Source of the DNA: Bacteroidales bacterium
Lineage (GTDB): Bacteria > Bacteroidota > Bacteroidia > Bacteroidales > UBA932
Assembly: GCA_017544265.1 (NCBI GenBank)
Contig: JAFYEM010000043.1
Location: 1-59,795 of the forward strand
Reading direction: 5' to 3'
Length of the DNA stretch: 59,795 nucleotides
The position numbers were made by a program, and so were the translations under genes. The notes under the pieces are model-generated. The model made no database searches. It was not told where the DNA came from and saw only the letters and a list, made by a program, of their open reading frames with translations. Shown one piece after another: positions 1-59,795 of this stretch (positions within the stretch are counted from its first letter, which is position 1; every line of letters begins with the position of its first letter).

Positions 1-164
1 ATACAGTCGAGCAGCGCATGAAGGCTGTCCACATCCAGGTACTTGCACATCTTCTTCCTGTCGAAGACCAGTTCTCCGAAATAATCGGAGGTTTTGCCTG
101 CGGGAATCGAGGCTGGAACTTCTTTCCTGATGAAGGACTCCTTGACTAAATCAGATCTGTCCAT
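1..164 (-). CDS. glnN: Type III glutamine synthetase, N-terminal fragment (runs off the window)
   Basis: Only the first 54 codons are inside the window. The ATG at 162-164 opens a frame that stays open to base 1. The segment SDYFGELVFDRKKMCKYL (about residues 26-43) resembles from memory the conserved N-terminal stretch of Bacteroides type III glutamine synthetases, which reads SDYYASHVFDRKKM. These large enzymes make glutamine from glutamate, ammonia and ATP in the cytoplasm. No catalytic residue is visible in this fragment, so the call rests on the N-terminal signature alone. A structured RNA with a strong promoter and an intrinsic terminator lies directly upstream on the same strand, and no good promoter is visible between that terminator and the ATG. 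Expression may therefore depend on read-through. Confidence 0.65.
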   Translation of the reverse strand, partial: MDRSDLVKESFIRKEVPASIPAGKTSDYFGELVFDRKKMCKYLDVDSLHALLDC

Positions 165-222
165 AACAATGATACATTAAAAATTGAACTACTATACTAA
201 CTGTTTTGCCGATTGAAAAAGA

Positions 223-254
223 AAAGAGGCTGAGCCCCATGGGCCCAGCCTCTT
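223..254 (-). terminator. Intrinsic terminator between the structured leader and glnN
   Basis: Read on the minus strand, arms at 241-254 and 223-237 form a 14-bp stem with one G-U pair and a 3-base loop, followed by the T-rich run TTTCTTTTTC. It lies 58 bases before the glnN ATG and downstream of the promoter at 411-440. Confidence 0.85.
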
Positions 255-405
255 ACTATCTTTGAATTTTATTTGCCTCTATTACAGGATGCGCAGCATA
301 AGGCTGGAGTTATACACACGCAGAAGCAACCGGAACCTGCTGGTTCCAGGACTGCTGCTGGGAGAAACTATTTAGGGTGTATAACACTGCGTTCCTTTTC
401 TTTTC
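223..405 (-). ncRNA. Structured leader or small RNA upstream of glnN (candidate attenuator)
   Basis: The minus strand between the promoter at 411-440 and the terminator at 223-254 has no convincing ORF but strong pairing potential. GTTATACAC (385-377) pairs perfectly with GTGTATAAC (317-309). Inside it, GGAACC (347-342) pairs with GGTTCC (337-332) around the tetraloop AGCA. Outside it, CGCAG (near 391-387) can pair with CTGCG (near 296-292), leaving a bulge that contains CCAGCCT (307-301). That bulge is complementary to AGGCTGG (251-245) in the 5' arm of the terminator, so it could act as an antiterminator. A free-standing 6S-like regulatory RNA ending at the terminator is the main alternative. 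The base pairing is seen in the sequence; the function is inferred. Confidence 0.6.
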
Positions 406-410
406 GGGGT

Positions 411-440
411 GCAAGTTACGCAAAAATTTTAAAAAGCAAA
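411..440 (-). promoter_or_regulatory. Bacteroidota promoter of the glnN leader RNA
   Basis: On the minus strand, TTTG (440-437) is separated by 18 bases from TAACTTGC (418-411), close to the TTTG/TAnnTTTG consensus. Transcription would start near 405. Confidence 0.65.
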
Positions 441-556
441 TATTTTTTTAATTTTTTTATTTACGCAAGATGTTGACAGTCACGACAGGAATGCTCACCC
501 CGTGTTCAATCTATAACAGTATTCTTCGCTTGTTCGAAGCGGCACATCTTGAAGAG

Positions 557-1582
557 TCAGAGCTGGCCGTCACACATGAAGAGGTAGGTGCAGTCCATCG
601 AGCCGCTGCCGCCGCCGACTTCGAGATAGTACATAAGCTGGCGCATGTCATCACCCATCTTCATTCCAAGACTTTCCCATTCTTTAAAATGAGCGCTGAT
701 GTCAATATGGCCGCTTTGGCGCGCAGTGCTGCGGACCGAAAAGAACTGAGAGAACGTTTTCTCACCTGAAATGGATGGAGCATGGACCCGGGTGTTCTGG
801 TAGATGTCGTAACTGACGCCGTCGACAACGAATTCACCTTTTTTCTGACCGAGAAGCTGGGGCCCCGGTTTGCTAAACCAGTCGTCGACAATATAGAATT
901 CGACGAGAGGATTCAGCGTCCATCCGTGAATGCCTATGAAACTATACCCTCCGGCAGAGCCGCTCTTACTGTGCTTGAAATAGCAGTCAAAATCCAAATC
1001 CTGCCATTTCACGGGATTACCATAATCATATCCGACACTGGCTATTAAACTCATGGTCGCGCTCCAGTCGGCTTTGAATGTGCTGTTGTTGTAATATGTC
1101 ATGGAATTGTTTCCGCCTTGATACCAGAGAAGACCAGTCCAACGAGTACCGCTAATAGGGAAATACACCTCGTTATTATTCATTCCAGTGAGTGTTTTGC
1201 CGTTCCCCGTGTGCCCCATCTCGTCCTTGACGGGGTCGCGGTCGTTCACGCTGACGGCAACCTTGCCGGAAGCCTTACCCACCGTTGCCGAAATCTCGCA
1301 CGTTCCTTTACCTGTTGCGATAACATCACCATTGGCATTCACCTTTGCGACCGCGGGGTTCGATGAACTCCATTCGGCTGTTTTCGCATCAACTTCATCG
1401 GACGTACTTTCGACAGTGAGAGAAAACTTTTCTCCAACCAACACCGCCGATTCGGGCGCACCCGTGACGGAAATACTTATTATTGCAGAATCATCGGAAG
1501 CGGGTTGTTTCTCTCCCTTTTTGCAGCCCGTTGCAATCAATGTCAGGGTTGCCAGTACAATCAAAACAATTCTTTTGTTCAT
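557..1582 (-). CDS. Lipoprotein endo-1,4-beta-xylanase (GH11 type) with Big2 domain
   Basis: Predicted 341-residue surface or periplasmic xylanase that cleaves internal beta-1,4 bonds of xylan. Residues 1-20 are a lipoprotein signal ending in the lipobox IATGC. Residues about 35-113 read as a bacterial Ig-like group 2 domain (WSSSNPAVAKV). The rest matches the GH11 jelly roll: the nucleophile motif PLVEFYIVDDW (Glu228), the thumb-like segment TRVHAPSISGEKTFSQFFSVR minus its last residue, HFKEWESLGMKMG, and the acid/base motif LEVGGGSGS (Glu321). The ATG at 1582 was chosen over an upstream in-frame ATG because it starts exactly at the signal peptide. A -7-like TATCTTTG at 1610-1603 would give a leader of about 15 bases. 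Upstream on the same strand is a ZIP transporter, 119 bases away. GH11 is less common in Bacteroidales than GH10 or GH43. Confidence 0.8.
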   Translation of the reverse strand: MNKRIVLIVLATLTLIATGCKKGEKQPASDDSAIISISVTGAPESAVLVGEKFSLTVESTSDEVDAKTAEWSSSNPAVAKVNANGDVIATGKGTCEISATVGKASGKVAVSVNDRDPVKDEMGHTGNGKTLTGMNNNEVYFPISGTRWTGLLWYQGGNNSMTYYNNSTFKADWSATMSLIASVGYDYGNPVKWQDLDFDCYFKHSKSGSAGGYSFIGIHGWTLNPLVEFYIVDDWFSKPGPQLLGQKKGEFVVDGVSYDIYQNTRVHAPSISGEKTFSQFFSVRSTARQSGHIDISAHFKEWESLGMKMGDDMRQLMYYLEVGGGSGSMDCTYLFMCDGQL

Positions 1583-1701
1583 AGTCGCTGTTTCTTGTCC
1601 TGCAAAGATAACATTTTTTTGTTTGAAGATCTGGACAGGGTTCATGGTTTTCTCTCCGATAACGCCAGCATAGGAAACGTTGGGAAACCAGTTTCCACTG
1701 C

Positions 1702-2466
1702 TTACCCCAATACTACATCCAGCACCATCATAAGTGCAAAGCCGGCAGCAAAGCCCATGGTGCCGATGTTGGAATGCCGGCCTTGTGAATAATCCGGGAC
1801 AAGTTCCTCCACGACCACATAGAGCATTGCGCCGGCGGCAAACGCCAGCATGAAGGGCATGATACCCAGAATGGAGGTTGCAAGGAGAAGCACCAACGCT
1901 CCTCCGATGGGTTCGACGATACCGCTCAAAGCGCCTATGCCGAATGATCTCAAACGGCTGTTCCCTTCCGCCCTAAGAGGCATGGAAATGATAGCGCCTT
2001 CCGGGATGTTCTGGATGGCGATTCCGAGCGACAGGGCCAGCGCTCCGGCCATATTGAAATCCGCTGTGAGCGCACCCGCAATGGCCACGCCGACAGCCAT
2101 TCCTTCCGGGAAATTGTGGATGGTGACGGCCAGCGCCAGTTTGGCGGTGCGGGACAGACGGCTCGCCGGCCCTTCCGCGCTGCCGGATGGGTGGATATGC
2201 GGGGTGATGTAGTCAATCAGCAGCAAGAAGGCAAATCCGGCCAGCAGGCCGATGGTCGGTGCCACGACCGCCGCCGCGCCCTCCCCCATCGCTATGGCAG
2301 GGATTATCAAGGACCACACAGAAGCGGCAACCATGACGCCGGAAGCGAAGCCCAGCAACACCTTCTGCAGCATTGCCGGCATATCCCGCTTCATGAAGAA
2401 CACGAAAGCCGATCCCAGGGCAGTACCAAGGAAGGGAATCATCAATGCAATTAATAACGGGCTCAT
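1702..2466 (-). CDS. ZIP family divalent metal transporter
   Basis: A 254-residue, multi-pass inner-membrane protein of the ZIP family, expected to import zinc, iron or related divalent cations. Hydrophobic segments occur throughout. The two signature metal-binding helices are visible as HNFPEG (residues 117-122) and NIPEG (153-157), as in ZupT-like proteins. A short histidine-containing loop (PHIHPSG, about 89-95) lies before the fourth helix. The start MSPLLIAL is preferred to an upstream ATG eight codons earlier because the extra residues are polar and not family-like. It lies 62 bases downstream of the GH63-like gene on the same strand and could be co-transcribed with it. The substrate cannot be told from sequence. 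Confidence 0.85.
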   Translation of the reverse strand: MSPLLIALMIPFLGTALGSAFVFFMKRDMPAMLQKVLLGFASGVMVAASVWSLIIPAIAMGEGAAAVVAPTIGLLAGFAFLLLIDYITPHIHPSGSAEGPASRLSRTAKLALAVTIHNFPEGMAVGVAIAGALTADFNMAGALALSLGIAIQNIPEGAIISMPLRAEGNSRLRSFGIGALSGIVEPIGGALVLLLATSILGIMPFMLAFAAGAMLYVVVEELVPDYSQGRHSNIGTMGFAAGFALMMVLDVVLG

Positions 2467-2528
2467 TTGATTCGGTCTGTGGCGTGGCAATCAGGAAACT
2501 CAGTAAAAGCCATGAAGATGGATTTGGT

Positions 2529-4937
2529 TTAATTCCTGTGAAAATTGTTTTTCCCGGCATTGACGCTCAGAGACTTTCCGTCGGCAATGAGAGTAAACGG
2601 GCGGTTGGAGTCGATGTCTATGGTCTTTTCATCGGCAATTATATTGCAGACTACGTCACCGAAGCGGTAGCCGCGGACACCCACCCGGCCGGAAGCGGGA
2701 CTGCCGAAATCACAGACAAGCGTCCTTGTGAAGCCGTCGGCCTCCTTTATGCCGATGACATCCTCTATAAAGACGGAAATAGGGCCGAGAGCTGACCATC
2801 CGCAGAAATCATGACGGACGAATTCCGCTTTCTTATCCATTGCCGGCTCATAGGAAGACGGGCTGTAGCACTCCCAGATAGTATGGGGTTCGAAATCGCG
2901 GTATGTCCGGTATATATGCTCCAGAAGCCCTTTTCCAATCTCACGGGCAAGTCCATATTCCCCCTGGGCATCCACACCTTTCAGTACCATGTACGATGTC
3001 GGAATCCAGACGCTCCCGCGCCAGTAGCCGCCGTCCTCGATGAAATCCGCATCGCTGCGCGACAGCGAAACTGTGGGCACGAATCCGCCGAAAGAAGATG
3101 AATCGCTCAGGTGCGCGATCATTGCCGATGCCCTTTCGTCTTCAGCCATCCCTGCGAGCAGCGGCCACCACGAAGCAACGGTCTGCACCTTGCACTTCTG
3201 CCCGTCCGGCAGTATATCGTAGTAGAAGGCATCCTCTTCGTCCCAGTAGAGTTCATTCAGCTTTGCTGAAAGCTCTTCATGGACATGACTCCACTCCTTT
3301 TCTTGTTCATCCAGGCCCAGCAGTCCGGCGATACGGCTCATATACAGAGCCGACAGACCTTGCTGGGAGAGAGCATCCACCCAGCGGAGGTCGGGGTTGT
3401 CAGGGCACACCGCCCTGTCCGTGGGAGCGGAACTTCTTCCTCTCGGAGTATTGTCCATACCGCTGGGACAGCCGCCCCAGGCATAACCCTCAGGGTATTT
3501 GCGGAGCATGACTTTTTGATTGGCGCCATGCGGCTTCACTTCCGGGTCGAAAGCATCGAACATCTCATACCAGCGCTGCAGGTACCGTCTCCTTTCCATC
3601 AGCCTTTTGAGCCGGCCAAGGCTGCCGGTCTGCATGGCGTAGCAGTATTCTGTCCAGGCCAGCAGCGGCGGATTGTCCGCATGCTGGATGCGAAGAGGAA
3701 GCATCTTCCCTTCATCCTTTCCGCAATAGACATTGCCCTTGACCAGGGGCAACGGGGTTTCAGCGTCGGAAAGAAGTATCTTGTAGAAATTGTCGAGCGA
3801 CTTTACACCGGGGAAAACCGACGGGCAGTACTTGCAGAAATGGCCCATGAAAGCGCTGTCCCATACCCATATCCTGTCGGAACGGTGAGCCTCATCCATA
3901 TATAAAGGAGAAGGTATCCCCGGAATCGTGTCTATGTGCTGGTAGGCCAGGTTCCACGCCTTGTCATACAGTTCCAGATACTCGGGGCGGGCATCGTAAA
4001 CCGGAGCGGGCACCAGCGCATGCCAGTCGAAGCCTTCCATCCCGGCGTCGCGGCCGAGGCGTATGCGGAATATTCCGTCCTGTCCCTGGATATAAAAACG
4101 ACCCTTGTAAAAAGATATATCCTCGAACTCCCCGGTCGTCAGCAGGGAAAGGTCTATGGAGCGCATGCTGCGCTTCTCGAGATCCCATACGAACAGGATT
4201 GACGGAGTTTCGGCCTTACCGACTCCGGTGGGCATATACAGTTTCCCTTTCCGTATGTAAAGCCCCTGTCCCACCGGATTGAAGCGGAAGCCTGAAACCT
4301 CTTCTAAAAGGTAGTTCTCCAGCGCGTCCTCCGGTTTCAGCACTACCTCCGGCCCCTCAGAAAGGGAAGGAAGGCGGAATTTGATTATCCGGTGGCTGTT
4401 GAAAGGACTGCTGTTGTCCACTGTATTGCCGTAGCCGTACAGCATCCGGTGCTTCTGGTCCACAACCCACTGGAGGGCGTAGCCGAAATCACTGTTCACA
4501 TCGTCATAAAAAATGGTCTGCACCAGTGAGGATCCGGAGAAATCCGCTGCGATCCGCTCGGCATAGAGAAGGTCCTTCCGCCCGTCGACAGTCTTCTTAT
4601 GGCACTGGCTGATGTAAATTACAGGGAGGGGGTCCTGCGGTGAGACCTTTTCCACGCCGAAACTGGCCACGTTGGCATGATTATACTCATGGAAGGATGC
4701 CAGATGGAACTGTCCTTCCGGAGCAAAACCATCCTTGCTGAGACTGTACACGGTCGCAATTCCCTGATTCTGGCAACTGACCATATAATCGCCCCAGATA
4801 TCCATGCCCTGGTACGCGAAAGTCGGCTGACCGCTGTTCTCCCCCTGCAGGGGGCCGAGAAAATCCACTTCCACAGAAGTCCGCGAGCAGGCAAGGACGA
4901 CCATCCATCCTGCAACAATAGAAAAAATTCTTTTCAT
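2529..4937 (-). CDS. GH63/MGH1-like glycoside hydrolase lipoprotein
   Basis: An 802-residue predicted lipoprotein (lipobox VLACS) with two parts. The first 300 residues look like a beta-propeller or TolB-like sensor domain of repeated strands. The C-terminal 480 residues form an (alpha/alpha)6 toroid of the GH63/trehalase type, with RIWVWDSAFMGHF, WGGCPSGMDNTPRGR (its Asp aligned with the general acid of this clan) and YWRGSVWIPTSYM, followed by TIWECYSPSS, whose Glu is a candidate base. Such enzymes release glucose or mannose units from oligosaccharides or glycosides; the substrate is not predictable. The start MKRIF is used instead of the ATG three codons upstream because it begins the signal peptide. 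It is divergent from the ferritin gene and has its own promoter at 4954-4984. Confidence 0.7.
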   Translation of the reverse strand: MKRIFSIVAGWMVVLACSRTSVEVDFLGPLQGENSGQPTFAYQGMDIWGDYMVSCQNQGIATVYSLSKDGFAPEGQFHLASFHEYNHANVASFGVEKVSPQDPLPVIYISQCHKKTVDGRKDLLYAERIAADFSGSSLVQTIFYDDVNSDFGYALQWVVDQKHRMLYGYGNTVDNSSPFNSHRIIKFRLPSLSEGPEVVLKPEDALENYLLEEVSGFRFNPVGQGLYIRKGKLYMPTGVGKAETPSILFVWDLEKRSMRSIDLSLLTTGEFEDISFYKGRFYIQGQDGIFRIRLGRDAGMEGFDWHALVPAPVYDARPEYLELYDKAWNLAYQHIDTIPGIPSPLYMDEAHRSDRIWVWDSAFMGHFCKYCPSVFPGVKSLDNFYKILLSDAETPLPLVKGNVYCGKDEGKMLPLRIQHADNPPLLAWTEYCYAMQTGSLGRLKRLMERRRYLQRWYEMFDAFDPEVKPHGANQKVMLRKYPEGYAWGGCPSGMDNTPRGRSSAPTDRAVCPDNPDLRWVDALSQQGLSALYMSRIAGLLGLDEQEKEWSHVHEELSAKLNELYWDEEDAFYYDILPDGQKCKVQTVASWWPLLAGMAEDERASAMIAHLSDSSSFGGFVPTVSLSRSDADFIEDGGYWRGSVWIPTSYMVLKGVDAQGEYGLAREIGKGLLEHIYRTYRDFEPHTIWECYSPSSYEPAMDKKAEFVRHDFCGWSALGPISVFIEDVIGIKEADGFTRTLVCDFGSPASGRVGVRGYRFGDVVCNIIADEKTIDIDSNRPFTLIADGKSLSVNAGKNNFHRN

Positions 4938-4953
4938 ACAGTTCATTTACCTG

Positions 4954-4984
4954 CAAATTTATACTATTCCTCAATAAATGTCAA
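4954..4984 (-). promoter_or_regulatory. Promoter of the GH63-like gene
   Basis: Minus strand: TTG (4984-4982), 20 bases, then TAAATTTG (4961-4954), a full match to TAnnTTTG. The leader would be about 10 bases. Confidence 0.55.
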
Positions 4985-4998
4985 CAAAAATTTAAAAT

Positions 4999-5010
4999 AT
5001 CGCTTGCGAT
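4999..5010. promoter_or_regulatory. Operator candidate, copy 1 (ATCGCTTGCGAT)
   Basis: A palindrome ATCG-N4-CGAT, extended to a 7-bp inverted repeat (ATATCGC/GCGATAT) at 4997-5012. It covers the -33 element of the ferritin promoter. A second ATCG-N4-CGAT lies 36 bases downstream. It is a likely site for the MarR/OhrR-type regulator encoded in the same operon (inferred). Confidence 0.6.
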
Positions 5011-5033
5011 ATAAAAAATTATGTCTATATTTG
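5003..5033 (+). promoter_or_regulatory. Promoter of the ferritin-marR operon
   Basis: CTTG (5003-5006), exactly 19 bases, then TATATTTG (5026-5033). The start would be near 5039, inside the second operator. Confidence 0.75.
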
Positions 5034-5034
5034 C

Positions 5035-5046
5035 ATCGTAAACGAT
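5035..5046. promoter_or_regulatory. Operator candidate, copy 2 (ATCGTAAACGAT)
   Basis: The second ATCG-N4-CGAT palindrome, placed just after the -7 element and over the expected transcription start. It is 36 bp from copy 1, so the two flank the core promoter on both sides, as expected for repression. Confidence 0.6.
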
Positions 5047-5061
5047 ATAAATCAATAAGAC

Positions 5062-5517
5062 ATGGATAAGAAACAATCAATCGCAGTTCTCCAGGCCTAT
5101 GCTACCGGCCTCGCTGCACAGAGCCTCCAGCACAAAGTGCAGGGAAAAATCTTCGCATCACAGGGATTAAGCAAACTCGGTGAGAAATACTCCGGTCACG
5201 CTGCCGAAGAAATGGAATGGGTGGATCAGTTCATCGACCGCATCATCGACCTTGGCGGGACTCCCGAAGTTCAGTCAGCTCCCGCAATGCCCGTCTGCAA
5301 CGACCCCGTCGAGTACATCAAGGCAGACCTCGAGGTTTCCCACGAGCAGGTTCCCATCCTCCAGCAGGCAGTAATCGGCCTCGCAGACGATTTCAAGACC
5401 TATGACATCCTCAGGGCCTATGCCCTCGACGAGGAAGAAGATATGTACTGGAGCGAGGCCCAGCTCGATCTCATCGGGAAGATCGGCCTTCAGAACTGGC
5501 TTACGAAGCAGCTTTAA
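5062..5517 (+). CDS. Bacterioferritin-like ferritin-fold protein
   Basis: A 151-residue protein of the ferritin superfamily, probably an iron-storage or ferroxidase shell subunit in the cytoplasm. The helix segment HAAEEMEWVDQFIDRIIDL (about residues 46-64) corresponds to the bacterioferritin segment EEMKHADRLIERI, and LGGTPEV follows as in Bfr. Glutamates in helix 1, at EEMEW and at HEQ/EEED are candidate diiron ligands, although the Bfr ligand set is not perfectly preserved. A Dps-like or rubrerythrin-like role cannot be excluded. It is the first gene of a two-gene operon; the stop is one base before the start of the OhrR-type regulator, and two palindromic operators overlap its promoter. 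That arrangement suggests peroxide- or iron-linked autoregulation. Confidence 0.7.
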   Translation: MDKKQSIAVLQAYATGLAAQSLQHKVQGKIFASQGLSKLGEKYSGHAAEEMEWVDQFIDRIIDLGGTPEVQSAPAMPVCNDPVEYIKADLEVSHEQVPILQQAVIGLADDFKTYDILRAYALDEEEDMYWSEAQLDLIGKIGLQNWLTKQL

Positions 5518-5518
5518 A

Positions 5519-5974
5519 ATGAACAAGGAAGCCTTTCTGCTCGACAACCAGCTATGCTTCAGGTTGTACACCGCGTCACGGCTTATGACGCAGGTGTACA
5601 ACCCTCTTCTTGCCGAAAAAGGTCTCACCTATCCTCAGTATCTCGTGCTGCTCGTGCTGTGGGAAAATGACGGGCAGAAAGTGAACGACATCGCAAAACG
5701 CCTGCATCTTGAGACCAACACGGTGACTCCCCTGCTGCAGCGGATGGAGAAGGAAGGGCTCATTACCAGGAAAAAAGGCAAGACAGACGCAAGGCAAATG
5801 ATCGTATCACTGACCGGTAAGGGCGTGGAAATGCAGGAAGCCCTTGCAAATGTACCCGAGGCAGTCGGCAAGGCTGCAATTTGCAAAAGCGTGACGCCTC
5901 AGACCGTTCCCGGCTTGTTCTCGGTACTTGACGATTTAATCGAGAAACTGAACTTCTTTCGTTTTTCCTCGTAA
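5519..5974 (+). CDS. MarR family regulator, OhrR type
   Basis: A 151-residue winged-helix regulator. The N-terminal LDNQLCFRLYTASRLM and GLTYPQYLVLLVLWE closely follow OhrR/MarR proteins, and Cys13 sits where OhrR has its peroxide-sensing cysteine. The recognition helix and wing lie at about residues 53-90 (LETNTVTPLLQRMEKEGLI, KGKTDARQ). OhrR proteins lose DNA affinity when this cysteine is oxidised by organic peroxides. The gene starts one base after the ferritin-like gene, so it is probably co-translated with it and represses the shared promoter through the ATCG-N4-CGAT sites. Its last 76 bases overlap the 3' end of the convergent DUF4491 gene. No ohr gene is seen nearby. Confidence 0.85.
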   Translation: MNKEAFLLDNQLCFRLYTASRLMTQVYNPLLAEKGLTYPQYLVLLVLWENDGQKVNDIAKRLHLETNTVTPLLQRMEKEGLITRKKGKTDARQMIVSLTGKGVEMQEALANVPEAVGKAAICKSVTPQTVPGLFSVLDDLIEKLNFFRFSS

Positions 5975-6261
5975 TAATCATGGCGGGACGGATTCTCCGG
6001 AAACCATCCCCGCAGCACCCTTTTCTCCTGCAGGAACATCTCATGTATCGCCCAGAAGCAGGAGAAGGCGAATCCTCCCAGGATAGTGGAAACGATGGAA
6101 TTCGCTATAAACAGCGAGGCTGCCGTGCACACCAGGCCAACTACGAGCCATATCCACCAGCTCTGCTGTCCCCACTTGTATTCCATCTTGATAACTGCAG
6201 GATGGCAGATTCCGATGCTCAGGAATACTGCCGCGCCGACTATTATACCACTCAGATTCAT
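5899..6261 (-). CDS. DUF4491 family small membrane protein
   Basis: A 120-residue protein with three predicted membrane helices (about residues 3-20, 36-53 and 57-74). The family signature is visible as HPAVIKMEYKWG, FSCFWAIHEMF and RGWFPENP, matching DUF4491 proteins of Bacteroidales. Function is unknown. The last 25 residues (after NPSRHDYYEE) are rich in Lys and Ser and lie almost entirely in the 76-base tail-to-tail overlap with marR, so they may be a lineage-specific extension produced by loss of an earlier stop. The gene starts four bases after the stop of the upstream outer-membrane protein and is probably in the same operon. Confidence 0.8.
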   Translation of the reverse strand: MNLSGIIVGAAVFLSIGICHPAVIKMEYKWGQQSWWIWLVVGLVCTAASLFIANSIVSTILGGFAFSCFWAIHEMFLQEKRVLRGWFPENPSRHDYYEEKRKKFSFSIKSSSTENKPGTV

Positions 6262-6265
6262 AATG

Positions 6266-6865
6266 TCAATGATAAAAAAGGAAGCCGAAATACACCCTCG
6301 GACCTGAAGGAAGCATCGCCCCGCCTTTAGTGAAACAATTGAGCCAATCGACCTTCAGCGTCAGATGCATCGCCTTGCCGACGATAAAATCCACGCCCAG
6401 ATAGGGGTCTATCGCAAAAAAGCCGGCCCTGTTGTAAACCGTCCCGTCAACGGGAGCCCAGGCCTCAGACGGAGTTTCGTCCATCAGCAGTGTAGTGGCT
6501 GCTCCCCCGCCGGCAGTTATGCCTATATACGGCTGGAAATGTCCCCAGACCGTATATGCATCCACCAGGATGCCGCCCCAGCCGTATTTCAGGTAACTGC
6601 CGTTTTTCCTCTGGTTCAACGTGGAAACATATCCTTCACTGCCAAGCCTGAGGTGTTTTCCAAGATGCAGCCTGATCACCCCGCCGATTCCGAAAGGAAC
6701 CCCCTTGGCAGGCAATTCTTCCGGACCGATGTTGCCGAAGAGATATCCGGTATGGACCATCATTCCGCCGTCGAAGCCCCGAATCACTTTTTCATTCTGC
6801 GCATGCGCAGGTATCTGAGCCGCCAACGCCGCCGCCCAAACCAGAACAAGTAATCTCCTTAACAT
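6266..6865 (-). CDS. Small outer-membrane beta-barrel protein (hypothetical)
   Basis: A 199-residue exported protein of unknown function. The start MLRRLLVLVW is preferred over an ATG eight codons upstream because it opens a signal peptide ending near AHAQN. The mature part is made of alternating hydrophobic/aromatic strands (for example GGVIRLHLGKHLRLGSEGYV and HFQPYIGITAGGG), and the protein ends in ...VYFGFLFYH, an aromatic-rich terminal strand as in many Bacteroidota barrels of 8-10 strands. It is the first gene of a two-gene unit with DUF4491. No close family was recognised. Confidence 0.55.
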   Translation of the reverse strand: MLRRLLVLVWAAALAAQIPAHAQNEKVIRGFDGGMMVHTGYLFGNIGPEELPAKGVPFGIGGVIRLHLGKHLRLGSEGYVSTLNQRKNGSYLKYGWGGILVDAYTVWGHFQPYIGITAGGGAATTLLMDETPSEAWAPVDGTVYNRAGFFAIDPYLGVDFIVGKAMHLTLKVDWLNCFTKGGAMLPSGPRVYFGFLFYH

Positions 6866-6935
6866 TTCACTCCATTTTTGACGATGCAAAAATAGGAGTT
6901 TTTACTTGTCGTTTTTAGGAGGAATATGACATATA

Positions 6936-7754
6936 TTAGGATTTTCCTTGCATTCGCTTACGGTACTCTGAAGGCGTCATACCAGTATGTCTGCGGAAAA
7001 AGCGCGCAAAATAGGACTGATCGTCAAGCCCGACTGAAGAAGCGACGTCTATTACGGGACAGGTGCCTGAGCCGAGCAGTTCCTTAGCTCTGCCAATCCG
7101 GGCTATGTCTATCCACTCTCCGGGACTGCGCCCGGTATAATTCCTGACAAGTCGGCTCAGATAATTGGCACTGATACCTATCTCCGAAGCATATTCACCC
7201 AGACTGCCTGAAACAGGCCCCGGAGAAAAAACCTTCTCCAGAAAGCTCTGGACCAGATTGGGCATGGTACTCTTTTCCAGCGGCTTCAGCCTCGACACCA
7301 GCAGGTCGATTCCCTTCTCGATAAACTGCGTGTCTCCCCTTTCGAATGAAATCTGGAGCATATTGAAAAGTTCCCCGATAAAGCTGGCCTCGTCAAACCA
7401 GAATGCCTGCTGGCAGACCTCCTTCAGCAGAGACAGCACACTGCCGCCGGAGAGCATGACGGGAGAAATCATACCGGTGTATCCCACGGCATCAGAATAG
7501 TGCAGGACAGCAAAGCGGTGCTTCTCGGGAATAAGCAGCAAGTGCCCTGCGGAGCAGAGGTATGGGCGGGAGTCAATTTCAGCAAGCAACTCTCCGCCAG
7601 TCAGGTATATAAAACCTACCTGCGGAAGTGAAGCAAGAGGTACTTTATCGGCTTTGATAAAGCCGCAGGTATTCATTCTCCTGATGAAGAACGAGACAGC
7701 AGAATAGTCCGCGTCCGCCTGCCAGTGGGGAGGAAACAACGGGCCCGGGTTCAT
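6936..7754 (-). CDS. AraC family transcriptional regulator
   Basis: A 272-residue regulator. The N-terminal half (to about 160) looks like an AraC-type cupin ligand-binding domain (VGFIYLTGGELLAEIDSRPY, then LLIPEKHRFAVLHY). The C-terminal 100 residues hold the two helix-turn-helix motifs of the family: LGEYASEIGISANYLSRLVR and IDVASSVGLDDQSYFARFFR, with GMTPSEYR at the end. The start overlaps the stop of the beta-helix lipoprotein gene by four bases (ATGA), so the two are translationally coupled. It probably senses a sugar or another metabolite connected with the preceding lipoprotein; the effector is unknown. Confidence 0.9.
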   Translation of the reverse strand: MNPGPLFPPHWQADADYSAVSFFIRRMNTCGFIKADKVPLASLPQVGFIYLTGGELLAEIDSRPYLCSAGHLLLIPEKHRFAVLHYSDAVGYTGMISPVMLSGGSVLSLLKEVCQQAFWFDEASFIGELFNMLQISFERGDTQFIEKGIDLLVSRLKPLEKSTMPNLVQSFLEKVFSPGPVSGSLGEYASEIGISANYLSRLVRNYTGRSPGEWIDIARIGRAKELLGSGTCPVIDVASSVGLDDQSYFARFFRRHTGMTPSEYRKRMQGKS

Positions 7755-9283
7755 CGTCCGGATATGCTATAACCTGTAAACAGGTCGGGATTCCGGCTCA
7801 ACTCGATAGTCTTGCCGCTGGACGCCCTTACATTGTCCATGAGGATGGAGCCTTCAACCCGATAGGGCACGAGTCCTGAGGCATGCGCATCGCGGGCGAA
7901 ATCGCCGAAAAGATAGACCTTTTCAACAGCCTCGCAGCAAATATCGTCAATCAGCACGTCATGCAGTTCTATCGACGAGGGCAGGCAGCAGGTATAGCCG
8001 AAATCATGATCGCCGTTGTTGGCGCCGTCTATAAGAGTTATCGGATTGCCGGAAAACGGCTTATGGATGCAGTTTTTCAGCAAAACCTCACCATCCCATG
8101 ACGAGCCGTAGTCATCTCTCAGAAGTATGAACGAACGGAAATGCACCTCGCAGTTTTCCATCAGCAGCCGGCCGAAACCCACGCAGCGCATGCCCATGTG
8201 CCCGAAAACGCAGTTTTTCAGGCTGACGTTCTCCACTCCCATGTGGGCGTCGAAGCGGGATATGCTGCAGCGTTCCATAGACAGGTTCTTGCAGTGATTG
8301 GACGTAAAAAGCCCCCAGTATTCAGGATTGTCTATGTCGATTGTCTGGCTGATGTCCTCCCAGCGGACGTTTACGCTGGAGTTTGCGCCCAGGTCGTAGG
8401 ACCCCATACGCGCCGGAATGCCGGCAGACCCCGTAGTCCAGTAGATGCGGTGAGGTGTGAGAAGGCAGTTTCGCAAAGTCACGTCGGCGGCAAAGCGAAC
8501 CCACAGGAAGGCATAATACGGAGCCCCGTGATCTTCCAGTTCATCCTTGACATAATGAGTGAGACCTTCCACAAGCACATTGGAACGCCTTATGTCTATG
8601 CCCCTGACAAAATAGGAGTACTGCGACGGAGCACGGTTCGCGATGGTGGTGAACACACCCCCGCTGATTGTCAGCTGAGCCGTGTCTATGGGCCATGCTG
8701 TAGCACTTGTGATGCGCTCATAGTCCCAGATAATCGCGGAACTCTCCTCTATGTTGCCGTCGGCATCCGCGACCAGCATCTCCTGCTGCGGCACTCCGTT
8801 GTTCTGATTCTCACCCTTCCGTATATAGACACGGTGAGTATCATTCTGAATATGCACCAGACTGCGGCACGGAAGTTTCACGCCGAGATTCGGCTGTCCC
8901 TTCAGAAGGGCGCCCCCCATTCCTTCAATCTCGTATGAAGGCTGTGAAGATTCAACTCTGAACACCGGAGAATCGACGTTATCCAGATTATTGCATTCTA
9001 CGACTATTCCGGAATCATCAATGATGAATCTGGCTGTTCCCCAGAAAGTGTCAGTACGGATGCAGGCCGTCCTCAGGCTGCTTCCTATATAATACGTTGC
9101 CCCGTCCCTGGCTTTCACCGGAAGGCCTTTGGCGTTGGCGGCATCATGAGCCGCGACTATGGCCGGCATGTCATCGTGGCGGCCGTCACCTTTGGCACCG
9201 TACTCTTCATAAGTAATGTAATCCCTGCCGCAGGAAACGGCGCCGGCAAGCAGCAGGAGGGTTGAAAATAGCTTGAATGACAT
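7751..9283 (-). CDS. Lipoprotein with pectate-lyase-like right-handed beta-helix
   Basis: A 510-residue predicted lipoprotein (signal MSFKLFSTLLLLAGAVSCG, Cys18). The segment YEEYGAKGDGRHDDMPAI is the classic opening of the pectate-lyase/RHGA-epimerase beta-helix family, and later short repeated strands (LRNCLL, MERCSI, LKNCVF, MENCEV, LKNCIH) mark successive coils. Proteins of this type are polysaccharide lyases, hydrolases or epimerases, but no catalytic residue could be assigned. The start at 9283 lies one base after the stop of the CPBP protease gene; an upstream in-frame ATG would overlap that gene by 172 bases and add no signal-like sequence. It is coupled to the AraC regulator downstream. 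Confidence 0.7.
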   Translation of the reverse strand: MSFKLFSTLLLLAGAVSCGRDYITYEEYGAKGDGRHDDMPAIVAAHDAANAKGLPVKARDGATYYIGSSLRTACIRTDTFWGTARFIIDDSGIVVECNNLDNVDSPVFRVESSQPSYEIEGMGGALLKGQPNLGVKLPCRSLVHIQNDTHRVYIRKGENQNNGVPQQEMLVADADGNIEESSAIIWDYERITSATAWPIDTAQLTISGGVFTTIANRAPSQYSYFVRGIDIRRSNVLVEGLTHYVKDELEDHGAPYYAFLWVRFAADVTLRNCLLTPHRIYWTTGSAGIPARMGSYDLGANSSVNVRWEDISQTIDIDNPEYWGLFTSNHCKNLSMERCSISRFDAHMGVENVSLKNCVFGHMGMRCVGFGRLLMENCEVHFRSFILLRDDYGSSWDGEVLLKNCIHKPFSGNPITLIDGANNGDHDFGYTCCLPSSIELHDVLIDDICCEAVEKVYLFGDFARDAHASGLVPYRVEGSILMDNVRASSGKTIELSRNPDLFTGYSISGR

Positions 9284-9284
9284 A

Positions 9285-9929
9285 TCAGATGGGATAAATG
9301 ACAAACACAAGAGCGTCCCAGAGGGCATGGCTGACGACAAGTGCGGGCAGCAGCCCCGGCCTGAGCCTGTAGATAAGTCCCCAGACGGCTCCGGCCACCA
9401 TTGCTGCCATAACCAGCATGAAATTGAATGACCAGATGTGCACGAGCGCATAGACAAGCGTCGTCAGCAAAAAAGCGAAATCCGCGGCGCGCTTTCCGGG
9501 AAGTATGCGCGAGAGAGTGCGCTGTACGTATCCGCGCCAGAACAGTTCTTCCGCAGGACCTATCAGAAAGAGCAGCAGCAGCGTAATCCCCCACTGCGGA
9601 AGTCCGGTCTTCATTGCATAGACCGCATCGACCTCTCCCCTGGCGAAATCGAAAATCATGGCAGATAGTTTGTCTCCAATCCAGAATATCCCCCAGAGAG
9701 CAAAGGCGATAATCACGCCTGCAGCTACCTGCAGCAGCGGTTTTTCTATTTTCAGCAAAGCCTTCCGGTCCGGGGTGAACGCCAGGCACAGACTGCTCAG
9801 CACCACAGCCGCGACGGACATGACCAGCCAGAAATTCGGCCGTCCAGAAGTCCATGGGCTGAACATATAGAACCAGAAAAAGGCGGCCAAACCGACCGCC
9901 AGAGCGAGTTTACGCAAGTCAGGCGTCAT
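9285..9929 (-). CDS. CPBP family intramembrane metalloprotease
   Basis: A 214-residue multi-pass membrane protein of the CAAX-protease and bacteriocin-processing (CPBP) family. The three family motifs are visible in order: EELFWRGYVQR (EExxxR, about residues 127-137), ALVHIWSFN (FxxxH-like), and SHALWDALV (HxxxD-like) near the C terminus. These residues bind the catalytic metal. Some family members cleave prenylated or secreted peptides, others have lost activity. The start codon overlaps the stop of the prenyltransferase gene (ATGA). Its position between a prenyltransferase and an exported lipoprotein is suggestive but does not define a substrate. Confidence 0.85.
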   Translation of the reverse strand: MTPDLRKLALAVGLAAFFWFYMFSPWTSGRPNFWLVMSVAAVVLSSLCLAFTPDRKALLKIEKPLLQVAAGVIIAFALWGIFWIGDKLSAMIFDFARGEVDAVYAMKTGLPQWGITLLLLFLIGPAEELFWRGYVQRTLSRILPGKRAADFAFLLTTLVYALVHIWSFNFMLVMAAMVAGAVWGLIYRLRPGLLPALVVSHALWDALVFVIYPI

Positions 9930-10828
9930 AGCCAGTGAGATATGAACAGGCCTAGCGACAACAACAGCGAGAACTGGAGCTGAAGCTGTGACGAGTGGAA
10001 ATCCAGGCCCTTCATGGCCTCGCGGCCGACCTTCGGATATGTGGCGGCCTGGGCGAAGTTCTTATAGGCCTTATAGCCCGAGAGCAGGCAGATGAGTGCG
10101 AGCGGAGGCAGCCATCCGGCGATTACGGATGCGATGACGCATACGAAGGGCAGTACCATATAGCAGCAATAGAGCAAGGCCGAGGCCTTCTCCCCTATCA
10201 GCATCGCAAAAGTCTTTATGCCGGCAGCCCTGTCAGTGGGCGTGTCCAGAGTATTGTTCGCGTGCAGCACGGACACGGTGATTATGCCTATGGGAACGGC
10301 CAGGACCAGGGTCTCGAAGTGCCATTCTCCCGTTACGGCATAGGCCATGCCGATGACGGCCAGGACCCCGAAAATCTGGAATATGTCCGCATCGCCCAGG
10401 GCATGGTATTTAAAGAAAGAATACAAGGCGGTGAAAGCCACTGCTATCACTCCTACAATCAGCACTCCGATGCCGCTTATTGCGAAAATCGCAAGTCCTG
10501 CACCAATACCGAGGGCAAAAAGAATAATACTGAATACAAGGTACTCCTTCGGCTTGAAGTGCCCGAATACGAGGTTGGGCACTGCATAGGCATCTTTATT
10601 ATCCACTCCGCTACGGTAGTCGAACCAGTCGCTCAGCACATTCCCGGCTGCATGCAGCAGCACCACGCCGAGCAGCGAAAGGCCCAGAATCACCCATGGC
10701 ATCACACCGGAAGGAACGAGCCCCTTTGCAAAAAGAAAGGCAAAAGTGACGATAAGGGGCATTGTGGAAACGGAAAAAGACCAATAGCGAGTAACCGCAA
10801 ACCATTCTTTTACACTGTGTTTTCCCAT
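9926..10828 (-). CDS. UbiA family prenyltransferase, MenA-like
   Basis: A 300-residue membrane protein with about eight or nine hydrophobic helices. The two Asp-rich motifs of UbiA prenyltransferases are present: NVLSDWFDYRSGVD (about residues 64-77) and NNTLDTPTDRAAG (near 191-203), the second followed by KTFAMLIG as in MenA proteins (GKRTLA-like). MenA attaches a polyprenyl chain to 1,4-dihydroxy-2-naphthoate in menaquinone synthesis, which Bacteroidales use for anaerobic respiration. The NNxxD...D spacing fits MenA better than UbiA or chlorophyll synthase. It is the first gene of a minus-strand operon with CPBP protease, beta-helix lipoprotein and AraC regulator; no other men gene is in view. 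Confidence 0.75.
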   Translation of the reverse strand: MGKHSVKEWFAVTRYWSFSVSTMPLIVTFAFLFAKGLVPSGVMPWVILGLSLLGVVLLHAAGNVLSDWFDYRSGVDNKDAYAVPNLVFGHFKPKEYLVFSIILFALGIGAGLAIFAISGIGVLIVGVIAVAFTALYSFFKYHALGDADIFQIFGVLAVIGMAYAVTGEWHFETLVLAVPIGIITVSVLHANNTLDTPTDRAAGIKTFAMLIGEKASALLYCCYMVLPFVCVIASVIAGWLPPLALICLLSGYKAYKNFAQAATYPKVGREAMKGLDFHSSQLQLQFSLLLSLGLFISHWL

Positions 10829-10910
10829 CTTATGGCAGATTGTTTTGTTCTATTCAATTTTGTGCGAATTTACCAATTTTTTCAGTATATTCGCAAAAAT
10901 TGTTTCAGAT

Positions 10911-11933
10911 ATGCTTCTTTTCCGATGTGACTACGCAGAAGGGGCTCACCCAGAGATACTAAGGCGGCTGGCGGAGACAAACTTCGAGCAAATGGAAGGT
11001 TACGGATCTGACGCCTACAGCGAAAGCGCCAGGCAGAAAATACTCAACGCCTGCGGCTGCCCCGGGGGCGAGGTCTTTCTGCTGAGCGGAGGCACCCAGA
11101 CAAATGCCACCGTCATTTCCGCCCTGCTGGAAGAATACCAGGGCGTGGTGGCAGTGGACACAGGACACATCAATGTCCATGAATCCGGGGCCGTGGAATA
11201 TACCGGGCACAAAGTGTTCGCCCTGCCACAGCACGATGGAAAAATGGACGCCACCGAACTGGAAGCCTTTCTAACCAGCTTCGACGAGGATCCCAACAAG
11301 GACCACATGGTATGGCCCGGACTGGTGTATATTTCCCTTCCGACTGAATTCGGCACAATCTATTCCCGCTCCGAACTGACAGAACTGCAGTCGGTGGCCC
11401 ACAGGCACGGACTCCTGCTTTTCATAGACGGCGCGCGTCTCGGTTATGCCCTCGCCTGCGACGCCGCGGACTTCGGCCTTGAAGATATGAAAGACCTTTG
11501 CGACGCTTTCTACATAGGAGGCACCAAGGTAGGTGCGCTATGCGGAGAGGCGGTTGTATTTCCCAAAGGAGGGCCAAGGCACTTCTTCACCATAGTCAAG
11601 CAGCACGGGGCCCTGCTGGCCAAAGGAAGGCTGCTCGGAGTCCAGTTCGATACGCTTTTCACTGACAATCTTTACCTTATTATTGCCCGGAACGCCATAG
11701 ACCGCGCCGGGGAGCTTGTTTCAGTGCTGAAAGAAAAGGATATTCCCTTCTTCCTGGAATCTCCTACCAACCAGCAGTTCGTCATTCTGGAAAATGATTA
11801 TATGAACCGGCTCGCTGAAAAAGTCGGCTTCGATATCTGGCAGCCCCATGACGCCACACACACTGTAGTCCGCTTTGCCACAAGCTGGGCAAGCACTTCC
11901 GGGCAAATAGAAGCACTCAGTCAATTGCTATGA
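10911..11933 (+). CDS. Low-specificity threonine aldolase (PLP, beta-eliminating lyase family)
   Basis: A 340-residue fold-type I PLP enzyme that cleaves L-threonine or L-allo-threonine to glycine and acetaldehyde. Visible motifs: the N-terminal FRCDYAEGAHPEIL, the glycine-rich cofactor segment LLSGGTQTNATVI, FIDGARLGYAL (Asp173 for the pyridine nitrogen) and YIGGTKVGAL, whose Lys206 should form the Schiff base. The start MLLFRCDY fits the family; an upstream in-frame ATG at 10845 would add an unlikely Phe-rich extension and cover the promoter region. A -7-like TATATTCG is at 10886-10893. The next gene, an SDR, overlaps its stop by four bases. Glycine made here could feed the GCV system encoded at 42-47 kb (inferred). 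Confidence 0.85.
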   Translation: MLLFRCDYAEGAHPEILRRLAETNFEQMEGYGSDAYSESARQKILNACGCPGGEVFLLSGGTQTNATVISALLEEYQGVVAVDTGHINVHESGAVEYTGHKVFALPQHDGKMDATELEAFLTSFDEDPNKDHMVWPGLVYISLPTEFGTIYSRSELTELQSVAHRHGLLLFIDGARLGYALACDAADFGLEDMKDLCDAFYIGGTKVGALCGEAVVFPKGGPRHFFTIVKQHGALLAKGRLLGVQFDTLFTDNLYLIIARNAIDRAGELVSVLKEKDIPFFLESPTNQQFVILENDYMNRLAEKVGFDIWQPHDATHTVVRFATSWASTSGQIEALSQLL

Positions 11934-12712
11934 CTTCCATGAAAAATGCGCTTATAACAGGAGCAAGTTCCGGAATAGGCCTGGAGTTCGCCAGACAGCT
12001 CGCCGCGAAAGGCTGCTCTCTCGCCATAATAAGCAACCGGCAGGAAGAACTTGAAAGCGCCGCAAAGTCCATCCGCGACGAATTCCCAGTGCAGGTCCAG
12101 ACCCTATGCATAGACCTTTCGGAGAGCGGGGCAGCCGCAAAAGTCGCCGCATGGTGCGATGAAACCTGTTTTCAGCCTGACGTGCTCGTCAACAACGCCG
12201 GAATGTTCTTCATGCACTATCTGGACAAAGAACGGCTCCCGCTAGTGCGTAAAATGATAGGACTCCATGTCCAGGCCATCACGGAACTATGCATTATCTT
12301 CGGCGAACGCATGCGCAGCCGCTCTGAAGGATATATACTGAATGTCGCGTCCATGACAGCACGCCTCCCCGCCCCCAGCATCGCCATATATTCTGCGAGC
12401 AAGGCCTATCTGATGAGCTTCGGAAAGAGCCTCTCCTACGAACTGAGGCCCTATGGAGTGAAACTTACCACAGTCTGCCCCGCGGCCGTGGACACTGGCC
12501 TGTATCCCCTCGGCGACAAACTGCGCAGGACCCTCCGGCGCCTCGGAATAATAATGAGCACTGAAAAACTGGTCCGGAAATCTCTCAGGGCGCTGCGGCA
12601 CGGCCGTCGTGAACTGAATCCCGGATTCGGGAACTTTCTGGTCCCTGTTCTGATGGGAATTGTCCCGGCACGTCTGATAGACTCCCTGGGGATGAAGCTG
12701 ATAAACAAATAG
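11930..12712 (+). CDS. Short-chain dehydrogenase/reductase
   Basis: A 260-residue classical SDR oxidoreductase. It has the NAD(P)-binding motif TGASSGIG (about residues 10-17), the structural NNAG (near 88-91) and the catalytic YSASK (near 150), preceded by a serine in NVASMTARL. The start overlaps the stop of the threonine aldolase gene (ATGA), suggesting coupling; MKNAL three codons later is an alternative start. The C terminus ends in a basic, hydrophobic region (RRELNPGFGNFLVPVLMGI) that may lie on the membrane, as in some DltE-like SDRs. The substrate cannot be predicted. Confidence 0.85.
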   Translation: MTSMKNALITGASSGIGLEFARQLAAKGCSLAIISNRQEELESAAKSIRDEFPVQVQTLCIDLSESGAAAKVAAWCDETCFQPDVLVNNAGMFFMHYLDKERLPLVRKMIGLHVQAITELCIIFGERMRSRSEGYILNVASMTARLPAPSIAIYSASKAYLMSFGKSLSYELRPYGVKLTTVCPAAVDTGLYPLGDKLRRTLRRLGIIMSTEKLVRKSLRALRHGRRELNPGFGNFLVPVLMGIVPARLIDSLGMKLINK

Positions 12713-12717
12713 TTTTT

Positions 12718-12749
12718 TTTGTAATATCGATTATTAATCCATATATTTG
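12718..12749 (+). promoter_or_regulatory. Promoter of the kinase-AAA+ gene
   Basis: TTTG (12718-12721), 20 bases, TATATTTG (12742-12749). The transcript would start about 12 bases before the ATG. Confidence 0.65.
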
Positions 12750-12768
12750 TAGGAAAGTCGATTGTTTT

Positions 12769-14514
12769 ATGCTGACGCTGAAGGAAAACGAAAAAATTGG
12801 CCGATACTCTGTCAATCACCTTATAAAGCAGAGTGTTTTCAACGGCACATACAAGGTCTCGGACGATGAAGGGAAAGCATACTTCATGAAATTCTTCGAG
12901 GTTGGGAAAGTTCCGGAAAAAATGCTTCAGGACGGCGTCGTAAGGGAAATAGTACAGAGCCGGGATATCCGTCACGAGAACGTGATTTCTTATGTCGATG
13001 ACGGCGAGACAGACCGAGACGGGGCCAAATACCAGTACCTGATATGCGATTTCCTGCGCGGAAAACTCCTTTCGGAATTTCTGGAATCAGAAGGCTGCTT
13101 CCCGGTGGATGTTGCAAAGAACGTCCTGCTGGGAATTCTCGAAGGTCTCAGATATCTTCTGGGCAAGGACCTTCTCCACAACGACATCTGTCCCCGTAAT
13201 ATCATACTCGAGGAATCCGGCAAGGACAATTACATTCCTCGGATCATAGACCTCGGGCACCTCGGGGGCTATGTTCACGGCACTCCCACTTTCCCGGTGG
13301 AGGACCTGAACCTGCTGTACAGCGCACCCGAAACCCTTTCCGGTTTTTTCGAGTGGAACAGCGACGTATTCTCCGCGGCAGCGCTGCTGTACACCATGAT
13401 TGCCGGAAAGGCCCCATGGGACTGCGAGCTCGGTTCTTCGGAGAGTTATGCGGACCGCAAGAGGAAAGTGCGCAATGCGCGCCGCGAGGAACTGGACACT
13501 GCCGTACTGCGCGAAAAAGGTGCCGCAGAGGATCTTGTCAACCTGATTGTCAGAGGGCTTGACATCACATCCAAGCGCTGCAGCATGGAGGAGTTTTACG
13601 ACGCCCTTACCGGCAAAGCCGCTGTGGAAAAACCGAAATCCGACGGCGGACATCCCCATAAAACGGAAGAGGGCAAGCGCGATGGCGGGCAGGAGGAAGA
13701 AGGACACACCACTGCGAAAGTCCAGATAAAGAAACGCAGCGGAGGCGGTTTCGCCGATGTCGCCGGCATGGACAATCTCAAGGACGAACTCACCAAGCGG
13801 GTAATATGGATACTCCGCGACAAGGAAAAAGCCGAGAAATACCGCCTTATGCCGCCCAACGGAATGGTCCTGTACGGCCCTCCGGGCTGCGGAAAGACTT
13901 ATTTCGCCGAGAAATTCGCCGAGGAGTCCGGCTTCAATTTCTCGCTCGTGAACGGTTCCGACCTCGGCAGTGTCTATATCCACGGCACCCAGGGCAAGAT
14001 TGCGGACCTGTTCAAAAAAGCCGAGCAGAACGCCCCCACGATACTCTGTTTCGACGAATTCGACTCTTTCGTGCCGTCCAGGGGCTCCGAAGCCGCGCAG
14101 CACCGCCCGGAAGAAGTCAATGAATTCCTCGGGCAGCTGAACAACTGCGCGAAGAAAGGTATCTTCGTCATAGGCACCACCAACCGACTGGATCTGATAG
14201 ACCCCGCCGTGCTGCGCAAAGGCCGCATGGACCTGCACATCGAGATTCCTGCTCCTGACGCCGCCACGCGCAAGCTTATGTTCGAGCACCACCTCAAAGG
14301 CCGACCTCTTGCCGACGACATAGACACGGACGCTCTCGCCGCGATGACGGACAATTACGCCGCGTCAGACATTGCCTTCATCGTCAATGAGGCTTCCATG
14401 ATGGCTGCGCTGGCGGATGAGCTCGTCAGCCAGTCTCATATAGTCAATTCCGTCAAGAGCAACCGTTCATCCCTCGGAAAGAGGGACGACAGGCCGCGCA
14501 TCGGATTCAAATGA
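12769..14514 (+). CDS. Fusion of a eukaryotic-like protein kinase and an AAA+ ATPase
   Basis: A 581-residue cytoplasmic protein with two enzymatic modules. Residues 1-280 are a Hanks-type Ser/Thr kinase: Lys41 (MKFF), Glu60 (VVREI), the catalytic loop HNDICPRN (Asp139, Asn144), the metal-binding DLG (Asp161) and an APE motif (186-188). Its glycine loop is poor, but all core catalytic residues are present. A charged low-complexity linker (about 285-325) leads to an AAA+ domain of the FtsH/Cdc48 class with GPPGCGKT (370-377), Walker B ILCFDEFD (426-432), sensor GTTNR and the arginine finger in LRKGRMD. No membrane helix or protease domain is seen. The next gene, 31 bases away, encodes a YbjN-like protein. 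The pair may form a regulated remodelling machine (inferred). Confidence 0.85.
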   Translation: MLTLKENEKIGRYSVNHLIKQSVFNGTYKVSDDEGKAYFMKFFEVGKVPEKMLQDGVVREIVQSRDIRHENVISYVDDGETDRDGAKYQYLICDFLRGKLLSEFLESEGCFPVDVAKNVLLGILEGLRYLLGKDLLHNDICPRNIILEESGKDNYIPRIIDLGHLGGYVHGTPTFPVEDLNLLYSAPETLSGFFEWNSDVFSAAALLYTMIAGKAPWDCELGSSESYADRKRKVRNARREELDTAVLREKGAAEDLVNLIVRGLDITSKRCSMEEFYDALTGKAAVEKPKSDGGHPHKTEEGKRDGGQEEEGHTTAKVQIKKRSGGGFADVAGMDNLKDELTKRVIWILRDKEKAEKYRLMPPNGMVLYGPPGCGKTYFAEKFAEESGFNFSLVNGSDLGSVYIHGTQGKIADLFKKAEQNAPTILCFDEFDSFVPSRGSEAAQHRPEEVNEFLGQLNNCAKKGIFVIGTTNRLDLIDPAVLRKGRMDLHIEIPAPDAATRKLMFEHHLKGRPLADDIDTDALAAMTDNYAASDIAFIVNEASMMAALADELVSQSHIVNSVKSNRSSLGKRDDRPRIGFK

Positions 14515-14545
14515 TTATGTCAAACCCATTTAATAACCCAAAATT

Positions 14546-14926
14546 ATGAACATTAAAGAACAAATCGTCGAATTCCTCTCCAAGCAGGGACTTCGCCCCG
14601 AAATTGAAGATGACGCCATCTACTTCCGTTATCAGATGCTCAACTACTACATCCAATGGGACGAAGAAGACGCGAACTTCCTCCAGATTGCTCTCCCCGG
14701 TGTTATGGACACCGATGACAACAATCGTATCGACGCTCTTGAGGCTTGCAATGCGGTCAACGACCGCCGTAAAGTCGTAAAGGCTGTCATCACTCCCCGC
14801 GGAAAAGTATGGATCCTCGCCGAGCAGCTTCTGGACCAGGACCCTGCATTAGACGATGTTATCCCCCGCACCATCAATATGCTTATGCAGGCATACAACA
14901 TCTTCCTCGAGGAAATGCGCAAATAA
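14546..14926 (+). CDS. YbjN-like small protein, partner of the kinase-AAA+ gene
   Basis: A 126-residue acidic protein with the alpha-beta layout of YbjN/type III secretion chaperone-like domains: helix IKEQIVEFLSKQGL, strands around AIYFRYQ and NYYIQWDEED, then FLQIALPGV, a helix ALEACNAVNDR, strand VVKAVI and C-terminal helices. Such folds act as chaperones or adaptors that bind partner proteins. It follows the kinase-AAA+ gene by 31 bases on the same strand and precedes a strong terminator, so the two form a bicistronic unit. The assignment rests on pattern and length rather than a strict motif. Confidence 0.6.
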   Translation: MNIKEQIVEFLSKQGLRPEIEDDAIYFRYQMLNYYIQWDEEDANFLQIALPGVMDTDDNNRIDALEACNAVNDRRKVVKAVITPRGKVWILAEQLLDQDPALDDVIPRTINMLMQAYNIFLEEMRK

Positions 14927-14946
14927 GAGCTTCAGCACTCACTTTG

Positions 14947-14992
14947 ACAGACAGGGGACCGGCTATTGGAAGCCAGTCCCCTGTCTGTTTTG
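14947..14992 (+). terminator. Terminator of the kinase-AAA+/YbjN operon
   Basis: ACAGACAGGGGAC (14947-14959) and GTCCCCTGTCTGT (14976-14988) form a perfect 13-bp stem, followed by TTTTG. Confidence 0.85.
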
Positions 14993-15005
14993 TGTACGGG
15001 GAGGT

Positions 15006-15164
15006 TTATCCGGCCGGTGAAAAATCCTCTTTTCCCATGCCGCAGGCCGGGCAGACCCAGTCCTCGGGTAGTTCCTCGAATTGAGTTCCGGGAGCGATTC
15101 CGTTGTCCGGATCGCCCGCCGCCGGGTCATATTCATACCCGCAGATGTTGCATACGTACTTCAT
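15006..15164 (-). CDS. Rubredoxin
   Basis: A 52-residue electron carrier with one Fe(SCys)4 centre. The two ligand pairs are CNIC (residues 5-8) and CPAC (38-41), in the canonical frame [14 protein letters not shown]...[10 protein letters not shown]. The start MKYVC is exact for the family; an upstream in-frame ATG adds 11 residues that do not belong and lies at the promoter. It is a single gene with its own promoter at 15197-15227. It probably serves peroxide or oxygen detoxification with rubrerythrin-type partners, which are not in the window. Confidence 0.95.
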
Positions 15165-15196
15165 GGCATCCTGATTTAATGAATTGTACTTCGGCA

Positions 15197-15227
15197 CTAA
15201 GATAGGTAATTTATTATAGACTTCAAA
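15197..15227 (-). promoter_or_regulatory. Promoter of rubredoxin
   Basis: Minus strand: TTTG (15227-15224), 19 bases, TATCTTAG (15204-15197), six of eight positions matching TAnnTTTG. Confidence 0.55.
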
Positions 15228-15262
15228 GAATCATGCGTTTTGTAAAGAAAAATCGGCAATAT

Positions 15263-15346
15263 GGATGCGTTTACTACTTATTCATTGGGAACGATATACC
15301 TGTTTACACTAAATGAGAGAAACGCATCCTATTCGGGTGCGTTTTT
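15263..15346 (+). other. Attenuator-like set of three competing stems ending in a terminator
   Basis: GGATGCGTTT (15263-15272) can pair perfectly with AAACGCATCC (15320-15329). The same middle segment can pair with GGGTGCGTTT (15335-15344), giving a compact hairpin followed by a T run, a typical terminator. The two pairings exclude each other. No plus-strand gene follows closely; the next is a pseudogene, then yitT at 17759. It may be a small RNA or a relic. Confidence 0.5.
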
Positions 15347-15364
15347 AATTAATGTAATCACACA

Positions 15365-15406
15365 AAAGAGGCTGACCTAAGTCAGATTGACTTGATCAGC
15401 CTCTTT
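15365..15406 (-). terminator. Terminator of the fimbrillin-like operon
   Basis: The long hairpin has outer arms AAAGAGGCTGA and TCAGCCTCTTT and an inner AAGTCA/TGACTT stem. On the minus strand it is followed by TTTTG. It shares its AAGAGGCTG stem with the terminator at 223-254. Confidence 0.75.
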
Positions 15407-15427
15407 AATGCAAATGGAAATTATCAA

Positions 15428-17158
15428 CTATTCAAATACTAACTGGTATCCATAAATAAACTGTCCCCAGTTAGCAGGATAAGATTGCGTATATTTCATC
15501 ATCAAGTATGCCTCGCTAGTGAGAGCAGGACCGCTTCCAATATTGAAGACAACATCTGATGTAGAGTGGCTGGCCCAACCATCAGCGCTCTGAGCGACAT
15601 GGAAGTAGTTAGTTTGATAGAAGAAGTAATCTGTACTATCATCACCGTTATAAGCAAATGTGATGGAAGAGGCATCGCTTGCAGTTAATACTCCATAGAG
15701 AGGTTTATTGTAGGCTATCTTACCGAAGAGTTCGGAAATTTTAATATTTCCTAAGGTGCAATCCTCGCTTGCGGCAAGCGTCATTGTCTTTGTATAATTG
15801 GAGCCTGTTCCAGGATGCCAGAAATTCTGACCGTCACCGCTATCTATTGTTGTAAACGTGTATTGCTTTGTAAAGCTACTTGCATCACTGCCTAAATAAT
15901 AGAACGGAACTGTTCCGTAGCTAAGAACATTTGAGGCATCAAGAGAGGCAGGCAATCCACCCCTGTCTGACTGCAGAATGTAATGCATATAATACTGACC
16001 GGTAGCGGATGGCCTTTGATTGGTAAAAGAACTTAAAGAATATGTCCCGCTATAACTTCCCGTAGCCAAATCATTTGCAAAGGTGTATCCGCTATTAAAT
16101 TCTGAGATATCTATTGTCGCATTCTGAGATACACAGAAACGTACACGTTTGCAATCAATTTTCCAATTCACACTAGGATTGTTTGCAGCACCAGTAAGGG
16201 TTATAGAATATGAGTAGGAAAGAGGGTATGATTCATAACTGTCATTCCTGGCAAGGACTAATTCCTTGTTGAATGTCCTCTTAAATATCTGTCCCCCGTC
16301 AGCATCCTCAATCAAGATAGACAGCGTATTGGCAGGGTACGTAGCTGCAGGAATGTTGAAATAATAATCCGCAGACGCGATCTCACCTTGTCCGGACAAA
16401 TCCACTTTTTGATATCCCTTAAAGTCTGAAACCCAGGCAGGAAGGAATGTAAGTTCTGCAACTCCATCATTATCAGTATCAGATAATGCAAAGTCTCCGT
16501 CAACTGGATAGTTCGACTTATCGCTCGTGCAAAGTTTGAGCGCAGCCGCTTTTGCAGGAACATTCTTTACGGTAATTTTCAGAACGGCCATAGCAGTCTT
16601 GAAGTTAAAGTTGCTATTGTCGCCATTCTGCATTCCGACAAGAATAATATCAGATTGTGCCCCAGTAACATTTCCTCTTGCCAGTGTAAACCATGGGGCA
16701 CCGTAATCATGAGCTTCCGGGGTATTAAAACGATCTAATACAGTTGTCGGATACATAGCATATCCAGTGCTCTTCCAAGTCCCATCCACAAAAGCAGTCA
16801 AATCTCCGGCGGAGGAAGTACTCGTAAATACTGCGGTCTTTTTATCAGTAGAAAGGGTCTTAATTCTATAAGTATAAATACCCTGCTTTGAATAAGTAGT
16901 TTTATCCTGACAAACGAGCAAACGAACCTGGTCGCTGTCAAGCCATGTGAAGTCTCCGTCTGCGGCATAGGCAGTCTTCAATGATTCATCAGTAATTACA
17001 GCGGTAATTTCGTGAGGAATAGCATCAGATGATGCCACTTCCGGTCCTTCAATCTGTTCATTGACATTGTTGTCAATATCATTATTGTCATTAAGTTCCT
17101 TTTGGCAAGAAACAAGCACTGCTGTAAATGCGAGCGCAATGTATAAAGTCTTTTTCAT
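15428..17158 (-). CDS. Fimbrillin-like (Mfa-type) cell-surface lipoprotein
   Basis: A 576-residue predicted lipoprotein (lipobox LVSCQ, Cys18) with an Asn/Asp-rich linker after the signal. The order of features resembles the fimbrillin/Mfa-like adhesin families of Bacteroidales: ITAVITDESLKTAYAADGDF, FTWLDSDQVRLLV, then a domain with ...YSKQGIYTYRIKTLS and FNFKTAMAVLKITVKN, the last a family-typical strand. The C-terminal half is a second beta-sandwich of unknown binding specificity. The gene is clearly AT-richer than its neighbours and uses many AAT/ATT/ACA codons, which suggests acquisition. A 47-residue peptide gene lies 13 bases upstream in the same operon, and a terminator lies downstream. 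Confidence 0.7.
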   Translation of the reverse strand: MKKTLYIALAFTAVLVSCQKELNDNNDIDNNVNEQIEGPEVASSDAIPHEITAVITDESLKTAYAADGDFTWLDSDQVRLLVCQDKTTYSKQGIYTYRIKTLSTDKKTAVFTSTSSAGDLTAFVDGTWKSTGYAMYPTTVLDRFNTPEAHDYGAPWFTLARGNVTGAQSDIILVGMQNGDNSNFNFKTAMAVLKITVKNVPAKAAALKLCTSDKSNYPVDGDFALSDTDNDGVAELTFLPAWVSDFKGYQKVDLSGQGEIASADYYFNIPAATYPANTLSILIEDADGGQIFKRTFNKELVLARNDSYESYPLSYSYSITLTGAANNPSVNWKIDCKRVRFCVSQNATIDISEFNSGYTFANDLATGSYSGTYSLSSFTNQRPSATGQYYMHYILQSDRGGLPASLDASNVLSYGTVPFYYLGSDASSFTKQYTFTTIDSGDGQNFWHPGTGSNYTKTMTLAASEDCTLGNIKISELFGKIAYNKPLYGVLTASDASSITFAYNGDDSTDYFFYQTNYFHVAQSADGWASHSTSDVVFNIGSGPALTSEAYLMMKYTQSYPANWGQFIYGYQLVFE

Positions 17159-17171
17159 AGTTCAGTGCTTT

Positions 17172-17315
17172 TTAAGACCAGAAATCATCTTCATCGTGAG
17201 TCAAGCCATCATCGTCATAGCTCCTGATATTCAAATTCTCTCCGTTAGAGAGAATATTGCCTTCCAAGGTTATTTGGAACTCCTCTACCTCCGGCACAAA
17301 ATACTTTTTCTTCAT
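17172..17315 (-). CDS. Small acidic peptide (47 aa) upstream of the fimbrillin-like gene
   Basis: The ATG at 17313-17315 opens a 47-codon frame: it starts MKKKYFVPEVEEF, has a central LEGNILSNGENLNI and ends in the Asp-rich DDDGLTHDEDDFWS. No signal peptide or membrane helix is seen. Short proteins of this kind (KKKY.VP/PE....., then an acidic tail) recur in Bacteroidales next to fimbrillin-like lipoproteins, but the function is unknown. It is 13 bases before the lipoprotein start and 90 bases after a strong promoter, so it is the first gene of the transcript. It could be a leader peptide, a surface-assembly helper or a ribosomally made peptide precursor. Confidence 0.7.
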   Translation of the reverse strand: MKKKYFVPEVEEFQITLEGNILSNGENLNIRSYDDDGLTHDEDDFWS

Positions 17316-17404
17316 CTGATATTTATTTTTAAAGTGTTACTAATAGCATAATTAGCTTGTTAAACTTCGTGTTCCGGCATCCCAATACAGACACCATAAC
17401 CTCG

Positions 17405-17435
17405 CAAATATACCACTAATTTTGAATAATCCAAG
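17405..17435 (-). promoter_or_regulatory. Promoter of the peptide-fimbrillin operon
   Basis: Minus strand: CTTG (17435-17432), 19 bases, TATATTTG (17412-17405). The transcript has a leader of about 85 bases before the 47-codon gene. Confidence 0.75.
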
Positions 17436-17446
17436 ATTTTACGGGT

Positions 17447-17686
17447 AAATATCCGGTAATATATTTACTCCACGGCCTCTTCGGCACTCACGTGGACCGG
17501 GCTACTACCGGACACATGAAGGATGTGGTGGATGAACTTATCGCCTCAGGGGAACTCCGCAAGGTAATCATAATCATGCCCGATGCCGGAGATTCGGACA
17601 TTCACAATAACTGGCACAGCTGGGAATATTGGCACACAGCCTTGAGGTTATCACTCCCCTTCGCATCCAGAAACTTCGAACCCTGA
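17447..17686 (+). pseudogene. Truncated, internally deleted copy of the esterase at 22142-23005
   Basis: The frame reads KYPVIYLLHGLFGTHVDRAT and ATTGHMKDVVDELIASGELR, then ...PDAGDSDIHNNW joined directly to HSWEYWHTALRLSLPFASRN. Compared with the esterase on the other strand at 22142-23005, it covers residues about 58-112 and 264-287. The signal peptide, the nucleophile region GLSMGG and about 150 codons are missing. The deletion joins at a shared Trp codon (CTGG), which suggests microhomology-mediated loss. The reading frame is still open and the protein identity high, so decay is recent or the copy came from a close relative. Its 5' edge meets the promoter of the fimbrillin operon. Confidence 0.85.
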
Positions 17687-17710
17687 GAGACATTTTAACT
17701 GGAGAATTCC

Positions 17711-17741
17711 TTTGAATATTTAAAGCATTTTCGCAAATTTG
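17711..17741 (+). promoter_or_regulatory. Promoter of yitT
   Basis: TTTG (17711-17714), 19 bases, CAAATTTG (17734-17741). Seven of eight -7 positions match. Confidence 0.65.
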
Positions 17742-17758
17742 AAGAAAATTTACAACTA

Positions 17759-18703
17759 ATGACCAATATACTTAAACCACTCGCCACCTGGAAATTCTGG
17801 AAAGAACTCATTATCATGACACTTGGAATTTCCGTAGGCGCTGCCGCTGTGTATTACTTCCTCATGCCCTCCAAACTCATCATCGGCAGTATTTCAGGTC
17901 TTTCCATAGTGCTTTCAGAGGTCAGCGGAAATCTTGGTTTCCCTATAAAAGTCTCCACGCTCATTATTGTCATAAATGCCGTCCTGCTGGTATTGGCCTG
18001 GTTTTTAATAGGTAAGGAATTCGGACTTAAGACCGTCTATACCGCCCTTATCCTCGGTCCCCTCGTGGACATGTGGGCCTGGCTGTTTCCGATAGAGACA
18101 GTCATTACCGAAGGCACGTCCGTGATGAACGACCCCTGGCTGGACCTGCTCTGCTTCGTTCTGATGCTCAGCATCTCACAGGCCATACTTTTCCGCATAA
18201 ACGCCTCCACCGGCGGACTGGACATAATTGCCAAAATCGTCAACAAATATCTGCATTTCGACATTGGCACTTCCGTAACCATCGCCGGCGCCGTCATCTG
18301 CTGTTCAGCCTTTGCCATCAACCCTTTCCGGCTTGTGGTAATCGGGCTCATCGGCACGTGGATCAACGGCCTGGTGGTCGATTATTTCACGGATACCCTG
18401 AACAAGCGCAAGCGGGTATGCATAATCAGCCCGGACTATGAAATCATACGCGACTACATAATTAATCAACTTCACCGCGGCTGCAGCTTGTATCAGCTGC
18501 ATGGCGGCTACAGCAAGGAAGAACATGTCGAAGTGGTCACGCTGCTCACCCAGCATGAGTATGCAGATTTATTCAACTTCCTGAAGGACAGAAATATAAG
18601 CGGTTTCATGACAGCCGGCAACGTCAGCGAAATCTATGGAACCTGGAACGCCCCGAGACCTTACAAAGATTTTGAACTGAAAAAGAAGAAGAAATCAGAG
18701 TAG
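17759..18703 (+). CDS. YitT family membrane protein (DUF161 plus DUF2179)
   Basis: A 314-residue inner-membrane protein with five or six hydrophobic helices in the first 210 residues, including GISVGAAAVYYFLMPSKL, GSISGLSIVL and NASTGGLDIIAKI, all typical of the YitT family, and a cytoplasmic C-terminal DUF2179 domain (VCIISPDYEIIRDYII, then LHRGCSLYQLHGGYS). The function of the family is not established; some members are thought to be transporters. The last nine bases overlap the 3' end of the convergent coaE gene. The basic tail ELKKKKKSE is encoded in or beside this overlap. Confidence 0.85.
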   Translation: MTNILKPLATWKFWKELIIMTLGISVGAAAVYYFLMPSKLIIGSISGLSIVLSEVSGNLGFPIKVSTLIIVINAVLLVLAWFLIGKEFGLKTVYTALILGPLVDMWAWLFPIETVITEGTSVMNDPWLDLLCFVLMLSISQAILFRINASTGGLDIIAKIVNKYLHFDIGTSVTIAGAVICCSAFAINPFRLVVIGLIGTWINGLVVDYFTDTLNKRKRVCIISPDYEIIRDYIINQLHRGCSLYQLHGGYSKEEHVEVVTLLTQHEYADLFNFLKDRNISGFMTAGNVSEIYGTWNAPRPYKDFELKKKKKSE

Positions 18704-19294
18704 TTCTTCAAGGGCCCTGTCCACTTTTTCGCCAAGAGAAGAAAGCGAAGAATCGTTGCAGACAACAGAGTACGGCACTTTCAGATTTGAAAGTGCCGAC
18801 TGCGTTTCTGTCTGCGCCAGAATTCGGTCCCGTATTGCTTCAGAGGAAGCCTTGTCACGCCCGGAAGCCCTCGCGATTCGGGTTTCGACAGGCGCATCGA
18901 CATAGAGGACTGCATCGTAGGCCCCGTCAAAAATACGCTTTGCAAGAATGACTGCGGACTCTATGACAACTGCCGGGACATCACCAAGGGCATCGCGCCA
19001 GGCCGCAAAATCTGCCATAACCGCCGGATAGACAATTTCTTCCACACGGCGTCTGGCCTCATCGTCGTGGAAAATAATCGCAGCGAGAGCGCTTTTGTCC
19101 ATACCCCCGCCCTCAAGATGCAGATCCTCCCCGAGCGCATCGCAGATCGCATCCACAAGGGCCGGATTGCTGTCGTAAAGAGCTTTGGTGCGGGAATCGG
19201 AGTCATAGACGGGAATCCCCCGCTCACGAAGAAGAGAGGCAACGGTGGACTTTCCGCTGCCGATGCCACCGGTAAGTGCAATTGTCCTACTCAC
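18695..19294 (-). CDS. coaE: Dephospho-CoA kinase
   Basis: A 199-residue cytoplasmic kinase catalysing the last step of coenzyme A synthesis. The P-loop TGGIGSGKST is at residues 8-17, followed by VYDSDSRTKALYD and YPAVMADFAAWRD as in CoaE. The start is taken as the GTG at 19292-19294 (VSRTIALTGG), because the family begins just before the P-loop. It overlaps the ybbR stop by eight bases, whereas an upstream ATG lies deep inside ybbR in another frame. It is the last gene of the conserved nusB-yajC-ybbR-coaE operon of Bacteroidota. Confidence 0.92.
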   Translation of the reverse strand: MSRTIALTGGIGSGKSTVASLLRERGIPVYDSDSRTKALYDSNPALVDAICDALGEDLHLEGGGMDKSALAAIIFHDDEARRRVEEIVYPAVMADFAAWRDALGDVPAVVIESAVILAKRIFDGAYDAVLYVDAPVETRIARASGRDKASSEAIRDRILAQTETQSALSNLKVPYSVVCNDSSLSSLGEKVDRALEELL

Positions 19295-20246
19295 TTTCCA
19301 CACAGGTAAAGACCTCGGGCTCAATGCGGTAGTCAATAACGCCACGGGGCAGTTTCAATGTGGACGGAATACAGCGGCCTCCCATGGAAGAAACGAAGTC
19401 CTTGTATTCGATGAAAAGCTTGAAGGAATCCGAAGGGTCGGCCACAAGGGGAAAGGTGCAGCGGAAATGGACCTCGGCCGTGGAAGGATAGACCTCCACT
19501 TTACGGCCGGCCGGGACATTCCAAACTTCCACCGGAACGCTCCTCCGGAGTTCGGTATAACGCGATACGGTAATGTCGTAACGCACTTCATCCGACGAGA
19601 GCCTTACGCCATGTATGCGCTGAAGTTTGAGGCTTCCGTGTATATTGTCGTGGACGTCGGAGAGATTGAGCTGCGATGTGCGGACCCTGTCTATATTGTC
19701 CAGACGCGCCTCGTCACCATAGACAATCACAGAATCCGGAATCACCTTCAGCGGTGCGCTGGTCATGAACTGAGGGCGGTAGGAAATGTCGTGGACCAGT
19801 TCCACAGGCACTTTTTTATGGTTTTCGGCAGGAAATACGAAGGACATGGTATCGGTGATGAAAGCCTCCAGGGAGGTCTCCTCACCGAAGATGCTGCCCG
19901 TGTAACCGTTCTTGGCAGCCCCGCAGATATAGAAAACATCCGGGTCCTTTCCGTGCCTGAGGTCCTGAGGCTTGAAGCGGACCTTGACATTCCGGCGGCC
20001 CCGGCGATAGCGCTCCGACACCAGATTGAACCCGTTGGTGCGGCACCTCGCCGATACAGTCACGCTGTTGGACGACACTCCCGCGTGGCCGTCTATCTGG
20101 CATTCCGCGACGACATTCATGCTTACGACGCCCGAATAATCCTTCGAAAGATTGATTATCAGCCAGATAATAAATGCCAGCGCAAGGGAGACTATAAGTG
20201 ATACAGCCTCCCCTGCACTAAGGAAATGCCGGGGTTTGCGCGGCAT
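19287..20246 (-). CDS. YbbR-like domain protein (CdaR-related)
   Basis: A 319-residue protein with one N-terminal membrane helix (about residues 15-33, VSLIVSLALAFIIWLIINL) and an extracytoplasmic part of repeated beta-rich YbbR-like domains, e.g. ARCRTNGFNLVSERYRRG, VPVELVHDISYRPQFMTSAP and VPVEVWNVPAGRKVEVYPST. In Firmicutes, CdaR with this architecture controls a cyclic-di-AMP cyclase. In Bacteroidota the gene is fixed between yajC and coaE and the role is not known. It starts one base before the yajC stop on the same strand and overlaps coaE by eight bases. Confidence 0.85.
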   Translation of the reverse strand: MPRKPRHFLSAGEAVSLIVSLALAFIIWLIINLSKDYSGVVSMNVVAECQIDGHAGVSSNSVTVSARCRTNGFNLVSERYRRGRRNVKVRFKPQDLRHGKDPDVFYICGAAKNGYTGSIFGEETSLEAFITDTMSFVFPAENHKKVPVELVHDISYRPQFMTSAPLKVIPDSVIVYGDEARLDNIDRVRTSQLNLSDVHDNIHGSLKLQRIHGVRLSSDEVRYDITVSRYTELRRSVPVEVWNVPAGRKVEVYPSTAEVHFRCTFPLVADPSDSFKLFIEYKDFVSSMGGRCIPSTLKLPRGVIDYRIEPEVFTCVESE

Positions 20247-20247
20247 T

Positions 20248-20580
20248 TTACTGCTGTTGCTGCTGCTGGGAATAATCCTTCACCAGGCCGTTCTTGTCCA
20301 CACGGAGTTTCACGTCCGCATCGACCTTGATAAGGGCGGTCTTTTCATCGACCTCCACTATTTCTCCGTAGATACCTCCGACGGTGACAATCTTGTCGCC
20401 TTTCTTAAGTCCGTTGCGGAATTCCTGGAGTTCTTTCTGCTGCTTGCGCTGCGGACGTATCATGAATAGCCACATCACAACGAAAATAAGCGCGAGCATA
20501 ATCCACATGGACCATGAGGACCCGCCGGCCGCGGCGCCCTGCGCCGGAGCAGCTGCTTGAAGAAGAGTTAAAATGTTCAT
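20248..20580 (-). CDS. yajC: Sec translocase accessory subunit YajC
   Basis: A 110-residue membrane protein with one helix (WSMWIMLALIFVVMWLFMI) followed by RPQRKQQKELQEFRNGLKKG and DKIVTVGGIYGEIVEVD, which are diagnostic of YajC. It associates with SecDF-YidC at the translocon. The C terminus ends in a run of six glutamines encoded by CAG/CAA repeats, which could vary in length. It lies two bases after nusB and one base before ybbR. Confidence 0.93.
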   Translation of the reverse strand: MNILTLLQAAAPAQGAAAGGSSWSMWIMLALIFVVMWLFMIRPQRKQQKELQEFRNGLKKGDKIVTVGGIYGEIVEVDEKTALIKVDADVKLRVDKNGLVKDYSQQQQQQ

Positions 20581-20582
20581 AT

Positions 20583-21536
20583 TTAAATGGTTTTATTAAT
20601 TTTTCCGGCTTCGATATCTTGTTTTATAAGCCTGTCCAGAAGGCCGTTCACGAACACACGGCTCTTGGGCGTGCCATAGAATTTTGCTATCTCCACGTAT
20701 TCATTGATAGTTACCCTCGCGGGTATGTCCGGGAAAACGCGCGCCTCGCTGATTCCCATGTCGATAAGCACAGTGTCAGTGGAAAAGAGTCGGTCGCTCT
20801 CCCAGCCCTGGGAGCCCTCTGCGATACGCTGGAAATTCTCTTTGTAAGCGCCGAAAGAAGTACGCAGAAGTTTCATTACGAAATCCGAGTCACTTTCCAC
20901 CTTGCGCCCGCCGGCGGAGAGGATGTCGCTGTTGTACAGCGGCGGATATTCCCAACGGCCGCGGCGGCTGATCTTGTCTATATCCTTCACAATGAAAGAA
21001 AGCACGTAACCGAGGTCGTCATTCCAGAGAATGGACAAATCCTCGAGAATCTTCGCAAGCGGCTCGCTGTCTTCGAATTCTTCGGTGTAGATATGCTTCC
21101 ACAGTTGAGCATCCTGCTTCAGATCCGAAGCGGGAGATGCCATATATTCCCTGAAATAATCCCTGGACGCGATGGTGTCGAGGGTTTCTCCTATGAAAAT
21201 ATCGTATTGCTGCCAGGAGAGTTTACGGCGGGAAAGCAGTTTGGTAAGGTCAGGATCGTCTGCTATGATGGAGGAGAACCTGTTCCGGGCGAACTTTGTA
21301 TTCGGGTTCAGTTCTTCCTCGGTGGGGTTGAACTTCGAGCGGCGCGCCTCAATCCTGCGGGAGGCTTCTGCTGACAGTTCAGGAGCCAGGGCAATCATGA
21401 AAAGGTACAGGTCCCGCGTTGCCTCCAAGGATTCCAGAAGGAACTTTTCCGCATCCTTCGCAGTCATGGATGAATCTTCCGCATACGCATACAACGTCTT
21501 GAATGCCTTGATTCTTAATATTCGTCTGGTCAGCAT
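20583..21536 (-). CDS. nusB: NusB family transcription antitermination protein
   Basis: A 317-residue protein. The N-terminal MLTRRILRIKAFKTLYAY and the C-terminal IDMGISEARVFPDIPARVTI, INEYVEIAKFYGTPKSR and FVNGLLDRL identify it as NusB; the long middle part (about residues 60-190) is the extended form typical of Bacteroidota. NusB binds boxA RNA with S10 in rRNA antitermination. The start MLTRRIL is preferred to an ATG 13 codons upstream because it matches the family's opening. It is the first gene of the nusB-yajC-ybbR-coaE operon. Confidence 0.92.
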   Translation of the reverse strand: MLTRRILRIKAFKTLYAYAEDSSMTAKDAEKFLLESLEATRDLYLFMIALAPELSAEASRRIEARRSKFNPTEEELNPNTKFARNRFSSIIADDPDLTKLLSRRKLSWQQYDIFIGETLDTIASRDYFREYMASPASDLKQDAQLWKHIYTEEFEDSEPLAKILEDLSILWNDDLGYVLSFIVKDIDKISRRGRWEYPPLYNSDILSAGGRKVESDSDFVMKLLRTSFGAYKENFQRIAEGSQGWESDRLFSTDTVLIDMGISEARVFPDIPARVTINEYVEIAKFYGTPKSRVFVNGLLDRLIKQDIEAGKINKTI

Positions 21537-21615
21537 AATACGTATTTCAAATAACTGTTTTCGTCCAGTGGTCAAAATATTTCTTACAAAGATAGTCTTT
21601 TCCGATTATTTTACC

Positions 21616-21623
21616 TACATTTG
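21616..21623 (+). promoter_or_regulatory. -7 element of the DUF3276 gene
   Basis: TACATTTG is a full match to TAnnTTTG, 30 bases before the ATG. The -33 region at the expected distance is weak. Confidence 0.5.
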
Positions 21624-21653
21624 CGGAGCAAAAAATTATAAAACATAGAAATT

Positions 21654-21998
21654 ATGTACAATGATGATTTAGAAAGGGGTTACTACGCGCAGAGGAGCTC
21701 CGAGGATGTTTATTCAAAACCCGTGAGAGCCGGAAAACGTACCTATTTCTTTGATGTTAAATCCACAAGAGGCAACCATGACTTCTATCTGACCATCACT
21801 GAAAGCAAGCGCCGCCAGGAATCCGATGGTTCCTTCTCTTTCGACAAGCACAAGATTTTCCTCTATAAAGAAGATTTCGACAAATTCGCCGAAGGCCTTG
21901 CAGAGGCAGTCGAATATATCCGCACCAATCTTCTTGCGAACCTTCCCCCCAGGGAGGAATCCGCACCCGCTGAAGAGGAGCAGAACGACGAATTCTAG
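21654..21998 (+). CDS. DUF3276 family (PUR-domain) nucleic-acid-binding protein
   Basis: A 114-residue protein of the DUF3276/PUR-alpha-like family conserved in Bacteroidota. Diagnostic segments are GKRTYFFDVKSTRGNHDFYL (residues about 27-46), YLTITESKR and the Phe/Asp-rich HKIFLYKEDFDKFAEGL. Related PUR-fold proteins bind single-stranded DNA or RNA. The C-terminal tail is acidic (PREESAPAEEEQNDEF). It is a single gene followed by tRNA-Arg, in its own transcript or co-transcribed with the tRNA. Confidence 0.85.
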   Translation: MYNDDLERGYYAQRSSEDVYSKPVRAGKRTYFFDVKSTRGNHDFYLTITESKRRQESDGSFSFDKHKIFLYKEDFDKFAEGLAEAVEYIRTNLLANLPPREESAPAEEEQNDEF

Positions 21999-22022
21999 AC
22001 CCGACAATCTGGAATTTCTTCC

Positions 22023-22094
22023 GCCCCTGTAGTTTAAAGGATAGAATAACGGATTCCGGTTCCGTTGGTCCCGGTTCGATTCCGAGCGGGGGTA
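22023..22094 (+). tRNA. tRNA-Arg (CCG)
   Basis: The cloverleaf folds with acceptor GCCCCTG/CGGGGGT (two G-U pairs), D stem GTTT/GAAT, anticodon stem ACGGA/TCCGT with loop TTCCGGT (anticodon CCG, reading CGG), and T loop TTCGATT. The T stem CCCGG/CCGAG has one C-A mismatch. CCA is not encoded. It lies 24 bases after the DUF3276 gene. Confidence 0.9.
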
Positions 22095-22099
22095 CTTTA

Positions 22100-22134
22100 T
22101 AACCGCCTGTAAATTTTAAATTTGCAGGCGGTTA
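22100..22134. terminator. Bidirectional terminator between tRNA-Arg and the esterase
   Basis: TAACCGCCTG and CAGGCGGTTA form a 10-bp stem around an AT-rich loop. It serves the tRNA on plus and the esterase on minus. Confidence 0.7.
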
Positions 22135-22141
22135 CTTTATC

Positions 22142-23005
22142 TTATTGTTCAAAATTTCTCGAAGCGAAAGGAAGGGATAGCCTAAGGGCCGTGTGCCAGT
22201 ATTCCCAGCTGTGCCAGCCGTCGCGGACCCGCAGTTCGCTCTTCACTTTGCGGTCCCTCATCAGAACGTGCATCTGGACCGAGAGTTCCAGCAGATAATC
22301 GTCGTCGCCGCAGTCAAAGAACCATTTCACGCTGCGCAGCTTTTCCAGTGCTGCCTCGTCCGAGTTGCGGACAAATTCGATGGCCGAAAGTTCATGGACG
22401 GACTTTCTCGCATAGTAAAACTTGTCCGAAGGATCCTCCTTTCCGGGATCTTTCTCATCCAGCCATCCGCTCATGCTGTAGCAGCTGGAAAACTTGTCCG
22501 GATGACGCTGGCTGTAGATGGTTGAACCGCCGCCGCCCATGGAAAGGCCCATTATCGCGCGGTGCTGCTTGTCAGGGATGATGCTGTAGCGGGACTCCAC
22601 CTGGGGCATGAATTCCAGGAAAAAGAAATCCTCGTAATTGCAGCCGGGCATATTCAGATAGCCGTTCCAGTTGTTGTGTATGTCGGGATCTCCTGCGTCG
22701 GGCATTATGATTATCAGTTTCCGGCACTCCCCCGAGGCAATAAGTTCATCCACGACTTCCTTCATGTGTCCAGTAGTGGCCCAGTCCACGTGGGTGCCGA
22801 AAAGGCCGTGAAGAAGATATACCACAGGATATTTTTCGGCCGCCGAGGCGTCATAGCCGGCTGGAAGATAGACATTGTAGTTTATACTCTCCCCGAGGAT
22901 TTTACTCTGGACAGAATCAGTCTTGATGACGCTTTTCGCAAGCGGTTCCCCCCATGCGCACAGTGCAGCAAACGGGAGCAGCAAAAGGAGAAGGAGTTTT
23001 TTCAT
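22142..23005 (-). CDS. Secreted esterase of the esterase D / feruloyl esterase family
   Basis: A 287-residue exported alpha/beta hydrolase. The signal peptide MKKLLLLLLLPFAALCAWG is followed by the family's N-terminal strands, the oxyanion segment YLLHGLFGTH, the nucleophile GLSMGGGGS (Ser155) and the C-terminal DGWHSWEYW, where His265 is the likely catalytic base. The acid is probably in the DCGDDDYLL region. Related enzymes are acetyl-xylan or feruloyl esterases and S-formylglutathione hydrolases; the exported form in a polysaccharide user favours the first group. The start MKK is preferred over an ATG six codons upstream. A decayed partial copy lies on the plus strand at 17447-17686. Confidence 0.8.
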   Translation of the reverse strand: MKKLLLLLLLPFAALCAWGEPLAKSVIKTDSVQSKILGESINYNVYLPAGYDASAAEKYPVVYLLHGLFGTHVDWATTGHMKEVVDELIASGECRKLIIIMPDAGDPDIHNNWNGYLNMPGCNYEDFFFLEFMPQVESRYSIIPDKQHRAIMGLSMGGGGSTIYSQRHPDKFSSCYSMSGWLDEKDPGKEDPSDKFYYARKSVHELSAIEFVRNSDEAALEKLRSVKWFFDCGDDDYLLELSVQMHVLMRDRKVKSELRVRDGWHSWEYWHTALRLSLPFASRNFEQ

Positions 23006-23072
23006 ATTCACTTGTTTTCGCAAAAATATCTAAAAAATATGTAAATTCGCACGCTTTGAAATAAAATCGAAT

Positions 23073-23675
23073 ATGTTGAAACGAATCGTCCTCTCCCTTT
23101 CAGTTCTCGCAGTGGTGCTTGGATGCAGCAATGCCCCTTTCACTCCTGCAGAAAGAGAGATTATCACTCTGTCCGACTCTCTGATGAATGTGCTGACCAT
23201 GCCGCTTGACAGCGCGGTTCTTCGTGCAAAAAGCATAGACTTCTCTGAAAAGGAACTCTCTTCTCCCCTTCTGAAAACCCTGATGGACAAAATGCTCTAT
23301 ACCGTCACCGACCCTTCCCAGGACGGCGTCGGGATAGCCGGTCCGCAGGTCGGGCTCAACCGCCGTATCATTCTGGTACAGCGTTTCGACAAGGAAGGCG
23401 AGCCTTTCGAGTGCTATCTGAACGTCAGGATAGACAGTCTTTCCGGCGAAATCGTACGCGGACCCGAGGGCTGCCTGTCCATTCCCGGGAAGCGCGGAAT
23501 CGTCCCCAGGCGCAGCACAGCCCATATTTCTTATGTCTATCCGGGCGAAAGCGAAAGACGCAGTGAGAGAGTTGACGGCTTCCCGGCGATTATCTTCCAG
23601 CACGAAACAGACCACCTCGAAGGTCGGCTCTATACCGACATCGCGGACACGGTCTTCGTGACTCAGGGCCTATAG
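23073..23675 (+). CDS. Peptide deformylase with lipoprotein signal
   Basis: A 200-residue protein of the peptide deformylase family. All three metal-site motifs are intact: GVGIAGPQVG (residues 85-94), EGCLS (Cys134) and QHETDHLEG (His177, Glu178, His181). Unlike cytoplasmic Def, it begins with a clear lipoprotein signal (MLKRIVLSLSVLAVVLGCS, Cys18), so the catalytic domain should sit outside the cytoplasm on a membrane. PDF normally removes N-formyl groups from nascent proteins at the ribosome. An exported form might act on formylated peptides or another substrate, or might be a resistance or scavenging enzyme (inferred). The last six bases overlap the convergent hemerythrin-LuxR gene. Confidence 0.85.
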   Translation: MLKRIVLSLSVLAVVLGCSNAPFTPAEREIITLSDSLMNVLTMPLDSAVLRAKSIDFSEKELSSPLLKTLMDKMLYTVTDPSQDGVGIAGPQVGLNRRIILVQRFDKEGEPFECYLNVRIDSLSGEIVRGPEGCLSIPGKRGIVPRRSTAHISYVYPGESERRSERVDGFPAIIFQHETDHLEGRLYTDIADTVFVTQGL

Positions 23676-24587
23676 CTCCACAAGGTTGTTGAGGATGGCG
23701 TAAGCCGTGAGGCCGGCGATGGTTTTGATGCCGGTTTTACGGCTTATATTTTTGCGGTGGGTAATCACCGTATGGATGGAGATGTTGTATTTGGCGGCTA
23801 TCTCCTTGTTCAGGAGCCCCTGGTCCACACCGACCAGAATCTCCTTCTCGCGTGCCGAAAGAGCGTCGGAGGTGTCCTCCTCAGCTGCCGGTTCTGCAGA
23901 TTCTATGTCCTCCAGCCGGTTCACCGCCGGAATCAGGATATTGTCTTCTATAATGGTGTGCTTGTGAAGATCAGTCTCCAGGGTGAAAAGCTCCGAAAGT
24001 GCACGCTGAATCAGCTGCTGCTCGCACTGCGCGGGAAGATAGGTCATTATCAGTTTCTTAAGGTCGTCCAGTTTTTCCTGGACATCCGAGTGCTGATATT
24101 CATACTGGCCTATGGAGAAATCCTCGTCGGCGCTGTCGTCAAGCATAGCCTCCACATAGGGGAAGACTACTGTTTCCTCGTATTCGAAATGCTTTGAAAG
24201 TTCGTCGGTATAGTCTGAAAAAAAGCGGGAAATAATCATCTTGTGAGTATCCCCGCAGGGTTCCATCAAGACGTCCAGGGCAGCCCTCAGGGATTTCACG
24301 ACAGTGTCCTGGTAGTATGAGTGAGACAGGCGCAAATAGCGAAGCACATCTCTTAAATCGACCTTTTCCAGAACTTCACGTGAAGGCGTGTAACTCTCAT
24401 CAAGATAGACATTACAGATAAGCAGGAAAGTCTCTGCATTCACTCCCCCCCGGCGGCATACCTCGTCCACGGTCTCATCACCGAAGCCAAACGAGAGCCC
24501 GACCCTTTCCAGCACTCCTGAAAGGCTGAAATCGCGGTTCATGACTTCCGCCATCTTCATATCCGGCGACAGCAATTCCTTCTTCAT
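23670..24587 (-). CDS. Hemerythrin-domain regulator with LuxR-type HTH
   Basis: A 305-residue cytoplasmic protein with three parts. Residues 10-60 resemble the N-terminal ScdA/RIC domain (MAEVMNRDFSLSGVLERVGL), but its usual Cys-Cys pair is replaced by FGFGD. Residues about 85-225 form a hemerythrin-like four-helix bundle with candidate diiron ligands in RLSHSYY, HFEYEETVVFP, QYEYQHSD and HKHTIIEDNILIP. The C-terminal 65 residues are a LuxR/GerE helix-turn-helix (LSAREKEILVGVDQGLLNKE and IHTVITHRKNISRKTGI). This suggests a one-component regulator that senses oxygen, nitric oxide or iron through a diiron centre. It is a single gene with no evident target beside it. Confidence 0.85.
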   Translation of the reverse strand: MKKELLSPDMKMAEVMNRDFSLSGVLERVGLSFGFGDETVDEVCRRGGVNAETFLLICNVYLDESYTPSREVLEKVDLRDVLRYLRLSHSYYQDTVVKSLRAALDVLMEPCGDTHKMIISRFFSDYTDELSKHFEYEETVVFPYVEAMLDDSADEDFSIGQYEYQHSDVQEKLDDLKKLIMTYLPAQCEQQLIQRALSELFTLETDLHKHTIIEDNILIPAVNRLEDIESAEPAAEEDTSDALSAREKEILVGVDQGLLNKEIAAKYNISIHTVITHRKNISRKTGIKTIAGLTAYAILNNLVEL

Positions 24588-24689
24588 GTCAGACTATATT
24601 ATCAAATGCAGATGCAAATATACATTTTAAAAGTCGATTTTCCCCTCCCAATTAATAGGTATTTATGAAGAAAATAGCGGGAAAATATC

Positions 24690-24697
24690 TATATTTG
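24690..24697 (+). promoter_or_regulatory. -7 element directly before the FecCD gene
   Basis: TATATTTG ends six bases before the ATG at 24704, so the transcript probably begins at or beside the start codon. The -33 region is poor. Confidence 0.5.
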
Positions 24698-24703
24698 TAG
24701 GTT

Positions 24704-25504
24704 ATGATTCTTCTGAGCATACTGTATGTCATCCTGTCCGGCATCGCACTGCCTGTGGGCGGAATTCAAATGCAGTATCTATGGCGCAACCAACTGGGCG
24801 ACGTCTATTCCCTGGGACTCGGCAGCGCGGCCTGGCTCGGAGCCGCTGCCGCGACAATGAGCGGCTGGTGCTCGCTCACCGTGGGCAGTTTCATCTGCAC
24901 CCTGCTATGCACTCTCGTATGCTTTCTGATCACCTTCAAAGTAAATACCCAGCAGCTGATCACCTTCGGAATACTCTTCGGCACCTTCATAGGCTCGCTC
25001 GGCACCATAGTCGTCACCAACGCTCCAACCGGAGACCTGCTGAAGCAATACTACCTCTGGGGCGCCGCCAACTTCCGCCTCGAAGGAGTAACCAACTGGG
25101 ACATAGTATTTTCACTCTGCCTGTTCGCAGTTGGACTTGCAGCCGCACTGTTCTCCGCCGGGGAACTGAGCCGGCATTTCCGTGGCGAGATCGAACTCCC
25201 CGCCTGGAAAAAAGCCATTCTTCTTCTCGCAATAATGTGCCTTGTTACCAGCGCGGTGAGTATCTGCGGCCCGATAGGCTTCATTTCCCTCGGAGTCCCG
25301 AACCTGAGCCGCCTGATTTGCCAAGACAGCGACATCCGGAGGCACTACCTGATTTCCTCCGCGATGGGCATCGGCCTGCTGCTGATTACCTATCTGGTTG
25401 TCCAGTATGTGAACTTCGGAATCTATCTTCCAGTAAGCGCCACCATGGCCATACTTGCCCTGCCCCTGATGGCCCTGATTTTCGTAAAAGGAGCAAAGCG
25501 GTGA
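24704..25504 (+). CDS. FecCD-type ABC transporter permease, N-terminally short
   Basis: A 266-residue membrane protein related to BtuC/FecCD permeases of iron-siderophore, heme or cobalamin importers. Family segments are visible: GGIQMQYLWRNQLGDVYSLG (compare GALMQGLFRNPLADPYLLG), ITFGILFGTFIGSL and CGPIGFISLGVPNLSRLI with the coupling helix. Typical members have about 330 residues. Here the first one or two helices are absent and the frame opens directly at the helix before MQYLWRN. No ATPase or binding protein gene is adjacent. It is followed one base later by ruvC. It may be a divergent functional permease or a remnant preserved by the operon. Confidence 0.75.
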   Translation: MILLSILYVILSGIALPVGGIQMQYLWRNQLGDVYSLGLGSAAWLGAAAATMSGWCSLTVGSFICTLLCTLVCFLITFKVNTQQLITFGILFGTFIGSLGTIVVTNAPTGDLLKQYYLWGAANFRLEGVTNWDIVFSLCLFAVGLAAALFSAGELSRHFRGEIELPAWKKAILLLAIMCLVTSAVSICGPIGFISLGVPNLSRLICQDSDIRRHYLISSAMGIGLLLITYLVVQYVNFGIYLPVSATMAILALPLMALIFVKGAKR

Positions 25505-25505
25505 T

Positions 25506-26063
25506 ATGGACAAGCCCATGACCATACTTGGAATAGACCCCGGAACGAATCTTCTCGGCTTCGGAATCATCCGCGCAGTAGGAAAGAAACCCGAATATGT
25601 GGACATGGGAGTGCTGGACATGCGGAAAGACAAGGACAGTTACGGAAAACTCCGCGCAATTTACGACTGTATCAGCGAGGTCTGCAAGAATTACCGTCCG
25701 GACTGCCTCGCCATAGAATCTCCTTTCTATGCCAAAAACGCCCAGGTAGTGCTTAAACTCGGTCGGGCCCAGGGCGCAGCGATGATAGCGGCCCTTGAGT
25801 ATGGAATCGAGGTCACTGAATATGCCCCAAGAAGCGCAAAGCAGGCAATTGTGGGCAACGGCGCCGCATCCAAGGAACAAGTACAGCTGATGCTCGAACG
25901 AACCCTTGGCGTAAAGCTTGATACACAGCATCTTGACGCCACAGACGCGCTTGCGATAGCCCTTTGCCATTACTATAAATTAACCTCCCCGATGGCATCA
26001 AAATTGCATAGTGGAGGCGGCTGGGAAAAGTTCATCAAGGACAATCCCGGCCGGGTTTTATGA
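25506..26063 (+). CDS. ruvC: Crossover junction endodeoxyribonuclease RuvC
   Basis: A 185-residue Holliday-junction resolvase. The four catalytic acids are seen in ILGIDPGT (Asp11), LAIESPFYAKN (Glu) and HLDATDALAIALCH (two Asp). RuvC cuts junctions symmetrically after RuvAB branch migration. The gene starts one base after the FecCD stop; MTILGIDPG four codons later is an alternative start. A large outer-membrane protein gene begins 12 bases downstream, so ruvC sits inside a plus-strand run with genes of unrelated function. Confidence 0.95.
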   Translation: MDKPMTILGIDPGTNLLGFGIIRAVGKKPEYVDMGVLDMRKDKDSYGKLRAIYDCISEVCKNYRPDCLAIESPFYAKNAQVVLKLGRAQGAAMIAALEYGIEVTEYAPRSAKQAIVGNGAASKEQVQLMLERTLGVKLDTQHLDATDALAIALCHYYKLTSPMASKLHSGGGWEKFIKDNPGRVL

Positions 26064-26075
26064 CGTACTTGACAA

Positions 26076-29045
26076 ATGAAAAAAACCTTAGTTCTCCTAC
26101 TCGGAATTCTGCTCTGCATCTGCTCCTTCGCGCAGGGTCATTCCATCCGCCTGAAACTTGAGGACTCCTCAAACGGCGAGCCTGTCGGTTTCGCCACAGT
26201 ACACATCACCCGCGAAGGCGCCAAAACCGCGCTGAAATATACTCTCAGCGATGCCGACGGCAATGTGCTGCTGGAGAAGATCCGCTCTGGCAAATACACC
26301 ATTTCCAGCGAGCTTATGGGTTACAAGAACTGGCAGACCGAGATAGATCTGAAGGCGGACCTGGACCTCGGCACCGTCAAAGTGGAGCCAGACCAGCAGT
26401 TCATAGACGCCGCGACTGTAACGGCAGCCGGCAATCCGATAGTGGTCAAGAAAGACACGGTCGAGTACAATGCGTCCTCCTTCATGCAGAGGGACAATGA
26501 CATGCTCGAGGACCTTCTGAAGAAGCTCCCGGGCGTGGAAGTCGCCGAAAACGGCTCCGTGACCTTCAACGGCGAAGAGATAAAGAAAATCACAATTGAC
26601 GGCAAGACATTCTTCCTGGACGATCCGCAGCTGGCGACCAAGAACCTCCCTTCCAAGATTGTCGATAAGCTGAAAGTCATCCAGAAAAAATCCGAGCAGG
26701 CCGAATTCACCGGCATCGACGACGGCGAAGAAGAAATGGTCATCGACCTCACTGTCAAGAAAGGCATGCTGAAAGGCTGGTTCGGAAACATTATGGCCGG
26801 CGGCGGACACGATATCCCCGGGAAGCAGACGTCGTCATTCGGTACTGACAGCGGCGACTGGCGTTATCAGGGAGCCGGTTTCATAGGCAACTTCACAGAT
26901 AGCCGCCAGCTCAGCATAATTCTCAACGGCAACAACACCAACAACCGCGGATTCAACGACATTTCCGGGTCTATGATGGGCAACATGCGCGGCGGAGGCG
27001 GCGGAATGGGCCGGGGCCAGGGCGGCTGGGGAAATTCCAACGGTATCACCACTTCATATATGGCCGGTGCCAACGGCGCCTGGACACTCTTCGGAGGCAA
27101 TATGGACCTCAGCGGAAACTATGTCTTCAACGGCACTGAAAAGCAGGTTCTCGAGCGCAGTTCCAAGACCACCTATCTGGAAGACCGCAACCTCATCTAC
27201 GACAACGGCATACCCAATAAAGAAGGCGAAAGGATGGGCGGATACAACCGCACGAATTCCTACGGACACCGCTTCGGAGTGCGTCTGGAGCATAAATTCT
27301 CTGAAAATACATCCATAATTTTCCAGCCTACCGTGAATTTCGGAACCGGCAATTACAGCCAGTTCTCGCGATTCAAGACGAGTATCGACCGACTTGACGG
27401 CAGGGATGTCCAGGAACTGAACGACGGCTTCACCAATTCCACAGGCCGCAACCGCAACCTTTCCACAGACGGATTCTTCCTCTTCCGCCAGCGGCTTGGA
27501 ATTCCAGGAAGGACCATTTCCCTTATGAGCCGCTACTCCTTCTCCTGGAACCGGCTGTACGACGGAATCAACCAGTCCCTTACGAATGAATACAACGGGA
27601 GTGAGATTACCGGGGCAGAGAGAGTCAACCAGAAATTCACCAACAAGTCCAATTCCTCTTCGGTATTCGCCCGACTGGTCTATACCGAGCCTCTTGGCGC
27701 CGGATTCTACGTGGAAGCCAATTACCGCTTCTCCTGGAACAAGAACTTCTCAAAGAAGGAAACCGAGGATTTTCCTGTCCTCAAGGACAAGACAGACGGC
27801 TTTATCGCAGAGACCAGTGGAATCCCCAATCCGACCTATTCCAACGAAATCACCAACCAGTCCATCAACCATACCGCAGGCGTGAACCTAATGTTCCAGA
27901 AGGAAAAAATCCGTGCCCAACTCGGTGTGGCGGCGAATCCGACCTCGACATTCAACCGGACCATACGCGCCGGAGTGGACACGACCTACACGTCAAAAGT
28001 GCTGAACTGGGCTCCACAGGCCATGTTATGGTATGAAATAGACGACAACACAAACGTCCGTTTCTTCTATCACGGCCGCAGCGCGCAGCCTTCCACCTCC
28101 CAGCTCATGCCAGTGCCGGACAACACCGACCCTCTGAACGTATCCTTCGGCAACCCCTACCTGAAGCCTTACTTCAATCACAACATGAGAGGCGAGTTCC
28201 GCATCACCAACAAGAAGACCTTCTTCACTTTCAATGTCTATTTCAACGGTTCGTTCGTACAGTCCCCCATCGTCCACTCGACCTGGTACGGAGTTGACGG
28301 CGTGTCATACAATATGCCAGTCAACGGCCCTACGTCAGTGAACGCCAATATCCGCACCTTCTTGAATACGCCCATCGCCAAGTCCGATTTCTCCATCTAC
28401 AATATGCTGAACGTCGGCTACAGCGCCTCCTCCTCGTATGTTGGAAGCAATATCCAGACGGACAAGTTCTATAAGGACGGCGAATTTGACTATGACGCGT
28501 TCCACGATGTCTATGACGACCTGGACTTCACCGAGAACCGCATCCGCACCCTCACCGTGACGGAGCGAATCCGCTTCACCTACAAACTGGACAACCTGGA
28601 GCTTCAGTTGGGCGGAAGGACCCGCTTTAATCATTCCTGGTACTCGATTACTTCACTGAACTCCACATCCACCTTCAACAACCAGATCAGGTTCAACGCC
28701 ACCTACAACTGGAATCTTCCCGGCCTGTCCTTCGACACCCAGCTGGAATACAACTGGTACGCCGGCTACGTCACCCCTCAGGACGACCAGTGGGTATGGA
28801 ACGCCCAGATATCCAAACTTCTCTTCAAGAAGAAAGTCACCCTCGCCGTACGCGCCTACGATATTCTAAACCAGGCCAAGAACCTGACTGTGACCGATAA
28901 TTCAAACTACCATCAGGAATCACTCAACAATACACTCGGACGTTACATCATAGTTTCCCTTACCTGGCGCTTCGGAACCCAGAAGCCGAATCCGCGCGGC
29001 GGCGGCTTCGGCGGTCACGGCGGCGGACGCGGTCCACGCTTCTAA
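26076..29045 (+). CDS. Large outer-membrane beta-barrel protein with carboxypeptidase-like domain
   Basis: A 989-residue protein with a signal peptide (ending near CSFAQG), an N-terminal carboxypeptidase-regulatory-like beta-sandwich (about residues 22-105, GEPVGFATVHITREG and SGKYTISSELMGYKNW), a TonB-receptor-like plug segment (YNASSFMQRDNDMLEDLLKK and LPGVEVAENGSVTFNGEEI) and a long barrel of the OMP_b-brl type. Two Gly-rich, Arg-containing patches occur: RGGGGGMGRGQGGWG (about 310-324) and the C-terminal RGGGFGGHGGGRGPRF. SusC-type TonB box features are not obvious, and no SusD partner follows. It may transport or display a ligand, perhaps for the ACP-KS genes 20 bases downstream (inferred from position only). 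Confidence 0.8.
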   Translation: MKKTLVLLLGILLCICSFAQGHSIRLKLEDSSNGEPVGFATVHITREGAKTALKYTLSDADGNVLLEKIRSGKYTISSELMGYKNWQTEIDLKADLDLGTVKVEPDQQFIDAATVTAAGNPIVVKKDTVEYNASSFMQRDNDMLEDLLKKLPGVEVAENGSVTFNGEEIKKITIDGKTFFLDDPQLATKNLPSKIVDKLKVIQKKSEQAEFTGIDDGEEEMVIDLTVKKGMLKGWFGNIMAGGGHDIPGKQTSSFGTDSGDWRYQGAGFIGNFTDSRQLSIILNGNNTNNRGFNDISGSMMGNMRGGGGGMGRGQGGWGNSNGITTSYMAGANGAWTLFGGNMDLSGNYVFNGTEKQVLERSSKTTYLEDRNLIYDNGIPNKEGERMGGYNRTNSYGHRFGVRLEHKFSENTSIIFQPTVNFGTGNYSQFSRFKTSIDRLDGRDVQELNDGFTNSTGRNRNLSTDGFFLFRQRLGIPGRTISLMSRYSFSWNRLYDGINQSLTNEYNGSEITGAERVNQKFTNKSNSSSVFARLVYTEPLGAGFYVEANYRFSWNKNFSKKETEDFPVLKDKTDGFIAETSGIPNPTYSNEITNQSINHTAGVNLMFQKEKIRAQLGVAANPTSTFNRTIRAGVDTTYTSKVLNWAPQAMLWYEIDDNTNVRFFYHGRSAQPSTSQLMPVPDNTDPLNVSFGNPYLKPYFNHNMRGEFRITNKKTFFTFNVYFNGSFVQSPIVHSTWYGVDGVSYNMPVNGPTSVNANIRTFLNTPIAKSDFSIYNMLNVGYSASSSYVGSNIQTDKFYKDGEFDYDAFHDVYDDLDFTENRIRTLTVTERIRFTYKLDNLELQLGGRTRFNHSWYSITSLNSTSTFNNQIRFNATYNWNLPGLSFDTQLEYNWYAGYVTPQDDQWVWNAQISKLLFKKKVTLAVRAYDILNQAKNLTVTDNSNYHQESLNNTLGRYIIVSLTWRFGTQKPNPRGGGFGGHGGGRGPRF

Positions 29046-29065
29046 AAGAAAATCAAAATTTTATC

Positions 29066-29434
29066 ATGGACAATAATATTGAGCAAAGACTAAAAGAACT
29101 GCTGGTCCCAATCCTCGGGCTTGATTCGGCTGACGAGATTTCATCTGACAGCGCCCTGGTGAGGGATCTCGGCGCAGAAAGCATAGACTACATCGAAATC
29201 CTTTACGCCATCGAAAATGAATTCGGAGTGAAAATCAACATGTCTGAAATATCTTCATACGACTGCGGACCCGACGGTCCCCCTGCCGACGGCCGCCTCA
29301 CCGAAAAACTCGCCGAAAGGATCAACAGTGAATTCGGCGGCAGCCAGTTCAAGGCCGGAATGACCACGACAGACATTTTCCAGCTAATTTCTGTCCATAA
29401 CATCGCTGTGCTGATAGAGAAAAAACTTGCCTGA
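29066..29434 (+). CDS. Acyl carrier protein-like protein
   Basis: A 122-residue carrier protein. The phosphopantetheine site is the Ser in LGAESIDYIEI (about residue 39), a variant of the DSLD/DSID motif; helix II continues as LYAIENEFGVKI. It is longer than FabD-pathway AcpP (about 78 residues) because of an insertion SSYDCGPDGPPADGRLTEKL between helices II and IV, which suggests a dedicated rather than housekeeping carrier. It is the first of five closely packed genes (ACP, dehydratase, CLF-like, KS, KR), beginning 20 bases after the outer-membrane protein gene. Confidence 0.85.
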   Translation: MDNNIEQRLKELLVPILGLDSADEISSDSALVRDLGAESIDYIEILYAIENEFGVKINMSEISSYDCGPDGPPADGRLTEKLAERINSEFGGSQFKAGMTTTDIFQLISVHNIAVLIEKKLA

Positions 29435-29436
29435 AT

Positions 29437-29907
29437 ATGCGCTTCTATCTTGTAGACAAAGTTCTTGAGATGTCTCCCGGAAAGTATGTCGAGGGGGTGA
29501 AGTGCATATCTCTGAGCGACGATATCTTCAACGAGCATTTCCCCGGCTATCCCATTTTCCCGGGTTCCCTGATGATAGAAGGAATGGCTCAGATGAGCGG
29601 CATATTCCTGGAATGGTGCCGCAAGGAGGCCGGATACTCCCCCCGCAGGGCCGCCCTTACTCTGGTGCAGAAAATGAAATTCCGCGACATAGTCACACCT
29701 GGAGACAGGCTGATTTACAGGGCCGATGTCAAAAGCCTGTACCCGGAAGAGTACGGTGTAGTGACCGTCAAGGCCCTTAAAGACGGCAAACTATGCGCTG
29801 AAGGAGAACTGCTTTTCACTTTCCTTGAGATTACCGACCCCAAAATGCTGGAAATCTCGGACACCATCTCCGCATTCGCCTGCCGGGATGCAAAAATAGT
29901 GTTATGA
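29437..29907 (+). CDS. 3-hydroxyacyl-ACP dehydratase, FabZ-like
   Basis: A 156-residue hot-dog-fold enzyme. The active-site helix HFPGYPIFPGSLMIEGMAQ carries His34 and Glu48 with the spacing typical of FabZ/FabA. It should dehydrate 3-hydroxyacyl-ACP to enoyl-ACP. The gene starts two bases after the ACP stop and overlaps the next start by four bases (ATGA). A second, housekeeping FabZ is expected elsewhere; the position beside a private ACP and KS points to a special acyl product. Confidence 0.85.
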   Translation: MRFYLVDKVLEMSPGKYVEGVKCISLSDDIFNEHFPGYPIFPGSLMIEGMAQMSGIFLEWCRKEAGYSPRRAALTLVQKMKFRDIVTPGDRLIYRADVKSLYPEEYGVVTVKALKDGKLCAEGELLFTFLEITDPKMLEISDTISAFACRDAKIVL

Positions 29908-30467
29908 AAGCAGTCTATCGCTCATTTGGTGCCTATGAAGAAATTCCTGTCCTGCCGCTTCTGAAGAAACGGAAACTGTTCAAGTATTATAACCGGGAGT
30001 CCATGGCAGCCGTACTTGTTGCGGACGGCTTTCTGAAAGCCAATCCTGTACCCGGGGACACAGCCTTCTTCTACGCCTCCGCAGAAGTCGAGAACTACTC
30101 TGTCTTCAGGGATATTTACGACAGATATCTGCAGTCCGGAATGGAGGAATTCGACGCGGCCGGCTACATCGCCATGACCCCTCCCCAGTCCCAGTTCAAG
30201 ATGATGAGGAATATGGTTTCCTGTTTCATCTCCATAGAAAATGAACTGAGAGGCGACAACAATATCATCGTTGACAGCGCCTCTGCGCTTCTCTATTCTG
30301 CAATCACTGCCAGGACAGAAAGTGAAGTGCTCCTCGGTGCCGGCTTCCTTCACTATGACGGCAGCGTGGAAAGCGGCTTCGCCCTCGCAAGGCCTGATGA
30401 ACTCCTGCACAATCCCCTGCTCGGCACGGATGCGCCGGCTATAGAATTCTTCAGGAAATGTCAGTAG
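29904..30467 (+). CDS. Half-length ketosynthase-like protein (chain-length-factor type)
   Basis: A 187-residue protein that resembles the N-terminal half of beta-ketoacyl synthases (Ketoacyl-synt_2-like). It includes LLKKRKLFKYYNRESMAAVL, the strand DTAFFYASAEVENYSV, AMTPPQSQFKMMRNMVSCFI and IVDSASALLYSAI, where the catalytic Cys of true KS enzymes (ACATG-like) is replaced by Ser. Related short proteins accompany the KS in aryl-polyene and flexirubin-type clusters as chain-length factors. It probably pairs with the full KS encoded next, whose start overlaps its stop by 10 bases. The functional call is by analogy. Confidence 0.6.
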   Translation: MKAVYRSFGAYEEIPVLPLLKKRKLFKYYNRESMAAVLVADGFLKANPVPGDTAFFYASAEVENYSVFRDIYDRYLQSGMEEFDAAGYIAMTPPQSQFKMMRNMVSCFISIENELRGDNNIIVDSASALLYSAITARTESEVLLGAGFLHYDGSVESGFALARPDELLHNPLLGTDAPAIEFFRKCQ

Positions 30468-31651
30468 TAATCACGGGTATAGGCGCCTGCAGTCCACTAG
30501 GCTGCAGTTTCCAGGAGAGCATGGAAACCCTCCGGAAGGGGCTTCCCTGCGTGGATGATATCGAGAACCTGGACACCCGTGGCTTTCCGGTGAAGGCCGC
30601 CGGAGAAATACGCCGTGCCGGGAAGGTAGTCAAAACCAGCAGGGAAATTGACCGCAAGATTTATTTCTTCGACAAAGCGCTTGAGCAGCTCGAATCCACG
30701 ACCGCCTTCAGGGAACGCTACAGGGCAGATCAACTGCTGCTCAACATAGGAGGCGGAGTGGATTATTTCGACATAGAGACCGTCTTGCAGCAGAAGTCCT
30801 TCAGTCCTGGAGCAGGTCACCACAAAATGGCCTCGGATATGCGCGGACTGGCCCGTAAATGGGGCATCGCAGCCGGAAGTCACATATTCGCTTCCGCCTG
30901 CACCGCCTCTGCCCAGGCAATAGGCCTGTCATTCCGTATGCTTAAACGCGGCCTTGCCGGCGCCATAATCAGCGGCGGCAGCGATTCCATGATCTCTTAC
31001 ACCAACTATCTTGGTTTCTGCTCTCTCGGGACCCTTTCATCAAGCAGCGATCCTTCCCCTTTCAAATGCAAGCCCTGCGACCTCGAAAGCAGCGGCACCG
31101 TACTCTCTGAGGCATCGGTCGCAATACTGATGGAAAACAGCGGGAATGTTCCGGACAATGTCACTCCCCTCGCGGAAATCACCGGTTACGGCTGCACTAT
31201 GGACGCCATGTCTGTTACCGATCCCGACCCATCAGGCCTGACTGCCGCAAAAGCCGTCCGGGCCGCCCTTGAGGAAGCATCGCTGAGCCCCGATGACATA
31301 GACTGCATCCATCTTCACGGCACCGGAACCATCAAGTGCGCTCCTTCGGAATACAACTGCCTCCGTGAGGTCTTCGGCCCCCGCATAGACAGCATTCCCG
31401 TCTATTCCATGAAAGGTCAGGTGGGACATTCCATCGGCGCCTGCACTGCAGTGGAAATACTCGGAGTGGTGTATTCCCTTCAGAACCAGGTGGTCCTTCC
31501 GACAGTGAATTTCCGGACTCCAAATCCTGCGGCGCCTTTCCGGATGGTAACTGAAGTTCCACTTGAAATACCTGTCAGAAACATACTCAAACTCAACTCC
31601 GCATTCGGAGGTCACAACACTGCATTAATTATTCGGAAATGGGAAAAATAG
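30458..31651 (+). CDS. 3-oxoacyl-ACP synthase, FabF/KS-alpha type
   Basis: A 397-residue condensing enzyme with a complete Cys-His-His triad: Cys148 in SACTASAQAIG, His287 in HLHGTGT and His324 in GQVGHSIGACT; the spacing matches FabF-type KAS II. It condenses malonyl-ACP with a growing acyl-ACP. The N-terminal domain has a Lys/Arg-rich stretch and lacks a loading acyltransferase. It overlaps the CLF-like gene by 10 bases and the ketoreductase gene by 13 bases, so stoichiometric co-translation is likely. Confidence 0.88.
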   Translation: MSVVITGIGACSPLGCSFQESMETLRKGLPCVDDIENLDTRGFPVKAAGEIRRAGKVVKTSREIDRKIYFFDKALEQLESTTAFRERYRADQLLLNIGGGVDYFDIETVLQQKSFSPGAGHHKMASDMRGLARKWGIAAGSHIFASACTASAQAIGLSFRMLKRGLAGAIISGGSDSMISYTNYLGFCSLGTLSSSSDPSPFKCKPCDLESSGTVLSEASVAILMENSGNVPDNVTPLAEITGYGCTMDAMSVTDPDPSGLTAAKAVRAALEEASLSPDDIDCIHLHGTGTIKCAPSEYNCLREVFGPRIDSIPVYSMKGQVGHSIGACTAVEILGVVYSLQNQVVLPTVNFRTPNPAAPFRMVTEVPLEIPVRNILKLNSAFGGHNTALIIRKWEK

Positions 31652-32340
31652 TTATTACCGGTGCCAGTTCTGAAATCGGACAGGCAATTGCGAGGACACT
31701 TTCCGGACTTGGGAAACCTATACTTCTTCACTGCAACAGCAATGCTTCAGTTCTCAGGGACTTCGACGCAGATATCGTCCAGGCAGACCTCTCCCAGGAA
31801 AATGAACTGGAGCGCCTTGTGAACACGCTTGGGGAAGTGGACATCCTCGTGAATGCAGCGGCCGTCACTGAAATAAACCTGCTTCCCTTCCTCACCGAAG
31901 AGGAGATTGAGAAAATGGTGTCGGTGAACATAATCGCCACCACGCGCCTCTGCCAGGCCGTTTTCCCCGGAATGTGCTCCAGACGCAGCGGAGTGATAGT
32001 GAATATTTCCTCTGTGACCGCAAGCAGAGTCTATCGTGGGCAGTCCGTCTATGGCGGCACGAAAGCCTATATCGAAGCCTTCACCCGGGGGATTGCTTCC
32101 GAAGGCGCGAAGAAGGGCGTCAGATGCAACTGCGTGGCTCCGGGTGGAATTGAAAGCGGCTCGCTGAAAAAGGTGGTAATAAATACCGGCAGCGACATCC
32201 TGAAAGACAGCAACGCCTCCGGCAAGTTCGGAAGGCCGGAAGATGTCGCGGCAGCTGTAGCCTATCTTTGTTCGGAGGGGGGCCGTTTCGTCAACGGCAG
32301 CACCATCCATGTGGACGGCGGGCAGTGGGTGGGTCTATAG
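31639..32340 (+). CDS. 3-oxoacyl-ACP reductase, FabG-like SDR
   Basis: A 233-residue SDR with the cofactor motif TGASSEIG (Glu instead of the usual Gly in the sixth position), the NAAA variant of the NNAG motif, the catalytic Ser in NISSVTA and YGGTK with the catalytic Tyr and Lys. The C-terminal FVNGSTIHVDGGQW is typical of FabG. It should reduce 3-oxoacyl-ACP to 3-hydroxyacyl-ACP for the FabZ-like enzyme in the same operon. Its last six bases overlap the convergent nitroreductase gene, which ends the module. Confidence 0.85.
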   Translation: MGKIVITGASSEIGQAIARTLSGLGKPILLHCNSNASVLRDFDADIVQADLSQENELERLVNTLGEVDILVNAAAVTEINLLPFLTEEEIEKMVSVNIIATTRLCQAVFPGMCSRRSGVIVNISSVTASRVYRGQSVYGGTKAYIEAFTRGIASEGAKKGVRCNCVAPGGIESGSLKKVVINTGSDILKDSNASGKFGRPEDVAAAVAYLCSEGGRFVNGSTIHVDGGQWVGL

Positions 32341-32916
32341 ACTCTTGTGTCCGACCGGGATAATCGCCCCGAGAATCATATTGTCGCGGAGACCGAGAAT
32401 GCCGTTGAGCTGTTTTCCTGCCAGCAGCGGCCCGGTCATGTAGCATGCCCCGAGAGAGAGGCTCTCGGCTGCGAGAAGAATCATCATGGACACGCAGGAA
32501 AGGCTTTTCGTGAGGTTGTCATGCTCCCACAGCAGTATTTCTTCACTTGCGTTATCCCGGAGCATGGATCGCATGGTGGCTGTTTCGCGGCAGTACGGGA
32601 CCAGCAGAAGAGGGGCGTTTTCAAAGAAAGTGAAACTGGCGGAATACCTCCGGAAAAAATTTCCGGCATCCTCCTCCATTTCTGAAGCAAGGGCGGCGGC
32701 ACTCTCCCGGACTTGCGCCGCAAGGGAACGAATCTGCTGCCGGTCTTTTATCACGGCTATCTTCCAGCTGCTCCTGCCGGAAGCGAAAGGGGCCCTGGAG
32801 GCGATGGAAAGGACACTCTGCAACTCCTCCTCGCTGACAATGTCACTTTCGGAGAACTTTCTCTGGCTGTGGCGGTTTTCAGCGAGGAGGGTTAAAGCGG
32901 AGTAGAGGGATTCCAT
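32335..32916 (-). CDS. Nitroreductase family protein
   Basis: A 193-residue flavin-dependent oxidoreductase of the nitroreductase family. RHSQRKF at the N terminus supplies the FMN-phosphate-binding Arg residues, IASRAPFASGRSSWKIAVI is the common second motif, and the C-terminal LSLGACYMTGPLL completes the FMN site. Members reduce nitro groups, quinones or flavins. It begins four bases after the serS stop and is probably its operon partner. It overlaps the ketoreductase gene tail to tail by six bases. Substrate unknown. Confidence 0.85.
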   Translation of the reverse strand: MESLYSALTLLAENRHSQRKFSESDIVSEEELQSVLSIASRAPFASGRSSWKIAVIKDRQQIRSLAAQVRESAAALASEMEEDAGNFFRRYSASFTFFENAPLLLVPYCRETATMRSMLRDNASEEILLWEHDNLTKSLSCVSMMILLAAESLSLGACYMTGPLLAGKQLNGILGLRDNMILGAIIPVGHKSL

Positions 32917-32920
32917 ACCC

Positions 32921-34192
32921 TTAGTCTATACGGTCGAATCCGGTATAAGGACGGAGAACTTCTGGAATGGAGATGTAGCCATCCTTCTGATTGTCCTCAA
33001 GAAGGGCTGCCACGACGCGCGGCAGAGCCAGTGAACTGCCGTTCAGAGTGTGGGCAAGCTGAATCTTGCCGTTCTCGTCGCGATAGCGCAGCTTGAGTCG
33101 GTTGGCCTGGTAGCTCTCGAAATTGGAGACCGAAGAAATCTCGAGCCAGCGGCCCTGCGCGGCGCTCCACAGTTCGAAGTCGTATGTAATCGCGGAAGTG
33201 AAGCTCATGTCGCCGCCACACAGACGCAGGATGCGGTATTTCAGTCCGAGCGACTGGACGAGGCTTTCCACGTGGGCGACCATCTCGTCGAGGGCTGCAT
33301 AGCTGTTCTCGGGCTTCTCCACACGCACAATTTCCACCTTGTCGAACTGGTGCAGGCGGTTCAGTCCGCGCACGTCCTTGCCGTAGGAACCGGCTTCACG
33401 GCGGAAGCAGGGAGTATAGGCAGTGAGTTTCTGGGGAAGCTGGCCGTTTTCCAGGATGATGTCGCGGAAAATATTGGTCACGGGGACCTCCGCAGTCGGA
33501 ACCATATAGAAATCATCCAGATTGGCATGGTACATCTGCCCTTCCTTGTCAGGCAGCTGCCCGGTGCCGAAGCCGGACGCGGCATTGACCATAACCGGAG
33601 GCTCCACCTCGAAATACCCGGCAGCAGTGTTGCAGTCCAGGAAAAAGTTTATAAGAGCCCTCTGAAGTTTTGCGCCTTTGCCCTTATAGACAGGGAAACC
33701 GGCGCCGGTAATCTTCACGCCAAGGTCAAAGTCTATGATATCGTATTTGCGGGCCAGCTCCCAGTGCGGAAGCGCACCCTCGGGAAGTGCAGGATCCTCC
33801 CCTCCCATCTTGACGACAAGATTGTCCTCGGCACCCTTTCCTTCAGGAACGATGCTGCAGGGCAGATTCGGCAGAAGCACAAGTCTGGACTGGAGTTTTT
33901 CTGCAGTCGCGGCTGCCTCGGCGTCAAGTTCAGCGGAACGCTGCTTGAGAGCGGCGACCTGCTGCTTTGCAGCCTCGGCCTCTTCCCTGAGGCCCTGTTT
34001 CATCAGCGCGCCGATAGCTGCGGCGGCTTTCTTCTGCTCTGCGTTAAGTGCGTCACCCTCGACCTGAATGGCTTTGCGCCTGTCGTCCAGGGCAATAATC
34101 TCGTCAACTATTTCACGAGCCTGGAAATTTTTCACTGCGAGGCGTTCGATCACGAACTCCTTCCTCTCGCGTATGGTTTTAAGTGTAAGCAT
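32921..34192 (-). CDS. serS: Seryl-tRNA synthetase
   Basis: A 423-residue class II synthetase. The N-terminal 110 residues form the tRNA-binding coiled coil (charged heptads, AEQKKAAAAIGALMKQGLRE). The class II motifs follow: motif 2 in FRREAGSYGKDVRGLNRLHQ and motif 3 in NGSSLALPRVVAALLEDNQ. The TAEVP segment (VPTAEVPVTNIF) binds serine. It charges tRNA-Ser in the cytoplasm. The gene begins just after the terminator of the L21-L27 operon and ends four bases before the nitroreductase gene. Confidence 0.97.
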   Translation of the reverse strand: MLTLKTIRERKEFVIERLAVKNFQAREIVDEIIALDDRRKAIQVEGDALNAEQKKAAAAIGALMKQGLREEAEAAKQQVAALKQRSAELDAEAAATAEKLQSRLVLLPNLPCSIVPEGKGAEDNLVVKMGGEDPALPEGALPHWELARKYDIIDFDLGVKITGAGFPVYKGKGAKLQRALINFFLDCNTAAGYFEVEPPVMVNAASGFGTGQLPDKEGQMYHANLDDFYMVPTAEVPVTNIFRDIILENGQLPQKLTAYTPCFRREAGSYGKDVRGLNRLHQFDKVEIVRVEKPENSYAALDEMVAHVESLVQSLGLKYRILRLCGGDMSFTSAITYDFELWSAAQGRWLEISSVSNFESYQANRLKLRYRDENGKIQLAHTLNGSSLALPRVVAALLEDNQKDGYISIPEVLRPYTGFDRID

Positions 34193-34197
34193 AGTTT

Positions 34198-34240
34198 GTT
34201 AAAAAAAATTTGGAGGACAGCCGCTCAGCTTGTCCTCCAC
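34198..34240 (-). terminator. Terminator of the L21-L27 operon
   Basis: Minus strand: TGGAGGACA (34239-34231) and TGTCCTCCA (34219-34211) pair around an 11-base loop, followed by AATTTTTTTT. It separates rpmA from serS. Confidence 0.88.
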
Positions 34241-34260
34241 ATTTTGCTTCTCAGCGGCTC

Positions 34261-34521
34261 TTAGTTCTCAAAAGGAACAACGGAGACCCAGGATTTGTCA
34301 CCTCTCTTCCTGACGAACTGAACAGTTCCGTCTATCAGAGCGTAAAGAGTGTGGTCCTTGCCCATTCCGACGTTTGCGCCGGGATTGTGAACGGTACCCC
34401 TCTGGCGGACGATGATGTTGCCGGCCTTTACGACCTCCTGTCCAAACTTCTTGATGCCAAGACGTTTGCTGTGCGATTCACGTCCGTTCTTTGAACTGGA
34501 TTGACCTTTTTTATGTGCCAT
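34261..34521 (-). CDS. rpmA: Ribosomal protein bL27
   Basis: An 86-residue ribosomal protein of the large subunit near the peptidyl-transferase centre. The start [16 protein letters not shown] and the core [20 protein letters not shown] and [17 protein letters not shown] are canonical. No N-terminal cleavage sequence precedes it. It lies 17 bases after rplU and ends before a strong terminator. Unlike most genes here it has a clear AGGAGG eight bases before the ATG. Confidence 0.97.
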
Positions 34522-34529
34522 AATGTTGT

Positions 34530-34535
34530 CCTCCT
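34530..34535 (-). promoter_or_regulatory. Strong Shine-Dalgarno sequence of rpmA
   Basis: Minus strand AGGAGG, eight bases before the ATG. Such sites are rare in this window, as expected for Bacteroidota, whose 16S tail is mostly sequestered. Confidence 0.75.
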
Positions 34536-34538
34536 AAA

Positions 34539-34850
34539 TTAAGCGATAGCGTCCACGTGGATCTTCGTCAGTTTCTGACGATGACCGTTCAGGGTCTGGA
34601 AACCCTTGCGGCGAATCTTTTTGAAAACAAGAACTTTCTTAGCCTTGGCCTCGTCATCAAGGACAGTCGCCTTGACGCAAGCACCATCGACATAAGGGGT
34701 CCCGACTTTGACCGCCTCGCCATCCTGGACGAGAAGGACTCTGTCGAACACTACTTCTGCACCTTTGCCCGCCTTGAGACGGTTTACAAAGATCTCCATT
34801 CCGGCCTCAACTTTGAATTGCTGGCCTGCAATGTCAACGATTGCGTACAT
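34539..34850 (-). CDS. rplU: Ribosomal protein bL21
   Basis: A 103-residue large-subunit protein. It opens MYAIVDIAGQQFKVEAGMEI, followed by VNRLKAGKGAEVVFDRVLLV and the C-terminal KIRRKGFQTLNGHRQKLTKI, all canonical. It is the first gene of the rplU-rpmA operon, with a promoter at 34944-34975 and a leader of about 85 bases that contains a perfect GCGTTC/GAACGC hairpin (34887-34902), a possible regulatory element. It has no Shine-Dalgarno sequence. Confidence 0.97.
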   Translation of the reverse strand: MYAIVDIAGQQFKVEAGMEIFVNRLKAGKGAEVVFDRVLLVQDGEAVKVGTPYVDGACVKATVLDDEAKAKKVLVFKKIRRKGFQTLNGHRQKLTKIHVDAIA

Positions 34851-34943
34851 TTTATAAAACTTATTAAAAGTTTCCGGCCGTAAGCGGCGTTCTCCTGAAC
34901 GCTCTTAATCAACAGCTTAGCGGTCATCTGAAATTTCGGACCG

Positions 34944-34975
34944 CAAATATAGACATTTCCTTCGGAAAAACCAAA
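34944..34975 (-). promoter_or_regulatory. Promoter of rplU-rpmA
   Basis: Minus strand: TTTG (34975-34972), 20 bases, TATATTTG (34951-34944). The -33 element touches the stop of the upstream ATPase gene. Confidence 0.7.
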
Positions 34976-36124
34976 TTATTTCGCGAAGTAATACTTCTTT
35001 AACCAGTACTCCATCAGAGGGTCGATGAAATGCGGATTGTCGTTGGCGTCGAAAGTAAGTATTTCCTTCTTTGCGAGCGCCTCCTTGACGCGGGAGACAT
35101 TGGCCGAGGAATGAAGGTCGTATTTGCGTATGACATCCGCGGCACTGAATCGCTGAACCCCATCCACGGCAGCCTCAAGAAGGGAAATCTGGTGCAGTGT
35201 CAGGGAATACATCGCAGAACGGAAGCGCGGTTCGTGAAGAGCCATAAGGCATTCCAGGGTTTCCAGCAGTATAGGCTCCATGATATAGCCCTTAGACTTG
35301 GCGTCGCAAATCGCCGAGAAGTGGTTGATATACCAAAGATGCCCTTTGAAAAGCCGGCAGGCGCCGATCAGAAGGTCTCTGTCTATGACCTTTCCGCCGG
35401 ACAGAAAGCCCTTGATAATATGCTCGGCAACCTCCTTCTCGTCCACTTCGGAGAGTTTGACCCTCTCGACAAGACGCACAAAGATATGCCGTCTGGAAAA
35501 AATATCATTCATGGCATTGACCTGGGAGCCGCAGAGCACATAGCTCGCCTCCCGGCTGCCGGAGTCTATATGACTCTGCATTACCCTCGCAATCTGGCGC
35601 ATCAGTTTCTCGCCACCGGGCAGGTTGTCCAAATTCTGAAACTCGTCGATGATGACGACGCACCTCTCACCCCTGTCCCTGGCCAGCTCCCACGGCAGAT
35701 TCAGCATCGCCTCAAAATCATTGTCATCCAGATCCCAGCTGAAGGAAATAAGCTTGTCGGACTGGGAGAAACGGTCCATGTCGAAGACAAAGTGGGTGCC
35801 GGGGAGATATTTCTCCACCATGGAAGCGTATTCTTCGGCGGTGGCCCCGACCATTCTCAGTAGCGAAGACCCGAGCCTTTCCATGAACGATTCTATGCTG
35901 CGTATGTCTATAATGGAAAACTGCGCCGCCGTGAAACGGTTTCCGCTCATCCTCATGTTGAACAGGGACTGCTGGATAAGAGATGTCTTTCCAGTCTTTG
36001 GCGGTTCCCACATAACTATATGTTCACCCTGCAGAAGCAGGTTCTGAACAAGCATCGCGTCGCCTTTGCGGCCTATGAAATTCTTGCCGCTGACGTATTT
36101 GTCATAAATGAACGCACCATCCAT
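34976..36124 (-). CDS. STAND/archaeal-type ATPase with C-terminal winged helix
   Basis: A 382-residue cytoplasmic ATPase of the type often annotated as AAA family ATP-binding protein. The P-loop is EPPKTGKTS (residues 40-48, with Glu in place of the first Gly), the Walker B is CVVIIDEFQNLD, and a sensor-like VLCGSQVNAM follows. The C-terminal third (from about 285) looks like a winged helix (FSAADVIRKYDLHSSANVSR, then VKEALAKKEIL) as in archaeal ATPases with HTH partners. Such proteins occur in many Bacteroidales and are not functionally defined. The start MDGAFIYD is chosen over an ATG three codons earlier. It lies 30 bases downstream of the AsmA-like gene's stop? No: the AsmA-like gene ends at 36155, so the ATPase follows it on the same strand and may be co-transcribed. 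Confidence 0.7.
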   Translation of the reverse strand: MDGAFIYDKYVSGKNFIGRKGDAMLVQNLLLQGEHIVMWEPPKTGKTSLIQQSLFNMRMSGNRFTAAQFSIIDIRSIESFMERLGSSLLRMVGATAEEYASMVEKYLPGTHFVFDMDRFSQSDKLISFSWDLDDNDFEAMLNLPWELARDRGERCVVIIDEFQNLDNLPGGEKLMRQIARVMQSHIDSGSREASYVLCGSQVNAMNDIFSRRHIFVRLVERVKLSEVDEKEVAEHIIKGFLSGGKVIDRDLLIGACRLFKGHLWYINHFSAICDAKSKGYIMEPILLETLECLMALHEPRFRSAMYSLTLHQISLLEAAVDGVQRFSAADVIRKYDLHSSANVSRVKEALAKKEILTFDANDNPHFIDPLMEYWLKKYYFAK

Positions 36125-36154
36125 ACAAAACAAATTTGTTTCAAAAATAACAAA

Positions 36155-39100
36155 TTATTTTGAATCTTCAGAAGATTTCATAGCATTCTGAAGCTGGGCC
36201 GACTCTTCTGCGGAAAGTTCGGAAGTGCCTTCGGTCGCATCATAGTGCTGACGGCCCTTGCTGTCCTGTATCAGATTCTGCGCCTGATTCTGGGCTATGG
36301 CCTTCTCTACGCCAATTTCGAAAATATTATGGATATTGTCCAGAAGATTGTACTGAACGGCGTTAAGTTCCTTGGTGAAAACAGGAACATTTGTATCCTT
36401 GTACTTGGCCTTTCCGACCCCGTATTTGATATGGTCGAAATCCTTTCCTGTCACATTGATTCCGAACTTGAACGGAATGGGAGACTTGATTACGGACAAG
36501 TGGTAATTGAACGACTTGTCCAGGTTCTGCAGGCCGCTTGCGGCAAGGGTGTACCGGTCCACGCCGAGAACGAAGGGGAACACCTCCAGCACATTGTTCC
36601 GGATCATTCCGCTAACCGACATCTTGTCCACGGTCAGTTTGCGTTTATCCTTGAACATCAGCAGTTTGGCAAGTCTTGTGAACTCGGGGCTGTCCTGCAG
36701 GGTCAGATCCTTTCCGGAAATCTTCATTATACCGTCTATCGATGGGAGCACGAGGTCCATCCTGATGTCCAGGTCGGAAGTGACCGCAATCTCACAGTCC
36801 AGATATCCGGAGAAGGTCTTCAGCATAGGCATCACTTCATCGACCTGCGGGAACAGGGTAATCACCTTCTCGGCGGTAATATCCACCAGGTTAAGGTCGA
36901 ATCCCGCCTTGAGTTCGTTCTTGGTACGCGTGGAGTAGAAGCCTTCGAAATATATATCCCCCATGTTGGAAGTCGCCACGGTATTGGTAATCTGCAGGGT
37001 CCGCTGGCGCATGGCTATGTCCGCGGCCGCCCAGGTCACAAGCAGGCTGTCGTAGCGGATTTTATTGGCTTCCAGGGTAATCTTCGCTGTCAGGTTGGAC
37101 GGGATGACTATCAGCGATGAAAGGCTGTCCGAAACCTCCTCCATTTCCACCGGAGCCACGTCTATGCTCTCGTCGCTTTCATCTTCCCGGGCCTGACCTT
37201 CAGGAACATAGGTACGGCTGTAGGCATAGGCCCGCATCAACTCGTTGGCATCTATGTAATTGGAGGTGATATTGGCGTCCAGAGCCAGCCGGCCGCGCCC
37301 GCTGGAGGAAGTCAGCGCCCTCCTGAGACCAGTCAAGCTGGCCTTTCCGGACACATCCGATTCGCCGGATTTGATGGTGAGGCTGGAGAGTTTTATCTCA
37401 TTATTGTTTACCGAACCCTTGACATCGCTGACCGAGGTCTTCAGGGGGAAGGACGGAATGCCGAGCCGTGCACGTTCCATGGAAATGTTTCCGCTGAAAT
37501 CCCACTCCCTGACGTATTTGGACACAGCATCTCCCAAACTGAGGGAAATATCCTTGGCCCTGAATTCGCTCTCCGAAAGATATGCCGGTACAGGGCGGTT
37601 GCGCCAGTGGTGCCTGAACAGGGAGTCCCTCGGAATATCCGGATAAACCCTCTGGAGCGAATCCAGCAGATGCCGGCGCTTTGAAGCCATCCGGGGGTCC
37701 GCCACATGTCTGCCTGCGGAAATGTCGAACTTAAGGTTGCGAAGTCCGCTGCGAAATGAGCTGTTCCGGATGAATATCATCTCAGAATTGCTAGAAAGCG
37801 CCAATTTCGCAGTCTTGGTCACCTCGGTGGCAGGAGTGATGCGGAAGGTCTCGCGGGTGTTCCGCAGGGCCACGCCGAGATTGTCCCCGTCGCGAAGACG
37901 CAGCCGACCGGCCTTCAGATAGCCCATAAAAGCGGAGAGGTTGTCGCTTCCTTTGAGAAGCTTGTCGGAATTCTGGGCTAGCAGCAGTATGTCCCCTCCC
38001 CTTATGAACATATTCTCCTTATAAGTCACGTCCAGGGTGTCGATTGCCGCCTTTAGCCCAAGCACCCGAGCTCCTTTCTTCAGGTTGCGGTCTATCTTGT
38101 TGGGCCTTGTCTCCAGGCTGATGTCAGCGACTGGAATACTCGCCGTCAAAGTGTCCTGGCGGTCATTTATTTCGACATTCCGGGCCTTGATATCGGCCTT
38201 GATATCAGCCTTGCCTATTGAGGCCATATTGAGCTGTGACAGCAGTGCACGCGCATGGATGGAGGAAGTCAGACGTCCCTGCCCGGAAATTCCGCGTGAG
38301 GAGGTGAATGCACTCGTCAGGGAGTCTATCCTGGCGGAAAGGCTGCCGTCCAGGCCAAGGCCCGGATTATCCCCGAGCACGTCATGAACAAATCCGTCGG
38401 CCCCGAGTTCCGCCCCGTACATTTTCAGTTTGAGAGCGATAATGTCTATGTTGACGGCCGACAGCGAATCAGTTGAGGCGTTGGCGTCGAATTCGATTTT
38501 GCCTGTGCCGTCTATGCCCTCATAGCGGAAGGTGGAACGCGGCACCCTGAGGAAGGCGCTCATGTCCGGCATCTGACCGGTCGCGGAATCATAGACACCG
38601 CAGGCGTTCATCCTGGCGCTGACCACTGCGTTGGTCGATAATTTCTTGATAGCCGGAAAGTTATCACCGAAGTAGTCTATAGTCTCCGCAAGCGACAGCT
38701 CCGGTATGGACGCCATCGCATCCAGCCAGAGTTTCTCACCCATCGCTGCTCTCCCGCTCAGTCCCAGCCCCAGGGTCGCGGCGCGGAGGTTCAGGGTATC
38801 CACCCTCACCGTATCGGCCACATAGCCTCCCCTGCCGTCTATGGACACGGGAATCCGCATGCGCCCGAAGCGGCCGGTGCGAAGGAAAGCCTTTCCGTTT
38901 GCCTCCAATGCCACATCTGAAAGACCGCCGTCGATCTTCAGCCTTTCCACCGCGAACGCCAGGGTGTCGGAAGGCAGGCGGCCAGAGACGAAAGCACTGT
39001 CCAGAAGAAGCGACGCCTCGCTCCCGGGAAGGTCGTATGTCATCACATGTCCCTTCAGGAAAATGCCCTTCATCGTGACCATCGCAAAGAGCGTGTCTTC

Positions 39101-39685
39101 CGGGTCAGTATAGACCACGAAGGGCCTTCTGACAAAGCGTACCCGGTGGATGTCTATAGGTGGCAGCGGCTTGGAAGTAGTATCCTTCTCGGAAGCAGCG
39201 ATCTTTATAATATTCCAGTTGGCCGCGGTCGAATCAAACTTATGGGCAAAAATACGAGGCTTGACAAGTTCCACGCCGCGCACGTCGTAACGGCCGCTGA
39301 TAAGACTCATATAGTTCAGCACCACTCTGGCTCGTGTGAAAGACACCAGAGTGTCCACTCCCTCACTGCCACGGCCGGCCTTCAGAAGCGAGAAACGCCT
39401 GCGGGCGATTTCCCCGCTGTCCAGGCTGTCATAGACCGCAAAAGTCTCATGGGGATAGGTCAGGGCGAAGTCGTCAAGGGTAACAGCGAGATTGGGAAAT
39501 GAGGTGAAGACCGAAGCGTGTACGCGGCTGAAATCCAGAGAACCGTCCACATACTCTGCGGCGATACGGTTGACTATCCTGGTGAGGACCTTCGAATTGA
39601 GAGCAATCTGGAGAACGATGAAAACAGCAGCCAGAAGCCCCACGAGCCCCCAAATTGTACCCTTTATTATATTACTCACCTTCAC
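36155..39685 (-). CDS. Giant AsmA-family protein
   Basis: A protein of about 1176 residues with one N-terminal membrane helix (GTIWGLVGLLAAVFIVLQIA) and a very long beta-rich extracytoplasmic part. The N-terminal AsmA-like segment (VNRIAAEYVDGSLDFSRVHA and FPNLAVTLDDFALT) and the C-terminal repeats (SGYLDCEIAVTSDLDIRMDL, DKMSVSGMIRNNVLEVFP, ASGLQNLDKSFNYHLSV) fit the AsmA/TamB-related family thought to move phospholipids between membranes. No ATG fits the start. A TTG at 39694 lies inside the -7 element, so the GTG at 39685 (or 39679) is preferred; it is six bases after TATATTTG (39699-39692) and could be leaderless. The C-terminal 60 residues are Gln/Ser/Glu-rich. Confidence 0.75.
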   Translation of the reverse strand: MKVSNIIKGTIWGLVGLLAAVFIVLQIALNSKVLTRIVNRIAAEYVDGSLDFSRVHASVFTSFPNLAVTLDDFALTYPHETFAVYDSLDSGEIARRRFSLLKAGRGSEGVDTLVSFTRARVVLNYMSLISGRYDVRGVELVKPRIFAHKFDSTAANWNIIKIAASEKDTTSKPLPPIDIHRVRFVRRPFVVYTDPEDTLFAMVTMKGIFLKGHVMTYDLPGSEASLLLDSAFVSGRLPSDTLAFAVERLKIDGGLSDVALEANGKAFLRTGRFGRMRIPVSIDGRGGYVADTVRVDTLNLRAATLGLGLSGRAAMGEKLWLDAMASIPELSLAETIDYFGDNFPAIKKLSTNAVVSARMNACGVYDSATGQMPDMSAFLRVPRSTFRYEGIDGTGKIEFDANASTDSLSAVNIDIIALKLKMYGAELGADGFVHDVLGDNPGLGLDGSLSARIDSLTSAFTSSRGISGQGRLTSSIHARALLSQLNMASIGKADIKADIKARNVEINDRQDTLTASIPVADISLETRPNKIDRNLKKGARVLGLKAAIDTLDVTYKENMFIRGGDILLLAQNSDKLLKGSDNLSAFMGYLKAGRLRLRDGDNLGVALRNTRETFRITPATEVTKTAKLALSSNSEMIFIRNSSFRSGLRNLKFDISAGRHVADPRMASKRRHLLDSLQRVYPDIPRDSLFRHHWRNRPVPAYLSESEFRAKDISLSLGDAVSKYVREWDFSGNISMERARLGIPSFPLKTSVSDVKGSVNNNEIKLSSLTIKSGESDVSGKASLTGLRRALTSSSGRGRLALDANITSNYIDANELMRAYAYSRTYVPEGQAREDESDESIDVAPVEMEEVSDSLSSLIVIPSNLTAKITLEANKIRYDSLLVTWAAADIAMRQRTLQITNTVATSNMGDIYFEGFYSTRTKNELKAGFDLNLVDITAEKVITLFPQVDEVMPMLKTFSGYLDCEIAVTSDLDIRMDLVLPSIDGIMKISGKDLTLQDSPEFTRLAKLLMFKDKRKLTVDKMSVSGMIRNNVLEVFPFVLGVDRYTLAASGLQNLDKSFNYHLSVIKSPIPFKFGINVTGKDFDHIKYGVGKAKYKDTNVPVFTKELNAVQYNLLDNIHNIFEIGVEKAIAQNQAQNLIQDSKGRQHYDATEGTSELSAEESAQLQNAMKSSEDSK

Positions 39686-39699
39686 GATACGCAAATATA

Positions 39700-39731
39700 T
39701 AAAAAAAGATGGCTTCGAGAGCCATCTTTTA
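39700..39731 (-). terminator. Terminator of rpsU
   Basis: Minus strand: AAAGATGGCT and AGCCATCTTT form a 10-bp stem around a five-base loop, followed by TTTT. It runs straight into the -7 element of the AsmA-like gene. Confidence 0.82.
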
Positions 39732-39750
39732 CGAAAATATGCAAGATTTC

Positions 39751-39945
39751 TTATTGTTCCTCTGCAAGACGGAGATGCTGTACGTAAACCGCTTTCTGAT
39801 GGGCGATTCTCTTTTTCACAGAAGGTTTCTCGAAGGCCTTGCGGGCGCGGAGTTCGCGTACGGTACCGGTCTTTTCGAATTTACGTTTGAATTTCTTCAG
39901 AGCGCGTTCGATATTTTCACCTTCCTTGATGGGTACGATAATCAT
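39751..39945 (-). CDS. rpsU: Ribosomal protein bS21
   Basis: A 64-residue small-subunit protein, MIIVPIKEGENIERALKKFK and then KFEKTGTVRELRARKAFEKP. In Bacteroidota bS21 helps sequester the anti-Shine-Dalgarno end of 16S rRNA, and rpsU can carry a strong Shine-Dalgarno to sense bS21-free ribosomes (published for Flavobacterium). Here AAGGAGGTG precedes the ATG by eight to ten bases, fitting that autoregulation model. The start MIIVPIKEG is the family start; an ATG 14 codons upstream lies before the Shine-Dalgarno. It has its own promoter (39976-40005) and terminator. Confidence 0.96.
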   Translation of the reverse strand: MIIVPIKEGENIERALKKFKRKFEKTGTVRELRARKAFEKPSVKKRIAHQKAVYVQHLRLAEEQ

Positions 39946-39953
39946 TCTGTTTA

Positions 39954-39962
39954 CACCTCCTT
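39954..39962 (-). promoter_or_regulatory. Extended Shine-Dalgarno sequence of rpsU
   Basis: Minus strand AAGGAGGTG, with GGAGG ending 10 bases before the ATG. It is the best anti-Shine-Dalgarno match noticed in the window. Confidence 0.85.
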
Positions 39963-39975
39963 TTTCTTGGGACCG

Positions 39976-40005
39976 CAAAGGTAGCAATAATTTTTGAAAA
40001 ACAAA
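39976..40005 (-). promoter_or_regulatory. Promoter of rpsU
   Basis: Minus strand: TTTG (40005-40002), 18 bases, TACCTTTG (39983-39976), a full match at -7. Confidence 0.75.
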
Positions 40006-40010
40006 AAGTT

Positions 40011-41078
40011 TCAGCCGATAAGCGCTTTCATCTGGGGCAACTTAGAGAGTGCGGACTTGAACAGCGCCACCTGGTTGCGGGTGCGGACGAGGTTGTGTCC
40101 AGGATATTTAATCTTGTAATAAGTATCGCCGTTGATGTAATCCGCAAAGAAGCGCACCGCCTGCATATAGGGGAAAAGCAGCGCCGCAAATGGCAGATTC
40201 TCCCGTTCAACACTGGTCAGGAAGGAGGACGCTGATTCCAGGTAACCCTTGGAGAAGGCTTCAAATATGTCCATGCGGAAGTCCACCTTATCCACCGCCG
40301 GATCGTCTTCGGCCACGGTGTTGGCGGCGGTGCGAAGGAAATCCCCGAAATCAGAGAACACATAGCTCGGCATCACAGTGTCAAGGTCTATGACGCAGAG
40401 CACATTGCCATCCGAATCGAACATCATGTTGTTCACCTTGGTGTCGCAGTGGCAGATACGCTTGGGCAGTTTGCCCTCGCGGTGCAGTCTTTCCGCCTTG
40501 CACATCTCCTCTTCATAAGGAAGCAGGAAGTCCAGAATTTCGCGAACCTCTTTCTCGGCCATGCGGCCCGCCCTGTCTGCTGCTACAGCCTCGCGCAGCT
40601 GACGGGCACGCAGCTCCATGTTATGGAAATCCGGTATGGTTTCGCCGAGTTTGTCCGGGATGTCCGCAAGCATAGCCTCGAAGTTGCCGAAGGCCTTACC
40701 GCAGAAATAGGAATATTCGGGAGTGACAGCCTCATAGGTATAGGCATCGGGAATGAACACCATCACCCTCCAGTATTTGCCGTCCACCTCGACATAGGTT
40801 TTGCCGTCCTCCCTGGAGGGCACGAAACTGAGCACCTTGCGGTCTATGTCGCACTCCCCCGCCGCCTCCAGTTTCCTGCGGATATGCCTTGTAACCGCCT
40901 CGATGTTGTTCTGAAGCAGGTCCACATCCCGGAAAATGGCGTTATTGACCCTCTGGAGCACATAGTCGTGGGGGCCGTCGGTATGGACCTTGAAAGTCTC
41001 GTTGATAAGACCGTTTCCGAGCGGCTTCACCTCCAGCACCTTGCCCTCTATGGCAAACTTTTCAACTATTTCTTTCAT
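40011..41078 (-). CDS. Aminoglycoside-phosphotransferase-fold sugar kinase, NahK-like
   Basis: A 355-residue cytoplasmic kinase of the APH fold, resembling N-acetylhexosamine 1-kinase (NahK). Visible motifs: the N-terminal LGNGLINETFKV (nucleotide-binding loop), YVLQRVNNAIF, the catalytic HCDTKVNNMMFD (Brenner-type HxDxxxxN) and the metal site VIDLDTVMPSYVFSDFGDFL. NahK makes GalNAc-1-P or GlcNAc-1-P from the free sugar. It is the last gene of the eight-gene minus-strand run and lies 12 bases after the GH109 gene, whose product would release GalNAc, so a GalNAc salvage role is well supported by context. Confidence 0.8.
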   Translation of the reverse strand: MKEIVEKFAIEGKVLEVKPLGNGLINETFKVHTDGPHDYVLQRVNNAIFRDVDLLQNNIEAVTRHIRRKLEAAGECDIDRKVLSFVPSREDGKTYVEVDGKYWRVMVFIPDAYTYEAVTPEYSYFCGKAFGNFEAMLADIPDKLGETIPDFHNMELRARQLREAVAADRAGRMAEKEVREILDFLLPYEEEMCKAERLHREGKLPKRICHCDTKVNNMMFDSDGNVLCVIDLDTVMPSYVFSDFGDFLRTAANTVAEDDPAVDKVDFRMDIFEAFSKGYLESASSFLTSVERENLPFAALLFPYMQAVRFFADYINGDTYYKIKYPGHNLVRTRNQVALFKSALSKLPQMKALIG

Positions 41079-41090
41079 ACTGCAATGAAA

Positions 41091-42458
41091 TTAGAAGGCG
41101 TAACTGAATCCCTTGACCACATCCCAGCTTCCGCGCGTGAAATCAGGCACTTCCACGGGAGCGCAACCATTCTCGATGGAGATGCGCGAGAGTTCGCCGA
41201 TGCAGCACCACTCCGCGAGGTCATAGACATCCATATCCAGCGGAAGGCCCTTGTGCAGGCAGTAAATCAGGCGGTAGTCCATAATGAAGTCCATGCCTCC
41301 GTGACCGCCGACGATTTTGGCGAGTTCCTCAAGCTCGGGCGTAAGGATTTCGGGACGGTGCCCGTCGAGAAGCGCGTCGAGAGAAGCACCTTGATAGACA
41401 ATTTCACCGTCGAGGTTTTCGAAATTGATTTCGCCCCCGGCGGCCTGGCCGAGGCAGACCTGCTCTACAGGATACTTACCCACATAGCCCGAAGTTCCGA
41501 CAAGCTGGTACATCCTGGTATATGGACGCGGCGTCATCACATCGTGCTCGATAAGGATGGTCTTGCCCTTTTCGGTGCGGATCATCGTGGAAGTCTGGTC
41601 ACCGTTGGCAAAGTCGGTGCAAGGCTTTCCAGTGCGCTTTTCGACAAGCTTGGGACCATTGAACGGGTCAGTATCCATGGCGACCAGGGTCTTCATCCTG
41701 TCACCGCGATGGATATTCAGAGCCTGGCAGACAGGGCCCATTCCGTGGGTCGCATAGACATCGCCGCGATGCTTCTGGTTATAGTCCAGACGCCAGTTGT
41801 TCCAGTAGTAGTCCCAGAACGGGTCCAGATTGTGGCAGTAGGCGCCTTCGGCGTGGATAATGTCTCCGAGGAGGCCTTCCCTGGCGAGCTGCAATCCTGC
41901 GAGTTCGAAGAAGTCATAGACACAGTTCTCCAGCATCATGCAGTGCTTCCTGGTCTTCTCGGACATGTTGATAAGGTCCCAGCAGTCCTTCAGGGTGGGA
42001 GCCGCGGGAACTTCCACAGCCACATGGTGGCCGCATTCCATGGCATAGAGCGCGAGCGGAACGTGGCTCAGCCAGTCGGTGCAAATATAGACCAGGTCCA
42101 CATTCTCAAGCTCGCAGAGGCTCTTCCAGCCATCTTCACCGCTGAAGCCCTCGGGGCGCGGTCGTCCCATGCTCTCGATATAGTTCTGGACAGCTTCAGT
42201 CCTTTCGGGGACTATGTCGCAAACGGCCACGACCTTGGTGCCGGGCAGGTACATGAAGCGCGGAATGGCGCTGCTGCCCCTCATGCCCAGACCTATGATG
42301 CCGATATGGACAGTGTCTATCGGCTCGGCTGCGAAGCCGAGCATGCTCTCTGCGCCGGCAGGCCGGGGAGGAATCTTGGTCTTGATGACCTTGGAGGCAC
42401 TGCTGCAGGAAGAAATCAGCAACGCAACAGTAAGGATAGCAAATAGTGTCTTTTTCAT
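41091..42458 (-). CDS. GH109-like exo-glycosidase, NAD-dependent lipoprotein
   Basis: A 455-residue lipoprotein (lipobox LISSC, Cys18) of the Gfo/Idh/MocA superfamily. The Rossmann motif GIIGLGMRGSSAI binds NAD(H). The features EVPAAPTLKDCW, HNLDPFWDYYWNNWRLDYN, THGMGPVCQALNIHRGDRM and the C-terminal DFTRGSWD are those of GH109 alpha-N-acetylgalactosaminidases, which hydrolyse terminal alpha-GalNAc by an NAD-dependent redox-elimination mechanism. GH109 enzymes act on mucin-type glycans and blood-group A epitopes. The ATG overlaps the gcvPB stop by four bases (ATGA), so it is coupled to the glycine cleavage genes, and the NahK-like kinase gene follows. Confidence 0.85.
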   Translation of the reverse strand: MKKTLFAILTVALLISSCSSASKVIKTKIPPRPAGAESMLGFAAEPIDTVHIGIIGLGMRGSSAIPRFMYLPGTKVVAVCDIVPERTEAVQNYIESMGRPRPEGFSGEDGWKSLCELENVDLVYICTDWLSHVPLALYAMECGHHVAVEVPAAPTLKDCWDLINMSEKTRKHCMMLENCVYDFFELAGLQLAREGLLGDIIHAEGAYCHNLDPFWDYYWNNWRLDYNQKHRGDVYATHGMGPVCQALNIHRGDRMKTLVAMDTDPFNGPKLVEKRTGKPCTDFANGDQTSTMIRTEKGKTILIEHDVMTPRPYTRMYQLVGTSGYVGKYPVEQVCLGQAAGGEINFENLDGEIVYQGASLDALLDGHRPEILTPELEELAKIVGGHGGMDFIMDYRLIYCLHKGLPLDMDVYDLAEWCCIGELSRISIENGCAPVEVPDFTRGSWDVVKGFSYAF

Positions 42459-43915
42459 AGTGTGGTAAACTTTAAAATCGGATTTCTTGCAGCCGCTGTT
42501 TCATCCGGCCGGCGTACCGGAGTATTGTGAGGAGCGTCCTGAAGTATACGCGGGTCCTCGGCCGCCTCCGCGGCGATTTTGCGCATGACCTCTATGAAAG
42601 CGTCCAGAGTCTGCCTGGATTCCGTCTCCGTGGGCTCTATCATAAGCGCCTGGTGGAACAGCAGCGGGAAATAGATGGTCGGGGCGTGGAAACCATAGTC
42701 CAGCAACCTCTTCGCTACATCCAGGGTCGTGGCTCCGTGGACGTCGTCATGAGCCCCGTCATCAATCAGTCCGTCGAAGACGAACTCATGCTTGCAGACA
42801 CCTTCGATGGGGAGCTTATAGACATCCTTCAGGCTCTCCTTTATATAGTTCGCGCCGAGAACGGACAACTGCCCTACAGCCTTCAGATTCTCCTTTCCGA
42901 GCATCTTGATATAGGCGTCGGCACGCAGGATGACTCCGAAATTGCCCATGAAAGCGGAGACTTTTCCAGCGGAAGTATCACTGTCAGTAACTATATGGAA
43001 CTTATTGTCCCTCAGCACAACTCTCGGCAGCGGAAGGAACTTCTCAAGATGCGCTGCGACACCCACCGGACCGCTGCCCGGACCGCCGCCGCCATGAGGA
43101 GTGGAGAAAGTCTTGTGAAGGTTCAGGTGCATTATGTCGAAGCCCATGTCGCCGGGACGCACCATACCCATGAGGGGATTCATGTTCGCCCCGTCATAGT
43201 AGAGAAGGCCGCCGGCCCCGTGGACCAGAGAGGCGATTTCCCTGATTTCCCTCTCGAAGAGCCCCAGAGTATTCGGATTGGTCATCATAATACCGGCGAC
43301 AGAGCTGTCCAGCAGGGGTTTCAGATCCTCAATGTCTATCCTGCCGTCCGGCTTGGACTTGACCACGACCACCTGCAGGCCGCATACGGCTGCCGATGCA
43401 GGATTGGTGCCGTGGGCGCTGTCCGGGACTATCACCTTGACACGGGCGTCATCGCCGCGGGAACGATGATAGGCACGCATGACCATCAGACCGGTCAGTT
43501 CCCCGTGCGCACCGGCGCATGGATTGAATGTGAAGGCCGAAAGGCCCGTGATGGCCTTCAGGGCCTGCTCGGTTTCATAATAGACCTCGAGCACTCCCTG
43601 AATGCTCTCTTCGTCCTGAAGCGGATGGATGGCGGCAAATGCAGGCAGCGCGGCAATCTCCTCGTTTATCTTGGGATTGTACTTCATGGTGCAGCTGCCG
43701 AGCGGATAGAAACCTGTGTCCACGCCGAAATTCATCTGCGAGAGATTGGTATAGTGGCGCACTACGTCGGCCTCGCTCACCTGCGGAAGGGCTGGTCTGT
43801 CCTTTCGCAGCTGCCCTGCAGGCAGTTCTGTCCTGGGGAAGCGGTTCTTCGGAAGCGAATATCCCTTGCGCCCCGGGGCGGACAGTTCAAAAATCAGTTT
43901 ATCGTAGTATTTCAT
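42455..43915 (-). CDS. gcvPB: Glycine dehydrogenase (decarboxylating) subunit 2
   Basis: A 486-residue PLP protein forming, with GcvPA, the P-protein of the glycine cleavage system. The PLP-binding Lys268 is in HLNLHKTFSTPHGGGGPG, preceded by YYDGANMNPLMG. It decarboxylates glycine and passes the aminomethyl group to lipoyl-GcvH. Split P-protein genes are usual in Bacteroidota. The gene overlaps gcvPA by four bases upstream and the GH109 gene by four bases downstream. Confidence 0.97.
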   Translation of the reverse strand: MKYYDKLIFELSAPGRKGYSLPKNRFPRTELPAGQLRKDRPALPQVSEADVVRHYTNLSQMNFGVDTGFYPLGSCTMKYNPKINEEIAALPAFAAIHPLQDEESIQGVLEVYYETEQALKAITGLSAFTFNPCAGAHGELTGLMVMRAYHRSRGDDARVKVIVPDSAHGTNPASAAVCGLQVVVVKSKPDGRIDIEDLKPLLDSSVAGIMMTNPNTLGLFEREIREIASLVHGAGGLLYYDGANMNPLMGMVRPGDMGFDIMHLNLHKTFSTPHGGGGPGSGPVGVAAHLEKFLPLPRVVLRDNKFHIVTDSDTSAGKVSAFMGNFGVILRADAYIKMLGKENLKAVGQLSVLGANYIKESLKDVYKLPIEGVCKHEFVFDGLIDDGAHDDVHGATTLDVAKRLLDYGFHAPTIYFPLLFHQALMIEPTETESRQTLDAFIEVMRKIAAEAAEDPRILQDAPHNTPVRRPDETAAARNPILKFTTL

Positions 43916-45246
43916 AGCTCCGCCTCCTTCACTGCTTTAACAAGTTCGTCAATTTCCTCGCGGCTGCGCTTTTCCGTGGCGCAGAATAGGGAGAATCCCT
44001 CCTCTGAAGGCAGCGCCGCGAATAAGCCCTTATCCAACAGCGCCTTGTGCAGTTTCATGGCATCTCCTTTGGGCCTGAGGGCAAATTCCTTGAGGAACGG
44101 TTTTCCGGGATTCGGATCTTCGAACCGGCCGGTAGATAGAAGTCCGTCCTTGAGATAGTGGGCGGCGTCGGAAGAGAGTTCATTTACTTCCTGAAGGCCC
44201 TGAGGGCCCATCAGTGAGAGATAGACCGTCACGAAGAGCGCCATCAGCGACTGGTTGGAGCAAATATTGGAAGTCGCCTTTTCACGCCTTATGTGCTGCT
44301 CCCTCGCCTGGAGGGTGAGCACGAAAGAGCGCCGACCTTCGCGGTCTGTGGTCTGACCGACGATGCGTCCGGGCATCTTCCTGAGGAGTTCGCTTCTGAC
44401 CGCCATGAAGCCCACGTACGGCCCGCCGTAAGTAAGCGGAATGCCGAGGCTCTGGCCGTCTCCTACAGCAATGTCAGCACCGTCTTCCCCAGGAGTGCGC
44501 AGTACACCGAGGGCAGAAGGATCGCAGTATTCAATCATGAGCCCCTTGCCTTCGTGGATGAGCCCGGCAAAGCCGCTGTGGTCTTCGATAATTCCCAGGC
44601 GGTTCACCTGCGGCACGACTATCGCCGCCACATCCCCCGCCGCCAGGGCGGCCCTGAGGCAGTTCGGGCAGGTCTGACCGCCCATAACGGGCACATACCC
44701 GAGGGGAACACCGTGGAAAGAGGCGTAGGTTTCGATTACCTTGCGGACCTGGGGCAGCAGGCCTTCGGAAAGAAGCACCTTGTCCTTGCCCCGGACAGCC
44801 GAAGCCGCCATCATCACCGCCTCAGCCGCTGCGGTCGGACCGTCATAGAGGGAGGCATTGGAAACGTCCAGCCCGGTAAGGGCGCAGATCATGCTCTGAT
44901 ACTCGAAGATATAGCGCAAGGTTCCCTGGGAAATCTCGCACTGGTACGGAGTGTAGGCTGTCAGGAATTCAGAGCGGGAGAGGATGTACGGCACGACTGA
45001 AGGAGTATAATGGTCGTATGCTCCCTGTCCCACAAACACCTTCAGGGGCACATTTCTGGACGCAAGCGCCTCGAAATGGTTTCTGACTTCCTGTTCGGAA
45101 AGAGCCTCGGGGAGGTCATACTCCCCCTTGAAGAGGCAATCCTCCGGGACGTCGGAATACAGTTCGTCCAGGGACTTGACTCCGATGCGCTCCAGCATTG
45201 CCCTGATATCTTCCCCGGTATGGGGAAAATATGCAAACGACGACAT
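43912..45246 (-). CDS. gcvPA: Glycine dehydrogenase (decarboxylating) subunit 1
   Basis: A 444-residue partner of GcvPB. Characteristic segments are FAYFPHTGEDIRAMLERIGV at the N terminus, GAYDHYTPSVVPYILSRSEF, YEYQS-like FEYQSMICALTGLDVSNAS and the C-terminal NELSSDAAHYLKDGL. It is catalytically silent by itself and completes the active site of the heterotetramer. It starts five bases after gcvH and overlaps gcvPB by four bases. Confidence 0.97.
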   Translation of the reverse strand: MSSFAYFPHTGEDIRAMLERIGVKSLDELYSDVPEDCLFKGEYDLPEALSEQEVRNHFEALASRNVPLKVFVGQGAYDHYTPSVVPYILSRSEFLTAYTPYQCEISQGTLRYIFEYQSMICALTGLDVSNASLYDGPTAAAEAVMMAASAVRGKDKVLLSEGLLPQVRKVIETYASFHGVPLGYVPVMGGQTCPNCLRAALAAGDVAAIVVPQVNRLGIIEDHSGFAGLIHEGKGLMIEYCDPSALGVLRTPGEDGADIAVGDGQSLGIPLTYGGPYVGFMAVRSELLRKMPGRIVGQTTDREGRRSFVLTLQAREQHIRREKATSNICSNQSLMALFVTVYLSLMGPQGLQEVNELSSDAAHYLKDGLLSTGRFEDPNPGKPFLKEFALRPKGDAMKLHKALLDKGLFAALPSEEGFSLFCATEKRSREEIDELVKAVKEAEL

Positions 45247-45251
45247 ATCTG

Positions 45252-45629
45252 TTATCCTATGAGTTTGCGGTAACCGTCGGCGTCAAGAAGATCCTCGAGT
45301 TCCGTAGGGTCAGACATTTCAATCTTTATGAGGAATGCGGCATAGGCATCTTCATTGACCTTCTCAGGGGCGTCCAGAAGCTGCTCGTCGACTTCCACCA
45401 CCTTGCCTGAAACCGGGCAGTAAAGGTCGCTGGAAGCCTTCACGCTCTCAAGCGCGCCGAACACGTCGCCTTTTTCGAATTCATCGCCCACCTCGGGGAT
45501 ATCCACATAGGTGATGTCTCCCATCTCGGCTTGTGCAAAATCGGAAACACCGATAATCGCAACATTGCCGTCCACTTTTACCCATTCGTGTGACTCCGCA
45601 TAGAGGAGTCCGTCAATAACCTTGCTCAT
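45252..45629 (-). CDS. gcvH: Glycine cleavage system H protein
   Basis: A 125-residue lipoyl carrier. The lipoylation site is Lys64 in FGALESVKASSDLYCPVSG, within the hammerhead fold, and the N-terminal YAESHEWVKVDGNVAIIGVS is canonical. It shuttles the aminomethyl group between P and T proteins. It lies three bases after gcvT and five bases before gcvPA. The lipoate ligase two genes upstream probably loads it. Confidence 0.97.
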   Translation of the reverse strand: MSKVIDGLLYAESHEWVKVDGNVAIIGVSDFAQAEMGDITYVDIPEVGDEFEKGDVFGALESVKASSDLYCPVSGKVVEVDEQLLDAPEKVNEDAYAAFLIKIEMSDPTELEDLLDADGYRKLIG

Positions 45630-45632
45630 AAC

Positions 45633-46718
45633 TTATTTTTTATAATTGGTTTGATAAAATCTTTTCTTCACAACGGTCGCTGGAAATACCTTGTTGCGGA
45701 TGCGCACCTGCAGTTCTGTCCCGAGTGCGGATACCGCCTTGTCCACAAGGGCGAAGCAGATGCTCTTGTCCTGGGAAATGGACCTGTAGCCCGTGGTAAC
45801 TTCGCCTGCCGGGGTGCCGTCGGGCAGTTCCACGGCATAACCGCTGCGCGGAATGGCCCTGTCATGCACTTCCAGCCCGACAAGCTTGCGCACGATTGCG
45901 CCGGCCTTCTGGGCGACGATGGCTTCCCTGCCTATGAATTCTGCCTTTTCCAGATTGCAGAACATGGACAGGCCGGCCATCACCGGAGAGATCCCGGCAC
46001 TTAGTTCATGTCCGTACAGAGGCAGGCCGGCCTCGAAGCGGAGGGTGTCCCGGCAGCCGAGACCGCAGGGCGCGACTCCCGACTCAATCAACGCATCCCA
46101 CATCCGGCAGATGGCCTCCGGAGCGGCATAGACCTCGAATCCGTCTTCGCCGGTGTAGCCGGTACGGCTGACTATTACGCCATCCTTCACCATAAAGGAA
46201 TAGAAGCCCAGGGAGGAGCCGTCAATTCCCAGCACCCTGCCGAGAACTTCCTCTGAACGAGGGCCCTGGAGGGCGATCTGGCCCCATTTCTCAGACTGGT
46301 TGTCAATAATTACGCCATACTTCCCTTTCTGCGAGCGTATCCACTCGTCGTCTTTTGCGATGTTCGCGGCATTCACCACAAGCAGGAAACTCTCAGGGGC
46401 AAGCCGGTACACCAGAAGGTCATCGACCACACCTCCGTCCGGATACAGCAGCATCCCGTAGAGTATCTTCCCACATTCGAGCGAAGCAGCGTCACCCGTG
46501 AAAATATGATTCACGAAAGCCGCTGCATCCGCACCGCTGACGAAAATCTCGCCCATGTGCGAAACGTCGAAAACTCCGCACTCATGCCGCACGGCATTAT
46601 GTTCATCCGCAATACCGGAATACTGGATGGGCATATCGTAACCCGCGAAGGGGCTCATCTTGGCGCCGAGCGCCAGGTGTCTTGAATGGAGACAGGTCTC
46701 CAGAATGGTCTCACTCAT
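45633..46718 (-). CDS. gcvT: Glycine cleavage system T protein (aminomethyltransferase)
   Basis: A 361-residue tetrahydrofolate-dependent enzyme that releases ammonia and 5,10-methylene-THF from aminomethyl-GcvH. Typical segments: LGAKMSPFAGYDMPIQYSGI, GVFDVSHMGEIFVSG, SRTGYTGEDGFEVYA and CGLGCRDTLRFEAGLPLYGH. It overlaps the end of the lipoate ligase gene by eight bases and precedes gcvH by three bases. Confidence 0.97.
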   Translation of the reverse strand: MSETILETCLHSRHLALGAKMSPFAGYDMPIQYSGIADEHNAVRHECGVFDVSHMGEIFVSGADAAAFVNHIFTGDAASLECGKILYGMLLYPDGGVVDDLLVYRLAPESFLLVVNAANIAKDDEWIRSQKGKYGVIIDNQSEKWGQIALQGPRSEEVLGRVLGIDGSSLGFYSFMVKDGVIVSRTGYTGEDGFEVYAAPEAICRMWDALIESGVAPCGLGCRDTLRFEAGLPLYGHELSAGISPVMAGLSMFCNLEKAEFIGREAIVAQKAGAIVRKLVGLEVHDRAIPRSGYAVELPDGTPAGEVTTGYRSISQDKSICFALVDKAVSALGTELQVRIRNKVFPATVVKKRFYQTNYKK

Positions 46719-47736
46719 TTGAATAGAGGTTTTTTACAAAAGTAGCAGTGTCAATATTTTTAAAGTAATCATTCAGATAAAACCCTTCAAGAGCCTCACT
46801 CACATTGATTTCATTGTCTATGATACCACACAGACGGCGGTTTATCTCGGGCTGCGCCCCGTCGGCAATCACAAAATAATCCCCGTCAATGCGGACGCTG
46901 CGGATACGCCTGTCCTCCTCAAGTTCCAGATGCACATTATACTGCCCGGAATTCTCCACCCTGAACGAGGCCTCCCTGCCGTGCACCCCAGCCCTTCCTG
47001 CGAGAAAGTCCCTGTCGCGGTAACTCATGGCAATGGCCTCAATTTCCTTTACTGCAGCGGCGCCGAGTATGATATTTCCGTCATTGAAAAGCGCCCTGTG
47101 AAGATGTGCTCCGAAACGCTCCAGCGTCCAGCCGGGAAGCAGTTCTGAAAGGTTCCTCACCCGGCTCCGGACCGATGGGACAGCTTTGAATCTTGCCTTG
47201 GAAGGCCTCAGAGCCTTTTCCATAGCCGCGAAATCAGTGTCGAACAGCATCGTGCCGTGGACTATTCCGGCTGTGGGTGTCACGAAAAACGCATTGCCGG
47301 AGACCTTGCCGCCGCCAGCGAGAATGTCATTGCGGCCGGACACCACCGCATCAACCCCGGCGCTGCGAAGAGCGCCGCATACGTCGTCCATAAACGATGA
47401 AAACACTTCTTCCACACCCGCGACCGGGCATATCGCCGAAATCATGATATTTCCCGCGTCCGCATAGACACAGCCGCCGCCGCTTTTGCGCCGCTGCATG
47501 TCTATCCCAGCTGCCTCGCAGTACGGGATGTCTATCTCGGCTGCGGGATCCTGATTACGGCCGTAGATAACCGTGGGGGGCACACTCCACAGGAAACCGG
47601 CGCGTTCCCCTGAAGGAATTATCTCCGCGGCATGACGTGCTGCATACTCCTCAGCGGCGAGATAGAAACACAGCATCCGGCCTGTTTCGACGCAGCGGAG
47701 CGACTCCGCGGATATGTCCAGTTTCAGGTTCAGCAT
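46711..47736 (-). CDS. Lipoate-protein ligase, operon-specific
   Basis: A 341-residue LplA-type ligase. Diagnostic motifs are RRKSGGGCVYADAGN (residues about 81-95), GRNDILAGGGKVSGNAFF and GTMLFDTD, which form the lipoyl-AMP site; the C-terminal accessory domain (YRDRDFLAGRAGVHGREASF) is also recognisable. It attaches scavenged lipoate to lipoyl domains, here most likely GcvH. It overlaps the arginase-like gene by seven bases and gcvT by eight bases. Presence of a dedicated ligase suggests dependence on external lipoate for glycine cleavage. Confidence 0.88.
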   Translation of the reverse strand: MLNLKLDISAESLRCVETGRMLCFYLAAEEYAARHAAEIIPSGERAGFLWSVPPTVIYGRNQDPAAEIDIPYCEAAGIDMQRRKSGGGCVYADAGNIMISAICPVAGVEEVFSSFMDDVCGALRSAGVDAVVSGRNDILAGGGKVSGNAFFVTPTAGIVHGTMLFDTDFAAMEKALRPSKARFKAVPSVRSRVRNLSELLPGWTLERFGAHLHRALFNDGNIILGAAAVKEIEAIAMSYRDRDFLAGRAGVHGREASFRVENSGQYNVHLELEEDRRIRSVRIDGDYFVIADGAQPEINRRLCGIIDNEINVSEALEGFYLNDYFKNIDTATFVKNLYSNE

Positions 47737-48422
47737 CCCAACAATTCTTCGCTAATAAAGCGCATCAGTTCCATATTGGTTCTCAGGTTCAGTCCGAAAT
47801 CTTCTTCCCGGCCGCCTTTTGCGCGGGAAATCTCCCCGCATACGTCAACCGCAACTATTTCCCCGGCTTCCTCCCTGACTGCAAGCAGCGCATCTTTCAC
47901 GTCATTCAGCGTGAATTCTCCCTGCGACCAGTCGGTCCTGGCATAATCCCGGGACATTATGTCCTTGTCCAGGGAAATATAAACGCGACCGGAGCCACGG
48001 ACTTCCTTCCTCAGCGAGGGAATGTCCCTCAGACAGCCCTCAGGGCCGAAGATGACCACTTTCTCAAGCAGCGGATTGCCGATTGCCCCTGCCCAGCTTC
48101 CACAGCTGAGCATCCCGGGGAATTCCGGCTCCTGATTGTCCGGATGGTTGTCCAGAAGCACCATGGTGAATGGACCGTCATAAAGCATTTCAGCGAGAAG
48201 GGCTGAAAGGTAGTGATAGTCCCCGCTGTCTATGAACCGGAGTTTCTCTTCAGAGTACGGGGCCAGTTCCCTGCGGAGAATCATGCCGGAGTCTTCCCCG
48301 AGGTAACACGAGGTTCCCTCCAGCTTTCTCAGATCCAGCATCACATAGTCTTTACTCGCGGCGTCGAGCGCGGATGCAAAGGCTTCTTCCCGGTACACTC
48401 CGGACAGGTCGATTATCAGCAT
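47730..48422 (-). CDS. Arginase/ureohydrolase-family protein
   Basis: A 230-residue protein of the ureohydrolase fold, shorter than arginases (about 300). Metal-site motifs are present in altered form: DSGDYHYLSALLAE, LLDNHPDNQ (DxHxD-like) and SLDKDIM (DxD). The C-terminal VAVDVCGEI supplies the late acid. Family members hydrolyse arginine, agmatine, formiminoglutamate or guanidino compounds, releasing urea or related products. It is the first gene of the glycine cleavage run, with its promoter at 48440-48471. A nitrogen-releasing reaction beside glycine cleavage is plausible, but the substrate is unknown. Confidence 0.7.
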   Translation of the reverse strand: MLIIDLSGVYREEAFASALDAASKDYVMLDLRKLEGTSCYLGEDSGMILRRELAPYSEEKLRFIDSGDYHYLSALLAEMLYDGPFTMVLLDNHPDNQEPEFPGMLSCGSWAGAIGNPLLEKVVIFGPEGCLRDIPSLRKEVRGSGRVYISLDKDIMSRDYARTDWSQGEFTLNDVKDALLAVREEAGEIVAVDVCGEISRAKGGREEDFGLNLRTNMELMRFISEELLGC

Positions 48423-48439
48423 AGCATTATAATAACTTG

Positions 48440-48471
48440 TAAATATAGGCAGAATATTCTGTCTTTACAAG
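48440..48471 (-). promoter_or_regulatory. Promoter of the arginase-lplA-gcv-GH109-nahK operon
   Basis: Minus strand: CTTG (48471-48468), 20 bases, TATATTTA (48447-48440). A perfect palindrome fills the spacer. Confidence 0.65.
48450..48461. promoter_or_regulatory. Palindrome CAGAATATTCTG between -33 and -7 (operator candidate)
   Basis: A perfect 12-bp inverted repeat occupies the promoter spacer of the glycine cleavage run, where a bound protein would block or bend the promoter. The regulator is unknown. Confidence 0.5.
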
Positions 48472-48623
48472 CACTACCCGCTCGCGCGAAGAAAAATCTT
48501 CATTTTTGCGACTCCGATATTTGTTTTTATTTAAATGATTGATTTATAGAAGATACAACAATTTTGTTAAGCAATATAACAAATTAGTTAATATTGATAT
48601 TCGATAAAATCGGAGATAAAAAA

Positions 48624-48649
48624 TTCCCCGGAACCGAGGTGCCGGGGAA
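48624..48649 (-). terminator. Terminator of the DUF4332 gene
   Basis: Minus strand: TTCCCCGG and CCGGGGAA form a perfect 8-bp stem around 10 bases, followed by TTTTTT. The rest of 48472-48623 is AT-rich, with the weak inverted repeat CAATAT/ATATTG and no gene. Confidence 0.88.
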
Positions 48650-48669
48650 TAAAAGCCGGGTATAAAAAC

Positions 48670-49077
48670 TTAGTAAGTGACCACGGGAGGAAGAGCCTTC
48701 GCTGCGTCGATGAAACGCTGGAGTTCAGCCTCGGTGGGGACCCTGCGGGTAAGGTGTTTTGCCTCGTTTACCTCGAGCATCTTCTTCGCCAGATTGTCCG
48801 CCCTGCGGGTTGCGAATTCCTTGACGGTATCCACACCGGCAGCTTCGAGAAGTTCAGCGAACTGGGGGCCGACTCCCTTCACGCGGAAAAGGTCTGCATG
48901 GTTAACCCAGGTAAGGATGAGTTTGCCGGAGATTCCGGTCTCTTCTTCCAGAGCTTTGCGGCACTTGGGACATGCACCCCTTTCGAGGAGCTGATCCACA
49001 GTTACGATGCCAGCGGCAATGAGTTTCTCGCCATAAGCGGCGCCGATACCCTGAATGTCAACAATCTTGTAGGTCAT
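48670..49077 (-). CDS. DUF4332 (helix-hairpin-helix) protein
   Basis: A 135-residue protein of two helix-hairpin-helix pairs: IQGIGAAYGEKLIAAGIVTV (residues 9-28) and VKGVGPQFAELLEAAGVDTV (about 66-85), followed by TRRADNLAKKMLEVN. The second HhH resembles those of DNA-repair proteins and topoisomerases and can bind DNA or RNA without sequence preference. A CPKC pair (residues 36-39) is an unexpected feature that might bind metal if another pair exists in a partner. Single gene with its own promoter and terminator. Confidence 0.85.
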   Translation of the reverse strand: MTYKIVDIQGIGAAYGEKLIAAGIVTVDQLLERGACPKCRKALEEETGISGKLILTWVNHADLFRVKGVGPQFAELLEAAGVDTVKEFATRRADNLAKKMLEVNEAKHLTRRVPTEAELQRFIDAAKALPPVVTY

Positions 49078-49129
49078 ACGATTTTAGTTTAAAGGTTATT
49101 GTTAGTGAAATCATTGTTCTTCACATCTC

Positions 49130-49161
49130 CAAATTTACAAAAATTTTCAAATTCGAGCAAA
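49130..49161 (-). promoter_or_regulatory. Promoter of the DUF4332 gene
   Basis: Minus strand: TTTG (49161-49158), 20 bases, TAAATTTG (49137-49130), full match at -7. It is back to back with the plus-strand element at 49168-49175. Confidence 0.7.
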
Positions 49162-49167
49162 ATTTTT

Positions 49168-49175
49168 TATATTTG
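49168..49175 (+). promoter_or_regulatory. -7 element of the 49196-52038 plus-strand run
   Basis: TATATTTG, 20 bases before the ATG at 49196; the -33 region (TTTC at 49145-49148) is imperfect. Confidence 0.55.
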
Positions 49176-49195
49176 CCAATAGATACGGCCGCTTT

Positions 49196-49657
49196 ATGGA
49201 AATCTATCCTATAGACTCTGGGAAAATCTACTACTCCGAGGACTTGCTCACGCTGGATTGCGAAGAAGGTCCCGTGACTATGCGTATCGGAGAATGGATT
49301 TGCAAAGACCCTGTCCGGATTCATCGTATGATAATAAAGGACAAGGCCTTGCAGGTGGACCAGATGGAGGTGTTCAATCCCCTCTTCAGCAAGCTCCGCA
49401 GGGCAGATTTCGACTACTACCGCAGGATTATGGGACTTCGGATGCTCATAGACTTTCCAGGCTATTCATCCGAGATTGAGGCCAAGATTCCTTTTGACAC
49501 CGACCCTATCGCATTTTATAAATGGTGGCGCAAGGGCAAACATGAAAAATATGTCCACCTCTCCCCTGCCTACCAGTTCAAACTTTTCCAGAAAGTTTCG
49601 GTGATGGAGCCGAAAATCATGCTCAAGAAAGATCTGGAATTCCTAAGGAACTTCTGA
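49196..49657 (+). CDS. Hypothetical protein (unknown family)
   Basis: A 153-residue protein not recognised. It has no signal peptide and no membrane helix, and it is rich in basic and aromatic residues: RADFDYYRRIMGLRMLIDFP, YKWWRKGKHEKYVHL and the C-terminal MEPKIMLKKDLEFLRNF. The first 45 residues look beta-rich (IYYSEDLLTLDCEEGPVTMR). The start is set by a promoter 20 bases upstream. It is the first of four genes on one plus-strand transcript: LRR protein, RluA-type pseudouridine synthase and TcdA. A role in RNA metabolism could be guessed from the last two but is not shown. Confidence 0.65.
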   Translation: MEIYPIDSGKIYYSEDLLTLDCEEGPVTMRIGEWICKDPVRIHRMIIKDKALQVDQMEVFNPLFSKLRRADFDYYRRIMGLRMLIDFPGYSSEIEAKIPFDTDPIAFYKWWRKGKHEKYVHLSPAYQFKLFQKVSVMEPKIMLKKDLEFLRNF

Positions 49658-49662
49658 CCGGT

Positions 49663-50289
49663 ATGTCTGAACTTCTCTCCCGGATGAAATTTCTTACCGC
49701 CCCGCTACCCGAGGACCTCGAAAATGACGTCTGGGACGGGGATAATTGCGTGAGCTACTCTTCCGACGGGCAGAAACTGCTGGACGCAGAGGTGTTCCCC
49801 GAAGAAATAAGCGTCCGCGAGGGCTGCCGGATAATCTGCGACGAAGCCTTCGCATTCCAGCCATATATGGCCGAAAGCTGGCGCACCGGGCAGGAGCCCC
49901 TGGAAGAGGAGAGGATTTCCGACCTTGCAAAAATATCCCTTCCGGACAGCGTTACGCATATCGGTGAAGGAGCTTTCCGCGAATGCGGCATGCTGCGCAG
50001 CCTGAAATTTCCCAGGGAACTTGTCTATATCGGTCCGGAAGCCTTCCAGGACTGTTTTTCCCTTAAAAAGGCCATACTGCCCAAAGGCCTTCTGTACATA
50101 GGCGAGCATGCCTTTTTCTGCTGTGACGAGCTTGAGAAAGTCCGGATTCCCTCCGGCATACAGTTCATAGGCTCCGGTGCTTTCAACGGCTGCGACTCCC
50201 TCATGGAAATAGAAGTTCCACGGGGAAGCCGAGATGCCGTAAAGGCTCTTCTGCCCGGCAGGATGCATAAATTAATTAAAGAAAGATGA
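49663..50289 (+). CDS. BspA-type leucine-rich repeat protein, cytoplasmic
   Basis: A 208-residue protein with four or five LRR_5 (BspA-like) repeats in the C-terminal 120 residues: ISLPDSVTHIGEGAFRECGM, LKFPRELVYIGPEAFQDCFS, AILPKGLLYIGEHAFFCCDE and VRIPSGIQFIGSGAFNGCDS. Most BspA-type proteins are exported and sense or bind host matrix, but here no signal peptide is visible, so it is probably cytoplasmic. It starts six bases after the unknown gene and overlaps the pseudouridine synthase start by four bases. Confidence 0.8.
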   Translation: MSELLSRMKFLTAPLPEDLENDVWDGDNCVSYSSDGQKLLDAEVFPEEISVREGCRIICDEAFAFQPYMAESWRTGQEPLEEERISDLAKISLPDSVTHIGEGAFRECGMLRSLKFPRELVYIGPEAFQDCFSLKKAILPKGLLYIGEHAFFCCDELEKVRIPSGIQFIGSGAFNGCDSLMEIEVPRGSRDAVKALLPGRMHKLIKER

Positions 50290-51305
50290 AATCCAGTAAC
50301 GACGCCGGACTGCGATTCACTGTCCGCGAAGACTCCACGCTGCTTAAATACCTGTTTGAACTGTTCCCGGACGAAGGAAAGACTTCCGTGAAGAAGAAAC
50401 TCTCCCTCGGCCAGTTCCTGGTCAACGGACGCACAGAAACAGCATTTGACGCAGTTCTGCACAAGGGCGACACCATTCTGATGCTCCCCAAGGGCATTTC
50501 GAAGGCCCGCGCATCCCGCAGCGACGTAAAAGACGCAGTGGAGAAAGAAGGAGTCACGATTGTCTATGAGGACGATCATATCCTGATTGCCGACAAACCC
50601 TCCGGGCTACTGACAATCTCCACCGCAAATGGTTCAGACGCCAAAACATCCAAAAGAGAAAAGACACTGTACGCCATCCTGAACAAGTATGTGAAGGTAA
50701 GCGCCAGTTCGGAAAGGAAGGAGGATCTTATCAGCGGCCGTACCCCCGACAGAAGTCCGAAAAAGATATGGATCGTCCATCGCATCGACCGCGGCACATC
50801 AGGTCTTCTCGTGTTTGCGAAAGATGAGAGGACAAAGCAGATTCTGCAGTCAAGATGGAAGGAACTCATAATTGAAAGGACCTATACTGCCTATGTCGAA
50901 GGCACGCTGGAAAACGCGAGCGGAGTAGTTCAGAGTTACCTCTACGAAAACCCTAAATCACTATATGTAACCTCTTCTGACACAGAATCAAAGGAGAGCA
51001 AGCTTGCTATTACGCATTATCGCTGCAAAGGCTTTGTCACACTGGAGAAAAAGTACAATTACAGCAAGGTCGAATACTCCCTTACCACTGGCCGTAAACA
51101 CCAGATCCGTGTCCATAGCGCCGAACTCGGGCACCCTATTGCCGGGGATGGAATCTACGGAGCTGAAACCGATCCGATCAGCCGCATCGCCCTTCATGCC
51201 GGCACCCTGGTGCTGCGCGACCCCTATTCCAAGGCGGTGATACGCACTAAATCTCCCCTTCCCAGGGCTTTTGACCGCTTCGAAAAGAAACTGAGGAATG
51301 GCTGA
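50286..51305 (+). CDS. RluA family pseudouridine synthase with S4 domain
   Basis: A 339-residue enzyme that isomerises uridine to pseudouridine in rRNA or tRNA. Residues about 12-68 form an S4-like RNA-binding domain (LLKYLFELFPDEGKTSVKKK, LGQFLVNGR). The catalytic domain follows: DDHILIADKPSGLL, the motif HRIDRGTSGLLVF with catalytic Asp168, and TGRKHQIRVHSAELGHPIAG. A Lys/Arg-rich insert (about 118-163) sits between the first two catalytic motifs. It overlaps the LRR gene by four bases and the tcdA gene by eight bases. Confidence 0.92.
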   Translation: MKSSNDAGLRFTVREDSTLLKYLFELFPDEGKTSVKKKLSLGQFLVNGRTETAFDAVLHKGDTILMLPKGISKARASRSDVKDAVEKEGVTIVYEDDHILIADKPSGLLTISTANGSDAKTSKREKTLYAILNKYVKVSASSERKEDLISGRTPDRSPKKIWIVHRIDRGTSGLLVFAKDERTKQILQSRWKELIIERTYTAYVEGTLENASGVVQSYLYENPKSLYVTSSDTESKESKLAITHYRCKGFVTLEKKYNYSKVEYSLTTGRKHQIRVHSAELGHPIAGDGIYGAETDPISRIALHAGTLVLRDPYSKAVIRTKSPLPRAFDRFEKKLRNG

Positions 51306-52038
51306 CTACTTCCAGAGAACCCGGCTGCTGCTTGGTGACAAGGCCATGGAGCGCATCGCCACCGTGAGGGTTATCATCTTCGGTATCGGCGGAGTCGGAA
51401 GCTGGTGCGCCGAGGGACTTGTGCGTTCCGGAATCCGTCACCTCACAGTGGTGGACATGGACACTGTTTCGGAGAGCAACGTGAACCGCCAGCTCATAGC
51501 AACCAGCCGCACAGTAGGTAAAGTAAAGGTTGAAGTGCTTCGCGACAGATTACTGGAAATCAACCCTGAAATTGAAATAGAAACTATTCGGGAACAATAC
51601 ACTCCGGAGAACAGCGACCGCTTCCGTCTGAACTCCTACGACTACATTATAGACTGTATCGATTCCCTGAAGGACAAGGCCGCCCTGATACTCGAAGCCT
51701 CCAGTACCGGGGCCAGGGTTATCTCTTCTATGGGTTCCGCGCTGAAGGTTGACCCCACCCGAATCCGAGTCGGGGAATTCTGGAAAGTCAGGGGCTGTCC
51801 GCTCGCCTCCGCAATACGCAAACGATACCGCCAGGCCGGCCTTTCTCCGAAAAACAAAGTCACCTGCATCTACGACGACGAAGTTCTTCCGAACCTCGGC
51901 GGCTGGATAGACCCTATGTCAGAATACAGCGGCACGGGGCCCAAGAAGGCCCAGATCAACGGCACGATAGCGCCGATTACTGCTATTTTCGGATTCACCG
52001 CCGCCTCGCTGGTGCTTCAGGACATTTATCTGCACTGA
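51298..52038 (+). CDS. tcdA: tRNA threonylcarbamoyladenosine dehydratase
   Basis: A 246-residue E1-like enzyme that converts t6A37 of tRNA to cyclic ct6A using ATP. The nucleotide-binding GIGGVGSWCAEGLVRSGI (residues about 29-46), VVDMDTVSESNVNRQLIAT and DCIDSLKDKAAL fit TcdA/CsdL more closely than ThiF or MoeB; no CxxC zinc pairs typical of MoeB are seen. Last gene of the plus-strand run. It overlaps the convergent fur-type gene by 13 bases at the 3' end. Confidence 0.88.
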   Translation: MADYFQRTRLLLGDKAMERIATVRVIIFGIGGVGSWCAEGLVRSGIRHLTVVDMDTVSESNVNRQLIATSRTVGKVKVEVLRDRLLEINPEIEIETIREQYTPENSDRFRLNSYDYIIDCIDSLKDKAALILEASSTGARVISSMGSALKVDPTRIRVGEFWKVRGCPLASAIRKRYRQAGLSPKNKVTCIYDDEVLPNLGGWIDPMSEYSGTGPKKAQINGTIAPITAIFGFTAASLVLQDIYLH

Positions 52039-52421
52039 GGGCAGATACCATGGACAATATAACTGGCTGATACTCCGTCATACCCGGCCGGCAGTTCCAC
52101 TTCCGGCACCGGGATATCCTCAAGGCAATAGGTCTTGCCGCATTTTACGCAGTGAAAATGCACATGGACGTCATCGTCATGCTCGCCGTGGCTGTGACAC
52201 AGTTCATAGCGCACCCCGTCGCCCCCGTCCGATACGACATGCACCAGATGCTTCTCACGGAAAAGGGCCAGAGTCCTTGAAATCACACTCTTATCCACTG
52301 TTTCCAGCTGCTCTTCCAGCTCTCCCATAGAAAGAGGGCGCCCTGCTTCCGAAAGCGCCTTGGCAACCATCATACGGCTTCCAGTCACTCTTATTCCGCT
52401 GTTTTCCAATAATTTTTTCAT
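52026..52421 (-). CDS. Fur family transcriptional regulator
   Basis: A 131-residue metalloregulator. The N-terminal winged helix spans residues about 10-80 (RVTGSRMMVAKALSEAGRPL, TVDKSVISRTLALFREKHLV). The dimer domain has a His-rich loop HSHGEHDDDVHVHFHC, a structural CVKC pair and a C-terminal CPQC pair, so it carries a Zn(Cys)4 site. Whether it senses iron, zinc or peroxide is not clear; the sequence lacks the usual PerR Asp signature in this reading. It overlaps the priA stop (ATGA) and probably shares its transcript. Confidence 0.88.
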   Translation of the reverse strand: MKKLLENSGIRVTGSRMMVAKALSEAGRPLSMGELEEQLETVDKSVISRTLALFREKHLVHVVSDGGDGVRYELCHSHGEHDDDVHVHFHCVKCGKTYCLEDIPVPEVELPAGYDGVSASYIVHGICPQCR

Positions 52422-54385
52422 AGGGGATCGACATCTATTGTGATATGACCGGTGTATTTCATTTGTTTTATGAATTCCGACACGGTCTTGTATATCAGTT
52501 TTTTGGTGGAGACAAGGGCCTTGTCACGGCGGAGCATAAGCCTGAGACAGCGCACATACTCCCCTGCGACCATGTCCACGGCCGGAGAATAAGGTCCGAC
52601 GACAGCGCAGGACGCGTTCCCGGGAAGCCTTACTCGCAGTTCCAGGATCATGTTTTCCAAGCGCTGAAGATTGGAATCCCGAAAGGTAAGGGCCACAATG
52701 CGGGTATACGGCGGATAGCCGAAAAGTCGACGCTGGGCGAGGAATTCTTCTGAAAGGCTGTCCGCAGAAGATGTCAGTTCCCTGAACACCGGATGCTCCG
52801 GTTCAGCAGTCTGAATCACCAGTTCCCCGGCCTCAGCACGCCTCCCGGCCCTGCCGCGGAACTGCTGCAGCACCTGGTAGGCCCTTTCATCTGCCCGGAA
52901 ATCCTGGACCGCCAGCATATTGTCCGCCTGAATCACAGCAACCAGCCGGACAGCTGAAAAGTCAAAGCCCTTTGTGACCATCTGGGTTCCCACGAGAATG
53001 TCTATATTTCCAGCGGCAAAGTCCTGAACCACAGCTTTTTCCTCTGCATCAGAGACATCCGCATCGAGCCTCGCCACGCGGGCATTCGGAAACATCTCCG
53101 CGAGTTCTTCCTCGATTCTCTGGGTCCCGGCCCCGAGCGGAATCAGCTCCCCGCCGCAAGAGGGGCAATGGGCGTCATAGACACTCGTATGGCCGCAATA
53201 ATGGCATACCAGATGGCCGCCGCGATGAAGGCTCAGCGGCACGTTGCAACGCGGACATTTCAGTATAGACCCGCATTCGGCGCATTGCAGCGACGGCGCC
53301 CATGAACGCCTGGAACGCAGTACAAGAACCTGCGCGCCGTCTTTCAGGGCGGCGCTGATTCTGCCGGAAAGCTGCAGCGAAATATGTCCGACCATCCCGC
53401 GTTTACGCCGTTCCGAACCAGTGTCTATTATGACGACATTGCTGTCCCCTCCGCCGTGATAGCGCTGCGGAAGAGTCACTTCGGTGAAAATTCCAGTCTT
53501 CGAGTTATAGATCGATTCCAACGAGGGCGTCGCGCTGCCCAGAACCACATTCGCCCCGTGTATCCTAGCGAGCATGATGGCCGTTTCCCTGGCATTGTAG
53601 CGCGGAGAGGGAGATTCCTGCTTGTAGGAGGTGTCATGCTCCTCGTCAACTATGACAAGGCCGAGATTGCGGTGCGGCAGAAACAGCGCCGAGCGTGTCC
53701 CGAGGACCATGTATGTTCCGCCGGCACGAATCCGGTCAGCAACTCTCCTGCGGCGGGCCGGGCTTACCGAACTGTGGCAGGTCATAACCCCGGGAATCTT
53801 TTGCAGAACCCTCTGTTCAATCTGGCGGCTAAGTGCTATTTCAGGCACCAGAAACAGCACGCTCCTGCCACGGGAAACAGCCTCTCGCGCGAGTGTGAGA
53901 TAGATTTCGGTCTTTCCGGAACCGGTTACGCCCCTGAGAAGGGCCGTCTTTCCTCCGGCGAAACTCTCCCTTATCTTCGCCGCCGCAGCTTCCTGCGGAG
54001 CAGACAGCACAATAGGCTCATCGCCGGGAGCGAGATCTTCCGGCTCTATCGCCCGCTTTCTCTTCAGCGGGCGCAGAATAGACGGGTACGCGGCTTTATA
54101 GACCTCCCCCACCGTGCACATATAATACTCCGCGACAGCCCTCCATAGCTTTATTTCGTTTTCGCTTATAGACGGAAGTTCATCCCCTGCTGAAATTATA
54201 TCCTTCACATTTATCCCCTCCGCCTTTACTCCCACAGCCGACACCACAGCCACATACTCCCTGCCTGCGAACATGACCTTCACCCTCTGTCCCGCTTCTA
54301 CGCTCACCCCATCCGGCAGCGAATAGTACGGCTCCCACTCCAAATGAAGCGGCAGTATCACCTGTATAAGCACCTTTTCGGCCAT
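52418..54385 (-). CDS. priA: Primosomal helicase PriA, compact form
   Basis: A 655-residue superfamily 2 helicase that restarts stalled forks. Present: the N-terminal DNA-binding domain (about residues 5-105), Walker A GVTGSGKTEIYL, the DEEH box VIVDEEHDTSYKQE, eight zinc-binding cysteines (CAECGS...CPRC, CHYCG...CPSCG), motif V/VI region QFRGRAGRR and the C-terminal domain. Only about 25 residues separate the N-terminal domain from the helicase core, so the usual winged-helix region appears to be missing; E. coli PriA has 732 residues. The -7 element TATATTTG ends seven bases before the ATG, so the mRNA may be leaderless. It overlaps fur by four bases. Confidence 0.9.
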   Translation of the reverse strand: MAEKVLIQVILPLHLEWEPYYSLPDGVSVEAGQRVKVMFAGREYVAVVSAVGVKAEGINVKDIISAGDELPSISENEIKLWRAVAEYYMCTVGEVYKAAYPSILRPLKRKRAIEPEDLAPGDEPIVLSAPQEAAAAKIRESFAGGKTALLRGVTGSGKTEIYLTLAREAVSRGRSVLFLVPEIALSRQIEQRVLQKIPGVMTCHSSVSPARRRRVADRIRAGGTYMVLGTRSALFLPHRNLGLVIVDEEHDTSYKQESPSPRYNARETAIMLARIHGANVVLGSATPSLESIYNSKTGIFTEVTLPQRYHGGGDSNVVIIDTGSERRKRGMVGHISLQLSGRISAALKDGAQVLVLRSRRSWAPSLQCAECGSILKCPRCNVPLSLHRGGHLVCHYCGHTSVYDAHCPSCGGELIPLGAGTQRIEEELAEMFPNARVARLDADVSDAEEKAVVQDFAAGNIDILVGTQMVTKGFDFSAVRLVAVIQADNMLAVQDFRADERAYQVLQQFRGRAGRRAEAGELVIQTAEPEHPVFRELTSSADSLSEEFLAQRRLFGYPPYTRIVALTFRDSNLQRLENMILELRVRLPGNASCAVVGPYSPAVDMVAGEYVRCLRLMLRRDKALVSTKKLIYKTVSEFIKQMKYTGHITIDVDPL

Positions 54386-54392
54386 AACATAA

Positions 54393-54400
54393 CAAATATA
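54393..54400 (-). promoter_or_regulatory. -7 element of priA
   Basis: Minus-strand TATATTTG, ending seven bases before the priA ATG at 54385. It has no good -33. Confidence 0.5.
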
Positions 54401-54421
54401 GATAATTCCGGCGAAATTTCT

Positions 54422-54429
54422 TAATTTTG
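54422..54429 (+). promoter_or_regulatory. -7 element of the antiporter gene
   Basis: TAATTTTG, 21 bases before the ATG at 54451. It is divergent from the priA element. Confidence 0.5.
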
Positions 54430-54450
54430 CGAGTGAAAAACCGTATTTGA

Positions 54451-56724
54451 ATGTCTGAAGAACTGAATCTGGTGAAGGATCTTGCCGCGATACTGATAGC
54501 GGCAGGTTTTTTCACCATACTCTCGAAAGCCCTCAAGCAACCCCTGATTCTGGGCTATATCATCGCCGGCTTCGTCGTAGGGCCACATCTGGGACTGTTC
54601 CACCTGACAAGCACCGCTGCCGTTCACGAATGGTCCGAAATCGGAATCATCTTCCTGCTCTTCGCCCTCGGTCTCGAATTCAGTTTCAAAAAACTCCTGA
54701 AAGTCGGTTCCGGAGCCATGATAATGGCAGGGATAAAGTGCCTCGGAATGTTCCTGCTTGGCATAATCCTCGCCCAGCTGATGAACTGGACCACCATGGA
54801 AGGCATATTCCTCGGAGGCCTGCTGTCGATGTCATCGACCACGATAATAATCAAGGCCTTCGACGACATGGGCCTGAAGAACAAGCCCTACTCACCAGTT
54901 ATTTTCGGCAGCCTCGTGGTAGAAGACCTGATTGCAGTGCTACTGATGGTGCTGCTTTCCACCCTCGCCGCCACCGGCCATTTTGAAGGCGGTCAGATGC
55001 TTCTTTCGCTTGGGAAACTGGTCTTTTTCCTGGTACTGTGGTTCCTGGTGGGCATTTACCTGATTCCGACCCTGCTGAGCCGCGCCCAAAAAGCCCTCAA
55101 TGACGAAACCCTGCTGATTGTTTCCATCGGCCTTTGTTTCGGCATGGTGGCTATAGCGTCCTCGGTCGGTTTCTCCTCTGCGCTCGGCGCCTTCGTGATG
55201 GGTTCCATACTTGCAGAAACGCTTGAAGGTGAAAGAATTGAGAGGCTTCTCGGAAGCATCAAAGACCTCTTCGGCGCCATCTTCTTCGTATCTGTGGGCA
55301 TGATGGTGGATCCCGCCGTCATAGGCAGTCAGTGGGCGGCAGTGCTGATTCTCACACTCGCCGTCATCATAGGCCACTTCGTCTTCTCATTCTCCGGCGC
55401 CCTCGTCGCCGGCCGTGGCCTGGACACAGCCGTACATGGCGGTTTCGCACTTTCCCAGCTCGGCGAATTCGGCTTCATCATCGCCTCCCTGGGCTGCTCG
55501 CTCGGGGTCATGCGCGATTTCATCTATCCCGTGGTCATTGCCGTTTCGGTCATTACGACCTTCACGACTCCCTATATGATAAAGCTCTCGGGCCCCGCCC
55601 TGGTATGGTTCCGCAAGGTGCTGCCGCAGAAATTCATCGAACGGGTGGACCGTTCCACCACAGACGACTTCAAGCCCCAGAGCGGAGACGAAAAGTCTGA
55701 ATGGAAGTCCTACATCAGGAAATATCTTCTCCGGGTGGGAATTTACACGATACTTCTTGTCGCCGTGTCAATAGGCGGAAGCGCCGCGCTGGATTTCCTT
55801 GTCGGCAAAATTGTCCCTTCGTGGGGAGAGAATCTCAAAAACATCCTCGAGACCGCCATCCTGCTTGTCGTAATGGTACCTTTCCTCTACGGTCTGACCT
55901 CCACGACTGCTTCGATGAACCAAGATACGAAGGCCCTTCTGGAAGACCGCCACTCGAATGCATGGACGCTTCTTTCGATGGACCTGATACGCCTTGGGAT
56001 TTCCTTCGCCTTCATCATTTCCGTCATCACATCGCATTTCGACCTGTCGTGGAAACTGATTCTCCTGCTGCTGTTTATCATCATAGTGGCAGCTATTCCG
56101 GTGAGGCTGCTGCTGCGCCGACACATACACATCGAAGAACGCTTCATGGAGAATCTCGGCGCCACCGAAAGGCGCGAAAGACGCCGCTCGCCGGTCACAG
56201 TGACAGTGCGCGAAAACCTCGAAAAATACAACGTCCATATTGAAGGAGTCTATCTATCGCCGGAATCCGCACTGGCCGGAAAATCGCTGCGGGAACTCCC
56301 TTTCCGCGGCGACGCAGGAGTGAATATAATCAAGATCCAGCGCGGTTCCAAGAGCATAATCATTCCCTCGGGCGACACTCGTGTCTATCCATACGACCGC
56401 ATTCTCGCCGTGGGAACGGAGCAGCAGCTGGAAGAGTTCCGCCAGATAATGAAGGACGACATCGTCACCCCTCCGGCCGGACTTGGCGCAGCCGCGACGG
56501 ACGATTCCGCCTTTGCCGTGCGTCCTGTGGAACTTACCCCAGACTCTCCGATGAACGGAAAGACGCTGCGCGAGATGAAACTCCGCGGGCATGGAATCAT
56601 GGTAATCTGCATCCTGCACGATGGAAAACTGATTTCCAATCCATCTGCTGACAAACCTTTCACTTCCGGAGATCTTGTATGGATCGCCGGAGAAACCACT
56701 GCTTTAGACAAATACGCTTTATGA
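54451..56724 (+). CDS. Kef/CPA2-type cation:proton antiporter with TrkA-C domains
   Basis: A 757-residue inner-membrane transporter. Residues 1-390 hold the CPA2 exchanger fold, with ALKQPLILGYIIAGFVVGPH, LFALGLEFSFKKL, SSTTIIIKAF and GSLVVEDLIAVLL carrying the ion-binding acidic residue. About 150 residues of additional membrane helices follow (430-560), an unusual insertion. Two TrkA-C regulatory modules end the protein (VEGVYLSPESALAGKSLREL-like with IEGV, about 590-675, and VELTPDSPMNGKTLREMKLR, about 685-757). It probably moves K+ or Na+ against H+. Its stop overlaps the start of the next gene by four bases. Confidence 0.88.
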   Translation: MSEELNLVKDLAAILIAAGFFTILSKALKQPLILGYIIAGFVVGPHLGLFHLTSTAAVHEWSEIGIIFLLFALGLEFSFKKLLKVGSGAMIMAGIKCLGMFLLGIILAQLMNWTTMEGIFLGGLLSMSSTTIIIKAFDDMGLKNKPYSPVIFGSLVVEDLIAVLLMVLLSTLAATGHFEGGQMLLSLGKLVFFLVLWFLVGIYLIPTLLSRAQKALNDETLLIVSIGLCFGMVAIASSVGFSSALGAFVMGSILAETLEGERIERLLGSIKDLFGAIFFVSVGMMVDPAVIGSQWAAVLILTLAVIIGHFVFSFSGALVAGRGLDTAVHGGFALSQLGEFGFIIASLGCSLGVMRDFIYPVVIAVSVITTFTTPYMIKLSGPALVWFRKVLPQKFIERVDRSTTDDFKPQSGDEKSEWKSYIRKYLLRVGIYTILLVAVSIGGSAALDFLVGKIVPSWGENLKNILETAILLVVMVPFLYGLTSTTASMNQDTKALLEDRHSNAWTLLSMDLIRLGISFAFIISVITSHFDLSWKLILLLLFIIIVAAIPVRLLLRRHIHIEERFMENLGATERRERRRSPVTVTVRENLEKYNVHIEGVYLSPESALAGKSLRELPFRGDAGVNIIKIQRGSKSIIIPSGDTRVYPYDRILAVGTEQQLEEFRQIMKDDIVTPPAGLGAAATDDSAFAVRPVELTPDSPMNGKTLREMKLRGHGIMVICILHDGKLISNPSADKPFTSGDLVWIAGETTALDKYAL

Positions 56725-57914
56725 AAACTTTGCTTTCATTTTTTATTATGCTCATCGGTGCTGCCGCGCTGCATGCACAGGAACCATCTTCTGCCGGTGA
56801 TATTCCGCCGCAGCCCGCTGTCGGTGAACTTCCTCCCCCGCCTGTCGATGACAACGCTTCATGCGAACAGCGCAAAGGCGTTGAATTCATAGCCGACGTC
56901 GAGTTCGACACAGCCATAATAAATGACGAGTTCGGGCCGTCCCATGACCAGCTTCAGCCCTCCGGCACAACTGCCGGCGCCAGAATCAGTCCTCGGGTCG
57001 GGCTCGGTTTCGGCCGAGGCAACCGCGTCATGCTCGGAGCGGACATAGCCAAAGACTTCGGCAGTTCCGTGCCCGTATATGCAGAATTCTCCTTGTGGTA
57101 TCAGAATACCATTCCCCTGAAAAAAGGCGGAGAATTCACCTTCGGTGCAGGCATAATTCCATATTCCAAGTCCATAGGAGATTATACCACCCTGATTTTC
57201 TCCGAACAGTCCTGCTTCACGGATTTCAACTTCGACGGATTCATGTTCCAGCTCTCCAAGGACGACAATGTCTTTGAGTTCCTCTTCGACTGGAACGGAA
57301 TGATGTCCAAGACACGGCACGAGGAGTTCTATTTCGTTTCCTACGGACTGCTGTACCTCGCACCGGTCGTCGCCCTGGGGTATCAGGGCAGTTTCCATCA
57401 CTATGCATCTTCAGAGGAAGTGCGGGGCGTTGTGGACGACCACGTGCTGAACCCGTTCGTCCTGCTGGACTTCTCCTCCCTGACCGGAATGCAGGCCCTT
57501 TCGCTGAACATCGGAGGTATCGCCGGATATCAGAGAGACCGTGTGGCCGGACAGCGTAAATATCCCCTAGGCGCAGATGTCCGCCTTGAGGCCCGCCACT
57601 GGAATGTCGGGATAGTCAACGAGGCCTATTACGGACAGTCCCAGGCGCCCTTCTACAAGTCGCTTGACCCGGCCGGCGAGCCCTACGAAGACAGGCTCTA
57701 TTTCCGCGACGCAGTCTGGCAGATCACCCCGGATGCCCACCACGGCTTCTATGACCGCCTCGAGGTCTTCTGGGCCCCGCACATAAGCGACTGGATAGAC
57801 ATCAGCGTAAAAGTAGTGGCCCACTTTGCCGGCGGTTTCACCGGCACCCAGCAAATAGGAGAAGTCAAAGTGAACCTGGAAGATATCTTCGCACGTAAAT
57901 GGCGCAAGCGCTGA
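56721..57914 (+). CDS. Exported outer-membrane protein, unknown family
   Basis: A 397-residue protein with a signal peptide (MKTLLSFFIMLIGAAALHAQ) and a Pro-rich linker (SSAGDIPPQPAVGELPPPPV). The remaining 340 residues have alternating beta strands with many aromatic residues (YAEFSLWYQNTIPLKKGGEF, HFAGGFTGTQQIGEVKVNLE) as in outer-membrane porin-like barrels. No family is recognised. It overlaps the antiporter gene by four bases (ATGA), so it is translationally coupled to an inner-membrane transporter, and its own 3' end overlaps the broken oxidase gene. Confidence 0.65.
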   Translation: MKTLLSFFIMLIGAAALHAQEPSSAGDIPPQPAVGELPPPPVDDNASCEQRKGVEFIADVEFDTAIINDEFGPSHDQLQPSGTTAGARISPRVGLGFGRGNRVMLGADIAKDFGSSVPVYAEFSLWYQNTIPLKKGGEFTFGAGIIPYSKSIGDYTTLIFSEQSCFTDFNFDGFMFQLSKDDNVFEFLFDWNGMMSKTRHEEFYFVSYGLLYLAPVVALGYQGSFHHYASSEEVRGVVDDHVLNPFVLLDFSSLTGMQALSLNIGGIAGYQRDRVAGQRKYPLGADVRLEARHWNVGIVNEAYYGQSQAPFYKSLDPAGEPYEDRLYFRDAVWQITPDAHHGFYDRLEVFWAPHISDWIDISVKVVAHFAGGFTGTQQIGEVKVNLEDIFARKWRKR

Positions 57915-58132
57915 AAGCATTTTTAAAAGATATCCGCTCCTCCACTCCGGAGCAGGTCTCCGCGGTGCTCAAAGCCGCATCTTCTCATGCAATCCCGGTA
58001 ACCTTCCGGGCCGCAGGAACATCCCTCTCCGGACAAAGCGTCAGCGACAGCATTCTTCTCGTCGCCGGGAAGAACTGGGAGGGGAGTTTACGTTGGCTAC
58101 TCCAACTCCCGCACCTGCGAAATAGGCCTTGA
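57899..58132 (+). pseudogene. Remnant of a FAD-binding (GlcD-type) oxidoreductase
   Basis: The frame starts MAQALKAFLKDIRSS, which resembles the N terminus of large FAD/Fe-S oxidoreductases of Bacteroidales, then jumps to PEQVSAVLKAASSHAIPVTF and RAAGTSLSGQSVSDSILLVA, the FAD-binding motif. About 40 residues normally found between these parts seem to be missing, and homology ends at GKNWEG. After that the frame runs 15 codons into unrelated sequence. A second frame from about 58084 to a TAG at 58199-58201 (VGYSNSRTCEIGLETHSGIP) looks like the 3' tail of another gene. The gene is broken; comparison with the family is from memory. Confidence 0.7.
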
Positions 58133-58194
58133 GACCCATTCGGGAATACCTTATATGTCAATTATTTACCTCGTAAACTCACATACGACTCGCC

Positions 58195-59436
58195 ATGAAT
58201 AGATTATTCCGTATTGTTTTAAGCTTAATGGTTTTCTTGCCTGTTATTTTTTCCTGCAAGAAGGACAACACTTCAAATTCAGATGAAGAAAAGCCCCAGG
58301 ATGAGCAGGTCCCGGAGCAGCCGGTCAATCCGGATGCGGCCAATTGCTACCTTGTCACTAAACCCGGCAGTTTCTCTTTCCCCACCTACAAAGGCAATTC
58401 CTTCATTCCCGTAGGAGATGTAGCCTCGGTGGAAATTTTATGGGAGTCCTACGGCACGGGAACAGCACCCTACGAGCACAGTCTTATTTCCTATTTGGCG
58501 TATTCTTCTGGAAATGAGGAAGACCAAGCAGGGACTATTTCCTGCACAGTACCATCCCCTATGAAAAACGGCAACGCCGTTGTTGCCGCCAAGGATGAAA
58601 ATGGAAAGATTCTATGGTCATGGCATATCTGGTTGTGCAAGGACTATGACCCGGATGAAACCGCCCAGTCCTATTATAATGATGCCGGAGTGATGATGGA
58701 CCGCAATCTCGGCGCCACTTCCGCCACACCTGGTGACGTTGGCGCTCTGGGATTACTCTATCAATGGGGCCGGAAGGATCCCTTCCTCGGGAGCAGCAGC
58801 ATTTCCGCTTCCACCCAGGCGGCCTCCACAGGTGAATGGAGCAAAACCTGGACTAATGAAACTATTGGAACTATAGAGTACACCATAGAACATCCAATGA
58901 CATTTATTGCTTCCGGTTTGCAGAACGGTGACTGGCTATATGGAAAGAGTGAATGGTACAGGACATATTCCACAGACTTTACCCGTTGGGGCGCTAAAAA
59001 GACCATCTACGATCCCTGCCCTAAAGGCTGGAGAGTCCCTGACGAGGCAGAAAAAAATGAGGATAATAATTACGAGAATATATGGTCCAAAACCCTCGGC
59101 AGCTTTGAGACATTCACATGGGGATATGACCTCGAAAACCTAGGCATTAACTTTTACCATAAGTTTGGTGACAAGGATCCAATCTGGTATCCCCTTGCAG
59201 GCTATATTCACGGCACGAGCGGTCAGCAGGGCGTCGGCCTGCTGCTTAATGTCAAGAACTACGGATTCTGGTGGACCTGCGGCGGAAACACTTCTCTATA
59301 TATTGAACATTACAACGCACAGCACATCAGACCTTCGTGGACAACCTGGAGCCGTCACTGCTACGGCTGTTCAGTCCGCTGCCAGAGGGATGCCCTGCCC
59401 GAAGCTCAGAGCGATGAACAGAGCCCAGAAAACTGA
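58195..59436 (+). CDS. FISUMP-domain lipoprotein
   Basis: A 413-residue predicted surface lipoprotein (lipobox VIFSCKK) with a Glu/Pro-rich linker, then a fimbrial-type domain (ANCYLVTKPGSFSFPTYKGN) and a FISUMP-like C-terminal domain: VMMDRNLGATSATPGDVGAL, LLYQWGRKDPFLG, IYDPCPKGWRVP and GCSVRCQRD. In Bacteroidales such proteins occur as putative fimbrial tip or adhesin subunits. The start overlaps the TAG of a short upstream tail frame (ATGAATAG), so it was probably once preceded by another gene in an operon. Its nucleotide composition is AT-richer than the core genes. Confidence 0.75.
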   Translation: MNRLFRIVLSLMVFLPVIFSCKKDNTSNSDEEKPQDEQVPEQPVNPDAANCYLVTKPGSFSFPTYKGNSFIPVGDVASVEILWESYGTGTAPYEHSLISYLAYSSGNEEDQAGTISCTVPSPMKNGNAVVAAKDENGKILWSWHIWLCKDYDPDETAQSYYNDAGVMMDRNLGATSATPGDVGALGLLYQWGRKDPFLGSSSISASTQAASTGEWSKTWTNETIGTIEYTIEHPMTFIASGLQNGDWLYGKSEWYRTYSTDFTRWGAKKTIYDPCPKGWRVPDEAEKNEDNNYENIWSKTLGSFETFTWGYDLENLGINFYHKFGDKDPIWYPLAGYIHGTSGQQGVGLLLNVKNYGFWWTCGGNTSLYIEHYNAQHIRPSWTTWSRHCYGCSVRCQRDALPEAQSDEQSPEN

Positions 59437-59460
59437 CATTTAAAAAAAGTATCCGAATAA

Positions 59461-59491
59461 TTTGCAAAGTCCGAAAAAAACCTTACCTTTG
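59461..59491 (+). promoter_or_regulatory. Promoter of tRNA-Phe
   Basis: TTTG (59461-59464), 19 bases, TACCTTTG (59484-59491). All consensus positions match. Confidence 0.85.
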
Positions 59492-59507
59492 CAATCCCAA
59501 AAAAGAT

Positions 59508-59580
59508 GGTGCTGTAGCTCAGATGGTAGAGCAATGGACTGAAAATCCATGTGTCGGCAGTTCGATTCTTCCCAGCACCA
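59508..59580 (+). tRNA. tRNA-Phe (GAA)
   Basis: Acceptor GGTGCTG/CAGCACC, D stem GCTC/GAGC, anticodon stem ATGGA/TCCAT with loop CTGAAAA (anticodon GAA), variable GTGTC, T loop TTCGATT. The T stem GGCAG/CTTCC has one C-U mismatch. The 3' CCA end is only partly suggested by the sequence (ACCACAG). Confidence 0.95.
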
Positions 59581-59583
59581 CAG

Positions 59584-59618
59584 TAACCCGCTCTAAATGA
59601 GCGGGTTATCTTTTTTGG
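59584..59618 (+). terminator. Terminator of tRNA-Phe
   Basis: TAACCCGCTC (59584-59593) and GAGCGGGTTA (59599-59608) form a 10-bp stem with a five-base loop, followed by TCTTTTTT. Confidence 0.9.
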
Positions 59619-59795
59619 TCCCACTTTTGGTCCCACTTTTGCCAAAATACCGACCTCTATCTGGGACCACTCAAATACCCCTTACACATTGTTCTACGGC
59701 CGTTTTTAGGGATACTCTACTACCCTTTGGAGTCTCCGCTTGCTCGCAGATCGTTTTCCCAAAACCTTCCCAAATCTGGGACCAATTCTGGGACC
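59617..59795. repeat. GGTCCCA/TGGGACC repeat cluster beside tRNA-Phe (att-like)
   Basis: GGTCCCA occurs at 59617 and 59629 within a 12-bp tandem repeat, and its complement TGGGACC at 59662, 59777 and 59789 (the last at the window edge). No ORF here is convincing; three short minus-strand frames run off the edge. Clusters of short repeats just after a tRNA gene can be integrase arm sites or the junction of an integrated element. Nothing else is recognised between 59619 and 59795. Confidence 0.45.

Follow-up and report, generated by a model that had tools for sequence, protein, structure and literature searches.

Glutamine is a central nitrogen signal of bacteria and is usually read by PII, uridylyltransferase, GlnR, NtrC or riboswitches. 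Leader-peptide attenuators of the trp, his and leu type have been described in Proteobacteria and Actinobacteria; they share a short ORF with control codons, an antiterminator, an intrinsic terminator and a cognate gene (PMC1183508, PMC1262725; papers are cited here by PMC number and from excerpts). Cognate codons also mark uORFC-8-2 (Cys codons, cysS) and uORFC-13-1 (Phe codons, aroF), two uORF attenuators that were found computationally, like those reported here (PMC8632094). Glutamine synthetase genes of cyanobacteria are likewise controlled by a cis RNA, the glutamine riboswitch glnA RNA (RF01739; PMC2864571, PMC8632094), and Bacteroidetes are represented among the cis-regulatory RNAs of Rfam by Bacteroid-trp RNA (RF01692; PMC2864571). 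Leader-like sORFs of B. thetaiotaomicron are mentioned with their codons unnamed in the excerpt of PMC7366714, and Shewanella glnS is given as a 'tRNA synthetase leader' in that of PMC2659441. A search of the open-access literature, with subscription literature outside its scope, found no Gln- or Asn-codon leader-peptide attenuator, including in the excerpts of PMC8632094, PMC1262725, PMC1183508, PMC2659441, PMC7366714, PMC5552732, PMC2864571 and PMC2965389.

Here we analyse a leader upstream of glnN, encoding a type III glutamine synthetase (GSIII), in a window of 59,795 nucleotides that represents a whole contig of a gut bacterium of the Bacteroidales. Very probably it is a ribosome-mediated transcription attenuator of the trp/his type, which senses glutamine, and in many copies also asparagine, through its codons. 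In contrast to the trp, his and leu attenuators, it has Gln (and Asn) codons, belongs to nitrogen-assimilation genes, occurs in Bacteroidales and starts with GTG in 21 of the 83 leaders collected. It differs from uORFC-8-2 and uORFC-13-1 in amino acids, genes and phyla. In RF01739 the RNA binds glutamine, whereas here codons would be read, and neither the window nor 16 loci gave a match to that family.

Organization of the leader upstream of glnN

The window locus is read on the minus strand and comprises the following elements.

437..440, minus: -33 element TTTG of a sigma-ABfr-like Bacteroidota promoter, from sequence
411..418, minus: -7 element TAACTTGC, which fits TAnnTTG and not the full TAnnTTTG; 18-base spacer to the -33 element
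near 404, minus: expected transcription start, placed from the -7 element
310..387, minus: leader ORF of 25 codons, VLYTLNSFSQQQSWNQQVPVASACV, GTG start at 387, TAA stop at 310-312
337..360, minus: span of the five CAG control codons read from the ORF (358-360, 355-357, 352-354, 340-342, 337-339)
309..385, minus: P1 helix, nine-bp stem GTTATACAC / GTGTATAAC (377-385 with 309-317), from sequence
332..347, minus: small hairpin GGAACC/GGTTCC over the second Gln pair, from sequence and fold
301..307, minus: CCAGCCT, putative antiterminator 5' half, two bases past the leader stop codon
245..251, minus: AGGCTGG, complement of CCAGCCT in the terminator's 5' arm, from sequence
224..254, minus: predicted intrinsic terminator, a hairpin of 14 bp (-26.1 kcal/mol) with a U-rich tract behind it
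1..164, minus: 5' end of glnN, ATG at 164

The initial annotation had described a TTTG-N18-TAACTTGC promoter, a rod-like RNA with the 9-bp stem and the GGAACC/GGTTCC hairpin, a 14-bp terminator and the complementarity of CCAGCCT to the terminator's 5' arm, and all of these were recovered at their places. The rod consists mostly of the leader ORF (310-387), which that annotation had not recorded; P1 pairs the first leader codons with the last codons and the stop codon. The Bacteroides sigma-ABfr consensus is TTTG / TAnnTTTG (PMC7366714). Of the 83 leaders, 70 have an element of the form TAnnTTG or TAnnTT(T/A)G at a distance of 5-60 nt before their start, compared to 6 of 82 control stretches. 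No such element was found between 222 and 165 and therefore a second glnN promoter of known type is not evident, as had been claimed before. The transcript 210-405 was predicted to fold with -70.7 kcal/mol compared to -48.6 +/- 4.2 for shuffled sequences (z -5.3, 0/200).

The glnN ATG follows the terminator hairpin by 59 bases; the gene is incomplete, as the contig breaks off at base 1. By itself, the 54-aa piece in the window matched no Pfam family. Its N-terminus matches that of longer proteins from relatives, one of which (L007; L numbers denote loci) was assigned to PF12437 GSIII_N (E 1.4e-73). The leader has five Gln and two Asn codons, i.e. five CAG among 25 codons before a glutamine synthetase gene. 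When the window was sampled at random in 3000 stretches of 420 bases, seven Asn or Gln within 14 residues were also reached in 20 cases and never exceeded. The Asn/Gln content of this one leader is thus not decisive, and the case rests on relatives.

The leader reading frame in relatives

GSIII genes were detected in 83 of 121 genomes of the genus (E 1e-100). Upstream regions were read for 70 of the 104 GSIII matches listed, those omitted being mostly near 57% identity; 69 were long enough, and 25 of these contained an Asn/Gln-rich leader, e.g. MINLFVNNNSNQQNQNQQQALRLLRVLFPVVRHK (L024) and MSFVVLNNNNQNNNQNQQVLIASV (L035). The first relatives found, L002 and L003, share the reading frame of the window leader, with glnN immediately behind it. 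Among 80 named relatives, a GSIII leader was seen only in L078 (RGIG8086, water-buffalo rumen) and L085 (RGIG6839, sheep rumen), and an Asn-only leader in L081 (RUG476); in this set L077 offers only 61 and L119 only 188 upstream bases, too few for a judgement, and L084 is partly masked. The Prevotella-labelled loci of the set, including L119 with its short upstream region, yielded no leader. The same holds for 29 further GSIII upstream regions, a few of them of the same genus (L157-L185; 0/29). Placement of the relatives' genomes in the Bacteroidales rests on the titles of named relatives.

Thirteen aligned leaders were used for a coding test. All 15 gap runs inside the leader ORF measured 3 nt; between the stop codon and the terminator end, 8 of 56 were multiples of three. 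For codon pairs with a single difference, the synonymous share was 182/477 in frame versus 152/660 and 109/511 in the other frames. The start codon, GTG or ATG, stands at the same place among relatives. By this comparison, the leader is coding.

For the wider analysis 83 distinct leaders were available (84 minus one duplicate); near-identical ones were kept and clustering at 80% gave 72 clusters. The leader of L085 was entered with a start shorter than its first ATG. Gln and Asn made up 874 of 2438 leader codons versus 510 of 7200 in 15 GSIII genes; as leaders had been picked by reading Asn/Gln-rich frames, this enrichment is partly selected, and the gene neighbours are unselected. At least eight Asn or Gln in 14 residues were present in 71/83 leaders, and at least five Gln in 66/83. 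With regard to codon choice, Asn was mostly encoded by AAT in the leaders (280/412) and by AAC in the GSIII genes (266/320; AAT 54), and Gln in the leaders was almost only CAG (455/462). Comparison of the loci thus established the ORF, the Asn/Gln enrichment, the pairings described below and the gene neighbours at the level of sequence.

Conservation of the antiterminator, terminator and P1 helix

Search model R1 was built from 13 glnN leader sequences and comprised the terminator and P1 only; the antiterminator helix was left out. The resulting alignment (A2) had 99 rows, and removal of 21 antisense rows, the cut sequence L226 and four duplicates left 73 unique sequences. All six antiterminator pairs formed in 63 of these 73, which had been aligned without that helix, compared to a mean of 55.4 and a maximum of 61 in 5000 partner permutations. 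When the antiterminator was slid by 1-6 positions, 0-2 of 73 sequences were fully paired. Hence, the termination switch on glnN that the initial annotation had proposed gains support from relatives, in which the CCAGCCT/AGGCTGG pair is kept beside glnN and also beside related genes. In the aligned register, 10/73 sequences were not fully paired, and out-of-register complementarity was also present, for instance ACGGCCT/AGGCCGT in L063. Compensated variants were few in number (e.g. TCAGTC/GGCTGA, CCGGCC/GGCCGG and TCCGGC/GCCGGA).

A further alignment (A3, 61 sequences) had 99.1% of antiterminator cells paired versus 0.9-51.6% in slid positions. Five double-changed cells were counted, compared to 1.0 by shuffling (0/500); they fell on only two of the six pairs, and the slid control at -3 had eight. 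Two of five measures lay within the shuffles, namely double-changed pairs (reached by 88/500) and pair types (346/500). Covariation of the antiterminator itself therefore appears modest. In A3, 10 of the 13 terminator pairs were changed on both sides (93% paired), as were all six P1 pairs (79% paired, 61 sequences); A3 had been fitted to both helices.

At least six contiguous complementary bases between the leader end and the terminator arm were found in 78/83 leaders and in 68 of the 72 clusters at 80% identity. Shuffled leader ends reached this in 49.1 of 83 on average (maximum 59, 100 rounds), and swapped arms in 70.5 (maximum 77, 100 rounds), a small margin below the observed 78. The partner-swap score likewise averaged 8.85 versus 8.32 after swapping (maximum 8.70 of 200); this margin is small because most arms share GGCTGG. 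The best complementary run was outside the arm core in 6/83 leaders, and in L236 (+) automatic placement let the terminator begin 2 bases before the stop codon end. The antiterminator energy is telling for the set only, not sequence by sequence, with 7 of 27 single-sequence energies reached by at most 25 of 500 shuffles.

The tail after the hairpin is of interest with regard to the step at which the leader acts. Fewer than five T in the eight bases following the hairpin were present in 21/83 leaders, which would fit an action at translation or by ribosome release, in which case the hairpin would serve RNA stability only. We consider this improbable, as 62/83 leaders have at least five T in these eight bases and the complementary partner is located in the terminator's 5' arm, both of which argue for control of termination.

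Leaders upstream of other nitrogen genes

A scan of 400 genomes of the genus with R1 gave matches in 111 (E <= 0.01, antisense and weak matches included), and 38 of 40 fetched loci contained a leader (L252 and L255 did not). Although built from glnN leaders only, R1 also matched before PII-amtB, asnB, gltB, purF and pyrG. A second search model, R2, covered 160 genomes of the genus with at least 90% completeness and matched 47 (E 1e-4). Twenty R2 loci comprised 14 Gln/Asn leaders, one Trp leader (L330), one locus cut by the contig end (L312) and four non-leaders (L324, L325, L327, L328); 14 others (L297-L310) comprised six Gln/Asn, two His and five Trp leaders and one locus with none. Most of the weaker R1 and R2 matches were left out of reading. 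The loci with Gln/Asn leaders before further genes or in further genera were as follows.

PII (R1): L223, L234, L235, L237, L249, L253
asnB (R1): L230, L240, L243, L244, L248, L251, L254, L236 (+)
gltB: L241
purF: L231
pyrG: L232
second PII paralog (R2): L316, L319, L323, L326, L329
porin-like gene directly before PII (R2): L315
circularly permuted ATP-grasp gene (R2): L318, L321, L322
glnN, PII and porin-like gene in g38 and g26, two genera of the family (R2): L297-L302

Sorted by gene, the 83 leaders precede glnN (52), PII (9), the PII paralog (5), asnB (9), the ATP-grasp gene (3), the porin-like gene (2), gltB (1), purF (1) and pyrG (1); one of the 52 glnN labels is uncertain since the contig of L225 ends. 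For each gene, one or two of the proteins were checked, and the remaining ones were assigned by eye on the basis of the N-terminus. Cut-offs were exceeded for PyrG, asparagine synthase B, P-II, HisG and CP_ATPgrasp. The cut proteins PurF, glutamate synthase and TrpB-like did not reach the whole-protein cut-off of NCBIfam. An ammonium transporter (PF00909) follows PII in L237 and L323, and ORFs similar to it follow PII in L301, L302, L299, L234 and L253.

In two genomes, glnN and a divergent asnB each have their own Asn/Gln leader (L067, G119:C44; L236, G326:C95). The porin-like protein of 229-230 aa lies between leader and PII in L315 (382-1071, plus strand) and L299 (1715-2401, plus strand); it had no Pfam or NCBIfam match and is labelled by eye. 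An ORF similar to it comes after PII in L316. The ATP-grasp protein after the Asn/Gln leader carries PF14403/PF04174 (checked for L318), and the leader before its gene suggests a link to nitrogen metabolism.

Asparagine could contribute to the signal. In the 83 leaders, AAT (280) and AAC (132) stand beside CAG (455) and CAA (7), and before asnB Asn outnumbers Gln on average (7.3 vs 4.8), as it also does before the ATP-grasp gene, the porin-like gene, gltB, purF and the second PII paralog. Four of 83 leaders are Asn-rich with at most one Gln codon (L081 glnN, L067 asnB, L241 gltB, L231 purF), and Asn may therefore be an additional or an alternative signal. On this reading, the same attenuator would respond mainly to asparaginyl-tRNA or to both tRNAs, and the Asn and Gln codons would report the amide-nitrogen state. 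We rate it as possible, on the doubtful side: before glnN the mean of Gln is higher than that of Asn (5.9 vs 3.7), the window leader has five Gln and two Asn, and the 66 leaders with five or more Gln point to glutamine.

Outside the family, no leader was accepted in 29 PII regions and 29 order-wide R2 loci; L081 and L085 are not assigned to a GTDB family. Including L263 of the genus, 0 of 30 PII loci read had a leader (L268 comprises 119 bases). A candidate in L348 has eight Asn or Gln in 14 residues, but its ORF starts with TTG and runs into the next gene, and it was judged to be chance.

Within this Bacteroidales family, we find it reasonably likely that Gln/Asn leader attenuators form a distributed nitrogen regulon, in which glnN, PII-amtB (in some cases with the porin-like gene), asnB, gltB, purF, pyrG and the ATP-grasp gene all respond to charging of the tRNAs of amide amino acids. 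If this is true, ribosome stalling would do here what NtrC- or GlnR-type proteins do elsewhere, nitrogen-use control in some gut and rumen Bacteroidales would be explained, and, as far as the literature search shows, Gln and Asn would join the amino acids with leader-peptide attenuators. In Prevotella ruminicola 23, much the same set of genes (amtB, glnK, glnN-2, gltBD, asnB) changes strongly with ammonium according to the excerpt of PMC5552732, the direction being inconsistent; the words 'promoter' and 'attenuat' are absent from the main text of this paper.

His- and Trp-codon leaders and comparison with Rfam

The R2 matches with other codons served as an internal control. In genus g35 of the same family, His-codon leaders precede hisG in L304 (MQSYIINNAIHHHHHLHHFGRLRLLYVYS) and in L309. 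In both loci the leader and a predicted terminator stand directly before hisG (L304, 1501-1652; L309, 1501-1656; plus strand), and the L304 leader contains HHHHHLHH. Trp-codon leaders with FFFWRAWFWQ or FFFWRTWFWQ were found before a trpB-like gene in genus g38 (L303, L305, L306, L307, L310, L330), and these loci carry a predicted terminator before the TrpB-like gene as well. A constant layout in which the codons vary with the downstream gene favours codon reading. The Bacteroid-trp family RF01692, which we take to be a Trp-codon leader, gave no match to the scanned Gln/Asn leaders or to the one Trp leader included in the scan, that of L305 (E 0.1).

At the gathering threshold, Rfam assigned only two tRNAs in the whole window. 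At E up to 10, positions 1-1200 gave seven chance families, and RF01739, RF01704, T-box and 6S were not among them. Sixteen loci searched at E 0.1 gave tRNA, an overlapping weaker match and, at L309, the Phe and Thr leader families below gathering score; no glutamine riboswitch or T-box was detected. The RF01685 search of the window's own genome gave no match, and its controls likewise gave none.

These data bear on the initial interpretation as a riboswitch-like switch with a 6S-like RNA as the alternative. Its promoter-driven leader, premature terminator and antiterminator stand. A metabolite riboswitch for glutamine or ammonia, with an incidental ORF, would account for the structured leader and the mutually exclusive terminator and antiterminator, and glutamine riboswitches do control glutamine synthetase in cyanobacteria (PMC8632094). 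We regard it as very unlikely in view of the conserved reading frame with codon-sized indels, the strong Asn/Gln codon enrichment, the lack of an Rfam match and the finding that, where such a model matches before hisG or the trpB-like gene, the leaders contain His or Trp codons instead. A free-standing 6S-like RNA lying before glnN by chance would explain why the RNA folds as a rod and has a promoter and a terminator to itself; we give this hardly any credence, since relatives retain the element before glnN or other nitrogen genes and it has a conserved ORF inside, and the Rfam search of the window returned no 6S match. Taken together, the conserved Asn/Gln-codon ORF, the 3-nt gaps and the lack of an Rfam family indicate that the sensor is most likely a translating ribosome.

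A model of attenuation at glnN

From this arrangement we infer translation of the leader, stalling, read-through and charged tRNA as the signal. RNA polymerase would start near 404 and make the leader, and a ribosome would start at GTG 387 and read the 25-codon peptide, in which five codons specify Gln. With Gln-tRNA well charged, this ribosome would reach the stop codon (310-312) and cover CCAGCCT just behind it; the terminator (224-254) would then form and transcription would end before glnN. Poor charging of Gln-tRNA would instead stall it on the CAG codons 30-53 nt upstream. In this case CCAGCCT would remain free and pair with AGGCTGG before the 3' arm of the terminator is made, and polymerase would read into glnN. 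Low charging of Gln-tRNA, perhaps of Asn-tRNA, thus most likely arrests the ribosome on the leader and permits transcription of glnN, and the cell probably makes glutamine synthetase only when its ribosomes are short of glutamine.

The antiterminator duplex (-15.7 kcal/mol) is weaker than the predicted terminator (-26.1), and the choice must therefore be kinetic. When the ribosome was placed on the Gln codons and the terminator 3' arm was still unmade, the antiterminator had a pairing probability of 0.89-1.0. For a ribosome at the stop codon, the antiterminator segment was taken as covered, assuming a footprint of 12 nt. The antiterminator was also predicted without any ribosome (P 0.99), and an untranslated RNA would therefore read through. 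This predicted default differs from the E. coli trp operon, which terminates (PMC1183508). P1 excludes CCAGCCT, and the segment 1:2 pairing that frees the terminator in an untranslated RNA is accordingly absent; we treat this pairing as a trait of E. coli trp, not as defining for the wider attenuator class.

Of 21 genomes searched, 16 gave a GlnRS match that exceeded the curated cut-off, which makes direct glutamine charging likely in the genus; the window genome (G000), an incomplete assembly, gave a weak match only. Adjoining the leader, positions 557-1645 on the minus strand of the window encode a protein that combines GH11 xylanase and Big_2 domains, which points to an organism degrading plant fibre.
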